From positions 1 to 56,044 of the forward strand of contig JADGOB010000009.1 of NCBI GenBank assembly GCA_017883185.1: a stretch of 56,044 nucleotides of DNA, written 5' to 3'. This DNA comes from Acidobacteriota bacterium (GTDB lineage Bacteria; Acidobacteriota; Vicinamibacteria; Vicinamibacterales; Fen-181). The translations under genes and the position numbers were made by a program. Positions 1 through 56,044 of the stretch are shown here, one piece after another. A model generated the notes under the pieces. The model saw only the letters and a program-made list of their open reading frames with translations. It ran no database searches and was not told where the DNA came from. The stretch's first letter is position 1; every line of letters begins with the position of its first letter.

Positions 1-2
1 GC

Positions 3-134
3 GGCGAGCCGTGGCCCCTTTCGCCGCCGCCGTTGTGCGTGGCCGCCGCCGACGAACGCTTCGGCCTCGGCACCAGCCGGCTGGACGAGATCACGATCGA
101 GAAGGCCGGCTGGGCGCAGGACATCCTCCTGTAG
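3..134 (+). CDS. C-terminal fragment of an unidentified protein (runs off the left edge)
   Basis: An open frame enters from the left edge and stops at a TAG at 132-134, giving about 43 residues. The last part (LDEITIEKAGWAQDILL) has the mixed composition of real protein rather than shadow sequence. I do not recognise a family. It lies just outside the inverted-repeat element that starts at 208, so it is probably the end of the neighbouring gene. Confidence is low because only the tail is visible. Confidence 0.25.
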   Translation, partial: GEPWPLSPPPLCVAAADERFGLGTSRLDEITIEKAGWAQDILL

Positions 135-207
135 CGGCGCCAACACCAAGACCGGCAACGAGCGCGACGGGGTGAGAGTCGAGCTGCATTCGGCCCACAC
201 TCAGGTG

Positions 208-789
208 ACGATAGGCCGCATTCAGGGCAGTCCGGCTTTGCCCGGTTAACGGAAGACCCCCTATCAGCCACAGCCGGCGCCCCCCGGAGGTGCCGTGGCC
301 TGCCCAGCCATAGCCGGCACGCGCATGCGTATCGCCCGGCTGATCGTTCCGGCGCCGGCGTGCAGGGCTGCATGCTGAAGGATGCCGTCCAGAACAGCCG
401 TCGAGTGTGCCGGGGCGTGTCGCCGACGCCTGCTGCGCGGCGCGACCTGGCGACCGCACCTGGGCCGACCTGATGAGCCGGGTCTTCGACCAGGACACGG
501 GCATCGCGGCCATCGACCCGTGCGCCTGACCGTCGCGCCGGGTGCCGACTGGCCGGAGGTACGGCCATCTCTCGGCCGAGCGATGGTCCGGCGAGCGGAG
601 CGCTCCTCAGGCCAGGCGTTTCTCTGGGCGTTTCCTTTGACAGGTCATCCGCAGCTGCCATAATCAGCCCTGTGCCTGAGGCCCTGTGCCCGGGGTGCCG
701 TCCCGCGGGGGGCGCCGGCGGGCGGTGTCTGAGAACGGGCCTTCTGTTAATCTGGGGGGCGTAGACCCCGTTAATCCGGCCTATCGTCC
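208..789. mobile_element. MITE-like or decayed element with about 110-bp imperfect inverted ends
   Basis: The left end begins GACGATAGGCCG (208-219) and the right end finishes with its complement, GGCCTATCGTC (778-788). Reading inward, both arms stay alignable for about 110 bp: TTAAC followed by GAAG, a TCAG block, and the shared core CCGGCGCCCCCCG (274-286 on the left; its complement near 707-719 on the right). The inside carries only a possible transposase remnant (458-529) and no intact gene. A near-identical second copy of the right end is at 2568-2686. No clear target-site duplication is visible. The element family is not identified; the terminal sequence faintly recalls the ori end of IS91/ISCR elements, which is speculation. 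Confidence 0.6.
458..529 (+). pseudogene. possible transposase C-terminal remnant
   Basis: One frame reads TWADLMSRVFDQDTGIAAID followed by PCA and a stop at 527-529. This recalls the W-A-x-L-x-R-V-F-x-x-D block that precedes the zinc-binding cysteines in IS91/IS801-type Y2 transposases. The downstream CxxC region is missing, and upstream the frame degrades quickly. It sits inside the inverted-repeat element, on the strand expected if the right end lies downstream of the transposase. The assignment rests on about 20 residues and is weak. Confidence 0.25.
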
Positions 790-871
790 TGCGGATCGTC
801 CTTCTCGATGTGCGTCAAGCTCCTCGGACCCTCTTCTCCCGCTGTCTGTGCTTGTTCCCGCCGCGTGCACG

Positions 872-2152
872 CTAGACCGTGACGTGCGTGATCAGGTACT
901 CCAGGTAGCGCGACTTCATCTGCTTGCTCGCCATGGCCTGCTTGATGGGCGGCAGACGCAGGATCACCCCGAGCACCGTGGCCATCGCGCGGTGGTTCCA
1001 CAGCACGCGGTTGTCGAAGATGAGGTCCTGCAGGCCGCCGCGCTCGATCGCCATGACGATCGTGCGGTGCGCCGAGTTCAGCGGTGTCAGCACGCGCTGC
1101 GGTCGTGAGGCCAGGCCGAGGCTCTTGCTCGGGCACGTCCGCACGCACACCGCGCAGCCGAGACAGAGGTCCTCGTCGACCTTGGCCCGCCGCGCCTTGG
1201 GGTTGTGGGCGTCGTTCGCCGAGACGAGCGTCATCGCCTCCACCGGACAGACGTTCGCGCACTTCCCGCAGCCGTTGCACGTCGCCTCGTCGACGACCGG
1301 CAGGAAGTTGGTGGTGTGGACCGGGTTCATCATGCCGAACTTGCGCGCGGCGATCATCGCCTCGCAGCAGCATCCGCAGCAGTTGCAGATGAAGTTCACG
1401 CCCTCGCGCACGTTCTCGCCGAACTGCACCAGGTTGTGCTCGTAGGCCTGCTGGAGTAGGTCGAGCCCCTCGCTCACGTCGACTAGGCGGGCGTAGCCGT
1501 TCCTGGTGAGCGACTCCGCGCAGCCGTTGAAGGTCATGCAGATCTCCATGGGAGCGTCGCAGTTGCGTCCCATGTGCATCATCTTGTGGCGGCAGTAGCA
1601 GACGCCGATGCCGCGATGCGTGGCGGTCCGGATAACCTCGCTCGCGCGCTCGTAGTCGAGCACGTGCAGCGCGTTCTCGTTCGACAGGACGGGCTCGTGG
1701 ACGAACGTGCGGCCGAGCTGCGTCTCGCCGTTGGCGAAGAGCGCCTTGATGAAGTCCTCTTCGACGTTCAGGTACTGGTAGAAGAGCTCGCCCAGCACCT
1801 TCTGGTCGACGTCGCCGCGCAGCCGCATCATCGAGAACTCGAAGAAGCCCGCCATCGGCGGCGGCAGGATGTAGGTGGTCTCGCCCTCGTGCTCGGTGTC
1901 GAGGAGGATGGCGCGGCTCGCGAGCTCATCGAGCACCTTGCGGGTCTCGGTGAGGTCCATCTTCAGGATCTTCGCGGCCTTCGGGGCCGTGAAGGGCTTG
2001 ATCGGGAGGAGCGCCACGACGGCCGCCTCCCGCTCGCTGAAGAGCATCGAGAGGATCTTGTACAGCGTCTCCGAGGGCGGCGCGCCCTGCGGGAAGCGGT
2101 TCAGGCGGTCGACCAGTTCGGTGTAGCCCGACTTCAACGTGATGTGCGACAT
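872..2152 (-). CDS. 4Fe-4S dicluster protein with N-terminal winged-helix-like region
   Basis: A 426-residue cytoplasmic iron-sulfur protein. The N-terminal 110 residues look like a helical, winged-helix type region (PFTAPKAAKILKMDL, a helix-turn-helix-like stretch). The middle has two cysteine-rich blocks, one with CYCRHK and a later CDAPMEIC, the other CNCCGCCCEA. The C-terminal part has two ferredoxin-type motifs, CNGCGKCANVCP and CLGCAVCVRTCP, each able to bind a 4Fe-4S cluster. The start at 2152 is supported by a GGAGAGG ribosome site just upstream; the open frame extends 44 codons further back, but that extension is low-complexity. It may act in electron transfer or redox sensing; the substrate is unknown. 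It lies between the two copies of the repeat right end (671-789 and 2568-2686), so this block may have moved as a unit. Confidence 0.8.
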   Translation of the reverse strand: MSHITLKSGYTELVDRLNRFPQGAPPSETLYKILSMLFSEREAAVVALLPIKPFTAPKAAKILKMDLTETRKVLDELASRAILLDTEHEGETTYILPPPMAGFFEFSMMRLRGDVDQKVLGELFYQYLNVEEDFIKALFANGETQLGRTFVHEPVLSNENALHVLDYERASEVIRTATHRGIGVCYCRHKMMHMGRNCDAPMEICMTFNGCAESLTRNGYARLVDVSEGLDLLQQAYEHNLVQFGENVREGVNFICNCCGCCCEAMIAARKFGMMNPVHTTNFLPVVDEATCNGCGKCANVCPVEAMTLVSANDAHNPKARRAKVDEDLCLGCAVCVRTCPSKSLGLASRPQRVLTPLNSAHRTIVMAIERGGLQDLIFDNRVLWNHRAMATVLGVILRLPPIKQAMASKQMKSRYLEYLITHVTV

Positions 2153-2337
2153 GTCCGCCTCTCCGCGCTCACGGGCCCGGTGCCCGTGCCGTCCGATCGT
2201 CGTCCGGCACCTCCGCGGCGCCGCATACAAAGATACCGTGTCGGTACACCGGCGCGCTGGAAGTCGCCGGTGCGACGGCCGCACTATCCTGTCAGTGCTT
2301 CCGCTCCTACCACCACCCTCCGAACAGGGACGAGCCC

Positions 2338-2567
2338 ATGGCGCGCCGACGCATCACCGGATCCATCTGGACTCGACTCGCGGTCGTCGCGGTCTTCGCG
2401 GTCGCCATGGCCTTCATGGAGGCCGCCGTCGTGGTCTACCTGCGAGAGCTCTTCCACATCACCGGCGGGCTCGTGACGTCCGCTCCGGCCGCGAAGGACA
2501 TCTGGTTCTCCGTCCCGTTCTTCACGCTGCTGAAGCCGGGCGCCCTGGCCGGCGTCCTGCCTCAGTC
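2338..2567 (+). pseudogene. 5' part of a membrane-protein gene cut off by a repeat copy
   Basis: Starts at ATG 2338 after a CAGGGACGAG ribosome site and encodes about 76 residues with one clear transmembrane helix (VVAVFAVAMAFMEAAVVVYL) followed by a second hydrophobic stretch (WFSVPFFTLLKPGAL). The frame then runs into the repeat at 2568 and ends within it. The visible part resembles the start of a multi-pass membrane protein. No continuation of the family was seen right of the repeat, so the 3' part is lost, not merely displaced. Confidence 0.6.
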
Positions 2568-2686
2568 TGTGCCTGAGGCCCTGTGCCCGGGGTGCCGTCC
2601 CGCGGGGGGCGCCGGCGGGCGGTGTCTGAGAACGGGCCTTCTGTTAATCTGGGGAGCATAGACCCCGTTAATCCGGCCTATCGTCC
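2568..2686 (+). repeat. solo copy of the element right end (119 bp)
   Basis: This stretch matches 671-789 at all but two positions (GGGGGGCGTAGA versus GGGGAGCATAGA), in the same orientation, 1897 bp further on. It ends in GGCCTATCGTCC. Its left boundary truncates the membrane-protein gene at 2567, and its right boundary lies one base before the start codon of the next gene at 2688. The near identity suggests recent duplication, one-ended transposition, or recombination between copies. Confidence 0.85.
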
Positions 2687-2687
2687 C

Positions 2688-3317
2688 ATGAGAATGGCAT
2701 TCCTGCTGGTCGCTGTGGTTCTCGCGCCGGCGACTGCCGCGGCGCAAGGCACCACCAGGGGATGCATCAGGGACAACCACGGCGACGTGCTTCCCGGAGT
2801 TGAAATCGTCGCCTCGAATTCGGAGGGGCGAGAGAGAGCGGTGACGGACTCGGCCGGCTGCTATCAACTCCGGAGTTTGCGCGCAGGCACCTACTCGGTG
2901 GCAGCAGCCCTGGCTGGGTTCGTGACCGGCAAGCGCGGGGGCGTGGCGGTTGTGGATGGGCGCACTGCTGAATCGCTGGATTTCGCGCTCTGCACAGCCG
3001 CGGTAGAGGAAATCGACTGGTGGGTGCCGCCTGGACTGAACGGAATGTGGAAGCAGGCCGACGTGGTCGCCCGCACGCTCACCTTCACCCAGGAGAACTG
3101 GACGGGCGAGCGCACTCCGTACGCCGTAGGCCAGGATATGGTCCTGTTCCTTGTGGCAGGGCCGCGTGGGTTTCGCCGGTTGGCTGGTCCGCATTCCGTG
3201 TTCTTCCTCGAGGGCGACCAAGTTGTCAGCGACCTGCCGGCCGAGACGAAGGGCTTGACGCCTGCTGACTTCCTGGCGAAACTACGGGCGTTCGCGAAAG
3301 GACCCGAGTGCCGGTGA
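2688..3317 (+). CDS. secreted protein with carboxypeptidase-regulatory-like domain
   Basis: A 209-residue protein with an N-terminal signal peptide (FLLVAVVLAPATAAAQ). Residues about 20-105 form a carboxypeptidase-D regulatory-like beta-sandwich: GCIRDNHGDVLPGVEI and later LRAGTYSVAAALAGF are the usual markers. The C-terminal 100 residues (from about EEIDWWVPPG) are not recognised. The domain is common in outer-membrane and secreted proteins of Acidobacteriota and Bacteroidota. ATG 2688 is chosen because the signal peptide follows directly. The start lies two bases after the 119-bp repeat, so its promoter and ribosome site must come from repeat sequence, which leaves expression uncertain. Confidence 0.7.
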   Translation: MRMAFLLVAVVLAPATAAAQGTTRGCIRDNHGDVLPGVEIVASNSEGRERAVTDSAGCYQLRSLRAGTYSVAAALAGFVTGKRGGVAVVDGRTAESLDFALCTAAVEEIDWWVPPGLNGMWKQADVVARTLTFTQENWTGERTPYAVGQDMVLFLVAGPRGFRRLAGPHSVFFLEGDQVVSDLPAETKGLTPADFLAKLRAFAKGPECR

Positions 3318-3425
3318 TACGACCGTCCAACGAGGGAATGAAGCTGACGCCAGTGGTATCGTGAGCGCCGGCAGGTGAGCGCGGAACGTGAGACAGTCCA
3401 AAACGTGAATTCAAGGAGAATGTCG

Positions 3426-4880
3426 ATGTCACGGCCCCCAGCTGAAGCACGGTTCGCGCGTATAGGTCGCTGGCTCGTGCTCGCGGCGCTCAGCGCTTCA
3501 AGCGGCGCGCACGCCCAAACATCGATGACGCGACCACCTCAGAGATTTGAGGCACTCGGTCGAGACATCCTGAGCGAACTCGTGGCGATCAACTCGACGC
3601 ACGCGCATGGCTCGACCGTTGCCGCACAAGCGGTAGCCGCGCGAGCGCTCGCGGCAGGATTTGCGTCCGCCGATGTGCATGTGCTTGCCCCCGCAGACCA
3701 TCCAGAGCAGGCCAATGTCGTCGTGCGTCTGCGCGGTCGCTCTGGTGACCGACCCGTGCTGTACATCGCCCACCTTGACGTCGTCGAAGCGCGGCGCGAG
3801 GACTGGACGTTCGATCCCTTTCGGCTCACCGAGCAGGAGGGTTGGCTATACGGACGTGGCACGATCGACATGAAGGGCCAGGACGCAGCCGTGCTCACGA
3901 GCCTCATTCGTCTGAAGCAGGAAGGGGTCGTGCCGGCGCGCGACATCATCGCCGCCTTTACCGCCGACGAGGAGGCAGGCGGAGACGCAAACGGCGTGGC
4001 GTGGCTTTTCAAGGAGCATCGCGACCTGGTCGACGCGGCGCTCATCGTGAATCCGGACGGTGGCGAGGCGGCGATCAAGCAGGGGCGCAAGCTCTATGTC
4101 GCCGTGCAAACGAGCGAAAAAGTGTTCGTCACGTTTGCGCTCGAGACGACCGACAAGGGTGGGCACAGCTCGCGCCCGACGGCGGACAACCCCATTTATC
4201 GTCTGGCGGCCGGTCTTGATCGGCTGGCGAAGTTCCGGTTTCCTGTCCACCTGACGGACACGACCAGACTGTATTTCGGCCGGCGCGCGGATATTGAGAG
4301 CGGCCCGCTGCAGTCCGACATGCGGGCGATTCTCCGCACTCCCCAGGACCCCGCTGCCGTAGAGCGCCTGTCGTCAATCGTCGAGACCAATGTCCAACTG
4401 CGGACGACCTGCACCACCACGATGATCGTGGGCGGACACGCGGAGAACGCTCTTCCGCAACGCGCGCGAGCCACCGTGCAATGCCGCGTGATCCCGGGCG
4501 AGTCGCCGGACTCGGTGGCAGCGACGATCAGCGCAACGCTGGCTGATCCGAAGATCGTGGTCAGCGTCATGACGCCTGCAACGCCCGCCCCGGACTCACC
4601 GCCCGCGCCGGCCATCCTGGCTATGGTCGAGGGCGTCACGCGCTCCATGTGGCCGGGCGTGGTCGTGCTGCCGGCGATGAGCTCTGGCGCCTCCGATAGC
4701 ATTTACACGCGCGCGGTCGGTTTGCCGAGTTACGGGATCGACGGCATGTTCGATGATCTCGACGACGGCCGGGCGCACGGCCGCGACGAGCGCATCGGCG
4801 TGGTCGCATTCGCTGAGGAGCTCGAGTTCACGTACCGCCTCATGCGGGCGATGAGCGACGCCCCTAGCGGGATCCGCTGA
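3426..4880 (+). CDS. M20 family metallopeptidase, exported
   Basis: A 484-residue di-zinc peptidase of the M20 (carboxypeptidase/dipeptidase) family. An AAGGAG site at 3413-3418 fits ATG 3426 (7 bp spacing) better than ATG 3420. The signal peptide ends near SSGAHAQ, so the enzyme is probably periplasmic. Metal-binding motifs are in order: AHLDVV (His-x-Asp), GRGTIDMKG (bridging Asp), TADEEAGG (catalytic and ligand Glu), and a C-terminal RAHGRDERI segment carrying the last His. The dimerisation insert begins near KGGHSSRP. Its likely role is cleavage of C-terminal residues or dipeptides from peptides in the envelope. It stands alone, without operon partners. Confidence 0.88.
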   Translation: MSRPPAEARFARIGRWLVLAALSASSGAHAQTSMTRPPQRFEALGRDILSELVAINSTHAHGSTVAAQAVAARALAAGFASADVHVLAPADHPEQANVVVRLRGRSGDRPVLYIAHLDVVEARREDWTFDPFRLTEQEGWLYGRGTIDMKGQDAAVLTSLIRLKQEGVVPARDIIAAFTADEEAGGDANGVAWLFKEHRDLVDAALIVNPDGGEAAIKQGRKLYVAVQTSEKVFVTFALETTDKGGHSSRPTADNPIYRLAAGLDRLAKFRFPVHLTDTTRLYFGRRADIESGPLQSDMRAILRTPQDPAAVERLSSIVETNVQLRTTCTTTMIVGGHAENALPQRARATVQCRVIPGESPDSVAATISATLADPKIVVSVMTPATPAPDSPPAPAILAMVEGVTRSMWPGVVVLPAMSSGASDSIYTRAVGLPSYGIDGMFDDLDDGRAHGRDERIGVVAFAEELEFTYRLMRAMSDAPSGIR

Positions 4881-4944
4881 CCGTCCTCGAGGATCGCGGT
4901 CGAACCGACGAAGCGGCCGCGAAACTTGGCGGCCGGGGCAAAAT

Positions 4945-5200
4945 TCAACATCGTCGGAACACCTCGAGGATCGCCTCCGCCAGCAACCGCGACTCCTCCG
5001 CGCGCTTGCGGTCGGTGGTGCCAGTGAACATTGCGAACGATCCCGCGAATGCCCCGGACGCGTCGCGGAGCGCAGTTGCCGACGCCAGGCACCAGCCCGC
5101 GGTCCCATCCGCGCGGCGAAAGCGGCGCTGGTAGACGTCTTCCCGCCCTTTGTCGCGCTCGCGGGCCCGGTGATCGCCCAGATCCTCCGGGAGCGCTGCC
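4945..5200 (-). pseudogene. remnant of a PAS/PAC sensory domain
   Basis: On the minus strand one frame reads VYQRRFRRADGTAGWCLASA and then DRKRAEESRLLAEAILEVFR before a TGA at 4945-4947. The pattern R-F-R-x-x-D-G-x-x-x-W followed by a TDRKRAEE tail is typical of the end of a PAS fold. No start codon or upstream sensor or kinase portion is found; the frame becomes proline and arginine rich above 5200. This is best read as a leftover piece of a sensor protein. Confidence 0.5.
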
Positions 5201-5282
5201 CCCCGGGCCGGTGGCGCCAGGGTTCGGTGTGTGCAGGCAAGAGAGCAGGGTCCGGGGTTCCAGAGAAGGGGTGACGACGTGC

Positions 5283-5288
5283 TACAAT
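5283..5288 (+). promoter_or_regulatory. possible -10 box of uvrA
   Basis: TACAAT at 5283-5288, about 55 bp before the uvrA start, is a good -10 match in a GC-rich stretch. No clear -35 box is present at 16-18 bp. The local drop in GC supports a promoter here, but weakly. No LexA-type operator was noticed. Confidence 0.3.
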
Positions 5289-5343
5289 TTCCCGTTTAGG
5301 GATACGCGCAAATTGCCGGCCGTGGAACCGGCGGTTGGGTAGC

Positions 5344-8283
<2,940 letters not shown>

Positions 8284-8320
8284 GCAACTGTGGTAAGATG
8301 GCCACGCTCTGCGTCCGTGA

Positions 8321-8356
8321 GGCTGTGGTTGCTCGACCACAGCCAGCTCTGCTTTT
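8321..8356 (+). terminator. rho-independent-like terminator after uvrA
   Basis: A perfect 9-bp stem (GGCTGTGGT at 8321-8329, ACCACAGCC at 8336-8344) with a 6-nt loop is followed, after a short gap, by a TTTT run at 8353-8356. It lies 38 bp after the uvrA stop. The U-tract is short and offset, so termination may be partial. Confidence 0.6.
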
Positions 8357-8498
8357 CGTCTCTCGATGGGAATGATGTGATGCTAACTATCTGAAAATGA
8401 GTCTGTTATTGATCAGGCGGCAGCTTCAGGCGTAGCGGTATGGCCATTGCTTAGATAGAAACCGGCCTGATTGCTTACACGCGCGGACCGAGACCCGA

Positions 8499-9410
8499 AT
8501 GGACTCACAACGGACTCTTCGACGACAGGTGTTCTGCGCCGGAATCGGCCTTCACTCAGGCAACAAGGTCACATTGACGCTTCGGCCGGCGCCGGCAGAT
8601 TCCGGGATTCGGTTTCGGCGCACGGACCTTGGCGGCTTTGAGATTGAAGCCACCGTCAACAACCTGGCCGGTATCCACTACGCGACGGGACTGGTGCGGA
8701 ACGAAGGGTCGGTCGAGACCGTCGAGCACCTGCTGGCGGCGTTGGTCAGCCTTGGGATCGACAACGCGGTTGTCGAGTTGAACTACCCCGAGGTGCCGAT
8801 CATGGACGGCAGCGCGGCGCCGTTCGTGTACCTGATTCACGAGGCCGGCATCCGTTCGCTCCGGGTGCCAAAGCGCTTCCTCCGCGTCACCAAGCCAATC
8901 GAACTGACGCGTGGCGACAAGCGGATCGCCCTCTACCCGAGCGATCACTTCAAGGTCACCTACTCGATCAGCTACGACCACCCGCTGCTGCGCCACCAGG
9001 CGCGGACGATCGCGATCAACGAGTCGGTGTTCATCGAGCAGATTGCGCCGGCGCGCACCTTCACCTTCCTGAAGGAAGTGGAGATGCTGCGGCAGAACGG
9101 CTTCGCCCTCGGCGGCTCGCTCGAGAACGCGGTCGTCATCGGCGAGACGGGCGTCCTGAACAATCCCCTCCGCTTCGACGACGAGTTCGTGCGCCACAAG
9201 ATTCTGGACGTGATTGGCGATCTCGCGCTCGTCGGCTTCCCGGTGATCGGCCACCTGGTGGCGCACCGCGGCGGTCACGGCCTGCACACGGCGTTCGCCG
9301 CGAAGATCCTGGAAGAGCGGGATTCCTGGGAACTCGTGGAACAGCCGCTGATGCCGGCGCTGCCGGTGCCCTCCGCTGCCCCGATTGGAGCTGCGGCGAC
9401 GGGACGGTAG
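8499..9410 (+). CDS. lpxC: UDP-3-O-acyl-N-acetylglucosamine deacetylase
   Basis: LpxC (303 aa) catalyses the committed step of lipid A synthesis, zinc-dependent removal of the N-acetyl group. The GIGLHSG start region, VEHLLAAL (zinc ligand His77), HKILDVIGDLAL (His233 and Asp237) and GGHGLHTAF (catalytic His region) are all present. It is a stand-alone LpxC, without the fused FabZ domain seen in Bacteroidota. Its presence means the organism makes an LPS-type outer membrane. The 140 bp upstream (8357-8498) are noticeably more AT-rich than the surroundings and must hold its promoter, though no confident hexamer pair was picked out. Confidence 0.97.
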   Translation: MDSQRTLRRQVFCAGIGLHSGNKVTLTLRPAPADSGIRFRRTDLGGFEIEATVNNLAGIHYATGLVRNEGSVETVEHLLAALVSLGIDNAVVELNYPEVPIMDGSAAPFVYLIHEAGIRSLRVPKRFLRVTKPIELTRGDKRIALYPSDHFKVTYSISYDHPLLRHQARTIAINESVFIEQIAPARTFTFLKEVEMLRQNGFALGGSLENAVVIGETGVLNNPLRFDDEFVRHKILDVIGDLALVGFPVIGHLVAHRGGHGLHTAFAAKILEERDSWELVEQPLMPALPVPSAAPIGAAATGR

Positions 9411-9487
9411 GGAAGAATTCAGAAGACAGATCCTTCTGCGCCTTCTGTTTTCCCGCGACGCCCATCGGCTCCGTGCGACCATAGGGC

Positions 9488-10009
9488 ATGTCCATCCTCC
9501 GCTTGCTCGGATTTCCGGATCACCACGCCAGCGCCCGCCACGACGATGTCGATGCCGTGCGGCGGATCGCGGAGGCGCTCGAGCGCCTGGAGCCGGAGCG
9601 CGCGCGCTACGTCGCGGCCTTCGCGTATCTTCTCGGGCGCGTGGCGTGCGCGGACCTGGAGGTGAAGCCGGAAGAGATGCGGCTCATGGAGCGCATCGTC
9701 ATGGAGCGGAGCGCGCTGCCGGAGGAGCAGGCGGTCCTCGTCGTGCAGATCGCCCGGAGTCAGAACCTTCTCTTCGGGGGCACCGAGGACTTCCTGGTGG
9801 CCAGGCAGTTCGAGCAGATGGCCACTCACGAACAGAAGCTCGGCCTGCTCGATTGCCTATTTGCCGTGTCTGCGGCGGATCAATCGATTACCGTGATCGA
9901 GGACAACGAGATCTCCCGCATTGCCGGGGAGCTGAGAATCGAGCACGCGGACATCGTCCGCGCCCGGCTTCGGTACCGTGATTACCTGAGCGTGCTGCGG
10001 CAGCCGTAG
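9488..10009 (+). CDS. TerB-like protein
   Basis: A 173-residue all-helical protein resembling the TerB/DjlA N-terminal fold: acidic residues at helix ends (ADLEVKPEEMRLMERIV and later ADQSITVIEDNEISRIA) form the typical paired metal-binding sites. No signal peptide or membrane segment is present. TerB-family proteins were named from tellurite resistance but mostly act in membrane-linked stress responses. There are no other ter genes nearby, so resistance should not be inferred. The start ATG 9488 lies 77 bp after lpxC and could be co-transcribed with it. Confidence 0.75.
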   Translation: MSILRLLGFPDHHASARHDDVDAVRRIAEALERLEPERARYVAAFAYLLGRVACADLEVKPEEMRLMERIVMERSALPEEQAVLVVQIARSQNLLFGGTEDFLVARQFEQMATHEQKLGLLDCLFAVSAADQSITVIEDNEISRIAGELRIEHADIVRARLRYRDYLSVLRQP

Positions 10010-10071
10010 AGGCGCGCGGCACCACGCAGGGCGCAGCCAACAACATCCGAACGCGGGAAATGATTCAAGGC

Positions 10072-10090
10072 CTGACCCCACGCGGGTCAG
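10072..10090. repeat. short inverted repeat between convergent genes
   Basis: CTGACCC (10072-10078), loop CACGC, GGGTCAG (10084-10090). It overlaps the stop codon of the leftward outer-membrane protein gene and lies between two convergent genes. There is no T-run, so it is at best a weak terminator. A similar word (GGGTCCGACCC) is at 19800-19810, hinting at a dispersed palindrome. Confidence 0.45.
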
Positions 10091-10725
10091 AATGTGAAAG
10101 CGATCCCGGCCGTCGCCCGGAAGAAGTTCCAGTTCTCCAGCCAGCCCCAGCCCGCCTCGAGCTTGTCGTTCGTGCCGACGCCCTTGAAATAGCGCAGGTC
10201 GCCTCGCACGCCGACGCGGGGGTGGAAAAAATACTGCACGCCGCCGCCGATGAGGGCGACGCCGGTGTTCTTGACGTCCTTCCCAAGGATGGCGAAGTCC
10301 TCAATTTTCGACCGCATCAGGCCGCCGCCAATCACGAAATACGGCCGGATTCGCTGCGAGCCCATCTGGGCCGTGTACGGGTGGATCATCAGGGCCCCGG
10401 TCACGGTCATCAGGTTGTTCCCGCCCAGAGCGTCGGAGGATCCGAAGAACTCCGGGTAGTAGCCGAGGTCCACCTCTGCGGAGATGGCGCCCGGGCCCCA
10501 GAAGTTGATCGCGACGCCCAGTGCCTTGGGGTTCGAGAAGTCCAGCTTCGCGTTCGGACCACCCGAGAACAGGTTGCCTCCGAAGTTCAGGCCGCCGTAT
10601 AAGCAGACGTAGGCGGTGTTCTCGTCCTTCGACCGGCCACCCGACTGTCCGCCATCGGCGGACGCGAGGGTGGACGCCAACATGACCAGGCACAGCACGA
10701 GAGCCGCAAACCATCGCACACGCAT
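10087..10725 (-). CDS. outer-membrane beta-barrel protein
   Basis: A 212-residue protein with a signal peptide (ALVLCLVMLASTLASA) and a series of alternating beta strands (GGLNFGGNLF, ISAEVDLGYYPEFF, IRPYFVIGGGLMRS, GVQYFFHPRVGVRGDLRYF) ending in TAGIAFTF. A C-terminal phenylalanine after alternating hydrophobic residues is the usual signal for the outer-membrane assembly machinery. It resembles small eight-stranded OmpA/OmpW-type barrels. The start at 10725 has an AAGGAG ribosome site 8 bp upstream; an upstream extension of the frame is spurious. Function beyond a barrel is unknown. Confidence 0.8.
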   Translation of the reverse strand: MRVRWFAALVLCLVMLASTLASADGGQSGGRSKDENTAYVCLYGGLNFGGNLFSGGPNAKLDFSNPKALGVAINFWGPGAISAEVDLGYYPEFFGSSDALGGNNLMTVTGALMIHPYTAQMGSQRIRPYFVIGGGLMRSKIEDFAILGKDVKNTGVALIGGGVQYFFHPRVGVRGDLRYFKGVGTNDKLEAGWGWLENWNFFRATAGIAFTF

Positions 10726-11055
10726 ATCAGAGCCTCCTTGTCGATAGGAAAAGAACCTGTGATGTGGCACCCCGGGCGTGCCGTAACGCTGTGGACCGAG
10801 TCCCATGCCGTCTTTCCGGCTAACCCGTATCGACGTATCCGGCAGGAGAAACGGATCGTGAGCGCCTGCGCTCAGCCCACAGAATAGCATGGAAAGCCCT
10901 GGCCCTTCGCGATGGGGCTGCGACAGAGCCGCAAGCCAGGAGGCTTGCGCCACAAGGATCTGCGGTGTTCAGGTGGCGCGGGCCTCCTGGTCGGCGGAAC
11001 GGCGTGCAACCGCTCGAGTGTTGATCTCGACGGGTGATGGCCTCAGTATGGGAAG
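10726..11055. other. intergenic region between divergent genes, with an 8-bp hairpin
   Basis: About 330 bp without a convincing gene. It must carry promoters for the leftward barrel gene and perhaps for the rightward KOW-Smr gene. A perfect hairpin, CGCAAGCC (10930-10937), AGGA, GGCTTGCG (10942-10949), is followed by CCAC. The word GCGCCAC also ends each unit of the tandem repeat at 45324-45380, so this may be one member of a dispersed intergenic repeat family. Confidence 0.5.
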
Positions 11056-11529
11056 ATGCCATTTCTTCCCGGCTCCGAGGTCGTTGTGATTGCGCTCCGC
11101 ACGCGCGGGCGGATCATGGACGTGCTGACGGGCGGCCGCTACCGGGTCGCCGTCGGCGGCCTCACGACGGTGTGCCGGGAAGAGGACCTCGAGACGATGT
11201 CCGCCTCGAAGAAGCAGACACGGCGGGAGCGCGACGCACCCTCACTCTGGGCGGGACCGGACACTCTGGCGTTGCTCTCCCATCCGGCTGATCTTCGCCA
11301 GTTGCAGTCGCTCGACCTCCACGGGGCGACGGTGCCGGAAGCGCTGTCCCGGCTCGGGGCCTTCATCGATCGGGCAATCCGCGCCGGTCTCGATCGCGTG
11401 GAGATCATCCACGGGATCAGTGGGGGGCGACTGCGAGCGGCGGTTCGCGGCCAACTGGCGGGCATGCCGTCGATCGCCCGCTTCGCGCCTGACCCGCGCA
11501 ATGCCGGCGTGACCATCGTCTACTTCTAA
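11056..11529 (+). CDS. stand-alone KOW-Smr protein (MutS2 C-terminal-like)
   Basis: A 157-residue protein that matches only the last part of MutS2. Residues 1-50 form the small beta domain with a conserved turn (GRIMDVLTGGRYRVAVGGL), and residues about 90-157 form an Smr domain with LDLHG at the start and HGISGGRLR near the end. Smr domains bind or cut branched nucleic acid or RNA; the LDLHG and HG-x-(S/G)-G-x-LR motifs are the known functional positions. The MutS2 ATPase and clamp domains are absent. It could be a derived single-domain nuclease or a surviving MutS2 tail; the intact frame and reasonable start favour a functional gene. Confidence 0.75.
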   Translation: MPFLPGSEVVVIALRTRGRIMDVLTGGRYRVAVGGLTTVCREEDLETMSASKKQTRRERDAPSLWAGPDTLALLSHPADLRQLQSLDLHGATVPEALSRLGAFIDRAIRAGLDRVEIIHGISGGRLRAAVRGQLAGMPSIARFAPDPRNAGVTIVYF

Positions 11530-11700
11530 CCACGACACGACCGCGAAACGCTGGCGTGTCAAGCGACAGACCAGATCCGAATCCTCGGGGGAGGGGCCCC
11601 GGGGAAGTAGCGGCCTGCCAGTCACATGGGCGGTCTGTTCAGCCTCCGCCTGTCACGCGACGTGGGGCGTCGTGGCGGCGGGTGTCTCGCGGCGTCCGCG

Positions 11701-11982
11701 TCAGCGCAGCCTCTTCCCGCCGCTGGCCAGCTTCTCCATGTAGGTTGCAAGGCGATCGTTCTCGAACCGGACGGTATTGTGGAACAGGCTCTCCGCCAGG
11801 TAGTCGCGCAGTTCCGCGTCGGTCATCTGCGCGATCAGATGCCGGATCTCGCGCATCATGTCCTCGTAGGACCGATCGAGTTGCCGCTTAGCCGTCACTT
11901 CCTGGAACAGCGTCTCGATGATCGCGAGCAGGTCGCCGTCGAGCGCGATGCCCACGCCGCTGGTCGTGGTAATGGTGCGCAT
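11701..11982 (-). CDS. conserved-looking 93-aa protein in sigma/STAS operon
   Basis: A 93-residue mostly helical acidic-basic protein (ERAVE-like pattern: LFQEVTAKRQLDRSYEDMMR, then FHNTVRFENDRLATYMEKL). I do not recognise a family. There is no signal peptide, membrane segment or cysteine. It begins 2 bp after the STAS gene stop, so it is almost certainly the last gene of the sigma-STAS operon, and may be a binding partner or regulator of the STAS protein. The start at 11982 was chosen because the coherent protein starts there; the frame continues upstream only as the shadow of the STAS gene. Confidence 0.65.
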   Translation of the reverse strand: MRTITTTSGVGIALDGDLLAIIETLFQEVTAKRQLDRSYEDMMREIRHLIAQMTDAELRDYLAESLFHNTVRFENDRLATYMEKLASGGKRLR

Positions 11983-11984
11983 GG

Positions 11985-12326
11985 CTAACCCCCGAAGCTG
12001 CGGACCGCGCTGGCCTCGTCGGGATGGATCTCCAGGAAGTTCTGCGCGCCCGTCATGGTGAGCATCGTCTCGACCCGCTTCTGCACGCCGGCGAGTTTCA
12101 GCTTCCCGCCGGCGGCGTTGGCCTGCCGGTACAAGTCCATGAGGCACCCGATGCTCGCGCTGTCGATATAGTTGACGCCGCTGAGATCGACGACGACCTT
12201 CTTGTCGCCGGCCGCCAGCAGCGAGGTCACCGACCCGGCAAAGTCCGAGAGCAGGGGGTACATAAGCCGCGCCTCGCCGACGCGGACAAGGGTGACGTCT
12301 CCCGTGCGAGTGATCGTGAGGTTCAT
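11985..12326 (-). CDS. STAS-domain anti-sigma factor antagonist
   Basis: A 113-residue single STAS domain like SpoIIAA/RsbV. It shows VVVDLSGVNYIDSASIGCLM, in which a serine of the D-S-A-S-I-G loop is the usual phosphorylation site, and the following helix LYRQANAAGGKLKLAGV. Such proteins are phosphorylated by an anti-sigma kinase and, when unphosphorylated, release the sigma factor. No HATPase anti-sigma kinase is visible here. The start overlaps the sigma-factor stop by four bases (ATGA), which indicates translational coupling. Confidence 0.88.
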   Translation of the reverse strand: MNLTITRTGDVTLVRVGEARLMYPLLSDFAGSVTSLLAAGDKKVVVDLSGVNYIDSASIGCLMDLYRQANAAGGKLKLAGVQKRVETMLTMTGAQNFLEIHPDEASAVRSFGG

Positions 12327-12967
12327 TCGGGCACTCCGGTCCGGCCGTTGGCCGGCCTACGCGCATCCACCCGGCGTCCGTCGGCTTCCTCGCGAAGCCG
12401 CAGGATCTGCCGGGCCAATTCCTTCCGACCGCGGTTGATACGCGACTTGACCGTCCCTTCCGGGAGGCGAAGACGCTCGGCAATCTCGAGATACGAGAGT
12501 TCCTGGATATCGCGGAGCAGTACCGCCAGGCGGAGCGATTTCGGCAGCGTCTGGAGCGCCTGGCGGAGCAGGGCGGCCAGGTCGCGGTTTTCGAGCGTCG
12601 CCAGCGGGCTCGCCGTGGCCGACACGGGTGACAGGTCCTCGGCCGGCACGTCCCGGTCGATGGTCTGGCGCTCCTTGCGCACGCTCCGGTAGTGGTCGAT
12701 GCACAGGTTCCGGCTCACGCTGATCAACCACGTCTGGAAGTTCGCGCGTCGATCGAACGTCTCGAGCGAGCGGAAGATCTTCAGGAAGATATCCTGGGTG
12801 AGATCCTCGGCCTGTTCGTGGGACCCGACGAACTTGTACGCGACGTTGAACACCTTCCGCCAGTGCTGTCGGACAATCTGCTCCCAGGCTACCTGGTCGC
12901 CCCCGAGACACTTCTCGACCAAGGCGTCGGTAGCGGGCGGCTGCGGCGAAAGGAGATTGGCGGTCAT
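12323..12967 (-). CDS. ECF-type RNA polymerase sigma factor
   Basis: A 214-residue sigma-70 family protein with region 2 (EDLTQDIFLKIFRSLETFD, then FQTWLISVSRNLCIDHYRS) and region 4 (LPKSLRLAVLLRDIQELSYL, then RLPEGTVKSRINRGRKEL). This layout is of the RpoE/SigW kind. ATG 12967 is preferred; a TTG three bases upstream is also possible. It leads an operon with a STAS antagonist and a 93-aa protein, without an obvious anti-sigma gene. Its promoter at 12996-13025 overlaps that of lysA on the other strand. Confidence 0.9.
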   Translation of the reverse strand: MTANLLSPQPPATDALVEKCLGGDQVAWEQIVRQHWRKVFNVAYKFVGSHEQAEDLTQDIFLKIFRSLETFDRRANFQTWLISVSRNLCIDHYRSVRKERQTIDRDVPAEDLSPVSATASPLATLENRDLAALLRQALQTLPKSLRLAVLLRDIQELSYLEIAERLRLPEGTVKSRINRGRKELARQILRLREEADGRRVDARRPANGRTGVPE

Positions 12968-12995
12968 CAATTCGGGCGCATGGGCGGGAAGCGGG

Positions 12996-13025
12996 ATGAT
13001 AGCAAAGCGTTTTTCGCAATGTCAA
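12996..13025 (-). promoter_or_regulatory. promoter of the sigma-STAS operon
   Basis: On the minus strand, TTGACA (complement of 13020-13025) is followed after 18 bp by TATCAT (complement of 12996-13001). The -35 box is a perfect consensus. Initiation would fall near 12989, about 20 bp before the sigma-factor start. The -35 box overlaps the lysA -35 box on the other strand. Confidence 0.65.
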
Positions 13026-13047
13026 ACGCCGAGCTGTCAGGTAAAAT
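13019..13047 (+). promoter_or_regulatory. lysA promoter, overlapping the divergent sigma promoter
   Basis: ATGTCA (13019-13024; 4 of 6 to TTGACA) and TAAAAT (13042-13047) are 17 bp apart. Initiation about 7 bp after the -10 box would fall at the GTG at 13055, suggesting a leaderless message. Its -35 box shares five positions with the sigma operon -35 box, so polymerase could probably occupy only one promoter at a time. Confidence 0.55.
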
Positions 13048-13054
13048 CGCCTCC

Positions 13055-14314
13055 GTGACCACTGCTGCCGCTTCCGCGTTTACCTTCGAAGATTCCCTGG
13101 GCTTGTGCTGCGACAGTCTGCCGCTCGCCGACGTGGCGGCCCGGGCCGGAACCCCGACGTACATTTACAGCGCGGCCTCCATCCGGTCGGCGTGGACGCG
13201 GCTGGACGCCGCCTTCGCTGCCGTGCCCCACGCGCTCCATTATGCGCTGAAAGCCAACTCGACGCTCGACGTGCTTCGGTTGCTCCGCGGGCTGGGCAGC
13301 GGGGCCGATGCCAACTCGGGAGGCGAAATCGAGGTGGCTTTGCGGGCCGGGTTCATCCCGGAAGACCTGGTGTTCACCGGCGTCGGGAAAACCCCCGAAG
13401 AATTGCAGCGGGCGGTCTCGCTGGGCCTGAAGGCCATCAACGCGGAATCGCCCGGCGAACTGGATCGAATCGACGCGTTCGCGCGTGCACGGGGGATCCG
13501 CGCGCGCGTGGCCGTCCGCCTGAACCCCGACATTGAGGCCGGCGGCCACCCGTACATCTCGACCGGCCGGCGGATCAACAAGTTCGGCGTCCCGATCGAG
13601 CTCGGCCGTGAGCTCTACCGCAAGATCTCGAAGATGCCGGGGCTCCAGCCGGTGGGTGTGCACGTGCACATCGGCTCGCAGATCACAGACCTCGAGCCGT
13701 TGAGGCAGGCCGCCGTGGCGTTGGCCGGGCTCGTGGCCGAGCTGGCCGAGGACGGCATTGCCCTCGAGCACCTGGACCTGGGCGGTGGGCTCGGCATCTC
13801 GTACGACGGGTCCGCCGCGCCGACCTTCGAGGACTACGCCGCCGCCGTCCTGCCGGTCGTCGGCCCAACCGGCCTGGCGACGCTACTCGAGCCCGGTCGC
13901 GCCATCGTCGCGCCGTCGGCCGTTCTGCTGGCCCGCGTCATCGATATCAAGTCGTACTTCGACGGGAAGCCGTTCGTCGTCCTCGACGCGGGGATGACGG
14001 AACTTCTTCGGCCCGCCCTGTACGGCGCCTACCACCGAATCGAGCCGGTCAGGCCGCGGCCGGGCACGGCGCGGACGTGGGAGATCGTCGGCCCGCTGTG
14101 CGAGAGCAGCGATATCGTCGGCAAGGATCGGGTTCTTCCGCCCCTCGAGGTCGGCGACCTGGTGGCCGTGTTCGACGCCGGCGCCTACGGGTCCACGATG
14201 TCGTCCACGTACAATCGCCGGCCGCTGCCGTGCGAGGTGATGGTGGATGACGGGGGGTGGGAGGTCATCCGCCGCCGGCAGACAATCGACGACATGACGG
14301 CGATGGAGATTTGA
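13055..14314 (+). CDS. lysA: diaminopimelate decarboxylase
   Basis: LysA (419 aa from GTG 13055) makes L-lysine from meso-diaminopimelate with PLP. YALKANS carries the PLP-binding lysine; HIGSQI, LDLGGGLGISY and LLEPGRAIVA line the cofactor pocket; DAGMTELLRPALYGAYH and CESSD are the substrate side, and the TMSSTYNRRPLP tail is typical. An in-frame ATG at 13019 would add 12 residues, but it coincides with the apparent -35 box, so the GTG right after the -10 box is preferred. Upstream is the divergent sigma operon; downstream, 30 bp away, is tmk. Confidence 0.93.
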   Translation: MTTAAASAFTFEDSLGLCCDSLPLADVAARAGTPTYIYSAASIRSAWTRLDAAFAAVPHALHYALKANSTLDVLRLLRGLGSGADANSGGEIEVALRAGFIPEDLVFTGVGKTPEELQRAVSLGLKAINAESPGELDRIDAFARARGIRARVAVRLNPDIEAGGHPYISTGRRINKFGVPIELGRELYRKISKMPGLQPVGVHVHIGSQITDLEPLRQAAVALAGLVAELAEDGIALEHLDLGGGLGISYDGSAAPTFEDYAAAVLPVVGPTGLATLLEPGRAIVAPSAVLLARVIDIKSYFDGKPFVVLDAGMTELLRPALYGAYHRIEPVRPRPGTARTWEIVGPLCESSDIVGKDRVLPPLEVGDLVAVFDAGAYGSTMSSTYNRRPLPCEVMVDDGGWEVIRRRQTIDDMTAMEI

Positions 14315-14344
14315 GCTTCACGCGCCGACCGAAGGGACCCTGAG

Positions 14345-14938
14345 ATGCCCGGCTTGCTGATCGCGTTCGAAGGCCTCGACCAGAGCGGAAAGGAAACGCA
14401 GGCGAACACTCTGGCTGCCCGGCTGAGAGAGGCCGGGCGCCGCGTGACGACCGTGTCGTTTCCCGACTACTCGACGCCGATCGGCACCGAGTTGCATCGC
14501 GCGCTGCACGGCGAGCGCGGCTACGGACCGGACGTGATCCAGATGCTGATGATCGCGAACCGCTACGAGTGGAAGCCGGCGATCGTCAGGGCGCAGGACG
14601 AAGGCCAGGTCGTCGTGGCCGACCGCTACCTGGCGTCGAGCGTCGCCTACGGCGAGGCGCAGGGGCTCGATCCCGAGTGGCTGTTCGAGGCGCAGAAATA
14701 CCTGCCGCCGCCGACGCTCACGGTGATGATCGATATCGCGCCGGCGACGGCCGTGGCGCGCAAGCGCTCCAACCGTGATCGTTTCGAGCAGGATCTCGCG
14801 ATGCTCGAGCGGGTGCGCGTCAGCTACCGCCGCCAGTCCGCGCGTCTGGGCTGGGTCGCCATCGACGGCGAGCGATCGATCGAGGAGGTGGCGGCGGATG
14901 TCGCTAGCGCGGTCTCGACAGCGCTCGCGCGGCTGTAA
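14345..14938 (+). CDS. tmk: thymidylate kinase
   Basis: dTMP kinase (197 aa) phosphorylates dTMP to dTDP. The P-loop reads FEGLDQSGKETQ: the G-x-x-x-x-G-K core is changed from the usual GLDGSGKTTQ but keeps the S-G-K; the following VVADRYLASSVAYGEAQGLD is the conserved DR(Y/F)-x-x-S-x-x-A-Y-Q-like motif. The substitution of Q for G and E for T in the P-loop is shared with some archaeal-type and acidobacterial kinases as far as I recall, and does not by itself imply inactivity. It follows lysA closely and its 3' end overlaps the convergent comF gene by about 35 bp. Confidence 0.88.
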   Translation: MPGLLIAFEGLDQSGKETQANTLAARLREAGRRVTTVSFPDYSTPIGTELHRALHGERGYGPDVIQMLMIANRYEWKPAIVRAQDEGQVVVADRYLASSVAYGEAQGLDPEWLFEAQKYLPPPTLTVMIDIAPATAVARKRSNRDRFEQDLAMLERVRVSYRRQSARLGWVAIDGERSIEEVAADVASAVSTALARL

Positions 14939-15719
14939 GCGCGCGTACCTCTCGCGCGCCACCTGACCTCAACACCTCGGCGCACGCCTGCAAGGTGGCG
15001 CCGGTCGTGCTCACGTCATCCACCAGCACCACGCACGCATCTCGAAGCCTCGCATCGTTACGACGACGGAGCAGGAATCCGCGCCTCGGCGGGGCGAAGG
15101 CGCCTCGCACGTTCCGGTGTCGCCGCGACGCGTTGAGGCCGAACTGTGGCGACGTGGCGCGCACGCGGCGCAGCGCACGCACGACGGGCAGGCCGAGCCC
15201 GCGCGCGAGATCCTCCGCCTGGTTGAAGCCGCGCGCGTGCCGACGGCGCCAGTGCAGCGGGACCGGCACCACGAGGTCGGCGCCGGCGAGGACGTCGTTT
15301 CCGCGCTCGCGCATCATCGCGCTCAGCTGGCCGGCCAGCGTTCGCCGTCCCTCGTACTTCAGGCAGTGGATGACCTGTCGGAGAACGCCCTCGTAGGCGC
15401 CCGCGGCCCGCGCGCGCGTGATGGGCGAGGGCCGACGACGGCAGCGGACGCAGGAGCGGTAGGCGAGATCCAGGCTGCGCCAGGTGGCGAGCGCATCGCC
15501 ACAGGTCTCGCAGAGGGGCGGGCTCAACGGGGGAATGGCGCGCCAGCAGCGGGAGCACACGGGGCCGTCCAGCGGGGCGTCGAGCATCGAACCGCAGGCC
15601 AGGCACCGCGGGGCGAGGAGAACGGAGAGGAGGCTATTGGAGAAATGAAGAATGGGGCTCCTCCGGCAGCGTGACGCGCTCGGAGCTGCCCCACAGCCGC
15701 TCGAGCGCATAGAACTCAC
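14904..15719 (-). CDS. comF: ComF family phosphoribosyltransferase-like protein
   Basis: A ComF/GntX-like protein (up to 271 aa), linked to DNA uptake in naturally competent bacteria. It has an N-terminal zinc ribbon (CLACGS, CSRCW, CETCG, CVRCR) and a C-terminal phosphoribosyltransferase fold with VVPVPLHWRRRHARGFNQAE and the PRPP loop VVLVDDVSTTGAT. The start is uncertain: the zinc ribbon must be included, but the only ATG codons before it are at 15719 and 15710, within rsfS, giving an overlap of about 80 bp. A non-standard start nearer 15650 is possible. It ends 35 bp inside tmk on the other strand. With dprA at 20034, it suggests competence capacity. Confidence 0.82.
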   Translation of the reverse strand: MSSMRSSGCGAAPSASRCRRSPILHFSNSLLSVLLAPRCLACGSMLDAPLDGPVCSRCWRAIPPLSPPLCETCGDALATWRSLDLAYRSCVRCRRRPSPITRARAAGAYEGVLRQVIHCLKYEGRRTLAGQLSAMMRERGNDVLAGADLVVPVPLHWRRRHARGFNQAEDLARGLGLPVVRALRRVRATSPQFGLNASRRHRNVRGAFAPPRRGFLLRRRNDARLRDACVVLVDDVSTTGATLQACAEVLRSGGAREVRALTAARALSRPR

Positions 15720-16037
15720 GCCGTTCGCTGCTGAAGACGTGGACTACGAAGTCGAAGTAGTCGAGCAGCACCCAATCGGCGCGCTTGAATCCCTCGACGT
15801 GCGCCGGCCTCACCTGCTCCTTCCGGAGCGACTCCTCGACGGCATCGGCAATCGCCTTGACCTGCCGCGTGTTCTGCCCCGAGCAGATCACGAAGAAATC
15901 GGTGAAGGCGTCGAGCGACCGCAGGTCCAGGACCTGGAGGTCGATCGCCTTCTTGTCCCGGGCCGCCTGCACCGCGCGTTCGATGGCGGCCGGGAGTCGG
16001 TGCTTCTTCGAGGAACTCGTCCGATTCTCGGGTGTGC

Positions 16038-16041
<4 letters not shown>
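15634..16041 (-). CDS. rsfS: ribosome silencing factor
   Basis: RsfS/YbeB/Iojap (135 aa) binds ribosomal protein L14 and blocks subunit joining when nutrients are scarce. Markers are KKAIDLQVLDLRSLDAFTDF, VICSGQNTRQVKAIADAVEE and WVLLDYFDFVVHVF. The start at 16041 overlaps the nadD stop by four bases. Its position after obgE-nadD matches the common bacterial order. The last about 10 residues extend past the usual end. Confidence 0.93.
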
Positions 16042-17773
<1,732 letters not shown>

Positions 17774-18031
17774 CTATTCGACCGGCAGGACGCTGATTTT
17801 TCGGCCGTGCGCGCCGTGATCCTCGAAGCGCACGCTCCCGGTGATCTTCGCAAAGAGCGAATGGTCCTTGGCGAGGCCCACGTTGAGGCCGGCGTCGAAC
17901 CGCCGCCCATGCTGCCGCACGAGAATCGATCCGCCCGTGACGATGTTGCCGTCAAAGCGTTTCACGCCCAGCCGCTGGGAATTGCTGTCGCGGCCGTTGC
18001 GCGAACTGCCTTGTCCTTTCTTGTGTGCCAT
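17774..18031 (-). CDS. rpmA: 50S ribosomal protein L27
   Basis: L27 (85 aa). [16 protein letters not shown] is the classical N-terminus, in which the tail reaches toward the peptidyl transferase centre; there is no Firmicutes-type cleaved extension. [20 protein letters not shown] is the conserved core. It is placed between rplU and obgE, as in most bacteria. Confidence 0.96.
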
Positions 18032-18089
18032 GAGAACTCACCCATTCATTCCGCCAGGCTCGCCTCCCAGCCCGCGTCGTCCGCGAAGG

Positions 18090-18404
18090 CTAGAGAACGA
18101 TCTCCTTGACCGTGACGCGCGTATAGGTGCTGCGATGCCCCTTGGTCCGCCGCATCCCCTTGCGCCGCTTCTTCTTGAAGACCCGGATCTTCGGGCCCCG
18201 CGCCACGCCGTCCACGACGGCTACGACCCGAGCGCCCGCCAGGAACGGCGCGCCAGCCATCAGCTCGCCGCCGTCCTTCTCGACCATCAGCACCTGGTCG
18301 AAGTTGATCTCTGCGCCCTTGTCGTTGCCGAGATTATCGACAACGAGCGTCTCGCCCGGGATCATCTTCACCTGGTGGCCGCCACACTGGACAATCGCGT
18401 ACAC
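18090..18404 (-). CDS. rplU: 50S ribosomal protein L21
   Basis: L21 (104 aa) starts at a GTG (18404) with an AGGAG site 8 bp upstream; the protein then reads YAIVQCGGHQVKMIPGETL, and ends with KKKRRKGMRRTKGHRSTYT and a VTVKEI tail, both typical. The upstream extension of the frame is not protein-like. It heads the leftward rplU-rpmA-obgE-nadD-rsfS-comF run. The 160 bp upstream must contain the operon promoter; no confident leader motif was recognised. Confidence 0.94.
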   Translation of the reverse strand: MYAIVQCGGHQVKMIPGETLVVDNLGNDKGAEINFDQVLMVEKDGGELMAGAPFLAGARVVAVVDGVARGPKIRVFKKKRRKGMRRTKGHRSTYTRVTVKEIVL

Positions 18405-18563
18405 GCCTGTATCTCCTGTCGCTGCTGCCTCGCCGCACCTAAAGCGCGGGCGGAGGCGGGCATGCAAACCCCTACCGGGCATTCCCGGCCAGCGGGAAAC
18501 CCCTAGCCTACCATCAAACTGCAGAATTTGGAAGACCGGTGCGACCGGACGGGCGCACCTACC

Positions 18564-19349
18564 TTACTTCAAAAGAACCCGCGTGCCCCGGATCTTCTGG
18601 CTGCTGAGCGTGCCGAGGAAGCCCGGGATCAGGCGGTCCATCAGCTCGAAGTAGGACGAGAGCGCCGGCGTGTCCTGATTGGGGTTGTAGAGCACTTCCT
18701 CTCGGAACACCTCCGAGTACAGCGTGGCGCCGGTGCGTCCGTCGATGAACACGAACTTCGGCCGGAGGATGTACCCCTTCCGCTCCATGTACGTGCGGAC
18801 CGGATCGACGCTTCGCCGCCCGTACTGATCGATGACCTCCCGTTCGCGCTGGACGAATCCCGCGCTGGCGTGAGGCGTGAACAGGACGGTGCCGGTGACG
18901 ATCAGCGGGTTCTGGAATTCCTCGCCCAGCTTCTTCCAGTAGTTCGTGTTGGCGAAGACGAAGTCGTACGCGTCGAGGTCCTTCTCGTCCTTGATGAGGG
19001 TGGGCAGGGGCAAAACGGCGTTCGGCTGCGCGGCCGACGCGGTGCCGTCTGCGTCCGCTCGCGGCTGTTGGGCGGCGATCTCGGTCAGCGGGACGACGTC
19101 CGCTTCGATCACCTTCATGCTCGACTTGGTTCGCAGTTGGCTGCGAAGCAGGCGCACCGTCTCGAGGTTGGCGTCCACATCTTCCGCGCCGCCGGCGATG
19201 AACCCGGCCACCAGCACGCGCTGGAACGGCGACGTGTCGAGCTTTGGCTGGATCGGCGTCTCGAGAGGGATCTCGAACACGCTCGTGCAGGTGGCGAGGG
19301 CCAGCGCGGCCACGACGCTAGCGAGTGGTGCGGCGGCTCGCGCGGTCAT
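18564..19349 (-). CDS. probable lipoprotein of unknown function
   Basis: A 261-residue protein with an N-terminal hydrophobic stretch ending in LALATCTS; the cysteine could be a lipidation site although T before it is not standard. The body resembles secreted proteins that assemble a named signal: it carries VLVAGFIAGGAED, TTILYY-free beta-rich segments and FVFIDGRTGATLYSEVFREE. I do not recognise a family with confidence. It overlaps the 3' end of the TPR gene by 32 bp, so the two are likely one operon and may act together in the envelope. Confidence 0.65.
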   Translation of the reverse strand: MTARAAAPLASVVAALALATCTSVFEIPLETPIQPKLDTSPFQRVLVAGFIAGGAEDVDANLETVRLLRSQLRTKSSMKVIEADVVPLTEIAAQQPRADADGTASAAQPNAVLPLPTLIKDEKDLDAYDFVFANTNYWKKLGEEFQNPLIVTGTVLFTPHASAGFVQREREVIDQYGRRSVDPVRTYMERKGYILRPKFVFIDGRTGATLYSEVFREEVLYNPNQDTPALSSYFELMDRLIPGFLGTLSSQKIRGTRVLLK

Positions 19350-19674
19350 TGATTTCCTTGAAGAAATCGTAGTTCTGGCGGATGGACACGTTCTTCGGGT
19401 CGAGTTCGAGGGCCTTGTCGTATGCCTTGCGCGCCTTCTCGAACATCCCTTCGTGCTCGTACGCAACCGCCAGGTTGTTGTACGCCGCGGCGTACTTCGG
19501 GTCGATCTCTGCGGCCTTTTCCCAGCGATACAGCGCCTCTTTCCAGAGGCCCTTGTTGGCGACGTCGATGCCGAACTGGACCTGGGCCTGTGCGTCCCGA
19601 TGAGGGCCGCCGGCCAGCGCCAGCCTCGCGCCCAGCGCGAGCACCAGAACAGCGAAGGCGATGGTCTTGCGCAT
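19318..19674 (-). CDS. exported TPR-repeat protein
   Basis: A 118-residue protein with a signal peptide (IAFAVLVLALGARLALA) and two tetratricopeptide repeats: FGIDVANKGLWKEALYRWEK then AYNNLAVAYEHEGMFEKARK, followed by AYDKALELDPKN. TPRs bind peptides or other proteins. It overlaps the downstream lipoprotein gene by 32 bp, suggesting a small two-gene envelope operon. Confidence 0.82.
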   Translation of the reverse strand: MRKTIAFAVLVLALGARLALAGGPHRDAQAQVQFGIDVANKGLWKEALYRWEKAAEIDPKYAAAYNNLAVAYEHEGMFEKARKAYDKALELDPKNVSIRQNYDFFKEINDRASRRTTR

Positions 19675-20033
19675 CTATGCTCCCGGATTCTCTCAACTAT
19701 AAGCTTTCGCCGGTGGCGGTGCAATCTTCCGACGCCGGGACCACAAGCCGGCCGACAACCACGGTCTTTCTTCCCGGACGCCGAAGACTCCATCTGCCAG
19801 GGTCCGACCCCTTATTTCTCTATGAGGACGAGAATTCCTCTTGCTTCCACTTGCGCGGGCGGCGCCCGACGCCTATATTTCAGGTTGAGGTCGGGTGCCG
19901 GCCGCCTGTTCCGGGCGGCCGACCTGGCTTTGCTCTGCGCCAGACCCGCCGCCACACTTTCTATTTGCCGTCCCCGGCGTCCACGTCACATCGCCAAGCG
20001 GTCCGCCGCCTGACTACAAAGTGTGGAGCTGTC
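19675..20033. other. intergenic region between divergent TPR gene and dprA
   Basis: About 360 bp that hold no convincing gene. A small palindrome GGGTC/GACCC sits at 19800-19810. A larger compound hairpin is at 19888-19925: outer arms AGGTC and GACCT, inner arms GGCCGCC and GGCGGCC with a 7-nt loop. Promoters of the TPR gene (leftward) and dprA (rightward) must be here. Confidence 0.5.
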
Positions 20034-21101
20034 ATGTTGGCCATTCTCGACCTCGTGGCGCTGTCTTCCTGGTACCTGGCTTTGCGGGTGAAGGCCCTGG
20101 ACATCTTGCGCGCGGAACCAGGCCTCCTCTCGCTCGAGGCCGTGCTCGACGCCGTTCCCGACGCCAGGATGCCACCCGGCCTCGCCTCCCGGCTGCGGAT
20201 CCGCGCCGCGAAGGCGCTCGCGGCCGCGCGCCGCGGCGGGATCGAGCCGATTGCCTGGGGCGATACGCGATATCCTCTGTTGCTGGCCCAGATTTCCGAC
20301 GCGCCGCTGGTCCTCTGGACAAAGGGCGACCACGAAGTCCTCTCCCACCCTACCGTGGCTATCGTCGGATCCCGGGCGGCCACGCCCTACGGTCTCGAGG
20401 CCGCCTCACGCCTGGCCGGCGACCTCGCCGCCGCCGGGGCCCTCGTGATCAGCGGGTTGGCGCGCGGCGTGGATTCCGCCGCACATCGCGCCGCCCTCGC
20501 GGCCGGGGGAGAGACGGTCGCCGTTCTGGGGTCTGGCGTGGACGTCATCTATCCGCCGGAGCACCAGGAGTTGGCGGTCGAGATCGCGAGCCGCGGGGCG
20601 CTCGTCAGCGAACTGCCGCCGGGGACGCCGCCTTGCGCCTTCCATTTTCCGGCCCGAAACCGTATCATCAGCGGCCTCTCACTGGCGGTGGTGGTTGTGG
20701 AGGCGGCAGAGCGGAGCGGATCGCTCATCACCGCGGGCTGCGCCCTCGACCAGGGAAGGGCGGTCATGGCGGTGCCCGGCAGCGTGCTGTCCGGCCGGCA
20801 CAAGGGCTCCCACGCCCTGATCCGTGACGGCGCGGCCGTCGTGGAGTCGGCCGAGGATGTGCTCGCCGAACTGCGCACCAGCTCGCTGCGGCCCGCGGCC
20901 CCTGTGGCCGGAGATGCCCCGCTGTCAGACCCGATTGTCGCTCGGATGACCGCCGGTGAGAGCTACGACGTGGAAGGGCTTGGACGCGCCACGGGCCTTT
21001 CGCCCGCCCAGTTGTTGCCCCGCCTGCTCGAACTGGAGCTGCGCGGGGCCGTCCGCCGGCTGGACGGGGGGAGATTCGTTCGAGCTGGTCGAACGTGCTA
21101 A
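20034..21101 (+). CDS. dprA: DNA-processing protein DprA
   Basis: DprA (355 aa) loads RecA on incoming single-stranded DNA during transformation. The Rossmann-like core is clear: VAIVGSRAATPYG, VISGLARGVDSAAHRAAL, VAVLGSGVDVIYPPEH, PPCAFHFPARNRIISGLS and VVVEAAERSGSLITAG. A C-terminal winged helix (residues about 295-350) follows. ATG 20034 has a GTGGAG site. It precedes topA by 60 bp, the order seen in many bacteria. Confidence 0.94.
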   Translation: MLAILDLVALSSWYLALRVKALDILRAEPGLLSLEAVLDAVPDARMPPGLASRLRIRAAKALAAARRGGIEPIAWGDTRYPLLLAQISDAPLVLWTKGDHEVLSHPTVAIVGSRAATPYGLEAASRLAGDLAAAGALVISGLARGVDSAAHRAALAAGGETVAVLGSGVDVIYPPEHQELAVEIASRGALVSELPPGTPPCAFHFPARNRIISGLSLAVVVVEAAERSGSLITAGCALDQGRAVMAVPGSVLSGRHKGSHALIRDGAAVVESAEDVLAELRTSSLRPAAPVAGDAPLSDPIVARMTAGESYDVEGLGRATGLSPAQLLPRLLELELRGAVRRLDGGRFVRAGRTC

Positions 21102-21161
21102 CGTAGGACCGCCGTCGGGGTCCAGGTTCCCCCACGGGCGACGCAGACCGTAGATGAACTG

Positions 21162-23903
21162 ATGCCTAAATCACTTGTCATCGTTGAATCGCCTGCCAAG
21201 GTGAAAACACTCTCTCGCTTCCTCGGCCCCAACTACCGGGTGGAGGCGAGCTTTGGTCACATCCGGGATCTTCCCGAGAGCGCCGACGAGGTGCCTGCCG
21301 AGATTCGCGACAAGCCCTGGGGCAACCTGGGAGTTGATACCGACGGCGACTTCAAGCCCTACTACGTCATCCCGGCGTCCAAACGCCGCCATGTCACCAC
21401 GTTGCGCGCGGCCATGAAGGACGCCTCCGAAGTGCTCCTGGCGACAGACCCCGACCGTGAAGGCGAATCGATCAGCCAGCATCTCAAGGAAGTTCTGAAG
21501 CCCAGGGTTCCCGTCCGGCGGGTCACGTTTCACGAAATCACCCGCGAGGCGGTCGAAGCGGCGGTGGCCGGCGCGCACGACCTCGACGAGAACCTCGTCA
21601 GGGCCCAGGAAAGCCGTCGAATTCTCGACCGGCTCTACGGGTACACCCTGTCCCCTGTGCTCTGGAAGAAAGTGCGGACCGGCTTGAGTGCCGGGCGTGT
21701 CCAGAGCGTGGCCGTCCGGCTCATCGTCGAGCGCGAGGAGGCCCGACGGGCGTTTCGCAGCAGTACCTACTGGGATATCGAGGCCCGCCTCTCGGCAGAA
21801 GGCCGGGAGTTCGGGGCGGTGCTGGCGCGCGTCGGCGACCAACGGGTGGCGACGGGCAGGGATTTCGACTCGACGACAGGGGCGCTGGCGACCAGGAGCG
21901 TTCGACATCTTGACGAGCGCACGGCGCGGCAGTTGGCGCAGGTGCTCGAGCAGCACCTTCCGTGGAAGGTGACGGCCGTGGACGAACGGCCGGGGACCGA
22001 GCGCCCGGCGCCTCCCTTCACCACGTCCACGCTCACGCAGGAGGCAAGCCGGAAGCTGGGTTTCTCCACGAGCCGGACGATGCGTCTCGCCCAACGGCTC
22101 AAGGACGGCGTCGAGCTGTCCGACGGGACGATCGAGGGCATCATCACGTATCACAGGACGGATTCGACGACGCTCAGCGACAAGGCGCTGCGCGAGTCGG
22201 GCCAGGCCATCCGCGAGATGTTCGGCGACGAGTACTACCAGGGGCCGCGGCGGTACCAGACGCAGGTCCGGAATGCCCAGGAAGCGCACGAAGCCATCCG
22301 GCCCACCGAGTTCACCTTGACGCCCCAGCGGCTGGCGGGGGTCCTCGACGCTGACGAACTGCGACTCTACGACCTCATCTGGAAGCGGACGATGGCGTCG
22401 CAGATGCCGGACGCGCGCGTCCTGAAAACCACCGTCGAGTTCACCGCCTCCGGGCCTGTGGGCGAGACGTGCGTGCTGACGGCTTCCGGCAAGGCCATAG
22501 AGTTCGCGGGCTACCGTCGGGCCTACGTCGAGGGCAGCGACGACCCGGACAGCGAGCTGGAAGCGCAGGACACGATCCTGCCGGCCTTCAAGCCAGGCGA
22601 CATCGTCGCGTCGCCCGGGCAGGCGGCCACCGGCGGGGCGAGGCCGAAGGCCGTCCTTGCGCGCGTCGAGCCGAAGAAGCACGAAACGACGCCGCCGGCG
22701 CGGTTCACGGAAGCATCGCTGATCAAGAAGCTCGAAGAAGAGGGAATTGGGCGGCCCTCCACCTACGAGCCGACGATCGAGACGATTCTGCGGCGCGGCT
22801 ACGTGTTCCGGCAGGGCAAGGCGCTCGTGCCGAGCTTCACGGCGTTCGCGGTCACGCGCCTGCTCCGCGACCACTTCGCGGACTTCGTGGACATCGGGTT
22901 CACCGCGGAGATGGAGAAGGACCTCGACGAGATCTCGAACGGCGAGCGTTCCTGGCTCGATTTCATCCGCGAGTTCTTCCGCGGCGACGGCAAGCACCAC
23001 CGGGGTCTCGAGGCGATGGCTCGGGACGGTGAGCAGCAGATCGACTACCCGGTGGTGGCCATCGGGGTGGACCCGGAGAGCGGCCAGGAGATCCGGGTAC
23101 GCATCGGGAAGTTCGGCCCGTTCCTCCAGGTCGGCGACGGGGGCGCGGGTAACACGGCGTCGCTGCCCGACGACCTCCCGCCGGCGGACCTGACCGTGGA
23201 GAAGGCAATGTCGCTGGTCCGGGCGAAGGCTGCCGGGCCGCGGGACCTTGGCATCGACCCGGCCACCGAGCGGCACGTGTACCTCGCGACCGGTCGCTTC
23301 GGCCCCTACGTGCAGCTTGGCGAGACACCGGAGAAACCGGCGAAACCGGCGAAGGGCACGAAGGTCGAGAAGCCCAAGCGGGCGTCGTTGCCGCGCGGCG
23401 TCACGGAAGCGGATGTCGATGTCGCGCTGGCGCTGCGCCTGCTCAGCCTGCCGCGCCGGCTCGGCAAGCACCCCGAGGACGGCCGGGATATCGTCGCCAG
23501 CGCGGGCCGCTTCGGACCGTACGTGAAGCACGGGGACGAGTTCCGGTCGCTCGACCCTGACGATGATGTGTACACGGTGAGTTTGGAGCGCGCGCTGGCC
23601 CTGTTTGCGGCGCCAAAGCAAACCAGGCGGCGCCAGTCGGCTACCAGAACGGTGCTGCGCGAGCTTGGCGTCCGCGAGGACACGGGTGTTGCGGTTACGT
23701 TGCTCGAGGGGCGATACGGGCCGTACGTGTCCGACGGGAAGACCAACGCGTCGCTGGCGAAGGGCGCCGACCCGGCGAACATCGGCCTGCGCGAGGCCAT
23801 CGACCTGCTCGAGGCTCGGGCGGCGGCGGGGCCGAAGAAGAAGGGTACGCGTCGCGTCGCGGCCGGCGGCCGGAAGCGCCGGCAGCCCGTTGGGGTGTCG
23901 TAA
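21162..23903 (+). CDS. topA: DNA topoisomerase I with zinc-free C-terminal repeats
   Basis: TopA (913 aa) relaxes negative supercoils through a 5'-phosphotyrosine. The TOPRIM domain is shown by VESPAKVKTL and TDPDREGES; SAGRVQSVAVRLIVERE is a gate motif; the catalytic tyrosine is Tyr330 in TYHRTDST (usually TYMRTDS). The C-terminal third lacks the four-cysteine zinc ribbons of E. coli TopA and instead has four copies of a G-(K/R)-(F/Y)-G-P-(F/Y) repeat, as in actinobacterial-type enzymes: IGKFGPFLQ, TGRFGPYVQ, AGRFGPYVK and EGRYGPYVS. It ends with a basic tail. trmFO starts 10 bp later. Confidence 0.96.
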   Translation: MPKSLVIVESPAKVKTLSRFLGPNYRVEASFGHIRDLPESADEVPAEIRDKPWGNLGVDTDGDFKPYYVIPASKRRHVTTLRAAMKDASEVLLATDPDREGESISQHLKEVLKPRVPVRRVTFHEITREAVEAAVAGAHDLDENLVRAQESRRILDRLYGYTLSPVLWKKVRTGLSAGRVQSVAVRLIVEREEARRAFRSSTYWDIEARLSAEGREFGAVLARVGDQRVATGRDFDSTTGALATRSVRHLDERTARQLAQVLEQHLPWKVTAVDERPGTERPAPPFTTSTLTQEASRKLGFSTSRTMRLAQRLKDGVELSDGTIEGIITYHRTDSTTLSDKALRESGQAIREMFGDEYYQGPRRYQTQVRNAQEAHEAIRPTEFTLTPQRLAGVLDADELRLYDLIWKRTMASQMPDARVLKTTVEFTASGPVGETCVLTASGKAIEFAGYRRAYVEGSDDPDSELEAQDTILPAFKPGDIVASPGQAATGGARPKAVLARVEPKKHETTPPARFTEASLIKKLEEEGIGRPSTYEPTIETILRRGYVFRQGKALVPSFTAFAVTRLLRDHFADFVDIGFTAEMEKDLDEISNGERSWLDFIREFFRGDGKHHRGLEAMARDGEQQIDYPVVAIGVDPESGQEIRVRIGKFGPFLQVGDGGAGNTASLPDDLPPADLTVEKAMSLVRAKAAGPRDLGIDPATERHVYLATGRFGPYVQLGETPEKPAKPAKGTKVEKPKRASLPRGVTEADVDVALALRLLSLPRRLGKHPEDGRDIVASAGRFGPYVKHGDEFRSLDPDDDVYTVSLERALALFAAPKQTRRRQSATRTVLRELGVREDTGVAVTLLEGRYGPYVSDGKTNASLAKGADPANIGLREAIDLLEARAAAGPKKKGTRRVAAGGRKRRQPVGVS

Positions 23904-23913
23904 GCGCAGCGCC

Positions 23914-25314
23914 ATGATCCACATCCTGGGCGGCGGCCTGGCTGGGTCAGAGGCCGCGTGGCAGGCGGCCTCGCGTGGCCGGCAGGTGGTGGTCCACGAG
24001 ATGAGGCCGGTGCGTTCCACCGAGGTCCACCGCACCGACTGCCTCGCGGAACTGGTCTGCAGCAATTCCTTCCGAAGCGACAAGCTCGATAACGCCGTCG
24101 GCCTCCTGAAGGAGGAGATGCGGCGCCTTGGCTCGCTGGTCATGCGCGTGGCCGACGAGGTGCGCGTGCCGGCGGGCGCCGCGCTCGCCGTGGACCGGGA
24201 GCGGTTCGCCGAAGGGGTCACGCGGGAAATCGTGTCGCACCCTGGCATCACCGTTGTGCGGGAGGAACTGACCGACGTGCCGGACCCCGCCGTCGCGGGA
24301 GGCCCGGTCATCATCGCGACCGGCCCGCTCACCTCGCCATCCCTGTCCGAGCGGATCGCCGCGCTCGTGGGCCACAGCCAGTTGTACTTCTACGACGCGG
24401 TGAGCCCGATCGTCCTCGCCGACTCCATCGACAGATCGCGCGTCTTCCGGGCGTCACGATGGTCGAGGAGCTTGCGCGGCCCCGCGGCCCCCGAGCCCAC
24501 TGCGCCAGCGTGTGCCGTGGATGAGGGGGAGGGGGACTACCTCAACTGCCCATTCACGGCGCAGGAGTACGAGGCGTTCTACCAGGCCCTGATCACGGCA
24601 GAGCGTGCGACTGTGCACGACGTCGAGAAGGAGAACTTCTTCGAGGGGTGCCTGCCGATCGAGGTCATGGCGCACCGCGGCGTTGACACGCTGCGTTTCG
24701 GGCCGATGAAGCCCGTCGGGTTGATCGAGCCGCGCACCGGACGCCAGGCGTACGCGATCGTGCAGTTGCGCCAGGACAACCTGGCCGCCGACCATTTCAG
24801 CCTGGTGGGGTTCCAGACGCAGCTGAAGTGGGGAGAGCAGGCGCGCGTGTTCCGGCTGATTCCGGGGCTCGAGCACGCCGAGTTCGTCCGCTTCGGCCTG
24901 GTGCATCGCAACACGTACATCAATGGGCCGACCGTGCTGGCCGAGACGTGGCAGGTCCGATCGCGCCCGGACCTGTTCTTCGCGGGACAGATCTCGGGCG
25001 TTGAGGGCTACGTGGAGTCCGCGGCTTCGGGCCTGCTGGCGGGGATCAACGCCGCTGCCGTCGCGGACGGCCGCGCCCCGTCGGCGCCGCCGCGCACCAC
25101 GGCCATGGGCGCGCTGGCCTACTACGCGTCGCATGCCGACGCCAGGCACTACCAGCCGAGCAACATCACGTTCGGGATCATGGCGCCGCTCGAACAGGTC
25201 GACCGTCGCCTGCGCCGAGACCGGAAGGCGCGAAACGAGGCGATCTCGGCGAGGGCGCTTTCGGCGCTCAGACAATGGGTGGCCACTGACGCAAGCGCAC
25301 AGCGACAAGTGTGA
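23914..25314 (+). CDS. trmFO: methylenetetrahydrofolate-tRNA (uracil-5)-methyltransferase
   Basis: TrmFO (466 aa) methylates U54 in the T-loop of tRNA using folate and FAD. HILGGGLAGSEAAWQAA is the FAD-binding start, CSNSFRSDKLDNAVGLLKEE is family-specific, and FAGQISGVEGYVESAASGLL is the second flavin motif. An insert with GPAAPEPTAPACAVDEG (about residues 190-205) is longer than in many homologues. Its TGA overlaps the xerC GTG start (GTGA), so translation is coupled. Confidence 0.95.
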   Translation: MIHILGGGLAGSEAAWQAASRGRQVVVHEMRPVRSTEVHRTDCLAELVCSNSFRSDKLDNAVGLLKEEMRRLGSLVMRVADEVRVPAGAALAVDRERFAEGVTREIVSHPGITVVREELTDVPDPAVAGGPVIIATGPLTSPSLSERIAALVGHSQLYFYDAVSPIVLADSIDRSRVFRASRWSRSLRGPAAPEPTAPACAVDEGEGDYLNCPFTAQEYEAFYQALITAERATVHDVEKENFFEGCLPIEVMAHRGVDTLRFGPMKPVGLIEPRTGRQAYAIVQLRQDNLAADHFSLVGFQTQLKWGEQARVFRLIPGLEHAEFVRFGLVHRNTYINGPTVLAETWQVRSRPDLFFAGQISGVEGYVESAASGLLAGINAAAVADGRAPSAPPRTTAMGALAYYASHADARHYQPSNITFGIMAPLEQVDRRLRRDRKARNEAISARALSALRQWVATDASAQRQV

Positions 25315-26300
25315 AGGACCTCCTCCGCGCCTTCCTCGCGTTTCTGCGGCTGAACCGCAACGCCTCGACGCACACCGTCCGGGCGTACGAGGGAGACCTG
25401 TCGCAGTTCATTACCTATTTGGCGGGGCACTATCAGCGGCCGCGGCCGGAGCTGCAGCCATCCGACATCACCCGGCTGACGATCAGGGGGTTCCTGGCGG
25501 AGCTATTCCGGCAAGGCGAGTCGAGGGCGAGCGCCGCGCGCAAGCTGGCGGCCGTGCGTGCGTTCCTCCGGTACCTGAGGCGCGAGGGGTTGATCGAGTC
25601 GGATCCGGGGCTGCTCGTGGCCACGCCGAAACGTGAGCAGAAGATCCCGCTCCACCTCGAGGTGGACGAGATGACGCGGCTGCTCGAGACGCCTGATACG
25701 TCGGGACCGCTCGGGCGCCGCGACCGCGCGATCCTCGAGGTGCTCTACGCGTCGGGACTGCGCCTCGGCGAGCTGGTCGGCCTCGACCTCGAGGACATGA
25801 ACCTCGGAAGCCGGATGGTGCGGGTGATGGGGAAGGGACGCAAGGAGCGCCTTGTGCCCTTCAACCAGAGCGCGACCGCAGCCGTGCGCGCCTGGTTGCC
25901 CGACAGGGAGACGTTGAGGAGACAGGCCACAGCCGACAGCGGACAGCGGACAGCCGTCAGCAGGCAGCGGACAGCCACGAGCCGCCGCGCCGTCCCCAAT
26001 GACGAACCCCTCTTCCTGAACTACCGCGGCACGCGCCTGTCAGACCGACACGTCCACCGCCTCGTGCGACATTACGTGGCGGCCTGCAGCCTGCGCTTCG
26101 GCATCAGCCCCCACGCCATCCGCCACTCGTTCGCGACGCACCTGCTCGAAGCGGGCGCCGACCTGCGCGCGATCCAGGAACTGCTGGGACACGTGCGGCT
26201 GAGTACCACGCAGCGCTACACCCACCTCGACGCAACCCACTTGATGGACGTGTACCGCCGTGCGCATCCGCGCGCCGGCCTCGTCGCCGGGAAGAAGTAG
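25311..26300 (+). CDS. xerC: tyrosine recombinase XerC/XerD type, with an inserted linker
   Basis: A 329-residue chromosome-dimer-resolving recombinase; typical length is about 300. SAM-like N-terminal domain residues 1-100; catalytic residues Arg151 (ASGLRLGEL), Lys175 (GKGRKERLVP), His268 and Arg271 (HAIRHSFATHLLEAG), His294 (LLGHVRL) and Tyr303. Between the lysine strand and the His-Arg helix, residues about 201-229 are a lysine-free, R/T/S/Q-rich stretch (ATADSGQRTAVSRQRTATSR) encoded by imperfect GGACAGC repeats; homologues have a short loop there. The GTG start overlaps the trmFO stop. The gene follows the usual topA-trmFO-xerC order, but hslVU lies 12 kb further on. Confidence 0.92.
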   Translation: MKDLLRAFLAFLRLNRNASTHTVRAYEGDLSQFITYLAGHYQRPRPELQPSDITRLTIRGFLAELFRQGESRASAARKLAAVRAFLRYLRREGLIESDPGLLVATPKREQKIPLHLEVDEMTRLLETPDTSGPLGRRDRAILEVLYASGLRLGELVGLDLEDMNLGSRMVRVMGKGRKERLVPFNQSATAAVRAWLPDRETLRRQATADSGQRTAVSRQRTATSRRAVPNDEPLFLNYRGTRLSDRHVHRLVRHYVAACSLRFGISPHAIRHSFATHLLEAGADLRAIQELLGHVRLSTTQRYTHLDATHLMDVYRRAHPRAGLVAGKK

Positions 26301-26313
26301 CGAAGCTCCGCCT

Positions 26314-26383
26314 AAGACAGATTCCAAAGCGCACCGTAGAAACTTGCCTCACTTGTCACCACCCGGGCTTTGGAAAGTGTCTT
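26314..26383. repeat. 17-bp inverted repeat between xerC and the regulator
   Basis: Left arm 26314-26330 and right arm 26367-26383 match at 15 of 17 positions (AAGACAGATTCCAAAGC against the complement AAGACACTTTCCAAAGC) around a 36-nt centre. It sits between convergent xerC and the response-regulator gene, four bases from the latter's stop. It may be a bidirectional terminator or a tiny transposon-like relic. Confidence 0.6.
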
Positions 26384-26386
26384 GCG

Positions 26387-27784
26387 TCAGACCTGCTCGG
26401 CCACCTCTCGTCGTCCCTTGGGGAATTCGATCTTCAGCATCTTGATCTTGTAGTTGATCACGCGCGGGCTGATGGACAGCAGTTCCGCCGCATCCTTCTG
26501 CACCCAGTTCGACATCTTCAGCGCCTCGACGAGCGCGCGCCGCTCGATCTCTTCGAGGGGGATGCCGGCTGGGGGAATCCGCACGATCGACGGACCGTCC
26601 GAGTCCACCCCGGGCGTAATCGTCTCGCCCAGGCGCAGGTCGTCGAGGGTGATCAGGCTGCTCTCGGTGAGGAGGACCGCCCGCTCGATCGAGTTCTCGA
26701 GCTCCCTGATGTTGCCGGGCCAGTTGTACCGCAGCAGCAGCTTCAGCGCGTCCGGCCGGATGCCGTCCATCTTTCGCTTCAGCTCGGCCGAGAACCTCCG
26801 GACGAAGAACTCCGCGAGCGCAGGGATGTCGTCCTTCCGGTCTCGCAGCGGTGGCATGTCGATCGACACGACGTTGAGGCGGTAGTACAGGTCTTCGCGG
26901 AACTGGCCACTGGAGACCATCGTCGCGAGGTTCTTGTTGGTCGCCGCGATCAGACGAACGTCTACCTTCAACGTGCGGGTGCCGCCGAGGCGTTCGAACT
27001 CCTGTTCCTGGAGCACGCGCAGGATCTTCGCCTGCGTGTTCGCGCTCATGTCGCCCACTTCGTCGAGGAACAGGCTGCCGCCGTCGGCCTGCTCGAAGCG
27101 GCCGATCCGTTGCTTGTCGGCGCCGGTGAACGCGCCTCTCTCGTGGCCGAACAGCTCCGACTCGAGGAGGTTCTCCTGGAGCGCCGCGCAGTTGACGCGG
27201 ACGAAATTGCGGGACGCGCGCAGCGAGTTGTGATGGATGGCGCCGGCGATCAACTCCTTGCCCGTCCCCGTCTCGCCGCGAATCAGCACGGTCGTGTTGC
27301 TCTTGGCCACCTTGCGGACGACGGTCAGCACCTTGGCCAGCGCGCCGCTGCTGCCGATGATGCGGTCGAATTCGTAGATGTCGTTCTGGGTGTGGCGGAG
27401 GTAGTCGAGTTCGTGGCGCATCCGCCGCAGCTCGAGCGCCTTCTCGATCTTGACCTCCATCTCCTCGATCTCGAACGGCTTCTGCACGAAGTCGAACGCG
27501 CCGCTCTTCATCGCCTCGACGGCCGTCGTGACCGAGCCGAAGGCGGTCATCAGGATGACGGCGGTTGACGGGTGGAGCGCCTTCGCCGTGCGCAGCACCT
27601 CGAGGCCGTCGCTGCCGCCCATCTTCAGGTCGCTCAGCACGACGTCGAAGAAACCGTCGTGCAGCCGGGCGATCGCGGCATTGCCGTTCGGCGCCTCTTC
27701 CGTGTCGTGGCCCGCCTCGGTCAGTGCCCGCGCCAGCCCGCGGCGCAGCGCGTCGTGGTCGTCAGCAATCAGTATTCGCCCCAT
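26387..27784 (-). CDS. sigma-54-dependent response regulator (NtrC family)
   Basis: A 465-residue regulator. The receiver domain (residues 1-120) has ADDHD, the phospho-acceptor in LSDLKMGGSDG, a T in LMTAFG and a K in FVQKPF. The AAA+ domain (about 145-385) has GETGTGKELIA (Walker A), ERGAFTGAD (the GAFTGA loop that contacts sigma-54) and LFLDEVGDM (Walker B). The Fis-type DNA-binding end is WVQKDAAELLSISPRVINYKI. It is coupled to the sensor kinase just upstream. The promoter of the operon looks sigma-70-like, so this pair is not itself sigma-54-dependent. No target is visible nearby. Confidence 0.95.
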   Translation of the reverse strand: MGRILIADDHDALRRGLARALTEAGHDTEEAPNGNAAIARLHDGFFDVVLSDLKMGGSDGLEVLRTAKALHPSTAVILMTAFGSVTTAVEAMKSGAFDFVQKPFEIEEMEVKIEKALELRRMRHELDYLRHTQNDIYEFDRIIGSSGALAKVLTVVRKVAKSNTTVLIRGETGTGKELIAGAIHHNSLRASRNFVRVNCAALQENLLESELFGHERGAFTGADKQRIGRFEQADGGSLFLDEVGDMSANTQAKILRVLQEQEFERLGGTRTLKVDVRLIAATNKNLATMVSSGQFREDLYYRLNVVSIDMPPLRDRKDDIPALAEFFVRRFSAELKRKMDGIRPDALKLLLRYNWPGNIRELENSIERAVLLTESSLITLDDLRLGETITPGVDSDGPSIVRIPPAGIPLEEIERRALVEALKMSNWVQKDAAELLSISPRVINYKIKMLKIEFPKGRREVAEQV

Positions 27785-27796
27785 ACCTGTCCGCCT

Positions 27797-29011
27797 CTAC
27801 TGCAGCCAGTCCTCGCCCGCGTTCATCGGCAGGGTGACGCGGAATCGCGTGCCCTGGCCGAGCGCGGTCGTCAAGTCGATGTGACCGTCGTGCGCGTCAA
27901 CGATTTTCCGCACGATCGCCAGGCCGAGCCCCGACCCCTGCGGCTTGGTGGTGTAGAACGGGTTGAAGATGCGCTCGGCGATCTCCGGCGTCAGTCCAGG
28001 CCCGTCGTCCACCACGTCCACGACGAGCGTGGCGGCCGGGTCTCGTCCCCCGGGCATCGCCGCCGGTTCCTGGTACTCGACGCCCTGCGCCGCGGTGATC
28101 GCGATCGTGCCTTTTCCGTCCAGCGCCTCGAGCCCGTTGATCACCAGGTTGGCGAACAACTGGCACAGCTGGTAGTGATCGGCCTGGAACAGCGGCAACT
28201 GCTCCTGGATGTTCATCGTGACGTTGACGCCGCCACGGTTCACCTTCCGCTCGGCCATCGTCACCGCGTCGTGCAGCACCTGCGCGATCGACGTCCGCTC
28301 CACCTGCAGCCGGATCGGCCGTACGAACTCGAGCACCTCGAGGACGATCGCGTTGGCGATCTTCACCTCGCTGATGATGTCGTTCAGCAGCGACTGCGCA
28401 TCGGGCACGTCCGGGATCCGGCGGCGGAGCAGCCCGGCCATCACTTCGATGCCGGCCAGCGGGTTCTTCACCTCGTGCGCGATGGCTGCGGCCATCTCGC
28501 CGAGCGCAGCCAGCCGGTCGCGCAGGCGCTCGCGTTCCTCCATCTGCTCGACGAGCGTCAGATCCTTGAAGAAAACGGCGGCGCCTTCAGGCTGCCCCTT
28601 GTCGTCGAGGATGCGCGAGAGCGTGTAGCCGATCACCTTGCCCGACGGCTTCAGCCGCAACTCGGCGCGGTTCGGCAGGTGGGCGAGATCGAAGGCGGCC
28701 GACAGGATTCGGACGATGTCCGGCTGGCTCGACAGCACGTCGGACAGTTCGCGCCCGAGGTCGTCTGGACGCGGGGCGATGTCGAGGATGCGGTAGGCCA
28801 CCTCGTTCATCGCGGCCATGCGTCCGTCGCGCGTGACGGCAAGCACGCCATTCCGCATGCCGAGCACGAGCTGCCGGAAGAATCGATCGCTGACCGAGGT
28901 GAACGGTTGGCTCGCCTCGCCTGCGGCAGCGGCGGCAGGCGGGTTGACGGCGGGCCTCCGGGAGCGGCCGGACGAGGCGGCGGGCGAACGCCTTTTGGGA
29001 CGGTCCGTCAT
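27797..29011 (-). CDS. PAS-domain sensor histidine kinase
   Basis: A 404-residue kinase with no transmembrane helix, so cytosolic, like NtrB. A disordered N-terminus (residues 1-40) precedes a PAS fold (VLGMRNGVLAVTRDGRMAAM, NEVAYRILD). The phospho-acceptor His is in AIAHEVKNPLAGIEV. ATPase motifs are NLVINGLEAL (N box), VVDDGPGLTPE (G1) and GSGLGLAIVRK (G2). ATG 29011 was chosen with an AAAGGAA site about 10 bp upstream; earlier start codons are not protein-like. It feeds the NtrC-type regulator 12 bp downstream. Confidence 0.93.
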   Translation of the reverse strand: MTDRPKRRSPAASSGRSRRPAVNPPAAAAAGEASQPFTSVSDRFFRQLVLGMRNGVLAVTRDGRMAAMNEVAYRILDIAPRPDDLGRELSDVLSSQPDIVRILSAAFDLAHLPNRAELRLKPSGKVIGYTLSRILDDKGQPEGAAVFFKDLTLVEQMEERERLRDRLAALGEMAAAIAHEVKNPLAGIEVMAGLLRRRIPDVPDAQSLLNDIISEVKIANAIVLEVLEFVRPIRLQVERTSIAQVLHDAVTMAERKVNRGGVNVTMNIQEQLPLFQADHYQLCQLFANLVINGLEALDGKGTIAITAAQGVEYQEPAAMPGGRDPAATLVVDVVDDGPGLTPEIAERIFNPFYTTKPQGSGLGLAIVRKIVDAHDGHIDLTTALGQGTRFRVTLPMNAGEDWLQ

Positions 29012-29060
29012 GATGTCGGCAAGTTCCTTTTGACCGAGTGGCGGGGCCAGCGATTTCAAT

Positions 29061-29089
29061 AGTGTAACTGTCGATCGGCTGGCTGCCAA
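29061..29089 (-). promoter_or_regulatory. promoter of the kinase-regulator operon
   Basis: On the minus strand, TTGGCA (complement of 29084-29089) and TACACT (complement of 29061-29066) are 17 bp apart. Transcription would start about 43 bp before the kinase ATG at 29011. This is the best sigma-70 pair in the region. Confidence 0.6.
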
Positions 29090-29097
29090 GCTGTTTT

Positions 29098-29117
29098 GGC
29101 TCATGAGAAGATGAGCC
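29098..29117. repeat. perfect 7-bp hairpin upstream of the kinase promoter
   Basis: GGCTCAT (29098-29104), loop GAGAAG, ATGAGCC (29111-29117). It lies 9 bp upstream of the kinase -35 box and downstream of the ABC-F gene, so it could be an operator, or part of a terminator for the ABC-F transcript. Confidence 0.45.
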
Positions 29118-29232
29118 GAGGCAAAGGACGTGCCCGCGATCGCCAGTGCGGATAGGCGTGGAAAACACTGAAAAACAGAGGACTTGACAGCTTTCGTTGT
29201 GGGGAGGGAGTGACGATTCTGTAAGTGGACGA

Positions 29233-31386
29233 TCAAGTCCCGGAGGGAGAATCGGGCGACTGGGCTGGCGCCGCCTGTTCCTCCGACGTCTGCAGTTCTT
29301 CCCATTGGTGCATGAGGTCACCGACCTGCCACATCAGCCTCTGGTGGCGGTCGATGACTGGCTGCACGGCGGCACGGTCCTCGTAGAAACCGGGGCTCAC
29401 CATCGTCGTCTCCAGTTCCTTGATCGACGACTCGCACCGGGCAATACGGTCTTCGAGGTCGACGACCTTCGCCCGGAACGCCTTGGCGGCCCGATCGCGG
29501 CGACGCGCCTCGATCTGGGCCTGGCGCCTGGCCTCGCGGTCGACCCCATCCGTCTTCCCGCCGTGCGCGGGCGACACGTGTCCCGCCGCGTTTCCGCCTC
29601 CAACCGAAGCCGCTCCCGCCGCCTTTCCGCCTAGCAGTGGCGAGGCCCCCGCCTTTCCGCCTCCCCGTCCCGCCGAAGCCGGCCCCCCGGTGTGGCGGAC
29701 GCGTCCCACCGAAGCCGACCCGCCAGACTGGCGGACTTGTCCCGCCGAAGCCGACCCTGTGGATTCATGGGTCGGCGAAGGCGGATGGTCCTTCCTGTAC
29801 AGGAACTCCTCGTAGCGGCCCGGGTAGCTGTGGGCTTCGCCGCTGCCGACCTCCACGATCCGGTTCGCCAGTTTCTCGACGAAGTAGCGGTCGTGGGAGA
29901 CGAAGATCAGCGTGCCGCCGTAGTCCTCGAGCGCGTCGAGGAGGACGTCCTTCGAATCGAGGTCCAGGTGATTGGTCGGTTCGTCGAGCAGCAGCGTGTT
30001 CGACGGCCGAAGCAGCATCCGCGCCACGGCCAGCCTGGTTCGCTCTCCGCCCGAGAGCACCCCGACGCGTTTGTAGACGTCGTCGCCGGAGAAGAGGAAG
30101 CCGCCAAGAATGTTCCGGATGGCCGGGACCATCTGGTTCGGCGAGCCCGCCTGGAGCGTGTCGTAGACGGTCAGGTCCGGGTTGAGTCGGGCCGCTTCGT
30201 CCTGCGCGAAATATTGCATGACAACCTGGTGGCCCTCCTGGCGCTCGCCCGAATCGGGCGACTCGGCGCCGGCCAGCACGCGCATCAGCGTGGACTTGCC
30301 GGTCCCGTTCGGGCCGACGATCGCGATGCGATCTCCCCGTTCGATGTGAAGGCCGGCGTGGCGGAAGACGACGTTCTCGCCATACGCCTTGCGCACGTGC
30401 TTCAACTCGAGGACCATCCGGCCGCTCTTGACCGAGGTCGGGAACGCGAAGTGGACGCGCCTGCGTTCGGGCGGGACCTCGATCGGCACGATCTTGTCGA
30501 GCATCTTGATCCGGCTCTGCACCTGCGCGGCTTTCGTCGCCTGGTACCGGAACCGGTCGATGAACATCTTTATCCGCGCCATTTCCTCGTCCTGCTGGCG
30601 CTTCGCCTCACGGACGCGCTCGAGCTTGGCCTGGCTCTCCTCGAGGTAATGGCTGTAGTTGCCCGGGTAGTCGTTCAGCGTGCGGAGGTAAACCTCGGCG
30701 ATGCGCGTGACGACGGTATCGAGGAAGTAGCGGTCGTGCGAGACGAGGATGACCGCGTGCGGGTAGTCGTGGAGGTACGACTCGAGCCAGTTGCGCGCGT
30801 CGAGGTCGAGGTGGTTCGTCGGCTCGTCGAGCAGGAGCAGGTTGGGCCGGGCGAGCAGCAGCTTGGCGAGCGCGATGCGCATTTGCCAGCCGCCAGAGAA
30901 GGTCTCGGAGGGCCGCTCGAGATCCGGCTGGCTGAAGCCGAGGCCGTGCAGGACCGTGGCGATCTTCAGGTCGATGCTGTAGCCGTCGTGGACGTGGAAG
31001 CGGTCCTGGAGGTCGCTGTAGCGGGCCAGCATCTGCTCGTGCTCGCCCTCCGGCACGTCCGGATGGCCGAGCCGGTCTTCGAGTTCGTGCATCTCGGCCT
31101 TGACGGCCATCAGCGGTTCGAAGGCGAGCAGGGCCTCTTCGTAGACCGTGCGGCCGGTGTGCGACAGGCCGTCCTGCGGCAGGTAGCCGACCGTCAGGTC
31201 GGACGGCTTGACGACGCGGCCCGCGTCGCTCTCCTCGAGGCCGGCCAAGATCTTCAGCAGCGTCGTCTTCCCGGACCCGTTCGGTCCGCACAGGCCGACG
31301 CGTTCGCCGTCGGAGATCTGCCAGGTGACGTTGTCGAGGAGCACCCGGTCGCCGAAGGACTTCGTGAGGGAGGAAATCTGGATCAT
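29233..31386 (-). CDS. ABC-F family ATPase with a repetitive linker
   Basis: A 717-residue ABC-F protein, soluble, with two ATPase domains: GPNGSGKTTLL and GPNGTGKSTLM (Walker A), FSGGWQMR and LSGGERTR (signatures), LLLDEPTNHLDL twice. ABC-F proteins act on ribosomes or bind translation. The C-terminal part (from about residue 530) departs from the norm: a low-complexity 12-residue repeat (SASAGQVRQSGG, then SASVGRVRHTGG and a third, degraded unit), followed by a coiled coil (RRQAQIEARRRDRAAKAFRA) like that of Uup. The start at 31386 is set by the conserved MIQISSLTKSFG. It is on the opposite strand to the sigma operon. Confidence 0.93.
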   Translation of the reverse strand: MIQISSLTKSFGDRVLLDNVTWQISDGERVGLCGPNGSGKTTLLKILAGLEESDAGRVVKPSDLTVGYLPQDGLSHTGRTVYEEALLAFEPLMAVKAEMHELEDRLGHPDVPEGEHEQMLARYSDLQDRFHVHDGYSIDLKIATVLHGLGFSQPDLERPSETFSGGWQMRIALAKLLLARPNLLLLDEPTNHLDLDARNWLESYLHDYPHAVILVSHDRYFLDTVVTRIAEVYLRTLNDYPGNYSHYLEESQAKLERVREAKRQQDEEMARIKMFIDRFRYQATKAAQVQSRIKMLDKIVPIEVPPERRRVHFAFPTSVKSGRMVLELKHVRKAYGENVVFRHAGLHIERGDRIAIVGPNGTGKSTLMRVLAGAESPDSGERQEGHQVVMQYFAQDEAARLNPDLTVYDTLQAGSPNQMVPAIRNILGGFLFSGDDVYKRVGVLSGGERTRLAVARMLLRPSNTLLLDEPTNHLDLDSKDVLLDALEDYGGTLIFVSHDRYFVEKLANRIVEVGSGEAHSYPGRYEEFLYRKDHPPSPTHESTGSASAGQVRQSGGSASVGRVRHTGGPASAGRGGGKAGASPLLGGKAAGAASVGGGNAAGHVSPAHGGKTDGVDREARRQAQIEARRRDRAAKAFRAKVVDLEDRIARCESSIKELETTMVSPGFYEDRAAVQPVIDRHQRLMWQVGDLMHQWEELQTSEEQAAPAQSPDSPSGT

Positions 31387-31740
31387 CCGGCAGGTCGCGA
31401 TCAGCGGTCGGCCGTTCCGGCCGACGCCACACGTGTGCGACGGGAAAGTACGAAGTCGCTCACGGAGCAAATCATGTTAGCACATGGCGGCGACTTCCTC
31501 GGGGGTCTCGCCTTGCGAATGCTTATAATGAACGGAGCGACGCCTTCTACGCAGACCAGAACCGCGGCACCGCCGTCTTATCTCGTAGGAGCAGGCCCAC
31601 CGCCTGCTTTGCGGTGTCCACCTGGACGTCCGGCACGTCACCCGCATCACATGTGGCGGCTGACAGCTGTGCTGGCGGTTCCTGGCATGTGCATGGCGTC
31701 GGGGAGGGTCTTCCTGCAGGACGTGGCCGTTCCCGTCGGC
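31387..31740. other. 354-bp region between ABC-F gene and sigma factor
   Basis: No gene is visible. A perfect TATAAT at 31524-31529 reads toward the sigma operon, and would make a leader of about 200 nt. Within it, two overlapping hairpins compete for the same bases: AGCAGGC/GCCTGCT and CACCGC/GCGGTG around 31590-31615. This could be a regulatory leader, but is only seen by eye. No ATPase promoter was recognised. Confidence 0.45.
31524..31529 (+). promoter_or_regulatory. consensus -10 box for the sigma/anti-sigma operon
   Basis: TATAAT at 31524-31529, a perfect -10 match. The -35 position is G-rich and does not match TTGACA, so the promoter may depend on an activator or on another sigma factor for -35 contacts. 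Confidence 0.5.
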
Positions 31741-32376
31741 ATGACCGACGAGGAACTCGTGGCGCGGTCAGTCGGTGGCGACACCGAGAGCTTCAACCAG
31801 CTCATCAAGAGGTGGGAGAAGCCGATCTTCGCCCTGGCGTACCGCACGATCGGTCGCGAGGATGATGCCCGTGACGTCGTTCAGGAGACGTTTCTCCGGG
31901 CCTTCCGGGGACTGGGCGGGTTCAAGGGGCAGGCGAAGTTCTCGTCCTGGTTGTACAGGATTGCCCTGAACCTTTGCCGCGACTGGATGCGTCGCCAGCG
32001 TCGCACACCGGTGGTTTCGGCGCCCGACGGCGTGGACCTGATCGAGCTGGCAGGCGAAGGCAAAGGCGTCGAACGGGTCGATGACCTGATCGTGCGCCAG
32101 GACCTCACCCGAGCCGTGGCTCGTGCCATGCGGGTCCTGCCCGAAGAGCAGCGCACGGCAATCGTACTGAAGGAGTATCACGGGCTGACATTCCAGGAAA
32201 TCTCGGAGTTGCTGGGCTGCCCGCTCAGCACCGTCAAGACCCGGCTTTACCAGGGGCTGACGGTCCTCAGGAAAGAGCTCGAGCGAAGTGGAATTCGACC
32301 GGTGGTCCCGGGCGGGGCCGACGCGCGCCGGCCGCGAGAGAGCGCTCTACATCAAGCGGCAACAAGGACGGTATGA
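31741..32376 (+). CDS. ECF RNA polymerase sigma factor (RpoE-like)
   Basis: A 211-residue sigma factor. Region 2: REDDARDVVQETFLRAFRG and FSSWLYRIALNLCRDWMRR; region 4: LPEEQRTAIVLKEYHGLTFQ and LGCPLSTVKTRLYQGL. The start at 31741 is the most natural; a GTG 18 bp upstream is possible. Its stop overlaps the anti-sigma start (ATGA), and the next gene encodes a zinc-finger anti-sigma factor, the standard pairing. A long leader with a TATAAT box lies upstream. Confidence 0.92.
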   Translation: MTDEELVARSVGGDTESFNQLIKRWEKPIFALAYRTIGREDDARDVVQETFLRAFRGLGGFKGQAKFSSWLYRIALNLCRDWMRRQRRTPVVSAPDGVDLIELAGEGKGVERVDDLIVRQDLTRAVARAMRVLPEEQRTAIVLKEYHGLTFQEISELLGCPLSTVKTRLYQGLTVLRKELERSGIRPVVPGGADARRPRESALHQAATRTV

Positions 32377-33239
32377 GCTTCAGCTGCACGGACAAGGACA
32401 CGCTCATCGCTTACGTCTATGGCGAGTGCGATGCCGCGACGCACGGTGTCGTGGAAGCGCACGTGAGAACATGCGCGGCGTGTTCGGACGAGATCGGCGG
32501 CTTCGGAATGGTTCGCGAGACGCTATCCGAATGGACGCCGCCCGAACAGGTGGGCGTGTTCAAGCTGGTACGGGAAGAGGCGTTGGAGCCCCCACCTGCA
32601 AAGGTGTTGCGCCCGGCCCGATGGTGGCAGGCTCCGCTCCCGGCGCTGGCGAAGGTCGCCGCGGCGATCCTGTTGTTCGCCGGCGGTGCGGCGCTCGCCA
32701 ACCTGGAAGTGCATTACGACAAGGACGGGTTTGCCGTGCGGACCGGCTGGCAGACGTCCGCGCCGGCGGGCGCACCTCTCGCGGTGACCCAGGCACCGGC
32801 CGGGCCGCAGGCGGAGATACCGGCTGGCGTGGTCATGCCCGCCCCGTCCGAGCGCCGCCCGGAGGGCGAGACGCCATGGCGGGCGGAATTCGCGTCACTC
32901 GAACGCCAGTTGCGCGACGAGTTCCGCCAGCAGCTTGCGGCCGCGCGACCGACGCCGCTGGGTGGCGGGCCGGTGCAGGTGGCCGCCGGCTTCGACGAGA
33001 ATCTATTCCTGTCGCGCGTCCGCACGCTGCTCGACGAGCGGGTCGGTGAGAGTGAGCGACGGCAGCAGGTGGAGATGGCCTACCGGATCAGCCAATTGGC
33101 GGGCGATTTCCAGGCGCAGCGCAAGGCGGACCTCGTGCGCGTGCAGCAGACTTTCGGTCAGCTCGATGGTCCACCGCCGTCGCTCGATCAGCAACGCCAG
33201 ATGACAAGGTACCTGTTCCCCGTCTCCCTCAGGAAGTAG
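32373..33239 (+). CDS. zinc-finger anti-sigma factor
   Basis: A 288-residue membrane-bound anti-sigma factor. The N-terminal zf-HC2 domain has CTDKDTLIAYVYGECDAA and EAHVRTCAACS (His-x3-Cys-x2-Cys). One transmembrane helix is at about residues 95-112 (VAAAILLFAGGAALA). The C-terminal 170 residues are proline- and charged-residue-rich, predicted to be coiled (FASLERQLRDEFRQQLAAAR). It should hold the sigma factor at the membrane until an envelope signal releases it. Overlaps the sigma gene by four bases. Confidence 0.88.
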   Translation: MSFSCTDKDTLIAYVYGECDAATHGVVEAHVRTCAACSDEIGGFGMVRETLSEWTPPEQVGVFKLVREEALEPPPAKVLRPARWWQAPLPALAKVAAAILLFAGGAALANLEVHYDKDGFAVRTGWQTSAPAGAPLAVTQAPAGPQAEIPAGVVMPAPSERRPEGETPWRAEFASLERQLRDEFRQQLAAARPTPLGGGPVQVAAGFDENLFLSRVRTLLDERVGESERRQQVEMAYRISQLAGDFQAQRKADLVRVQQTFGQLDGPPPSLDQQRQMTRYLFPVSLRK

Positions 33240-33300
33240 GGGCGGCGCGGGGCCTGGGAACCTCTGCGGCCCGATCGGTTTCTAAGGCTGCAGGAGTACA

Positions 33301-33813
33301 ATGAGGCTCATGCTTCGCTATCGTCGCCTCCTCGGGTCGGGACTCGTCATCGTCGCCGCCCTGGCCACCCCGGCGTGCAGTTCACGGACGGTCGACCTCC
33401 CGAAGGTCCTCCAGGTGACCGACGTCAGCACCGGCTTCTTCGACGCCGGCATCGTGGAAGGCCACAAGAACAAGATCGTCCCGACGATCTCCGTCCGGCT
33501 CAAGAACATCGACAGCCAGGCGCTCACCAGCGTGCAGATGATCGCGAAGTTCAACCGGGTCGGTGAGGCAGAAGAATGGGGATCCGCGCCATTCATTCGC
33601 GCGATTGGCCCTGAAGGTCTGGCGCCCGGGCAGACGGGCAACCCGGTGGTCATACGCTGCGATCGCGGCTACACGGGCGAGCAACCCAGGGCGCAGCTGT
33701 TCACCCACAGCAAGTTCGTCGATGTCCGTGTGGAGCTGTTCGGAAAATACCAGGCGCAGAACTGGGTGAAGATGGGCGAGTACCAGATCGCCCGGCAGTT
33801 GCTCACACGGTAG
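33301..33813 (+). CDS. lipoprotein in the sigma-factor operon
   Basis: A 170-residue probable lipoprotein: the signal (VIVAALATPACSSRTVDL) ends in a lipobox-like TPAC. The mature part is beta-rich (NKIVPTISVRLKNIDSQ, SVQMIAKFN) and resembles small secreted beta-sandwich proteins. It has an AGGAG site 5 bp from ATG 33301. It lies 61 bp after the anti-sigma gene and may be co-transcribed or be a target of the sigma factor. Confidence 0.75.
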   Translation: MRLMLRYRRLLGSGLVIVAALATPACSSRTVDLPKVLQVTDVSTGFFDAGIVEGHKNKIVPTISVRLKNIDSQALTSVQMIAKFNRVGEAEEWGSAPFIRAIGPEGLAPGQTGNPVVIRCDRGYTGEQPRAQLFTHSKFVDVRVELFGKYQAQNWVKMGEYQIARQLLTR

Positions 33814-33859
33814 AGGGACCGCTCTCAGTAGTCGGTTGCCGACCGCTGTCTGCTGCGGC

Positions 33860-34603
33860 CTACGGTTTCTCTTCTGAGCCTTTCACCATCGGTACGAACC
33901 GCACCGGGACGACTCCCGTCGTCTGCGTGCGCCCGTCCTCGTCCTTCTCAATCAGACACAGCTCCTGGGCCTCGAGCGGCCCGACGGGGATGACCAGTCG
34001 TCCGCCAGGAGCGAGCTGATCGATCAGCGGCTGCGGGACGCGCTCAGGCGCGGCCGTCACCAGCACCACGTCGAACGGCGCTTCCGAGATCCAGCCCGCG
34101 TGCCCGTCCGCGCGGGCGAGCGTCACGTTGGCATATCCAAGCCGGGACAGTCGCTCGGCCGCCTGCCGGTGCAGGTCGTCGTTGATCTCCATGCTGAAGA
34201 CGTGGCGGGCGACGCGTGACAGCACCGCGGCCTGGTAGCCGCAGCCGGTCCCGACCTCGAGCACGCGGTCCGTCGGTCGAGGACGCGCCAGTTCTGTCAT
34301 CAGGGCGACGATGTAGGGTTGGGAGATGGTCTGGCCGTGGCCGATGTGTAGCGGATGATCGGCGTAGGCGCGGGACCTGAGCGCGCCGGGCACGAACAGG
34401 TGCCTCGGCACATCCCGCATCGCCGCAATCACGGACGCGTCGCGCACGCCACGGGACACGATGTGATCCGTGACCATCCGCTCGCGGTCTGCCGCCTGTG
34501 AGGCCTCGTCGGCATCATCGCGCTCACCGTCCGCGTGGACACGGCCGACCGCCAGGGCCCACGCGAGCAACCACAGCCAGGGTTCGGCTGGCAGGAACGG
34601 CAT
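33860..34603 (-). CDS. pcm: protein-L-isoaspartate O-methyltransferase with an export-like N-terminus
   Basis: PCMT (247 aa) methylates isoaspartyl residues to start protein repair. The catalytic core is intact: HIVSRGVRDASVIAAMRDVP, HPLHIGHGQTISQPYIVALM, VLEVGTGCGYQAAVLSR (SAM loop I), and VVLVTAAPERVPQPLIDQLA. Unusually the protein begins with a signal-like stretch, AEPWLWLLAWALAVGRVHAD, before an acidic linker, then the conserved core. SAM is cytoplasmic, so export would be puzzling. ATG 34603 is used; an upstream ATG at 34621 is possible. Confidence 0.85.
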   Translation of the reverse strand: MPFLPAEPWLWLLAWALAVGRVHADGERDDADEASQAADRERMVTDHIVSRGVRDASVIAAMRDVPRHLFVPGALRSRAYADHPLHIGHGQTISQPYIVALMTELARPRPTDRVLEVGTGCGYQAAVLSRVARHVFSMEINDDLHRQAAERLSRLGYANVTLARADGHAGWISEAPFDVVLVTAAPERVPQPLIDQLAPGGRLVIPVGPLEAQELCLIEKDEDGRTQTTGVVPVRFVPMVKGSEEKP

Positions 34604-34737
34604 GCGTTGATTATCGCGCAAACGCCGGGAACCGCCACATCCGCGGGGGGCCGAGGGGTGAACCAGGGGGACCTGAGGAGGGATCTGAGGGTCGGATCCG
34701 TGAGAAAAGCGTAAGACTTGTGCCTCGGGTTACAGCC

Positions 34738-34743
34738 TATAAT
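34738..34743 (+). promoter_or_regulatory. -10 box of the APC permease gene, leaderless GTG
   Basis: TATAAT at 34738-34743 is followed by seven bases (CGCTGCC) and GTG at 34751. The lysA promoter has the same layout (TAAAAT, seven bases, GTG). Transcription would begin at or near the start codon. Confidence 0.5.
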
Positions 34744-34750
34744 CGCTGCC

Positions 34751-36127
34751 GTGCGCGACGATTCGTCTTCCCGCTTCCTCGAGCGTCGTCTGGGCCCATT
34801 GGACGCCGCCGCCATCGTCATCTCGAACGTGATCGGGGTCGGAATCTTCATTACCCCCCGCATCATCGCAGTCGCGATTCCACATCCGATCGGGTTCCTC
34901 GCTGTCTGGCTGGCGGGCGGCCTGCTGGCCTTCGCCGGAGCAATGGCCTACGCGGAACTGGGGACGCTGCGGCCTCGATCGGGTGGCGAGTACGTCTACC
35001 TGCGGGAAGGCTATGGCCCGCTCGCGGCGTTCCTCACGGGCTGGACGTCGTTTGTTGCCGGGTTTGCGGGCGCGATTGCCGCGGGTGCGCTGGGCGTGTC
35101 CGATTACCTGGGCCGGTTCCTCCCGGTCGCGAGCGACGCGACGCCGCTGCTGACCGTGCCGGTGCCTTGGCTGCCCCTCGTGTTCTCGCCGAGGACACTC
35201 GTCGCGCTGACGGTCATTACCGGCCTCGCCCTCATCCACATGCGCGGCCTCGGCCCAGGGCGGCTCGTGCAAAACACTTTGGCGGGCATCAAGGTGGGCG
35301 CGCTGGCGCTGTTCGTCGCGCTCGGGCTCGGCCTTGGCCGTGGGAGTCTTGCGCACCTGACCACGGAGGTGCCGTCTGCCACCTACAACTGGCCGCTCGC
35401 GTTCATCATCGTGATGTTCGCCTACAGTGGGTGGAACGCCGCATCTTACGTCGCCGAAGAGATCCGCGATCCGGGGCGCAACGTGCCGCGTGCCCTCGCG
35501 CTCGGGACCGGCGCAGTCGTCCTGCTCTACCTGGGCCTCAACTTCCTCTACCTCTACGCGGTGCCGATCGGGGAAATCGGTTCTGACACCTCGTCGGAGA
35601 TCGCGATGGTGGCGGCCGAGCGGCTGCTCGGCCCCGTCGCCTCTACGTTGCTGGGCGGGCTCGCGGTGATTGTGTTGTCGGGAAGCTTGAGCGCCATGAC
35701 CGTGGCCGGGCCGCGCGTGTACTTCGCGATGGCGCGCGACGGGGAGTTCTTCCCGGCCTTTGCCCGCATCCACCCGCGCTTCCACACGCCCTGGGTGTCG
35801 ATCGCCGCGCAGGCGGTGTGGAGTTCGCTGCTGGTGCTGACCAACACGAAGGACCAGCTCGCGGAGTACACGGGGTTCGCGGTGTTGCTGTTCTCCGCCG
35901 TAGCGGTCAGCACCGTGTTCGTGCTGCGGCGCCGCTATCCCGACGAGCCACGCCCGTTCAAGGCGCTCGGCTACCCGGTCGCGCCGGCGATCTTCGTACT
36001 GGCGTCGCTCGCGATCATGGTGGCGGCCATCGCCGGCCGGCCTGGGCCATCATTGGTCGGCGCTATCATCATCGCGTCAGGCGTCCCCCTCTACTGGTTG
36101 CTGCGCAAGCGGCTGAAGAAACCGTAG
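34751..36127 (+). CDS. APC family amino-acid permease
   Basis: A 458-residue integral membrane protein of the amino acid/polyamine/organocation family, about 12 helices. VISNVIGVGIFITPRIIAV is the helix-1 substrate-binding motif; FAYSGWNAASYVAEEIRDPG is the conserved helix 6 to 7 region; later helices include LGGLAVIVLSGSLSAMTVAG. It may take up an amino acid; specificity cannot be told from the sequence. GTG 34751 is chosen for the -10 box 7 bp before it; an upstream start at 34718 is unlikely. Confidence 0.88.
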   Translation: MRDDSSSRFLERRLGPLDAAAIVISNVIGVGIFITPRIIAVAIPHPIGFLAVWLAGGLLAFAGAMAYAELGTLRPRSGGEYVYLREGYGPLAAFLTGWTSFVAGFAGAIAAGALGVSDYLGRFLPVASDATPLLTVPVPWLPLVFSPRTLVALTVITGLALIHMRGLGPGRLVQNTLAGIKVGALALFVALGLGLGRGSLAHLTTEVPSATYNWPLAFIIVMFAYSGWNAASYVAEEIRDPGRNVPRALALGTGAVVLLYLGLNFLYLYAVPIGEIGSDTSSEIAMVAAERLLGPVASTLLGGLAVIVLSGSLSAMTVAGPRVYFAMARDGEFFPAFARIHPRFHTPWVSIAAQAVWSSLLVLTNTKDQLAEYTGFAVLLFSAVAVSTVFVLRRRYPDEPRPFKALGYPVAPAIFVLASLAIMVAAIAGRPGPSLVGAIIIASGVPLYWLLRKRLKKP

Positions 36128-36169
36128 GGATCGGCGACGCCGTAGACACGGCCAACGCGTGCGTCACTC

Positions 36170-36571
36170 CTACCGGTTCTGGTGTCTGGTTGCCAGCAGC
36201 GCCCACAACGTGACCGCGGCGAGCGTCCCGTCGGTGACGGCGAAGGCGAGGAACGCCGGGGGCGAGTGGCGGACGACGTGATCGAGCGCGAACACCAGGC
36301 TTCCAAGCCCTTTCAGGCAAGGACCCATCACCCACAAGTAGCCGCGGTAGAGGTCGGGCCGCCGGAATGGGAGCACGTACCCGATGCCGACGGCCAGCAG
36401 AAAGAGACCATTCAGGTCCGCGTGGATAGGCGGAACGGGTGCCGGCACCGAGAAGAGGGTCTGGAGGAGGTCGCGCCCGAAGAGCATTCCGACGCCGAGA
36501 GCGATGTCGTAGGCCCCCGACACGGCAGCCACGAGCGTGAGCGGTCGAAGGTCAGAATGGTGGATGGGCAT
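36170..36571 (-). CDS. small four-helix membrane protein
   Basis: A 133-residue membrane protein with about four hydrophobic helices (LTLVAAVSGAYDIALGVGML, LNGLFLLAVGIGYVLPF, GLGSLVFALDHVV, FAVTDGTLAAVTLWALLA). I do not recognise it beyond a membrane-protein family of unknown function. It overlaps the preceding small ORF by 20 bp, indicating an operon of two membrane proteins. Confidence 0.75.
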   Translation of the reverse strand: MPIHHSDLRPLTLVAAVSGAYDIALGVGMLFGRDLLQTLFSVPAPVPPIHADLNGLFLLAVGIGYVLPFRRPDLYRGYLWVMGPCLKGLGSLVFALDHVVRHSPPAFLAFAVTDGTLAAVTLWALLATRHQNR

Positions 36572-36707
36572 CGCGTTGGAATCGTCGCCTGATGCCCCAG
36601 AGCAACAGGAGCAGGACGGTGATGAGCAGGAACTCCGGCAGGAACTCGTTTGTCAGGAGCCCGACGTCCTCGCGGACCGAGGCCAGCCACGCGTACGCTA
36701 CATCCAC
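36552..36707 (-). CDS. 51-aa membrane protein
   Basis: A small protein starting at GTG 36707 with a GGAGG site 5 bp upstream; residues about 22-38 form one helix (FLPEFLLITVLLLLLWG) followed by RRRFQRDAHPPF, positive-inside. The N-terminal section is soluble (AYAWLASVREDVGLLT). It is translated with the four-helix protein through a 20-bp overlap. Function unknown. Confidence 0.6.
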   Translation of the reverse strand: MDVAYAWLASVREDVGLLTNEFLPEFLLITVLLLLLWGIRRRFQRDAHPPF

Positions 36708-36832
36708 GCCAGCCTCCGGCCCTGACGAAAATGGCGGACGAGCGCCGATGCGCCAGCCCGCCACTGACCTCGGTGTCCCTTTGTCCCTTTAACCCAGCCG
36801 AGCCTCTTTGGTTCCGCTCGATCGGGTTATGC

Positions 36833-37738
36833 CTACCGTTTCGGTACCGGCTGCAGTTCGCCGCGGTAGGTGACCGTGTCGCTTGACTCGATCCGGACGT
36901 CGAACGAGATCGACATGAAGCCGGGCGCCCGAATCTCGACGCGGTGCGCCCCGATCTCGAGTTCCATCCGCTGGAACGTGCCGTCGAAGTCGTCCACCGT
37001 CCCCATGTAGTAGCCGTCCACGTAAACTTCGGCGTCCTTCGGTTCGACCTTCAGCTTGAGCGAGCCTCGGCCCATCCGGCCCTCGCCATAGTAGCCGTAG
37101 CCGCCGTAACCGTACCCGCCGTAACCGTACCCGCCGTAACCGTACCCGCCGTCGCCGTAGCCGCCGTAGCCGTACCCGAACGGCCCGTAGCCCCACCAGA
37201 ACGGATCGTAGTAAAGGTAGCCGAGGCCGAACGCTCCGTAGCCGTAGAGGAAGTACGGGTTATACAGATAATAGTTATTGAACTCCCCGCCGGAGCCCGG
37301 ACGACCCCCGGGCAGATTGTTCGGCCGCAGGACCGCCTCGCCGGAAGCCGGCCGTCCCGGGTTCGGGCGCGCGCCACGCGGCACCGCGCGATCGCCGGGG
37401 CTCCCGTACAACTCGCGGATGTAGGTGCTGCCACCGTTTCCTCCGCTGTTGCCACCCGATCTGGGGCGCCAGACGGCTCCGCCGGACGATGAACCAGACG
37501 ATGACCCAGTCGACGGGGGAGGCGAGTAGGTTGACCCCGAAACGCCACTGGAGGAACCCCGCGGCATCGCCACGGAGCCGCCGCCGCCCTCTCCACCGGT
37601 CCTGACCCCGCTTCCGCCTCCCGCCGCGCCACCACCTGCGGCCCCTGCCGGACGCTCGCGACCCTGGGCAGCCACCGGACCAGCGGCGAGCGCCAGCGCG
37701 ACGGCCGCACCGGCCAGCATGTGCACGAGCGGTTTCAT
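36833..37738 (-). CDS. exported PEGA-domain protein with G-Y repeats
   Basis: A 301-residue protein: signal peptide ([14 protein letters not shown]), then a Gly/Ser-rich disordered region, a tyrosine-rich segment ([20 protein letters not shown]), a [17 protein letters not shown] repeat made from 15-bp DNA units (plus-strand unit CGTAACCGTACCCGC), and a C-terminal PEGA-like domain ([20 protein letters not shown]). PEGA domains are surface beta modules, and the GY repeats suggest an adhesive or structural surface protein. The start has an AAGGAG site. Confidence 0.82.
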
Positions 37739-37911
37739 AAGAACTCCTTGGTTGCGCCGGGCGGATAGAGAACCCTGCGCCTATCTATCGAAATGCAACA
37801 GGCCTGCCAGTCTCGCAGGCCCATCTGCTCACCAAATTACTCCTATTCCGTTCAGGGCGCCACCCCCTCCCCGGAGGGGCTGTCACCCCGACAGCACACC
37901 CCGCCGTTTCC

Positions 37912-37941
37912 TTGACACCTTTTTCGGCCATCCGATAGACT
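37912..37941 (+). promoter_or_regulatory. hslVU promoter
   Basis: TTGACA (37912-37917), 18 bp, TAGACT (37936-37941). Transcription would start near 37948, leaving a leader of about 113 nt that contains the palindromic repeat. Confidence 0.65.
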
Positions 37942-37958
37942 GCGGAATGCCGACCGAC

Positions 37959-38017
37959 CAGCGAAGCTCCGCCTCAAACCGCCGAGAGCGGAGAGGCGGA
38001 CCCACGGATCTTCGCTG
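37959..38017. repeat. palindromic repeat in the hslV leader
   Basis: Nested arms: CAGCGAAG (37959-37966) pairs with CTTCGCTG (38010-38017), and TCCGCCTC (37968-37975) pairs with GAGGCGGA (37993-38000). A fragment of the same word (GCGAAGCTCCGCCT) occurs at 26300-26313 after xerC. It resembles dispersed REP-type palindromes. In RNA it would form a long stem-loop before the hslV ribosome site. Confidence 0.6.
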
Positions 38018-38060
38018 TAGGTACCGGCTTCCCGTTCACCTTGGCCAGAGCCTGCCTGCC

Positions 38061-38588
38061 ATGTTTCACAGCACTACGATTCTTGCGGTTCGTCACCAGG
38101 ACCGGGCGGTTCTCGCCGGCGACGGCCAGGTGACACTCGGTGATACCGTCGTCAAACAGGGGGCGCGGAAGATCAGGCGCCTCTACAACGACAAGATCCT
38201 CGCCGGTTTTGCCGGTTCGGCGGCCGACTCCTTCGCCCTGTTCTCCCGGTTCGAAGCCAAGCTCGAGCAGTACCGTGGCAACATCGAGCGGTCCGCGGTC
38301 GAGCTGGCGAAAGATTGGCGAACGGACCGGATCCTCCGGCGTCTCGAGGCGATGTTGATCGTCATGGATCTCAAGTCCACGTTCCTGCTGTCGGGCAACG
38401 GTGACCTGATCGAGCCGGACGACGGCATCGTCGGGATCGGGTCGGGGGGAGGTTACGCCGTGGCGGCAGCGAGGGCGCTCGCCCGGCACACGACACTCGA
38501 CGCCCGCACCATCGCTGAAAGCGCGATGGGGGTGGCGGCCGGGATTTGCATCTATACCAACAACAACCTGACGATAGAAGAGTTGTAG
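38061..38588 (+). CDS. hslV: ATP-dependent protease subunit HslV
   Basis: HslV (175 aa) is the proteolytic ring of the HslVU machine. The nucleophile Thr is in [11 protein letters not shown] (Thr5), so a four-residue propeptide is removed; this resembles the Bacillus type (SFHATTI) more than E. coli (MTTI). Other markers are [47 protein letters not shown] and [16 protein letters not shown]. An in-frame ATG at 37947 would give a 42-residue extension, incompatible with an N-terminal nucleophile unless processed. hslU follows at 6 bp. Confidence 0.94.
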
Positions 38589-38594
38589 CGCGCA

Positions 38595-39971
38595 ATGCCC
38601 ATCTACCTGCCCGAAACGCCGTCTGCGCTCACCGAGTCCATGACGCCACGCGAGATCGTCGCGGCGCTCGACAAGTACGTGGTGGGGCAGCACAAGGCCA
38701 AGCGGGCCGTCGCGATCGCCCTCCGCAATCGCATGCGCCGGCAGAAATTGACGCCCGAGATGGCCCAGGAGGTCGCGCCGAAGAACATCCTGATGATCGG
38801 TCCGACCGGCGTCGGCAAGACCGAGATCGCGCGGCGCCTGGCGCGGCTTGCGCAGTCGCCGTTCCTCAAGGTGGAGGCGTCGAAGTTCACCGAGGTCGGC
38901 TACGTCGGGCGCGATGTCGAGTCGATGGTGCGGGACCTCGTCGAGATCGCGGTGGACATGGTGCGCGAAGAGCGGATGGACGAGGTGCAGTCCAAGGCCG
39001 AGCACAACGCCGAGGAACGGCTGCTCGATCTGCTGCTGCCGCCCTCGCCGACGACCGCCGAGGAAGACCCCGTGGCCGCGCGCGAACAGGCGAAGTCGAC
39101 GCGCGAGAGAATCCGCGAGCAACTGCGCGACGGCCGGCTCGACGAGCGGAGCGTCGAAATCGACGTGCGCGAGCGGTCGTTCCCGTCGTTCGAGATCATC
39201 GCCGGTTCCTCGGTCGAGGAGGTGGACATCAACATCAAGGACATGCTGCCGGGCCTCTTCCAGGGACGCACGAAGAAGCGCCGCGTGAAGGTGGCCGAGG
39301 CGATGGACCACCTCCTCCAGGAAGAGCAGCAGAAGCTGGTGGACATGGAAAGCGTGGCGCGTGTGGCGGTGGAGCGCGTCGAGGACGGCGGCATCATCTT
39401 CGTGGACGAGATCGACAAGATCGCGGGACGCGAAGGCGGCCAAGGGCCTGACGTCAGCCGCGAGGGGGTGCAGCGCGACATCCTGCCGATCATCGAGGGC
39501 ACGACCGTCAACACGAAGTACGGGATGGTCCAGACGGACCACATCCTGTTCATCGCCGCCGGGGCCTTCCACGTGTCGAAGCCCTCCGACCTGATTCCCG
39601 AGTTGCAGGGCCGCTTCCCGATCCGCGTGGAGCTCGATCCACTCGGCAAGGACGATTTCGTCCGCATCCTGACCGAGCCACAGAACGCGCTGATCAAGCA
39701 GTACACCGCGCTGCTCGAGACCGAGGGGATCGCGCTGGAGTTCCGGCCGGACGCGGTCGAGCGAATCGCCGATTTTGCCACGCTCGTCAACGAGCGGGCC
39801 GAGAACATCGGCGCGCGGCGGCTCCACACCGTGATGGAGAAGCTGCTGGACGAGATCTCGTTCGAGGCGCCCGATCTCGTCGAGAAATCGATTACTATTG
39901 ATGCCGCCTACGTCGACCGGATGCTGGCCGACATCGTGAAGAACGAAGACCTGACACGCTACATCCTGTGA
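38595..39971 (+). CDS. hslU: ATP-dependent protease ATPase subunit HslU
   Basis: HslU (458 aa) is the AAA+ unfoldase of Hsl[17 protein letters not shown] (Walker A), the I domain between about residues 110 and 230, [15 protein letters not shown] (Walker B), [12 protein letters not shown] (sensor 1), and [20 protein letters not shown] (sensor 2), ending with EDLTRYIL, the tail that inserts in HslV. Its stop overlaps the start of the next lipoprotein gene (GTGA). Confidence 0.96.
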
Positions 39972-41353
39972 CTCGTTCGATCACCGGCCGACGGCGACCT
40001 GTCTCCCTCGCCTTGCGCCTGGCGTTCATCGTGTTCGTGGCCGCCGCGTTCCTGCCCGCGTGCGGGAAGAAGGGGCTGCCGCTGCCGCCGCTGGTCAAGG
40101 CGCCCGCTCGCCCCGACCTCTTCGTCGCACGCCGCCTTGGCTCGACGGTGTATCTCCAGTTCAAGATTCCCGTCGTCAACGCCGACGGCACGGCGCCCGC
40201 AGATGTCGAGCGGCTCGACGTGTACGGGTTCACGGGATCGCCGACGGGCAACGAAGATATCTTCAAGAACGGCACGCTTGTCGCGTCGATCCCGGTGCGG
40301 AAGCCGCCGGAGGAGGAGGCGGCGGCGGCTGCGCCAGCCAGGCGGGGGAAGAAGCCCGCCGGGAGGCCGGAAGAGAGGCCCGCCGCGCCGCCCCGCCCGC
40401 CGCACTCGATGGAGAACGGGTTCGACCAGGGCGACACGATTGTTGTGACCGAGCCGCTCGGCCCTGCCCAGTACCTCGAAGTCGTGCCGAAGACGAAGAA
40501 GCCGGCGCCCGTCGTCGAGGAACCGGTGAAGCCGCTCCCGCGCCCACTCGGCCCTCCGCCGCAGGTGGCCCTGCCCTCGCGGCTCTACGTCGCGGTGGGC
40601 ATCAACCACAAGGGCCAGAAGGGCGCCATCTCCGGGCGTCAGAGCGTGGTGCTGGCCGTGCCCGCGTCGGCGCCGTCGGCGCCGACGATGACCTACAGCG
40701 AAACGGCCTTTGACATCACGTGGACACCGCCCGCCGACGCGCAGCACGCGATCCAGGAGCCGGCGACCGGGGGGGTGCTGGAAGCCACGCCGATCGGCAT
40801 GCGGTCGGTGTCCGGCGCCTACAACGTCTACGAAGTCCCGCCGCCTGCGCCGTCGCCCGGTGCCGTGAAGGTGCTGGTGCCGCCGGCAGCGGGCGGACTG
40901 ATGCCGACGCCGGTCAACGACAAACCGATCCCGGCGCCGCCGTTCGTGGACAAGCGGATCGAGTTCGGCAAGACGCGCTGCTACGCCGTGCGCGCGGTCA
41001 GCGTCTTCGGTATGCTGTCGATCGAGGGCGAGGCGTCGCCGGCGCAGTGCGTGACGCCGGCAGACACGTTCGCCCCCGCGGCGCCGATTTCGCTCAAGGC
41101 CGTCGGGAGCGAGGGGGCCATCAGCCTGATCTGGGAGGCGAACAAGGAAGCCGACCTCGTCGGCTACATCGTCATGCGGGCGACGCTGCCAGGCGGCGAG
41201 TGGAAGAGGGTGACGGCGGACCCGATCAAGGAAACGACGTTCAACGACACCACCGTGAGCCGGGGCGTGCGCTACGCCTACGTCGTGGTGGCGGTGGACG
41301 CGGCCAGGAACCTGAGCGTGAAATCGAACCAGGTGGAGGAGTCGGCGCGGTAG
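39968..41353 (+). CDS. fibronectin-type lipoprotein following hslU
   Basis: A 461-residue probable lipoprotein. The signal ends in FLPACGKKG, a lipobox. A proline/alanine-rich region follows ([17 protein letters not shown]), and the C-terminal 95 residues resemble a fibronectin type III fold ([20 protein letters not shown], then [11 protein letters not shown] and [11 protein letters not shown]). It starts at GTG 39968, overlapping hslU by four bases, an odd partner for a cytosolic protease. Function unknown. Confidence 0.8.
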
Positions 41354-41408
41354 GGATCAGGGATCGGGGATCGGGGATCGGGGAGCAGTGAGCAGGAGTC
41401 GGGGATCG
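41354..41408. repeat. short GGGATCG direct repeats
   Basis: Three to four tandem copies of GGGATCGG-like units lie just after the lipoprotein stop, with two more nearby (GAGTCGGGGATCGG). Simple repeat; no function visible. Confidence 0.6.
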
Positions 41409-41424
41409 GCTCAGGGGGGCAATC

Positions 41425-42207
41425 ATGGATCGCATTTATCGGATTGAATACCACGGGTCGAAACGGTACGCGGCCGAGCACAACGGCCGGCTCTTCCTGC
41501 TCGACGGCGACCTGTTCGGCGAGTACGGGTTCGGCGAGGAGATCGCGCACGGCGAGTTCCCAAAGGACCTGCCCGCCGGGTCGCGGCTGCTCGCGCCGAT
41601 CCAGCCGTCGAAGATCGTGGCGATCGGCCTGAACTACAAGGACCACGCGGCCGAGCAGAAGAAGCCGCTGCCGGCCGAGCCGATGATCTTCATCAAGCCG
41701 TCCACCGCGGTGATCGGGCCCGGCGATCCCATCAAGCTGCCTGCCGGAATCGGGCGCATCGACTTCGAGAGCGAGGTGGCGGTCGTGATCGGAAAGCGTG
41801 CGTGCAAGGTGGCGCGCGAGCGCGCGCTCGAGTACGTGCTGGGGTACACCTGCGCGAACGACGTGACGGCCCGGGGCCTCCAGAACCGCGGCTACCAGTA
41901 CTCGCACGTGAAGGGGTACGACACGTTCGCGCCGCTCGGGCCGTCGATTGCCATCGGGCTCGACCCGACGTCGATTGCCGTCCAGGGGTGGCGAAACGGG
42001 GAGGTGAAGCAGAACTCGTCAACCGAGCAGTTGATCTTCAGCGTGGCGGACCTGATCGCCTACGTCTCCGGGATCATGACGCTGCTGCCGGGCGACATCA
42101 TCTCGACCGGCACCCCGTCCGGCATCGGCCCGCTGGCGCACGGCGATGTGTTCACGGTGAAGGTGGCGGGCGTCGGCGAACTGACGAACCCGGTGGAGAA
42201 CCTGTAG
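41425..42207 (+). CDS. fumarylacetoacetate hydrolase (FAH) family protein
   Basis: A 260-residue FAH-family enzyme. These cleave or decarboxylate beta-diketo acids with a divalent metal. IGLNYKDHAAEQ, PMIFIKPSTAVIGPGDPIKL, IDFESEVAVVIGKRA (E-x-E metal ligands), and DIISTGTPSGIGPL are all typical; substrates range from fumarylpyruvate to oxaloacetate and are not decided by this sequence. GGGGGG site 5-8 bp before ATG 41425. The next gene is an acyl-CoA carboxylase subunit. Confidence 0.9.
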   Translation: MDRIYRIEYHGSKRYAAEHNGRLFLLDGDLFGEYGFGEEIAHGEFPKDLPAGSRLLAPIQPSKIVAIGLNYKDHAAEQKKPLPAEPMIFIKPSTAVIGPGDPIKLPAGIGRIDFESEVAVVIGKRACKVARERALEYVLGYTCANDVTARGLQNRGYQYSHVKGYDTFAPLGPSIAIGLDPTSIAVQGWRNGEVKQNSSTEQLIFSVADLIAYVSGIMTLLPGDIISTGTPSGIGPLAHGDVFTVKVAGVGELTNPVENL

Positions 42208-42270
42208 GGCAGGCCTTCAGGCGTGCCGTTTGCGGGGACGAGGACGTAGAATCCGCTTGGGTTCCTCTTC

Positions 42271-43812
42271 ATGGACACACGCGAACAGCTCATACAACTG
42301 GAGAAGGCGGCGGAATTGGGCGGCGGCGAAGCGCGCCTCCGGCGCCAGCACCAAGCGGGCAAGCTCACCGCGCGGGAGCGGATGGAGCTGCTCTTCGACG
42401 CCGGGACCTTCGAGGAGCTCGACAAGCTGGTGGTGCACCGGTGCCGCGACTTCGGGATGGAAGACCAGGTCATCCCGGGCGACGGCGTGGTCACCGGATT
42501 CGGTCACGTCGAGGGCCGCGTGGTCTATGCCTTCGCGCAGGACTTCACGGTGTTCGGCGGGTCGCTCTCCGAGACCAACGCCGCCAAAATCGTGAAGATC
42601 ATGGACCTCGCCGTGCGCCAGGGCGCGCCGGTCGTCGGGCTCAACGACTCGGGCGGCGCGCGCATCCAGGAAGGCGTGATGTCGCTGGCCGGGTACGCCG
42701 ACATCTTCCTCCGCAACACGCTGGCGTCGGGCGTCGTCCCGCAGATCTCGGCGATCATGGGCCCGTGCGCGGGTGGCGCCGTCTATTCACCCGCGATCAC
42801 CGACTTCATCGTGATGGTGGAGGGCACGAGCTACATGTTCGTGACTGGGCCTGACGTCGTGAGGACCGTCACGCACGAGGAGGTCTCCAAGGACGACCTC
42901 GGCGGAGCGATGACGCACAACGCGAAGAGCGGCGTCGCGCACTTCGCAGTCGCCGACGACCGCGAGTGCCTGCTGCTGATCCGCGAGCTCCTGGGGTTCC
43001 TCCCGGGGAACAACGTGGACGACCCGCCGCGCCGCGAGACGAGCGATCCGTTCGATCGCGAGGACGAAGCGCTCGACCACCTCGTGCCCGAATCGCCGAA
43101 CCAGCCGTACGACATCCTCGATCTGATCCACGGCGTCGTAGACGACGGGCACTTTCTCGAGGTGCAGCACTACTACGCCCGGAACCTGGTGATCGGGTTC
43201 GCGCGGCTCGGTGGCCGCTCGGTGGGGATCGTCGCCAACCAGCCGGCGCACCTGGCCGGCGTGCTCGACATCGACGCCTCGGTCAAGGGCGCCAGGTTCG
43301 TGCGCTTCTGCGACGCGTTCAACATCCCGATCGTCACCTTCGAGGACGTGCCGGGGTTCCTGCCGGGGACGCAGCAGGAGTTTGCCGGGATCATCCGCCA
43401 CGGCGCGAAGCTGCTGTTCGCGTTCGCCGAGGCGACGGTGCCGAAGGTGACAGTGATCACGCGCAAGGCGTACGGCGGGGCGTACTGCGTGATGTCGAGC
43501 AAGCACATCCGCACCGACATCAACTTCGCGTGGCCGACCGCTGAAATTGCGGTGATGGGGCCGGAGGGGGCGGTCAACATTCTCTACAAGCGCGAACTGG
43601 AACGGGCCGAGGACCCGGCGGCGCTGCGGGCGGCGAAAGTCGCGGAGTTCCGAGCCAAGCTGGCCAACCCGTTCGTCGCGGCAAGCCGCGGCTTTCTCGA
43701 CGAGGTGATCATGCCGCGGACAACGCGGCGGCGGCTGATTACCGCGCTCGCCTCGCTCGAGTCGAAGCGCGATCGGAATCCGCCGAAGAAGCACGGGAAC
43801 ATCCCGCTGTAG
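42271..43812 (+). CDS. acyl-CoA carboxylase carboxyltransferase (beta) subunit
   Basis: A 513-residue propionyl-CoA/methylmalonyl-CoA-type carboxyltransferase. The N half has the biotin side ([36 protein letters not shown]) and the C half the CoA side ([35 protein letters not shown]). It needs a biotin carboxylase and a biotin carrier, both encoded at 51475-53567, about 7.7 kb away. A TAGAAT box at 42247-42252 precedes it; its ribosome site is weak. Whether it prefers propionyl- or acetyl-CoA cannot be decided. Confidence 0.94.
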
Positions 43813-43869
43813 GACGGCTTTCGGCTCAGTCCCTGATGCGCGAAGTCTTCGACGTCTGGGAACGGATAG

Positions 43870-44205
43870 TCAGCCGAGGATTTCGTTGAGGCCGTCGGTG
43901 ATCTGGACCAAGTCCTCTTCAGAAGCGCGGGCAAGTCGTCGGCCGACACGTTCGGTGCTGAGCGTGCGGATCTGACCGATTTTGACCCACAACCGCTTGG
44001 GCAGGCCGACGGTGCGGATCTCCATCGTGAGTGGGAATCCTGCACACGGCTCTTGGCTGGTCAGCGCCACCGCAATGACGGTGCCGGATCGTTCGTTGAA
44101 CACATCGTGACTGAGCACCAGCACCGGACGCTCGCCTGCTTGTTCGTGGCCACGCACAGGGTTCAGGTCCGCCCAACGGATCTCACCTCTCAGTATTCGG
44201 GCCAT
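43870..44205 (-). CDS. MazF-type endoribonuclease toxin
   Basis: A 111-residue toxin of the MazF/PemK family, expected to cut mRNA when unbound. MARILRGEIRWADLNPVRGHEQ is the typical start, followed by ERPVLVLSHDVFNERSGTVI and LPKRLWVKIGQIRTLSTERV. The start at 44205 lies inside the antitoxin gene end (16-bp overlap). The pair sits between the carboxylase beta gene and gatE. Confidence 0.9.
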   Translation of the reverse strand: MARILRGEIRWADLNPVRGHEQAGERPVLVLSHDVFNERSGTVIAVALTSQEPCAGFPLTMEIRTVGLPKRLWVKIGQIRTLSTERVGRRLARASEEDLVQITDGLNEILG

Positions 44206-44432
44206 GTGTCGCGACTCCCGGCAAAGCCCTCTTCGGCCATCGCTTGTTCTTCGCGAGGGTTCACCTTGGCACACTCCCGGGCCAGGCGAGTCCGAGCCAG
44301 GCGTGCCACCGCGTCGGCGAGCGCGGTTTCGACGGCCTGGCTTCGGTTGGCGAACCGCCGGGCGGCCACGAGCTCATCGACGCGGCCAAGCAGTGCGGTG
44401 TCTACGGTAACGGCCACTTTCGTCTTTCTCAT
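44190..44432 (-). CDS. ribbon-helix-helix antitoxin
   Basis: An 80-residue antitoxin. The N-terminal RHH DNA-binding fold is MRKTKVAVTVDTALLGRVDE, with LVAARRFANRSQAVETALAD; the C-terminal acidic tail should bind and block MazF. Translation starts at ATG 44432 with a GAGGA site nearby. It usually represses its own operon by binding its promoter. Confidence 0.85.
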   Translation of the reverse strand: MRKTKVAVTVDTALLGRVDELVAARRFANRSQAVETALADAVARLARTRLARECAKVNPREEQAMAEEGFAGSRDTWPEY

Positions 44433-44899
44433 GGCGTCCTCACGAGTATGACGTAACATCATACCATGGGCGCGGTCCAACCCTTCGTTGCACCGGACTG
44501 CCTACGGCAGCCGGTGAAGTCAAGCGGTATGCGGCCTGGCGGTCGTGACCGTCTATGGTCGGCCGACGATCGCACGACGGACTGACCTCAGTCTTACCGT
44601 TCGATCGACTTCAAAAGGGAGAGCATCTCATGGGCAGGACTGTCGTGGTGACCGGGTGCCGAGCAGCGGCTTCGAACACACGGCCAGCGTCATCGAGATC
44701 CTCAAGGACAACGCGAGGCGGCCCGTCGGGCCGACGGTGACCTTGATTCCACTCCTCGTGAGGACGTGTTCCTTACGCATGGGTCGTTCACGAACGGCTG
44801 CCGGTCTTTCGACAAGCATGATCGTCGCGGCCGGGGTATGGCACGGGAAGAAGGGCGGGCCAGGTCCGCGGCAAACTCCGGAAGGCAGGACGTAGCCGG
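44433..44899. other. region between the toxin-antitoxin pair and a small gene, with gene debris
   Basis: About 470 bp. The toxin-antitoxin promoter must be at its left end. A degraded short-chain dehydrogenase start lies at 44631-44740 (separate entry). No other intact gene is convincing. Confidence 0.4.
44631..44740 (+). pseudogene. frameshifted short-chain dehydrogenase remnant
   Basis: A good AGGGAGAG site precedes ATG 44631; the first frame reads MGRTVVVTG, the start of a Rossmann fold, and the adjacent frame continues PSSGF (normally ASSGF in VTGASSGFG) then EHTASVIEILKDNA. A one- or two-base indel at about 44655-44660 separates the two halves. Only about 40 codons remain. This appears to be a decayed gene. 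Confidence 0.4.
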
Positions 44900-45283
44900 A
44901 TGCACGATGACACTCTGAATACTGGCTCCGATCAGGAATTCCGCCACCGGCTGCTGCGACGGGTGGACGCAGAGGTCGCCGAGGAGTGTGTCGAGCTCTT
45001 CATCGGGCGGCACGCCCGCGGCTCGGTGAATAATCTGGTCGCGCAATTCCCGAAGGCGGCGCGGAGGGACGAACTGGCTGCTTATCCGCCTGCGGTGGCC
45101 GAACGACTCCGCGCGCTCGGCCATTCCCCGATGCCCCCTCGACCTGCAGGGAGACGTTCGATGGTGCCGCGCCGGCGCGGCGCCGTGGACATCATGGGCG
45201 CACTGTTTTTCTCCCTGGTGCTCATCTCGATCGTCGTCGGCCTCGTGCAGATCTTCCGGTGGGTGGGGAGGCTGTTCCGCTAG
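44900..45283 (+). CDS. hypothetical protein with a C-terminal membrane helix
   Basis: A 127-residue protein with mixed charged N-terminal part (RLLRRVDAEVAEECVELFIG) and one C-terminal transmembrane helix (IMGALFFSLVLISIVVGLVQ) followed by a short basic tail. It could be a tail-anchored membrane protein. No family recognised. The upstream neighbourhood is decayed, so it may be a remnant too. Confidence 0.5.
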   Translation: MHDDTLNTGSDQEFRHRLLRRVDAEVAEECVELFIGRHARGSVNNLVAQFPKAARRDELAAYPPAVAERLRALGHSPMPPRPAGRRSMVPRRRGAVDIMGALFFSLVLISIVVGLVQIFRWVGRLFR

Positions 45284-45323
45284 TACCCATCGAGCGCCGG
45301 AGGTCGAAGGCCATACTCGCGGG

Positions 45324-45380
45324 CCTGAAGGCCCGCGCCACACCTGAAGGCCCGCGCCACACCCGAATGGCCTGCGCCAC
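45324..45380. repeat. three 19-bp tandem units upstream of gatE
   Basis: CCTGAAGGCCCGCGCCACA occurs at 45324-45342 and exactly again at 45343-45361; a third, diverged unit (CCCGAATGGCCTGCGCCAC) covers 45362-45380. A related word (GGAGGCTTGCGCCAC) occurs at 10938-10952. It is a dispersed or expanding intergenic repeat; no spacers, so not CRISPR. Confidence 0.75.
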
Positions 45381-45476
45381 GAGTGGGCCGGACACCGCCA
45401 CAAGTCGACAGCCGCAAGCTGCGAGCCGGTGTAGACTTGAGCGTTCGGTGCAGTCCTTACCACGGAGGATCACCCG

Positions 45477-47444
45477 TTGGATATCAAGTCGCCCGAGTTC
45501 TACGCGGAAATTGGCCTCATCTCCGGTCTCGAAGTCCATCAGCAGCTGTTCACCGAGCGCAAGATGTTCTGCCACTGCCCTGCGCGCCGGTACACCAGCA
45601 CGCACGACGGCGAGGTGCTGCGGCACATGCGCCCGACGCTTTCGGAACTCGGCGAGTACGACGGCACGGCGCTGATGGAGTTCAAGACCAGGAAGAACAT
45701 CATCTACCTCCTCCACAAGGAGAACGTCTGCACGTACGAGATGGACGACACGCCCCCGTTCCTCGTGAACCAGGACGCGGTGGACGTCGCCATCGAGCAG
45801 TGCCTGATGCTCGGCTGCGACATCGTGGACGAGGTGCACATCGCGCGGAAGCAGTACCTCGACGGGTCGATCCCAACCGGCTTCCAGCGCACCGCCATCG
45901 TGGGAGTCAACGGGCGCCTGCCGTTCCGGGGCCGCGAGCTGACGATCCTGCAGGTAAGCGTCGAGGAAGATTCGTGCCGCGAGGTGTCGGATGAGGGCCA
46001 CCTGATCATCTGGCGCACCGACCGGCTCGGGATGCCGCTCATCGAGACGGTGACGGGGCCGGACCTGCGAACGCCCGATGAAGTGGCGGACGCGATCCTG
46101 TTGATCGGCCGCGTGTGCCGGAGCACCGGCCACGTGCGCGTGGGGTTGGGCGCGAGCCGCCAGGACGTCAACGTCTCGGTGCGCGGCGGCCGGCGCGTGG
46201 AGATCAAGGGCGTGCCGAAGGCGGGCTGGGCGCCCGGACTCGTGCACGGCGAGGCGATCCGCCAGGTGAACCTGTTGAAGCTGCGCGACGAACTGATCCA
46301 TCGCGGATTCACCACGGCCGACTCGATCGGCGTGGAGAGCGCGGACGTCACCTCGCTGTTCGCTTCTTCGGAAGCCGCGTTCCTGACGGTTGGGGGCTGG
46401 GAGAAGTACGCGCGCGACGAGCAGCGCCGAGCCGGCTTCGAGATCGGGAACGGCAAGTTTACCGTGCGTGCGATTCGCGTGAAGGGGCTTGGCCACACGC
46501 TCGCATGGCCGACGCAGCCCGATTGGATCTTCGCGCACGAGCTGGCCGGCCGCATCCGCGTGATTGCCGGCCTCGACCAGCGGCCGATCCTCCTCCACAG
46601 CGAGAAGTGGCCCGACTACCACCGTTCGCTACAGGAACTTCGCAAGGTGCGCGCGCGCCTCAAGTGCAATCCGGAGGACGGCATCGTCCTGGTGTGGGGC
46701 CCGGACGAAGACACGGTGACCGCCGCCGACGAGGTGCGGCTGCGGTACATCGACGCCATCAACGGCATCCCGAACGAGACCCGGCAGCCATTCGAGGACG
46801 GCAGCACCGATTTCGAGCGGATCCTGCCGGGGCCGGATCGCATGTACCCGGACACCGACAGCCCGCCCTCACGGGTGACCCGCGAGCGCGTCGAGCGGCT
46901 GCACGCGGCGCTCTCGCCGCGCCCGTGGGAACGCGAGGCGCGCTACAGCGCCGCGGGTGTTCCCACCTCTACCACGCATTTCCTGATCCGGCGGGGCGCG
47001 GCCCGGCTGGTCGATCTCGTGACCGACGTCTGCCGCGCCCCAGTCCTGCAGGCCTGCGTGCTGTTCGGTGAGCGGGTGAAAGCGCTGCGCCGCGACGGCG
47101 TGCCGGTGGACACGGTCTCCGATGATCGCTGGTGCGAACTGTTCACGCTGGCCGGACGGTGCCCGCGGCTGTGGGAAGCGTGGGACCTGGTCGTGCGCGC
47201 CCTCGCGGCCGCGCCCGACCGGAGCGTGGCGGCCATCGTGGGGGACCTCGGGCTCGGCGCCACGCCGGACGGGTGGCGCCAGGGCGTGGGAGCCGCCGTC
47301 ACCGAGGCCTCCGGCAGGCTCTACGTGCCGGGCAACGACCGGCTCTTCCGATTCTCGATGGGGCTTGCGATGTGCGAGCTTCGTGGCAAGGTTCCGGCGC
47401 TCGAGGTTGCAGACGCCGTCAAGACGGAGATCGCATCGCGATGA
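45477..47444 (+). CDS. gatE: archaeal-type Glu-tRNA(Gln) amidotransferase subunit E
   Basis: GatE (655 aa) is the tRNA-binding, kinase and transamidase subunit of GatDE, which converts Glu-tRNA(Gln) to Gln-tRNA(Gln). IGLISGLEVHQQLFTERKMF with CHCP at the start, then FRGRELTILQVSVEEDSCRE, WRTDRLGMPLIETVTGPDL, and ASRQDVNVSVRGGRRVEIKG are the GatB/GatE core. Residues about 290-430 form the AspRS-like insert that separates GatE from bacterial GatB (FAHELAGRIRVIAGLDQRPI); the C-terminal helical/YqeY-like tail follows. TTG 45477 is the start, with GGAGGA 8 bp upstream. Its TGA overlaps the gatD ATG. Base composition is similar to neighbours. Confidence 0.93.
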   Translation: MDIKSPEFYAEIGLISGLEVHQQLFTERKMFCHCPARRYTSTHDGEVLRHMRPTLSELGEYDGTALMEFKTRKNIIYLLHKENVCTYEMDDTPPFLVNQDAVDVAIEQCLMLGCDIVDEVHIARKQYLDGSIPTGFQRTAIVGVNGRLPFRGRELTILQVSVEEDSCREVSDEGHLIIWRTDRLGMPLIETVTGPDLRTPDEVADAILLIGRVCRSTGHVRVGLGASRQDVNVSVRGGRRVEIKGVPKAGWAPGLVHGEAIRQVNLLKLRDELIHRGFTTADSIGVESADVTSLFASSEAAFLTVGGWEKYARDEQRRAGFEIGNGKFTVRAIRVKGLGHTLAWPTQPDWIFAHELAGRIRVIAGLDQRPILLHSEKWPDYHRSLQELRKVRARLKCNPEDGIVLVWGPDEDTVTAADEVRLRYIDAINGIPNETRQPFEDGSTDFERILPGPDRMYPDTDSPPSRVTRERVERLHAALSPRPWEREARYSAAGVPTSTTHFLIRRGAARLVDLVTDVCRAPVLQACVLFGERVKALRRDGVPVDTVSDDRWCELFTLAGRCPRLWEAWDLVVRALAAAPDRSVAAIVGDLGLGATPDGWRQGVGAAVTEASGRLYVPGNDRLFRFSMGLAMCELRGKVPALEVADAVKTEIASR

Positions 47445-48835
47445 CCACGCCAGCAGACGCGCTCAAGGGATACAAGGGCCATGCGCGCGCCGCGCTCGAG
47501 CGCTGGGGCGTGCGCGTGTGGAGCGACGTGCAGGTGGAGAACGACGCCGGCAGCCACTTCGAGGGCGTCATCCTCCCGCGCAGTGAAACCCAGGACGACC
47601 TCCACGTTGTCATCAAGCTGAAGAACGGCTACAACGTCGGCCTGCACGTGGACCGCGTCCGGTCGGTGAAGGAGGTCGGCTACAAGGAAGCCATCTACAA
47701 GATCCCGGAGAAGGAGTTCCCGCGTCGGCCCAACCTGCCGGCCGTCACGTTGCTCGGCACGGGCGGGACGATTGCCTCGCGCCTCGACTACCGCACGGGC
47801 GCCGTCATCCCGGCCTTTACGCCGGGCGAACTCTACGGCGCGGTTCCCGAACTCGCCGATATCTGCAACCTGACGACGAAGAAACTGTTCGGCGTGTTCT
47901 CGGAGAACATGGCGAAGGAGCAATACATCGAGCTGGCGAAGGCCATCGGCGAGGAGATCGAGAACGGCGCCGACGGCATCGTGATCGGCCATGGCACCGA
48001 CACGATGGGGCATACGGCCGCGATCCTGTCGTTCATGGTGCAGGACACGCCGGTGCCGATCGTGCTGGTCGGATCGCAGCGATCAAGCGACCGCCCGTCG
48101 AGCGACGCCGCGCTCAACCTGATTCACTCGGTCCGGGCCGCCGCCTACTGCGACATCGCCGAGGTGCAGATCTGCATGTTCGGCCCGACATCGGACCGCT
48201 ACGGCCTGCTGCACCGCGGCACGCGCTGCCGCAAGATGCACAGTTCCTACCGCAGCACGTTCCGCACGGTGGGCGACATCCCGTTGGGCACGGTCGGCCG
48301 CGACAGCTTCACCTACCTCCACTCGGACTACCGGAAGCGCGACAAGACGCGGAAGGTCAAGATCGACGCGGTGTACAACGATCGGACGACCATCCTCTAC
48401 TATTACCCGGGGATGTCGCCGGACCTCGTGGACGCGCTGGTGGAGAAAGGCTACCGCGGCATCGTCATCGCGGGCACCGGCCTGGGCCACGTCAACAAGC
48501 CGCTCTACCCGGCGCTCGAGAAGGCCATCCAGAAAGGCGTGCACGTCGTGATGACGGTGCAGACGCTCTGGGGCTACGCGCAGATGTACGTGTACGACAC
48601 GGGCCGCGACCTGCTCGAGATCGGCGTCGTGCCGCTCGACAACATGCTGCCTGAAACCGCGCTGATGAAGCTGTCGTGGGTGCTCGCCCACACCGACGAT
48701 CACGGCGAGGTGCTGCGGATGATGCGGGCGGTGGTGTCACACGAGATCACCGACCGCGAGCCGCACAACGGGTACCTGATCATGCAGGGCGGACTCCCGG
48801 AGATCGAGGAGTTCATCCTGTCGCACTGGAAGTGA
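47441..48835 (+). CDS. gatD: archaeal-type Glu-tRNA(Gln) amidotransferase subunit D
   Basis: GatD (464 aa) is the asparaginase-like glutaminase that supplies ammonia to GatE. An N-terminal beta domain (residues about 1-95) contains VILPRSETQDDLHVVIKLKN. The asparaginase core has LLGTGGTIAS (nucleophile-region Thr110), GHGTDTMGHT (Thr186, Asp187), VGSQRSSDRPSSDAALNLI and HRGTRCRKMHSS (Lys265). These match the positions of Thr101, Thr177, Asp178 and Lys254 described for the Methanothermobacter enzyme, offset by 9-11 residues. It overlaps gatE by four bases, so E and D should be made together. The N-terminal domain rules out a simple L-asparaginase. Confidence 0.93.
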   Translation: MTTPADALKGYKGHARAALERWGVRVWSDVQVENDAGSHFEGVILPRSETQDDLHVVIKLKNGYNVGLHVDRVRSVKEVGYKEAIYKIPEKEFPRRPNLPAVTLLGTGGTIASRLDYRTGAVIPAFTPGELYGAVPELADICNLTTKKLFGVFSENMAKEQYIELAKAIGEEIENGADGIVIGHGTDTMGHTAAILSFMVQDTPVPIVLVGSQRSSDRPSSDAALNLIHSVRAAAYCDIAEVQICMFGPTSDRYGLLHRGTRCRKMHSSYRSTFRTVGDIPLGTVGRDSFTYLHSDYRKRDKTRKVKIDAVYNDRTTILYYYPGMSPDLVDALVEKGYRGIVIAGTGLGHVNKPLYPALEKAIQKGVHVVMTVQTLWGYAQMYVYDTGRDLLEIGVVPLDNMLPETALMKLSWVLAHTDDHGEVLRMMRAVVSHEITDREPHNGYLIMQGGLPEIEEFILSHWK

Positions 48836-48909
48836 TCGCCGGTCCTGGGCGGGCTTTGTGAGTCGAAGGGCCGGCCATCGTGCCGGGCATGCACCCAGAG
48901 GCGGAGGCC

Positions 48910-50940
48910 ATGAGAGCACGAATCTTCGCCGTCTTTTCGACGCTGGCCTTGGTGCTGGTGCCCGCCGTCGTCGGCGCGATGACGGCGACACGGCCCGTGC
49001 GGCCGGCTGACCTCTTCGGCTTGAAGGACATCGGCGAACTGCAGGTGTCCCCCGACGGCCGCACGGTGGCGCTGACCGTGATCACCACCAACCTGGCGGC
49101 CAACCGCGTGCTGTCGCAGTTGATGACGATTGGCAGCGGCGGTGGAACTCCTGCGCCGGTTCCGGGCGTCCCGGACAATCCCTCCAGCCTCCGCTGGGCC
49201 CCGACAGGCGCGCGTCTGGCCTTCATCGCCGCGGACAGCGGGGGCAGCGCCATCTGGGTGTGGGACGTGGCGAGCGGACGTGTGGCGCGCGTCTGCAGCT
49301 ACAGCCGCGGCAACAGTTTCCAGTCGAAGGCGGGCAATGCGCTTGCATGGTCTCCCGACGGGGCCCGCCTGGCCTTCGTGGGCACTACGGACCCCTCACC
49401 GCCGCCGCAGGATCCACTGGTCATCTCCCGCCTGCAGTACAAGACACGGACCGCGTTCTCGGACAACCGCCCGTCGCACATTTTCGTCGTCCCGGTGGCA
49501 GGCAGCGCGCCGCGTTCCGTCACGTCCGGGCCGTTCGACGAGCACTCGATCGCCTGGGGAGGTGACGGCCGCGAGATCGTCTTTCTCTCGAACCGAGAAT
49601 CCGACCCGGATGTCAGGCTCAACTACGACATCTTCGCCGTGAACGTGGAGGCGGGCAGCATTCGGCGCCTGACCGCGACGCCGGGCGTCGAGTTCGAACC
49701 GCAGGTATCTCCGGACGGCCGCTGGATCGCCTTCATGGCAACCACGCGGCCCGTCACCACGATCGACAGCATCGCCGAGGATACGCACCTCTGGGTGATG
49801 CCGGCCGGCGGCGGCACCGCCCGGGAGCTGAACGGCGCGCTCGACCGGCGCAGCAGCGCGCCGCTGTGGACGCCGGACAGCCGCCGGATTGTCTACCTGG
49901 CGGCCGACCACGGGAAGACGCTCGTGATGGAGGTCACCTCGGACGGACGCGAATCGCGAGTCCTGGTGGATCGCCCGGCGCAAGTGTCGCTCCTCACGAT
50001 GGCGCGCGACGGTTCGCTGGTGCTGGCGCTGTCCGACGCCGCCACGCCCCACGAGGTGTTTCGTCTTCGAAGACCGGGCGGCGACCTGCAGCCCCTCACG
50101 CAATTGAACAGGGACGTCGCGGCCGGCTGGACCCTGGTGGCGCCCGAGTCGGTGACGTTTCGGAGTGTCGATGGCACAACGATCGAAGGCTGGTTTTACC
50201 GGGCGTCGGTCCCGGGCCGACGCGTCCCGATGCTGCTGACGATCCACGGAGGTCCGCACGGCGCCTTCGGGTACGGCTTCAACGGCGGCGCGCAGGTGAA
50301 CGCATCGCGCGGCTACGCGACGCTCGCCATCAACCCGCGTGGAAGCACGGGGTACGGGCAGGCCTTCACGGACGGCTGCGTCGGCAACTGGGGCGGCGGC
50401 GACTACAGCGATCTCATGGCGGGCGTCGACTACATGCTGAAGACTCACCCGGACATCGATCCCGATCGGCTCGGCGTGACGGGCGGCAGCTACGGCGGGT
50501 TCATGACCAACTGGATCATCACGCAGACCCACCGCTTCAAGGCCGCCGTGGCGGTGGCGAGCCTGTCGAACCTCACGAGCTTCTATGCGACCTCGTTGTA
50601 CCAGGACCTGGTGCACGCGGAGTTCAACGGGTTCCCATGGTCCGGGGACAACTTTGCGCGGCTCTGGCAGTGGTCTCCGCTTGCACACGTGGCTGGCGTC
50701 ACGACGCCCACGCTGTTCATACACGGTGAACAGGACAACGACGTGCACATCACGCAGGCCGAGGAGATGTACACCGCTCTGCGCCGCCAGGGCGTGGACG
50801 CGGTATTGGCGCGCTATCCGCGCGAGGGCCACGGCTTCCGCGAACCGCAGCACTCGCTCGACCGCATGATTCGCACCCTCGACTGGTTCGACAGGTACCT
50901 GGCACCAGCCACACCGCATCGGAAGAGGAGCGACGGATGA
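48910..50940 (+). CDS. S9 family prolyl-oligopeptidase-like serine peptidase, exported
   Basis: A 676-residue exported serine peptidase with a signal peptide (VFSTLALVLVPAVVGAMTA). An N-terminal beta-propeller (residues about 35-410; WAPTGARLAFIA, WSPDGARLAFVG, VSPDGRWIAFMA) is followed by an alpha/beta-hydrolase domain: catalytic Ser in GGSYGGFMTNW, Asp in HGEQDNDVH, and His in GHGFREPQHS. It degrades short peptides, probably acting as an acylaminoacyl- or dipeptidyl-peptidase in the periplasm. ATG 48910 is used. It is unrelated in function to gatDE upstream. Confidence 0.92.
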   Translation: MRARIFAVFSTLALVLVPAVVGAMTATRPVRPADLFGLKDIGELQVSPDGRTVALTVITTNLAANRVLSQLMTIGSGGGTPAPVPGVPDNPSSLRWAPTGARLAFIAADSGGSAIWVWDVASGRVARVCSYSRGNSFQSKAGNALAWSPDGARLAFVGTTDPSPPPQDPLVISRLQYKTRTAFSDNRPSHIFVVPVAGSAPRSVTSGPFDEHSIAWGGDGREIVFLSNRESDPDVRLNYDIFAVNVEAGSIRRLTATPGVEFEPQVSPDGRWIAFMATTRPVTTIDSIAEDTHLWVMPAGGGTARELNGALDRRSSAPLWTPDSRRIVYLAADHGKTLVMEVTSDGRESRVLVDRPAQVSLLTMARDGSLVLALSDAATPHEVFRLRRPGGDLQPLTQLNRDVAAGWTLVAPESVTFRSVDGTTIEGWFYRASVPGRRVPMLLTIHGGPHGAFGYGFNGGAQVNASRGYATLAINPRGSTGYGQAFTDGCVGNWGGGDYSDLMAGVDYMLKTHPDIDPDRLGVTGGSYGGFMTNWIITQTHRFKAAVAVASLSNLTSFYATSLYQDLVHAEFNGFPWSGDNFARLWQWSPLAHVAGVTTPTLFIHGEQDNDVHITQAEEMYTALRRQGVDAVLARYPREGHGFREPQHSLDRMIRTLDWFDRYLAPATPHRKRSDG

Positions 50941-51065
50941 TGCAGACGAACACGTTGGTGAGACGATGCGTGACCGTGACCCTGTTGACCGGCCTCACGT
51001 TCTTGCTGGAGTCGGCTCCGCACCTGGCGCGGACATGTGGGCGCGCAAGGGAGCGCGAAGGATAG
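50937..51065 (+). pseudogene. truncated signal-peptide ORF after the S9 gene
   Basis: ATG 50937, overlapping the S9 stop (ATGA), starts a 42-residue frame after a GGAAGAGGAG ribosome site. It encodes a convincing signal peptide (CVTVTLLTGLTFLLESAPHL) and then loses coding quality and stops at 51063-51065. This looks like the 5' end of a secreted protein whose body has been deleted. Confidence 0.45.
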
Positions 51066-51080
51066 ACCATGTTCATCCGC

Positions 51081-51260
51081 AATCCACGGATTGCGATGTG
51101 CTCCTGGGCACCTGTTGTACTGACGGAGCACGTCAGCGGGTTGCAGGTTCTTCTTTTCGAAGTGCGAACGGTATGAGTTGTATCCCTCGTACCGGAGGTG
51201 GCGTAGCGCGTCGCGCTTGAAGTACTCCCAGCCCATGCCGCGAAGGCCGATCCCGGTCAT
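51081..51260 (-). pseudogene. unidentified protein fragment in a decayed region
   Basis: A minus-strand frame reads MGWEYFKRDALRHLRYEGYN then SYRSHFEKKNLQPADVLRQY, protein-like for about 60 residues, then turns into the shadow of other sequence. I do not recognise it. The opposite strand has another coherent-looking piece (FLKEAPDGKAMAAAFRPG) near 51270-51325. The whole 50941-51474 stretch (534 bp) holds no intact gene and looks like a junkyard of truncated genes. Confidence 0.35.
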
Positions 51261-51429
51261 CTGGTCGTCATGTTCCTGAAGGAGGCGCCGGACGGCAAGG
51301 CAATGGCGGCAGCATTCCGCCCGGGCGCTCGGAGGAGTGCAACGCAGCTCCCGAGATCGACCGGCCCGCCGCCCACGCTGCCGCCCTCGACGGCACGAGG
51401 AAGGCCAAGGCGGGTGAGGTGGTAAGTGC

Positions 51430-51435
51430 TAGAAT
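51430..51435 (+). promoter_or_regulatory. possible -10 box for the biotin carboxylase gene
   Basis: TAGAAT at 51430-51435, 39 bp before the start at 51475; no clear -35 box. Confidence 0.35.
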
Positions 51436-51474
51436 GCTTGGGGATTAGCCGTATCCACGCCGGTCCAGACACGC

Positions 51475-52995
<1,521 letters not shown>

Positions 52996-53045
52996 AACCT
53001 CTGGCCGGTTTTCCGTCACGCTCAGATTGAGAGCCCGGGTTCGCC

Positions 53046-53567
53046 ATGAACTTCGAGATTGAGGTCAACGGTCAGCCGCACGCGGTCAAGGTCGAGCGCG
53101 TGGGCTCCCGCTATCGGATCGAATCGGAGGGGCGCGTGGACGTCGTGGACGTCGCTCGGGTGGATCGCACTACAATCTCGATGATCCTGGATGGTGAACG
53201 CCAGAGCAGCCACGAGGCGACGCTGCTCGATCGAAGCGAGCCCGGCGAAGTCGAGGTCCATCTTCGCGCCGGCGTCGTGCACACGCGCGTCGCGGGCGCG
53301 CCAGGTCAGCGCCGCTGGAGCGCCAGGGGTGCGGTGTTCGGCGGGGCGGGCGGGCCGCAGCGCGTTACGGCTCCGATGCCGGGCAAGATCGTCAAGGTGC
53401 TGGTGAAGCCAGGCGACACGGTCGCGGCGCGGCAGGGTCTCGTCGTCATCGAGGCGATGAAGATGGAGAACGAGTTGCGGGCCGCGCGCGCGGGCGAGGT
53501 GAAAGACGTCCATGTGGCCGAAGGCGACGTGGTCGAGGCCGGGCGACTCCTGACGGTGATCGAGTGA
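53046..53567 (+). CDS. biotin carrier domain protein of acyl-CoA carboxylase
   Basis: A 173-residue biotin carrier. The C-terminal biotinyl domain has APMPGKIVKVLVKPGDTV and the biotin lysine in VIEAMKMENEL. The N-terminal 90 residues (EIEVNGQPHAVKVERVGSRY) resemble the biotin-carboxylase-interacting domain seen in propionyl-CoA-type alpha subunits, detached here. Its stop overlaps the GTG of the next gene (GTGA). Confidence 0.92.
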   Translation: MNFEIEVNGQPHAVKVERVGSRYRIESEGRVDVVDVARVDRTTISMILDGERQSSHEATLLDRSEPGEVEVHLRAGVVHTRVAGAPGQRRWSARGAVFGGAGGPQRVTAPMPGKIVKVLVKPGDTVAARQGLVVIEAMKMENELRAARAGEVKDVHVAEGDVVEAGRLLTVIE

Positions 53568-56044
53568 TCCTTTCCTCCCTCCGCCGGCGCTGGCCCGAGG
53601 CCGCCCTCATCGTGGTGCTTGCCCTTGTCGCGTTCTACACGGGGCTGGCGTGGCGGACCCTCGCAGTCGTGCTGATGGGCGGCGTGGCGATCTTTGCCGT
53701 TCGCCGCCGCGTGCGCGACCTCGCCGTGGGCGCGCTGCTCACCGTCGCCCTGCTCGTCGTCACCATTGCCATCACGTTCACCATCGACCTCGGCCAGGTG
53801 TTCGGCGGAGCGGTCAAGCAGCTCGCCGAACGCTACGGGACCAAGTCCCTCGAGCGGCCGCTGCACATCGGGCGGCTTGGCATCCAGGTCGCCCGGGGCC
53901 GCTTCATCGTCGAGGACCTGCGAATCGACGGGCTCAAGCCCAAGGACACGCCGTTCTTTACGGCCAAGACGATCCTCGTGGACCTTCCCTGGTGGCAGGT
54001 CTTCAACTCGCGGGAGTTCTTCATCCGGTCGCTCGAGATGAGCGACTGGACGATCCAGCTCGAGAAGTTCGCGGACGGCGACAACCTGCCGAAGCTGAAG
54101 CGCGAGTCGAACGAGCCGCAGGGGCCGAAGCGCTTCACCACGACGCTCTACTACATGCACGCCTACCGCGGGCAGTTCACGTACATCGACCACGGCACGT
54201 GGACGACCGTGGCGCGGAACCTCGACGTCTACGTGCGCCACAATACGGGCGACTACCTGGGCACCGCGAGCATCACGGACGGCATGGTGAAGATCAAGGA
54301 CTACCTGCCGATGCGGTCCGACATGCGCGTGACGTTCAAGGTGGACGGCGGGCTCATCCGGCTGCCGGAGATCGTTCTTGACACCGACGGGGCGCACTCG
54401 CTGGTCACCGGCCAAATTGACCTGGCCAACTGGCCGGAGATGGTTTACAACGTCGATTCCCGGGTGAACCTCTGGCGCATGCGCGAGATCTTCTTCGCGA
54501 ACGAGTCGTGGCGCAGCCGCGGCGAGGCGCGCTTCAAGGGGACGTTCCACCTGTTCAAGGGCGGCCACCAGCTGAAGGGCGATTTTGCCAGCGCCCTCGC
54601 GCACGTCAACGTGTTCGGCTTTCCCAACCTGCGGGGCTCGCTCGTCTGGGAGCCGCACCGCTTCGAGGTAACGAACGCGACGGCACGGTTCTACGACGGC
54701 AGCGCAAAGTTCCGGTACCTGATGGCGCCGCTCTCCGACCCGCGCCCGGCGGTTGCCCGCTGGGAGGTGAGCTACCAGGACGTCGACCTGCTGCAGCTCT
54801 CGGACGCCCTCCAGATGCGCGGCGTTCGGCCGCTCGGTCGGGCCAGCGGCCAGAACCTGCTCGAGTGGCCGCTCGGCGCCTTCTCGGAGCATCGCGGGCA
54901 CGGGGAGGTGAGAGTGGTGCCCCCGGCCGACCGCATGCTGCTCGCGCGCCTGCCGCAGCCCGGGGAGTCGGCGATCCACGACGAGGCGCCAGAGTACGGC
55001 CCCGAGCGCGACGTGAACCGCTTTCCGAAGCCGACGGCGATCGGCGGCCAGTTCTCGTACCGGTTCGACCCGCAGTGGCTCCATGTCGACCCGGGTCACA
55101 TGGCGACCGAGCGCACGTATGTCGAGTTCGAGGGACGGACGGCATTCGGGGAGCAATCGCAGTTCCCGTTCTACGCCCGCAGCGCCGACTGGCAGGAGAG
55201 CGACCGCCTGCTGGCCGGCATCATCACCGCGTTCGGATCCCCCACCGGCATCATCAGCGTCGGTGGGTTCGGCGAGTTCCAGGGGACGATGACCAAGTCG
55301 TTCAAGAACCCGCTGGTCCAGGGCCGCTTCGTCGGCGACCGCCTCCGCGCCTGGGACGTCGTGTGGGGCCGCGCGACCGGGCAGCTCTCGATCGAGAATG
55401 GGTATGTGGACGTCACGAAGGCCGTGGCGACAACCGAGGGTTCGTCGGTCGAGGCCGAGGGACGATTCTCGCTCGGGTACCCGCGGAAGGATGGCGGGGA
55501 GGAAATCAACGCGAGGTTCGTGCTGAAGGATCGCCCGATGCGCGATCTGCGGCACGCGTTCCAGCTCGACGACTGGCCGCTCGAGGGGAAGGTCTCCGGC
55601 GAATTCAGGCTCTACGACAAGTACACGCGGCCGTTCGGCTACGGCCGCATCGCGATCACCGATGTCGTGGCCTGGGGCGAGCCGTTCGAGAGCGCGACCG
55701 CGCCGATCCGGTTCGAGGGGCACGGCGTCAGGCTGGACGCCATGGAGATCCGCAAGAGCGGCGGGACGGTGACCGGCGCGGCGTATGTCGGCTGGGAAGG
55801 ACGCTACTCGTTCAACGCGCACGGCGACCGGATTGCGCTCGAGACCGTCGCCTCCGTGAAATACGGCAAGGCGGAGTGGTCTGGGCTGATGCACTTCTCC
55901 GCGACGGGCGCTTCGACCTTCCAGAGCCCTCGGTACGAGGTGCAGATGGGCGCCGAGGACGTGTTCCTCGGCGAGGAAGGCATCGGCGCCGTCGCCATCC
56001 GGCTGGACGTCAAGGATCGCCTGCTCACGATCGACCAGTTCGAG
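53564..56044 (+). CDS. AsmA/TamB-like envelope protein, 3' end beyond the window
   Basis: A frame starting at GTG 53564 stays open to the end of the window (at least 827 residues, no stop). Two N-terminal hydrophobic helices (ALIVVLALVAFYTGLAW and LLTVALLVVTIAITF) anchor it in the inner membrane; the rest is repetitive beta-rich sequence of the AsmA/DUF748/TamB sort (RPLHIGRLGIQVARGRFIVE; LGTASITDGMVKIKDYLP; VEAEGRFSLGYPRK). These proteins span the periplasm and help move lipids or outer-membrane proteins. It overlaps the biotin carrier by four bases, an unexpected operon partner. Confidence 0.8.
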   Translation, partial: MILSSLRRRWPEAALIVVLALVAFYTGLAWRTLAVVLMGGVAIFAVRRRVRDLAVGALLTVALLVVTIAITFTIDLGQVFGGAVKQLAERYGTKSLERPLHIGRLGIQVARGRFIVEDLRIDGLKPKDTPFFTAKTILVDLPWWQVFNSREFFIRSLEMSDWTIQLEKFADGDNLPKLKRESNEPQGPKRFTTTLYYMHAYRGQFTYIDHGTWTTVARNLDVYVRHNTGDYLGTASITDGMVKIKDYLPMRSDMRVTFKVDGGLIRLPEIVLDTDGAHSLVTGQIDLANWPEMVYNVDSRVNLWRMREIFFANESWRSRGEARFKGTFHLFKGGHQLKGDFASALAHVNVFGFPNLRGSLVWEPHRFEVTNATARFYDGSAKFRYLMAPLSDPRPAVARWEVSYQDVDLLQLSDALQMRGVRPLGRASGQNLLEWPLGAFSEHRGHGEVRVVPPADRMLLARLPQPGESAIHDEAPEYGPERDVNRFPKPTAIGGQFSYRFDPQWLHVDPGHMATERTYVEFEGRTAFGEQSQFPFYARSADWQESDRLLAGIITAFGSPTGIISVGGFGEFQGTMTKSFKNPLVQGRFVGDRLRAWDVVWGRATGQLSIENGYVDVTKAVATTEGSSVEAEGRFSLGYPRKDGGEEINARFVLKDRPMRDLRHAFQLDDWPLEGKVSGEFRLYDKYTRPFGYGRIAITDVVAWGEPFESATAPIRFEGHGVRLDAMEIRKSGGTVTGAAYVGWEGRYSFNAHGDRIALETVASVKYGKAEWSGLMHFSATGASTFQSPRYEVQMGAEDVFLGEEGIGAVAIRLDVKDRLLTIDQFE

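Follow-up and report, generated by a model that had tools for sequence, protein, structure and literature searches.

The window analysed here (the whole stretch of DNA, 56,044 nucleotides) carries two copies of a 119-bp sequence in the same orientation on either side of a Fe-S protein gene, with a reversed relative of the repeat close by. What is this repeat, and how did its copies come to lie there? The earlier note on this DNA had described an element of 582 bp bounded by imperfect inverted ends. Our analysis suggests that the repeat is the oriIS end of an IS91/ISCR-like element and that one-ended rolling-circle transposition yields ori-only miniatures of it, a reading that we consider likely. 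Below, END denotes the repeated oriIS (3') end unit, and G000 denotes the window's own genome, a draft of 4.85 Mb in 395 contigs.

The two copies in the window (670-788 and 2567-2685, both on the plus strand) are 119 bp each, or 120 if one C common to both flanks is counted. They differ at exactly two positions, 758 and 761 (G/A in both cases), which confirms the earlier description of a right end found twice with two differences. The left arm at 207-315 is a reverse-oriented relative with about 71-77% identity; its local alignment score was 46, and 300 shuffles scored 34 at most. The best non-self match of the repeat in G000 had an E-value of 2.9e-26. The repeat is far beyond chance. We read the features of this region as follows.

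207-315, minus strand: solo oriIS end unit (nhmmer E = 1.3e-19; whole unit 77% identical to the solo copy at C346:711-818), with the outer tip GACGATAGGCC and the inner tip CTATGGC, the counterpart of CTGTGCC
316-669, plus strand: relic made up of a transposase C-terminal fragment and the spacer between transposase and end, by similarity to C247
443-496, plus strand: transposase C-terminal scrap RPGDRTWADLMSRVFDQD (WADLMSRVFD), within the relic
670-788, plus strand: oriIS (3') end, CTGTGCC...CCTATCGTC, preceded by the element-internal TAATCAGCC
789-2566, no strand: host DNA between the ends, with the Fe-S protein gene and a truncated membrane-protein ORF
about 875-2158, minus strand: Fe-S protein gene, in the host DNA between the ends
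from 2338, plus strand: truncated membrane-protein ORF, cut by the END at 2567-2685
2567-2685, plus strand: solo oriIS end, with the 5' tip exactly CTGTGCC and two mismatches to 670-788

The repeat is no two-copy curiosity; it occurs at high copy number across an order. A 126-bp query found about 20 further places in G000, at 70-86% identity. Copies were counted with a sequence-only model of the 64-bp END core, which gave 31 matches in G000 at E<=0.01, and core matches were present in 86 of the 162 genomes of the order; the wider search proposed in the earlier note has in this way taken the repeat beyond its two sites. Counts per genome with the core model were 30 in G063, 24 in G118, 18 in G082, and 17 each in G026 and G051. 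Nearly all the genomes used are draft assemblies, in which short identical repeats can lead to wrong joins. This caveat weighs most on G118 with its identical copies, and less on G000 and G001, whose copies have diverged.

An intact transposase gene (524 amino acid residues) was found in G022 C34, followed on the same strand by an END at a distance of about 100-200 bp. The protein contains the Pfam domains Zn_Tnp_IS91 and Y2_Tnp above their cut-offs (3.6e-18 and 3e-22). It resembles the ISCR clade Ia and IS91 models while falling below both cut-offs; against the NCBIfam model ISCR_clade_Ia, the E-value was 1e-105 with 354 of 925 bits, well below the cut-off of the model. In the transposase alignment, HxH is conserved together with a single Tyr (RYxLRP), as in the ISCR type; ISCR transposases have one catalytic Tyr and IS91 transposases have two. 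When the order and GTDB contigs were searched at the protein level, 55 genomes and 25 loci, mostly from Acidobacteria, contained matches. At about 20 loci that keep the C-terminus, from diverse Acidobacteria, an END lies 3' of the IS91-like transposase gene on the same strand, and the terminus ..CCTATCGTC recurs even in distant members of the family. Because of this position beside IS91/ISCR-like transposase genes in about 20 relatives, we regard the repeat as the 3' end (oriIS) of the element. The view in the earlier note of a mobile-element end is borne out, and full-length copies with a transposase, which it had proposed to look for, exist as the intact gene in G022 and the END-transposase pairs. 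The HUH transposase was recognised in relatives and partly in G000 C121, a result that applies to those loci, with the relic in the window itself outside it. The element had also looked undescribed; it belongs to the known IS91/ISCR superfamily, and the claim stands insofar as no catalogued IS was identified. A search for a conserved hairpin in END found no conserved pairs; a GGCCG-CTAATA-CGGCC hairpin is present in some subfamilies only. At about 1440-1480 of C121 (L044), a short repeat reading PFDVAQDHPERSRG interrupts the transposase gene, and this repeat was also seen in other relics and flanks.

The other end of the full-length elements has a sequence of its own. Members of the family have in common one or two GCAGAAACTGC-like palindromes, which lie within about 100-150 bp before the start of the transposase gene. 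This ter-side end, 5' of the transposase gene, is unrelated to END in intact relatives, and there is no inverted END there; only this genus showed an END in inverted orientation on the 5' side of transposase remains (in the window, C121, and G001 C25). The arms in the window had been taken for the inverted ends of one element, which the intact relatives contradict. As the left arm begins and ends like a solo unit (CTGTG..CGTC), we read it as a separate insertion, and the 582-bp element is most likely a composite of a reverse solo end, a decayed transposase C-terminus, and an oriIS end. Between the arms there is no intact gene, as the earlier note had observed, and the possible Y2-transposase scrap that it mentioned is the IS91-type C-terminal scrap at 443-496. 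The relic resembles loci C247, C192, and C72, where pieces of IS91-like transposase are readable; positions 477-670 are 80% identical to C247, where the transposase sequence RLIALIEQASVIQRILRHLGLPTEVP can be read. Of the three pieces in the window, 316-788 is a relic truncated at its 5' side, and 207-315 (reversed) and 2567-2685 are solo ends.

The Fe-S protein gene gave single matches in G001, G002, G004, and G005 at 71-74% DNA identity, and no second full copy was found in G000. It is an ordinary single-copy gene of the genus in which nothing marks mobility, and its proposed status as captured cargo is unsupported. No homologue of the truncated ORF starting at 2338 was found in the 60 relatives searched.

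The truncation of END copies is one-sided. The 3' terminus ..TATCGTC is kept in 62 of the 73 distinct copies away from contig edges. Comparison of 66 distinct sites gave 76 pairs with homologous 5' flanks, the shared length grading from 23 to 302 nt, and 3 pairs with homologous 3' flanks, all of them G000-G001 orthologues. Part of the 5' flank sharing is element-internal sequence, as a nested truncation series predicts. The one-ended movement suggested in the earlier note fits this imbalance of 76 against 3 pairs. Solo copies in G000 (L002, L004, L009, L012, and L013, likewise L007) begin exactly at CTGTG. In G118, 14 copies have identical END cores, three discrete 5' lengths, and all different flanks; their CTGA tips are at CTGAGTCTG (8 copies), CTGAGAAGC (4 copies), and a longer form (2 copies). 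The observed 5' tips all begin with CTG, a candidate regularity that we noted after the fact. The G118 assembly (L275-L285) is a 3.2-Mb draft, and many of the 14 identical cores lie within 300 bp of contig ends. At 290-420 of G001 C167 (L174), two END pieces, each without the 3' terminus, are joined head to head.

Some copies carry or join host DNA. The copy in G001 C199 carries 26 nt (GAGGCGGGCGGATCGAACGCGTCGTG) that at C167 and at G000 C269 are part of a longer host stretch; these are not one locus assembled twice, because the copies differ at several bases. Two END copies in G063 (C20 and C78) have at least 95 nt of left flank in common and different right flanks. In C32 of the same genome, the left flank consists of the beginning of an IS-like sequence, and the copy of this sequence in C16 runs on without END. 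In G118, ENDs stand at junctions between truncated genes from different families (for example UTRA|END|SDR at L278 and FmdA_AmdA|END|DUF6508 at L282); the missing halves of the genes beside these two ENDs were absent within 2.8 kb, that of the right-hand gene being sought upstream.

The earlier note had also proposed a search for empty sites. No complete site with joined flanks was found for the END copies of G000; unoccupied targets could be deduced at two sites in G063, GGTCCG|ATTACG from a paralogue in C104 and GACG|TCGAAG from a paralogue at C6:46741 and six relatives. These targets place the 3' terminus of END after CGTC. No target tetranucleotide was recognised, and the bases of the 3' flank are unconserved. 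In G063 C6, the same target region is repeated after each of two ENDs, over 404 bp in one case. Within C6:45000-55000 (L215) there are three copies of this region, which borders an ftsZ-like 3' end as well as a radical-SAM-like gene; they lie at 1742-2145, 4157-4465, and 8731-9128. Two of them have the 3' terminus of an END as their exact starting point, which may reflect a long target duplication. We rejected such duplication as a rule, as it was seen only at G063 C6.

How might these copies arise? The END pattern matches IS91-type transfer from ori, with a possible stop at ter-like sequences. An HUH transposase would nick at the oriIS (3') end and start strand transfer; the transfer would halt at a ter-like site (the observed tips begin with CTG) short of the true left end, and the 3' piece alone would be inserted. 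Ori-only pieces would retain the full recognition end and could be remobilised in trans, sometimes taking a little upstream DNA. For IS801, one-ended transposition in vivo gave right-end fragments of 229, 360, and 679 nt, and such miniatures made up more than 26% of its events (PMC3189936). Some observations weigh against this reading: END has no conserved hairpin and its copies show no recognisable target tetranucleotide, both of them features to be expected of IS91/ISCR elements, and G063 and G118 have many copies with no transposase relative detected.

The solo ENDs might instead be passive relics, left when full elements were deleted or rearranged. The authors of the IS801 study ascribed most natural IS801 fragments to reorganisation (PMC3189936), ENDs often lie between two truncated genes (as at L278 and L282), and some of the copies that we regard as one-ended products could be mimicked by relics made by deletion. 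However, random decay should trim both ends alike and explains the retention of the 3' end poorly; discrete tips recur beside unrelated flanks, and the 14 identical copies in G118 need recent spread. We consider passive origin unlikely as a general explanation.

Two further readings deny that END is an IS91-type end. The small size (55-130 bp), the high copy number, and the bursts without a detected resident transposase would suit a DDE-type MITE or a REP/IS200-type element, whose likeness to an IS91 end would then be superficial. This is very improbable: END is the 3' end of elements with an IS91-like transposase, the unit tips (CTG.. and ..CGTC) are not terminal inverted repeats, and no target duplication is visible beside the shortest units of G118. 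Slightly less probable still is site-specific recombination, with END as an attC-like or RIT-like site and exchangeable cassettes between ENDs. ENDs do stand in rows with genes between them (in G063 C38 and in the window), and END contains a loose internal dyad; yet the consensus has no RYYYAAC/GTTRRRY boxes, the linked gene encodes an HUH transposase and not a tyrosine recombinase, and the variable 5' lengths would go unexplained. The RIT and attC ideas, which came from the dyad and the END rows, were given up when the linked gene turned out to encode an HUH transposase.

Several known systems come close to the END elements. The right-end fragments of IS801 (IS91 family, Pseudomonas syringae; PMC3189936) likewise have a fixed ori end, discrete shorter lengths, and a left tip at a short recurrent motif, there produced by one-ended transposition. 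They differ in being 229-679 nt long, with GAAC-like tips, and mostly from a trap plasmid, whereas END units are 55-130 nt with CTG tips, number tens per genome, and are found in many genomes of an order. ISCR elements such as ISCR1 (PMC6218425, PMC13393415) share the HUH transposase with one conserved Tyr and the asymmetric oriIS and terIS; the END elements, in contrast, fall well below the model cut-off and, at the loci seen, were linked to neither integrons nor resistance genes. REP sequences with TnpA_REP (PMC8266576) are also short, probably non-autonomous, and numerous, with a linked HUH transposase, but that transposase is of a different family, and END has no conserved palindrome and is truncated on one side. 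Helitrons (Helraiser; PMC4778049) are similar in rolling-circle transposition, alternative termination, and capture of neighbouring DNA, but they use a eukaryotic Rep-helicase transposase, and their alternative ends are at the 3' side, whereas those of END copies are at the 5' side.

What we describe is a known superfamily in an unusual state, in which ori-only miniatures are present in many copies throughout an order. The one-sided copies look like a natural record of one-ended transposition, which is known mainly from laboratory traps. As of 2018, ISCR transposition was without experimental demonstration (PMC6218425), and ISCR elements elsewhere are vehicles of resistance genes; tens of 5'-truncated, 3'-anchored copies per genome point indirectly to one-ended movement of DNA by an ISCR-type HUH transposase. 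The END series defines a likely 3' terminus (..TATCGTC), candidate 5' tips (CTG), and a minimal substrate of 55-119 bp. Although G063 and G118 have many END copies, neither genome gave a relative of the transposase at E<=1e-20. We tentatively suggest, with slightly more doubt than confidence, that ori-only ISCR-like units are self-sustaining non-autonomous rolling-circle repeats, which are mobilised in trans, reach tens of copies by bursts where no transposase was detected, and join gene fragments, in one case even in frame (the 1730-aa ORF of G063 C38), in an order of Acidobacteria; by analogy, such a class might be called a bacterial counterpart of SINEs or REPs.

Some ENDs lie within open frames. 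At 1144-6417 of G063 C38 (L059), a 1730-aa ORF crosses two identical ENDs in frame (..MFAGSDNRPAVNWEAANTAYRP..) and joins a GH39-like domain, a BNR-like domain, and a segment of 43% GC in a contig of 63-68% GC; it is either a real fusion or a misassembly. In-frame insertion into proteins, as in the Rickettsia palindromic elements, was rejected as a rule, as G063 C38 is the only place with convincing long ORFs in the same frame on both sides. In the window, an open frame at 2583-3317 links the solo END to a CarboxypepD_reg protein, which has its own ATG just past END; here END might serve as a leader or as an outward promoter, as reported for the oriIS of ISCR1.

Follow-up and report, generated by a model that had tools for sequence, protein, structure and literature searches.

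Why should a bacterium keep an indirect enzyme for making glutaminyl-tRNA where a direct one exists? GatDE is an enzyme that completes glutamine-loaded tRNA, GlnRS is the direct enzyme, and textbooks, to our knowledge, place GatDE in archaea only. The question is raised by an intact two-gene operon, gatE plus gatD, lying in the window (the whole stretch of 56,044 nucleotides analysed here, from an Acidobacteriota genome), whose features are collected in Table 1. As far as its sequence allows us to judge, the pair probably represents a functional GatDE of a bacterial branch, that is, a Glu-tRNA(Gln) amidotransferase that would act as a second route or as a repair system beside GlnRS. Reviews also describe GatDE as restricted to archaea (PMC9499178, PMC8007984), and we found no description of a bacterial GatDE in the literature searched, the coverage of which was partial. 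NCBI curated models already recognise bacterial GatDE proteins.

Table 1. Features of the gatE-gatD operon, with positions in the window
Feature	Position	Strand	Evidence or remark
Likely ribosome-binding site of gatE, GGAGGA	45464..45469	+	Read directly; TTG start 7 nt downstream
gatE, 655 aa, bacterial-type GatE, kinase/transamidase subunit	45477..47444	+	TTG start; curated models, clade, fold match
GatE catalytic core, part 1, residues 10-285	45504..46331	+	On average 65% identical to 128 further non-canonical GatEs
Clade signature K-Q-Y-L-D-G-S-I-P, residues 125-133	45849..45875	+	Alignments
Putative AspRS-like insert, diverged, residues 286-430	46332..46766	+	No Pfam GAD match; mean 34% identity
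GatE core, part 2, residues 431-495, ILPGPDRMYPDTDSPP	46767..46961	+	Alignments
Helical C-terminal tail in YqeY-like position, residues 496-655	46962..47441	+	Fast-evolving; mean 20% identity
ATGA, shared by the gatE stop and the gatD start	47441..47444	+	Short overlaps in most homologous loci
gatD, 464 aa, asparaginase-type subunit	47441..48835	+	Curated models; PDB 1zq1_A 401.7 bits
GatD N-terminal domain, PF18195	47519..47668	+	52.3 bits, cut-off 25.7; plain asparaginases lack it
GatD asparaginase domain, containing Thr110, Thr186, Asp187, Lys265	47726..48760	+	Pfam, alignments

The original prediction that a bacterial chromosome holds a complete GatDE was borne out by the curated NCBI models, whose cut-offs both subunits exceed: GatE scores 458.6 bits with NF003107 (barely above the cut-off of 456) and 386.8 with TIGR00134 (cut-off 319.6), and GatD scores 497.9 with NF003217 (cut-off 310) and 496.9 with TIGR02153 (cut-off 324). 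Pfam finds GatB_N in GatE, and GatD_N, Asparaginase and Asparaginase_C in GatD, and by sequence the closest solved structures of both proteins are 1zq1 and 2d6f. The catalytic domain of GatD resembles type I asparaginase (TIGR00519, 364.8 bits), from which the protein differs by its GatD_N domain, as had been predicted, and by having a gatE partner directly upstream. The four-base overlap between the two genes is likewise as first described, and the order gatE-gatD with a short overlap is maintained over ~20 acidobacterial families, the two genes being usually retained together. In the flanks examined of six bacterial gatE loci (L134, L139, L147, L151, L189 and L203) no gatD was found; it may sit elsewhere in those genomes. 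Because dN/dS against three relatives is ~0.2-0.3 for gatE and ~0.13-0.17 for gatD, with dS near saturation, the comparison shows that both genes are kept by purifying selection.

Gene context says less. The neighbouring genes tested in the window belong to ordinary bacterial families, and it is for these that the earlier statement that all surrounding genes are bacterial stands; among 129 distinct gatE loci there is no conserved neighbour gene that hints at function. On the minus strand of the window, at 43870-44480, a MazF/PemK-like toxin gene and a ribbon-helix-helix gene overlapping it upstream form a type II toxin-antitoxin pair. Genes for a carboxyltransferase and a biotin carboxylase (42271-43812 and 51475-52995) lie on the same strand as each other, with gatED and an S9 peptidase gene between them.

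How well are the working parts of the enzyme preserved? Thr110, Thr186, Asp187 and Lys265 of GatD align with residues 101, 177, 178 and 254 of the M. thermautotrophicus protein, in agreement with the predicted match to the Methanothermobacter enzyme, and all four are invariant in 102/102 bacterial GatDs. Across an alignment of 129 bacterial-type GatEs the active-site residues that were inspected vary little or not at all, E19, H21, K125, E163, E164, D165, R183 and D230 being unchanged except in gapped rows. The core also carries residues specific to the clade (M51, Y87, D91, T92, Q126, Y127, I132, P133, C167 and T181), two of which, Y127 and P133, are shared with GatB, canonical archaeal GatE having V and T at these positions. 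As to the AspRS-like insert that had been attributed to GatE, it appears to be present, judged by length and predicted structure, but its sequence has diverged: the Pfam search of the window GatE found neither the AspRS-type GAD domain nor the YqeY tail, and the AspRS fold matches are weak and rank below 1zq1 and 2d6f. GAD was found in one canonical archaeal GatE and in 0/6 bacterial relatives tested; the C-terminal tail of the window GatE is predicted to be helical, and in one relative (L014) YqeY passes the Pfam cut-off. The AlphaFold model of the window GatE has a mean pLDDT of 88.9, and its best Foldseek matches are 1zq1_C of P. abyssi and 2d6f of M. thermautotrophicus (E 2.3e-43 for 1zq1_C; TM-score by target 0.80).

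Two GatE trees, both from short searches and with archaeal sequences drawn almost entirely from Thermoplasmatota, P. abyssi and Natrinema being the exceptions, place the bacterial GatEs and 10 Thermoplasmatota sequences in one clade (SH-aLRT 100% in the first tree, 99% with the GatB outgroup) and canonical archaeal GatE in a separate one (100% and 97%, respectively). All GatEs stand apart from GatB with 100% support, which removes the concern that the window protein might fall within bacterial GatB; it is also placed outside the canonical archaeal clade (97% for that clade, 99% for its own). Thermoplasmatota are basal within the bacterial-type clade, which fits an archaeal origin under this nearly Thermoplasmatota-only archaeal sampling.

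The alternative that GatDE has a wider bacterial distribution than usually stated proved right. GatE exceeds the cut-off in 57/396 sampled Acidobacteriota genomes, and a scan of GTDB genomes yields at least 569 relatives, of which the top 80 come from ~15-20 bacterial phyla, including Acidobacteriota, Planctomycetota, Ignavibacteriota/Bacteroidota, Myxococcota, Aminicenantes, Zixibacteria, Fermentibacteria, Krumholzibacteriota, Cloacimonadota, Neomarinimicrobiota, Caldisericia and Gemmatimonadota, together with one Thermoplasmatota archaeon. An archaeal/bacterial assembly chimera, which the original prediction had named as a possible undoing, cannot be the general explanation, since copies also lie on the complete bacterial chromosomes CP054675 and CP070718 and on a single-contig genome (G097).

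Where did the copy in the window come from? The nearest relatives of its GatE are other Acidobacteriota, with one Myxococcota sequence nested among them, and GatE is found in 0/45 sampled genomes of relatives (41 of the same order and 4 of the same class). The tetranucleotide correlation of the contig with 20 other contigs of its bin is 0.89-0.92, within the bin's own range of 0.83-0.94 and above the 0.15-0.88 of 20 stretches from other genomes, and its GC content agrees with the bin too. These compositional values make it hardly credible that the 56-kb contig was binned by mistake from another acidobacterium and that the window's genome lacks GatDE, although the empty same-order and same-class genomes, the membership of the closest GatEs in other families and a bin contamination of 3.87% would suit such an error; bacterial occurrence of GatDE would stand even then. 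Since the contig belongs to its genome by composition while the sampled relatives are devoid of GatE, the copy was likely gained laterally, from within the phylum or close to it, which is the simplest account. The lateral transfer first proposed is therefore probable for this copy, but not as a recent arrival from archaea.

Does GatDE stand in for the usual enzymes? In the window's genome it does not. This genome retains GlnRS (contig C96, 758.8 bits, cut-off 425.8), GatB (C33), a GatA-like protein as top amidase match (C223) and two GluRS, with an HVGG motif (C368) and an HVGN motif (C79); because all of these are kept, GatDE is an addition, so that of the two proposals, that it replaced or that it supplements GatCAB/GlnRS, only the second survives. 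HVGN is the motif reported for GluRS2 (PMC3927822), and the enzyme bearing it is a possible source of Glu-tRNA(Gln). As a GatDE-specific partner, GluRS2 was rejected: an HVGN GluRS is also encoded by same-order genomes without GatDE, whereas a single GluRS without this motif is what most of the GatCAB-less carriers examined possess.

The same coexistence is found in other carriers. Full GlnRS is encoded by 52/57 acidobacterial carriers, the remaining five being partial or mostly less complete bins, and GlnRS is above cut-off in 38 of the 50 genomes of named loci, a set that shares a few genomes with the first (e.g. G072 and G419). GatB is above cut-off in 22 of the 57, a fragment in one and missing from 34, and it is above cut-off in 20 of the 50. 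The complete genome CP054675 (G418) encodes GatE together with GlnRS but lacks GatB. Both GlnRS and GatB are lacking beside GatE in four bacterial drafts, from Neomarinimicrobiota (G410), Zixibacteria (G438), Aegiribacteria (G430) and a Bdellovibrio sp. (G431). AsnRS is present in nearly all 57 acidobacterial carriers (absent from G021, G034 and G280, split in G211), which disfavours GatDE as a maker of Asn-tRNA. Short frames with only the C-terminal part of GlnRS occur in genomes without the full enzyme (G438:C34:22864-23297 and G411:C1:3598641-3598940) and are possibly remnants or stand-alone domains.

A model of how the window GatDE may work can be outlined, in which we infer chemistry, tRNA substrate and physiological role, as well as the lateral gain, the chemistry from the family and the catalytic residues. 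GatD would release ammonia from Gln or Asn, and GatE would use ATP to activate the glutamate carried by misacylated Glu-tRNA(Gln) and would amidate this residue to give Gln-tRNA(Gln). As GlnRS is present beside it, GatDE would not be the only source of Gln-tRNA, and in the window's genome and most carriers it would provide a second route driven by amide donors, or repair of Glu-tRNA(Gln). The near-constancy of GlnRS points either to such a role or to a shifted substrate in bacteria.

It might be objected that an enzyme whose product is already supplied is a redundant passenger, laterally acquired, active, of small consequence and often lost again. The patchy occurrence in the phylum (57/396), the lone operon without constant context and the coexistence with GlnRS and sometimes GatCAB are what such a passenger would show. 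Yet the low dN/dS, the active sites invariant over many phyla and the retention of gatE and gatD mostly as a pair speak against it, and we regard it as quite improbable.

The tRNA substrate deserves separate attention. Archaeal GatDE is reported to use A1:U72 of tRNA-Gln (PMC9499178). The tRNA-Gln(UUG) of the window's genome (contig C79) has U1:A72 and G73, as do almost all bacterial carriers sampled and likewise bacteria without GatE, and no shift towards archaeal determinants appears among the tRNA-Gln sampled from carriers; bacterial GatDE has thus not pulled this tRNA towards the archaeal form. In Thermoplasmatota, tRNA-Gln has A1:U72 and mostly A73, whichever GatE type is present. A 4.1-kb contig of one Thermoplasmatota genome (G447:C69, L332) carries a bacterial-type tRNA-Gln (U1:A72, G73, CCA) and is likely stray.

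Bacterial-type GatE is the sole GatE found in 8 genomes of Thermoplasmatota, the same search giving no GatB match; in G439, the one of the 8 searched directly for GlnRS, neither GlnRS nor GatB is above cut-off. The tRNA-Gln recovered in 5/8 is of archaeal type. Because these genomes appear to have only this type, bacterial-type GatDE is probably what makes their Gln-tRNA. Two further genomes, G465 (L276, L290) and G474 (L283, L287), have both canonical and bacterial-type GatE, the canonical copies being long-branched.

These archaea bear on the rival that we take most seriously, though we consider it unlikely, namely that bacterial-type GatDE has been repurposed to amidate a small molecule or a different misacylated tRNA, GlnRS and AsnRS already making Gln- and Asn-tRNA. 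The near-constant company of both synthetases, the two Thermoplasmatota with both GatE types, the clade-specific core residues and the fast-changing insert and tail of GatE would all suit a new substrate. On the other side, the catalytic core of GatE is invariant, the 8 Thermoplasmatota would need GatDE for Gln-tRNA, and the 129 loci show no pathway neighbours. A functional Glu-tRNA(Gln) amidotransferase beside GlnRS is favoured by the curated cut-offs, the fold match, the invariant active sites, the kept gene order and purifying selection, and further by the carriers without GlnRS and GatB, the Thermoplasmatota with only bacterial-type GatE and the HVGN GluRS. Counting against it are the GlnRS of nearly all carriers, which should already supply the product, the host tRNA-Gln with U1:A72/G73 in place of A1:U72, the diverged insert and tail, the lack of a conserved neighbour, and the single GluRS without GluRS2 motif in most GatCAB-less carriers examined.

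With canonical archaeal GatDE (1zq1, 2d6f) the window enzyme shares the two subunits, an asparaginase-type GatD with GatD_N, the GatE core, the catalytic residues and the predicted fold; it differs in its separate GatE clade, without recognisable GAD or YqeY sequence and with GatB-like Y127/P133, and it occurs in bacteria that have GlnRS and a U1:A72/G73 tRNA-Gln. With bacterial GatCAB, which coexists with it in the window's genome, it has in common the catalytic core of GatE and GatB, whereas it uses GatD instead of GatA/GatC, carries a putative AspRS-like insert and has a GatE that branches outside GatB. Co-evolution of GatDE with archaeal tRNA-Gln has been invoked to explain why archaea never acquired GlnRS (PMC9499178). 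The joint presence of GatDE and GlnRS in dozens of bacteria, including the complete chromosome CP054675, contrasts with the archaea-only view, and bacterial GatDE bears on the history of GatDE and GatCAB in models of LUCA. Its role in bacteria is testable. More tentatively, and with somewhat less than even confidence, we suggest a tRNA-dependent amidotransferase, widespread among bacteria, that is dispensable for Gln/Asn decoding and either dedicated to Glu-tRNA(Gln) repair beside GlnRS or directed at a new aminoacyl-tRNA substrate. In several carriers (G072:C17, G272:C7, G216:C4 and others), GlnRS and GluRS are encoded on one strand at a distance of ~1-2 kb from each other.
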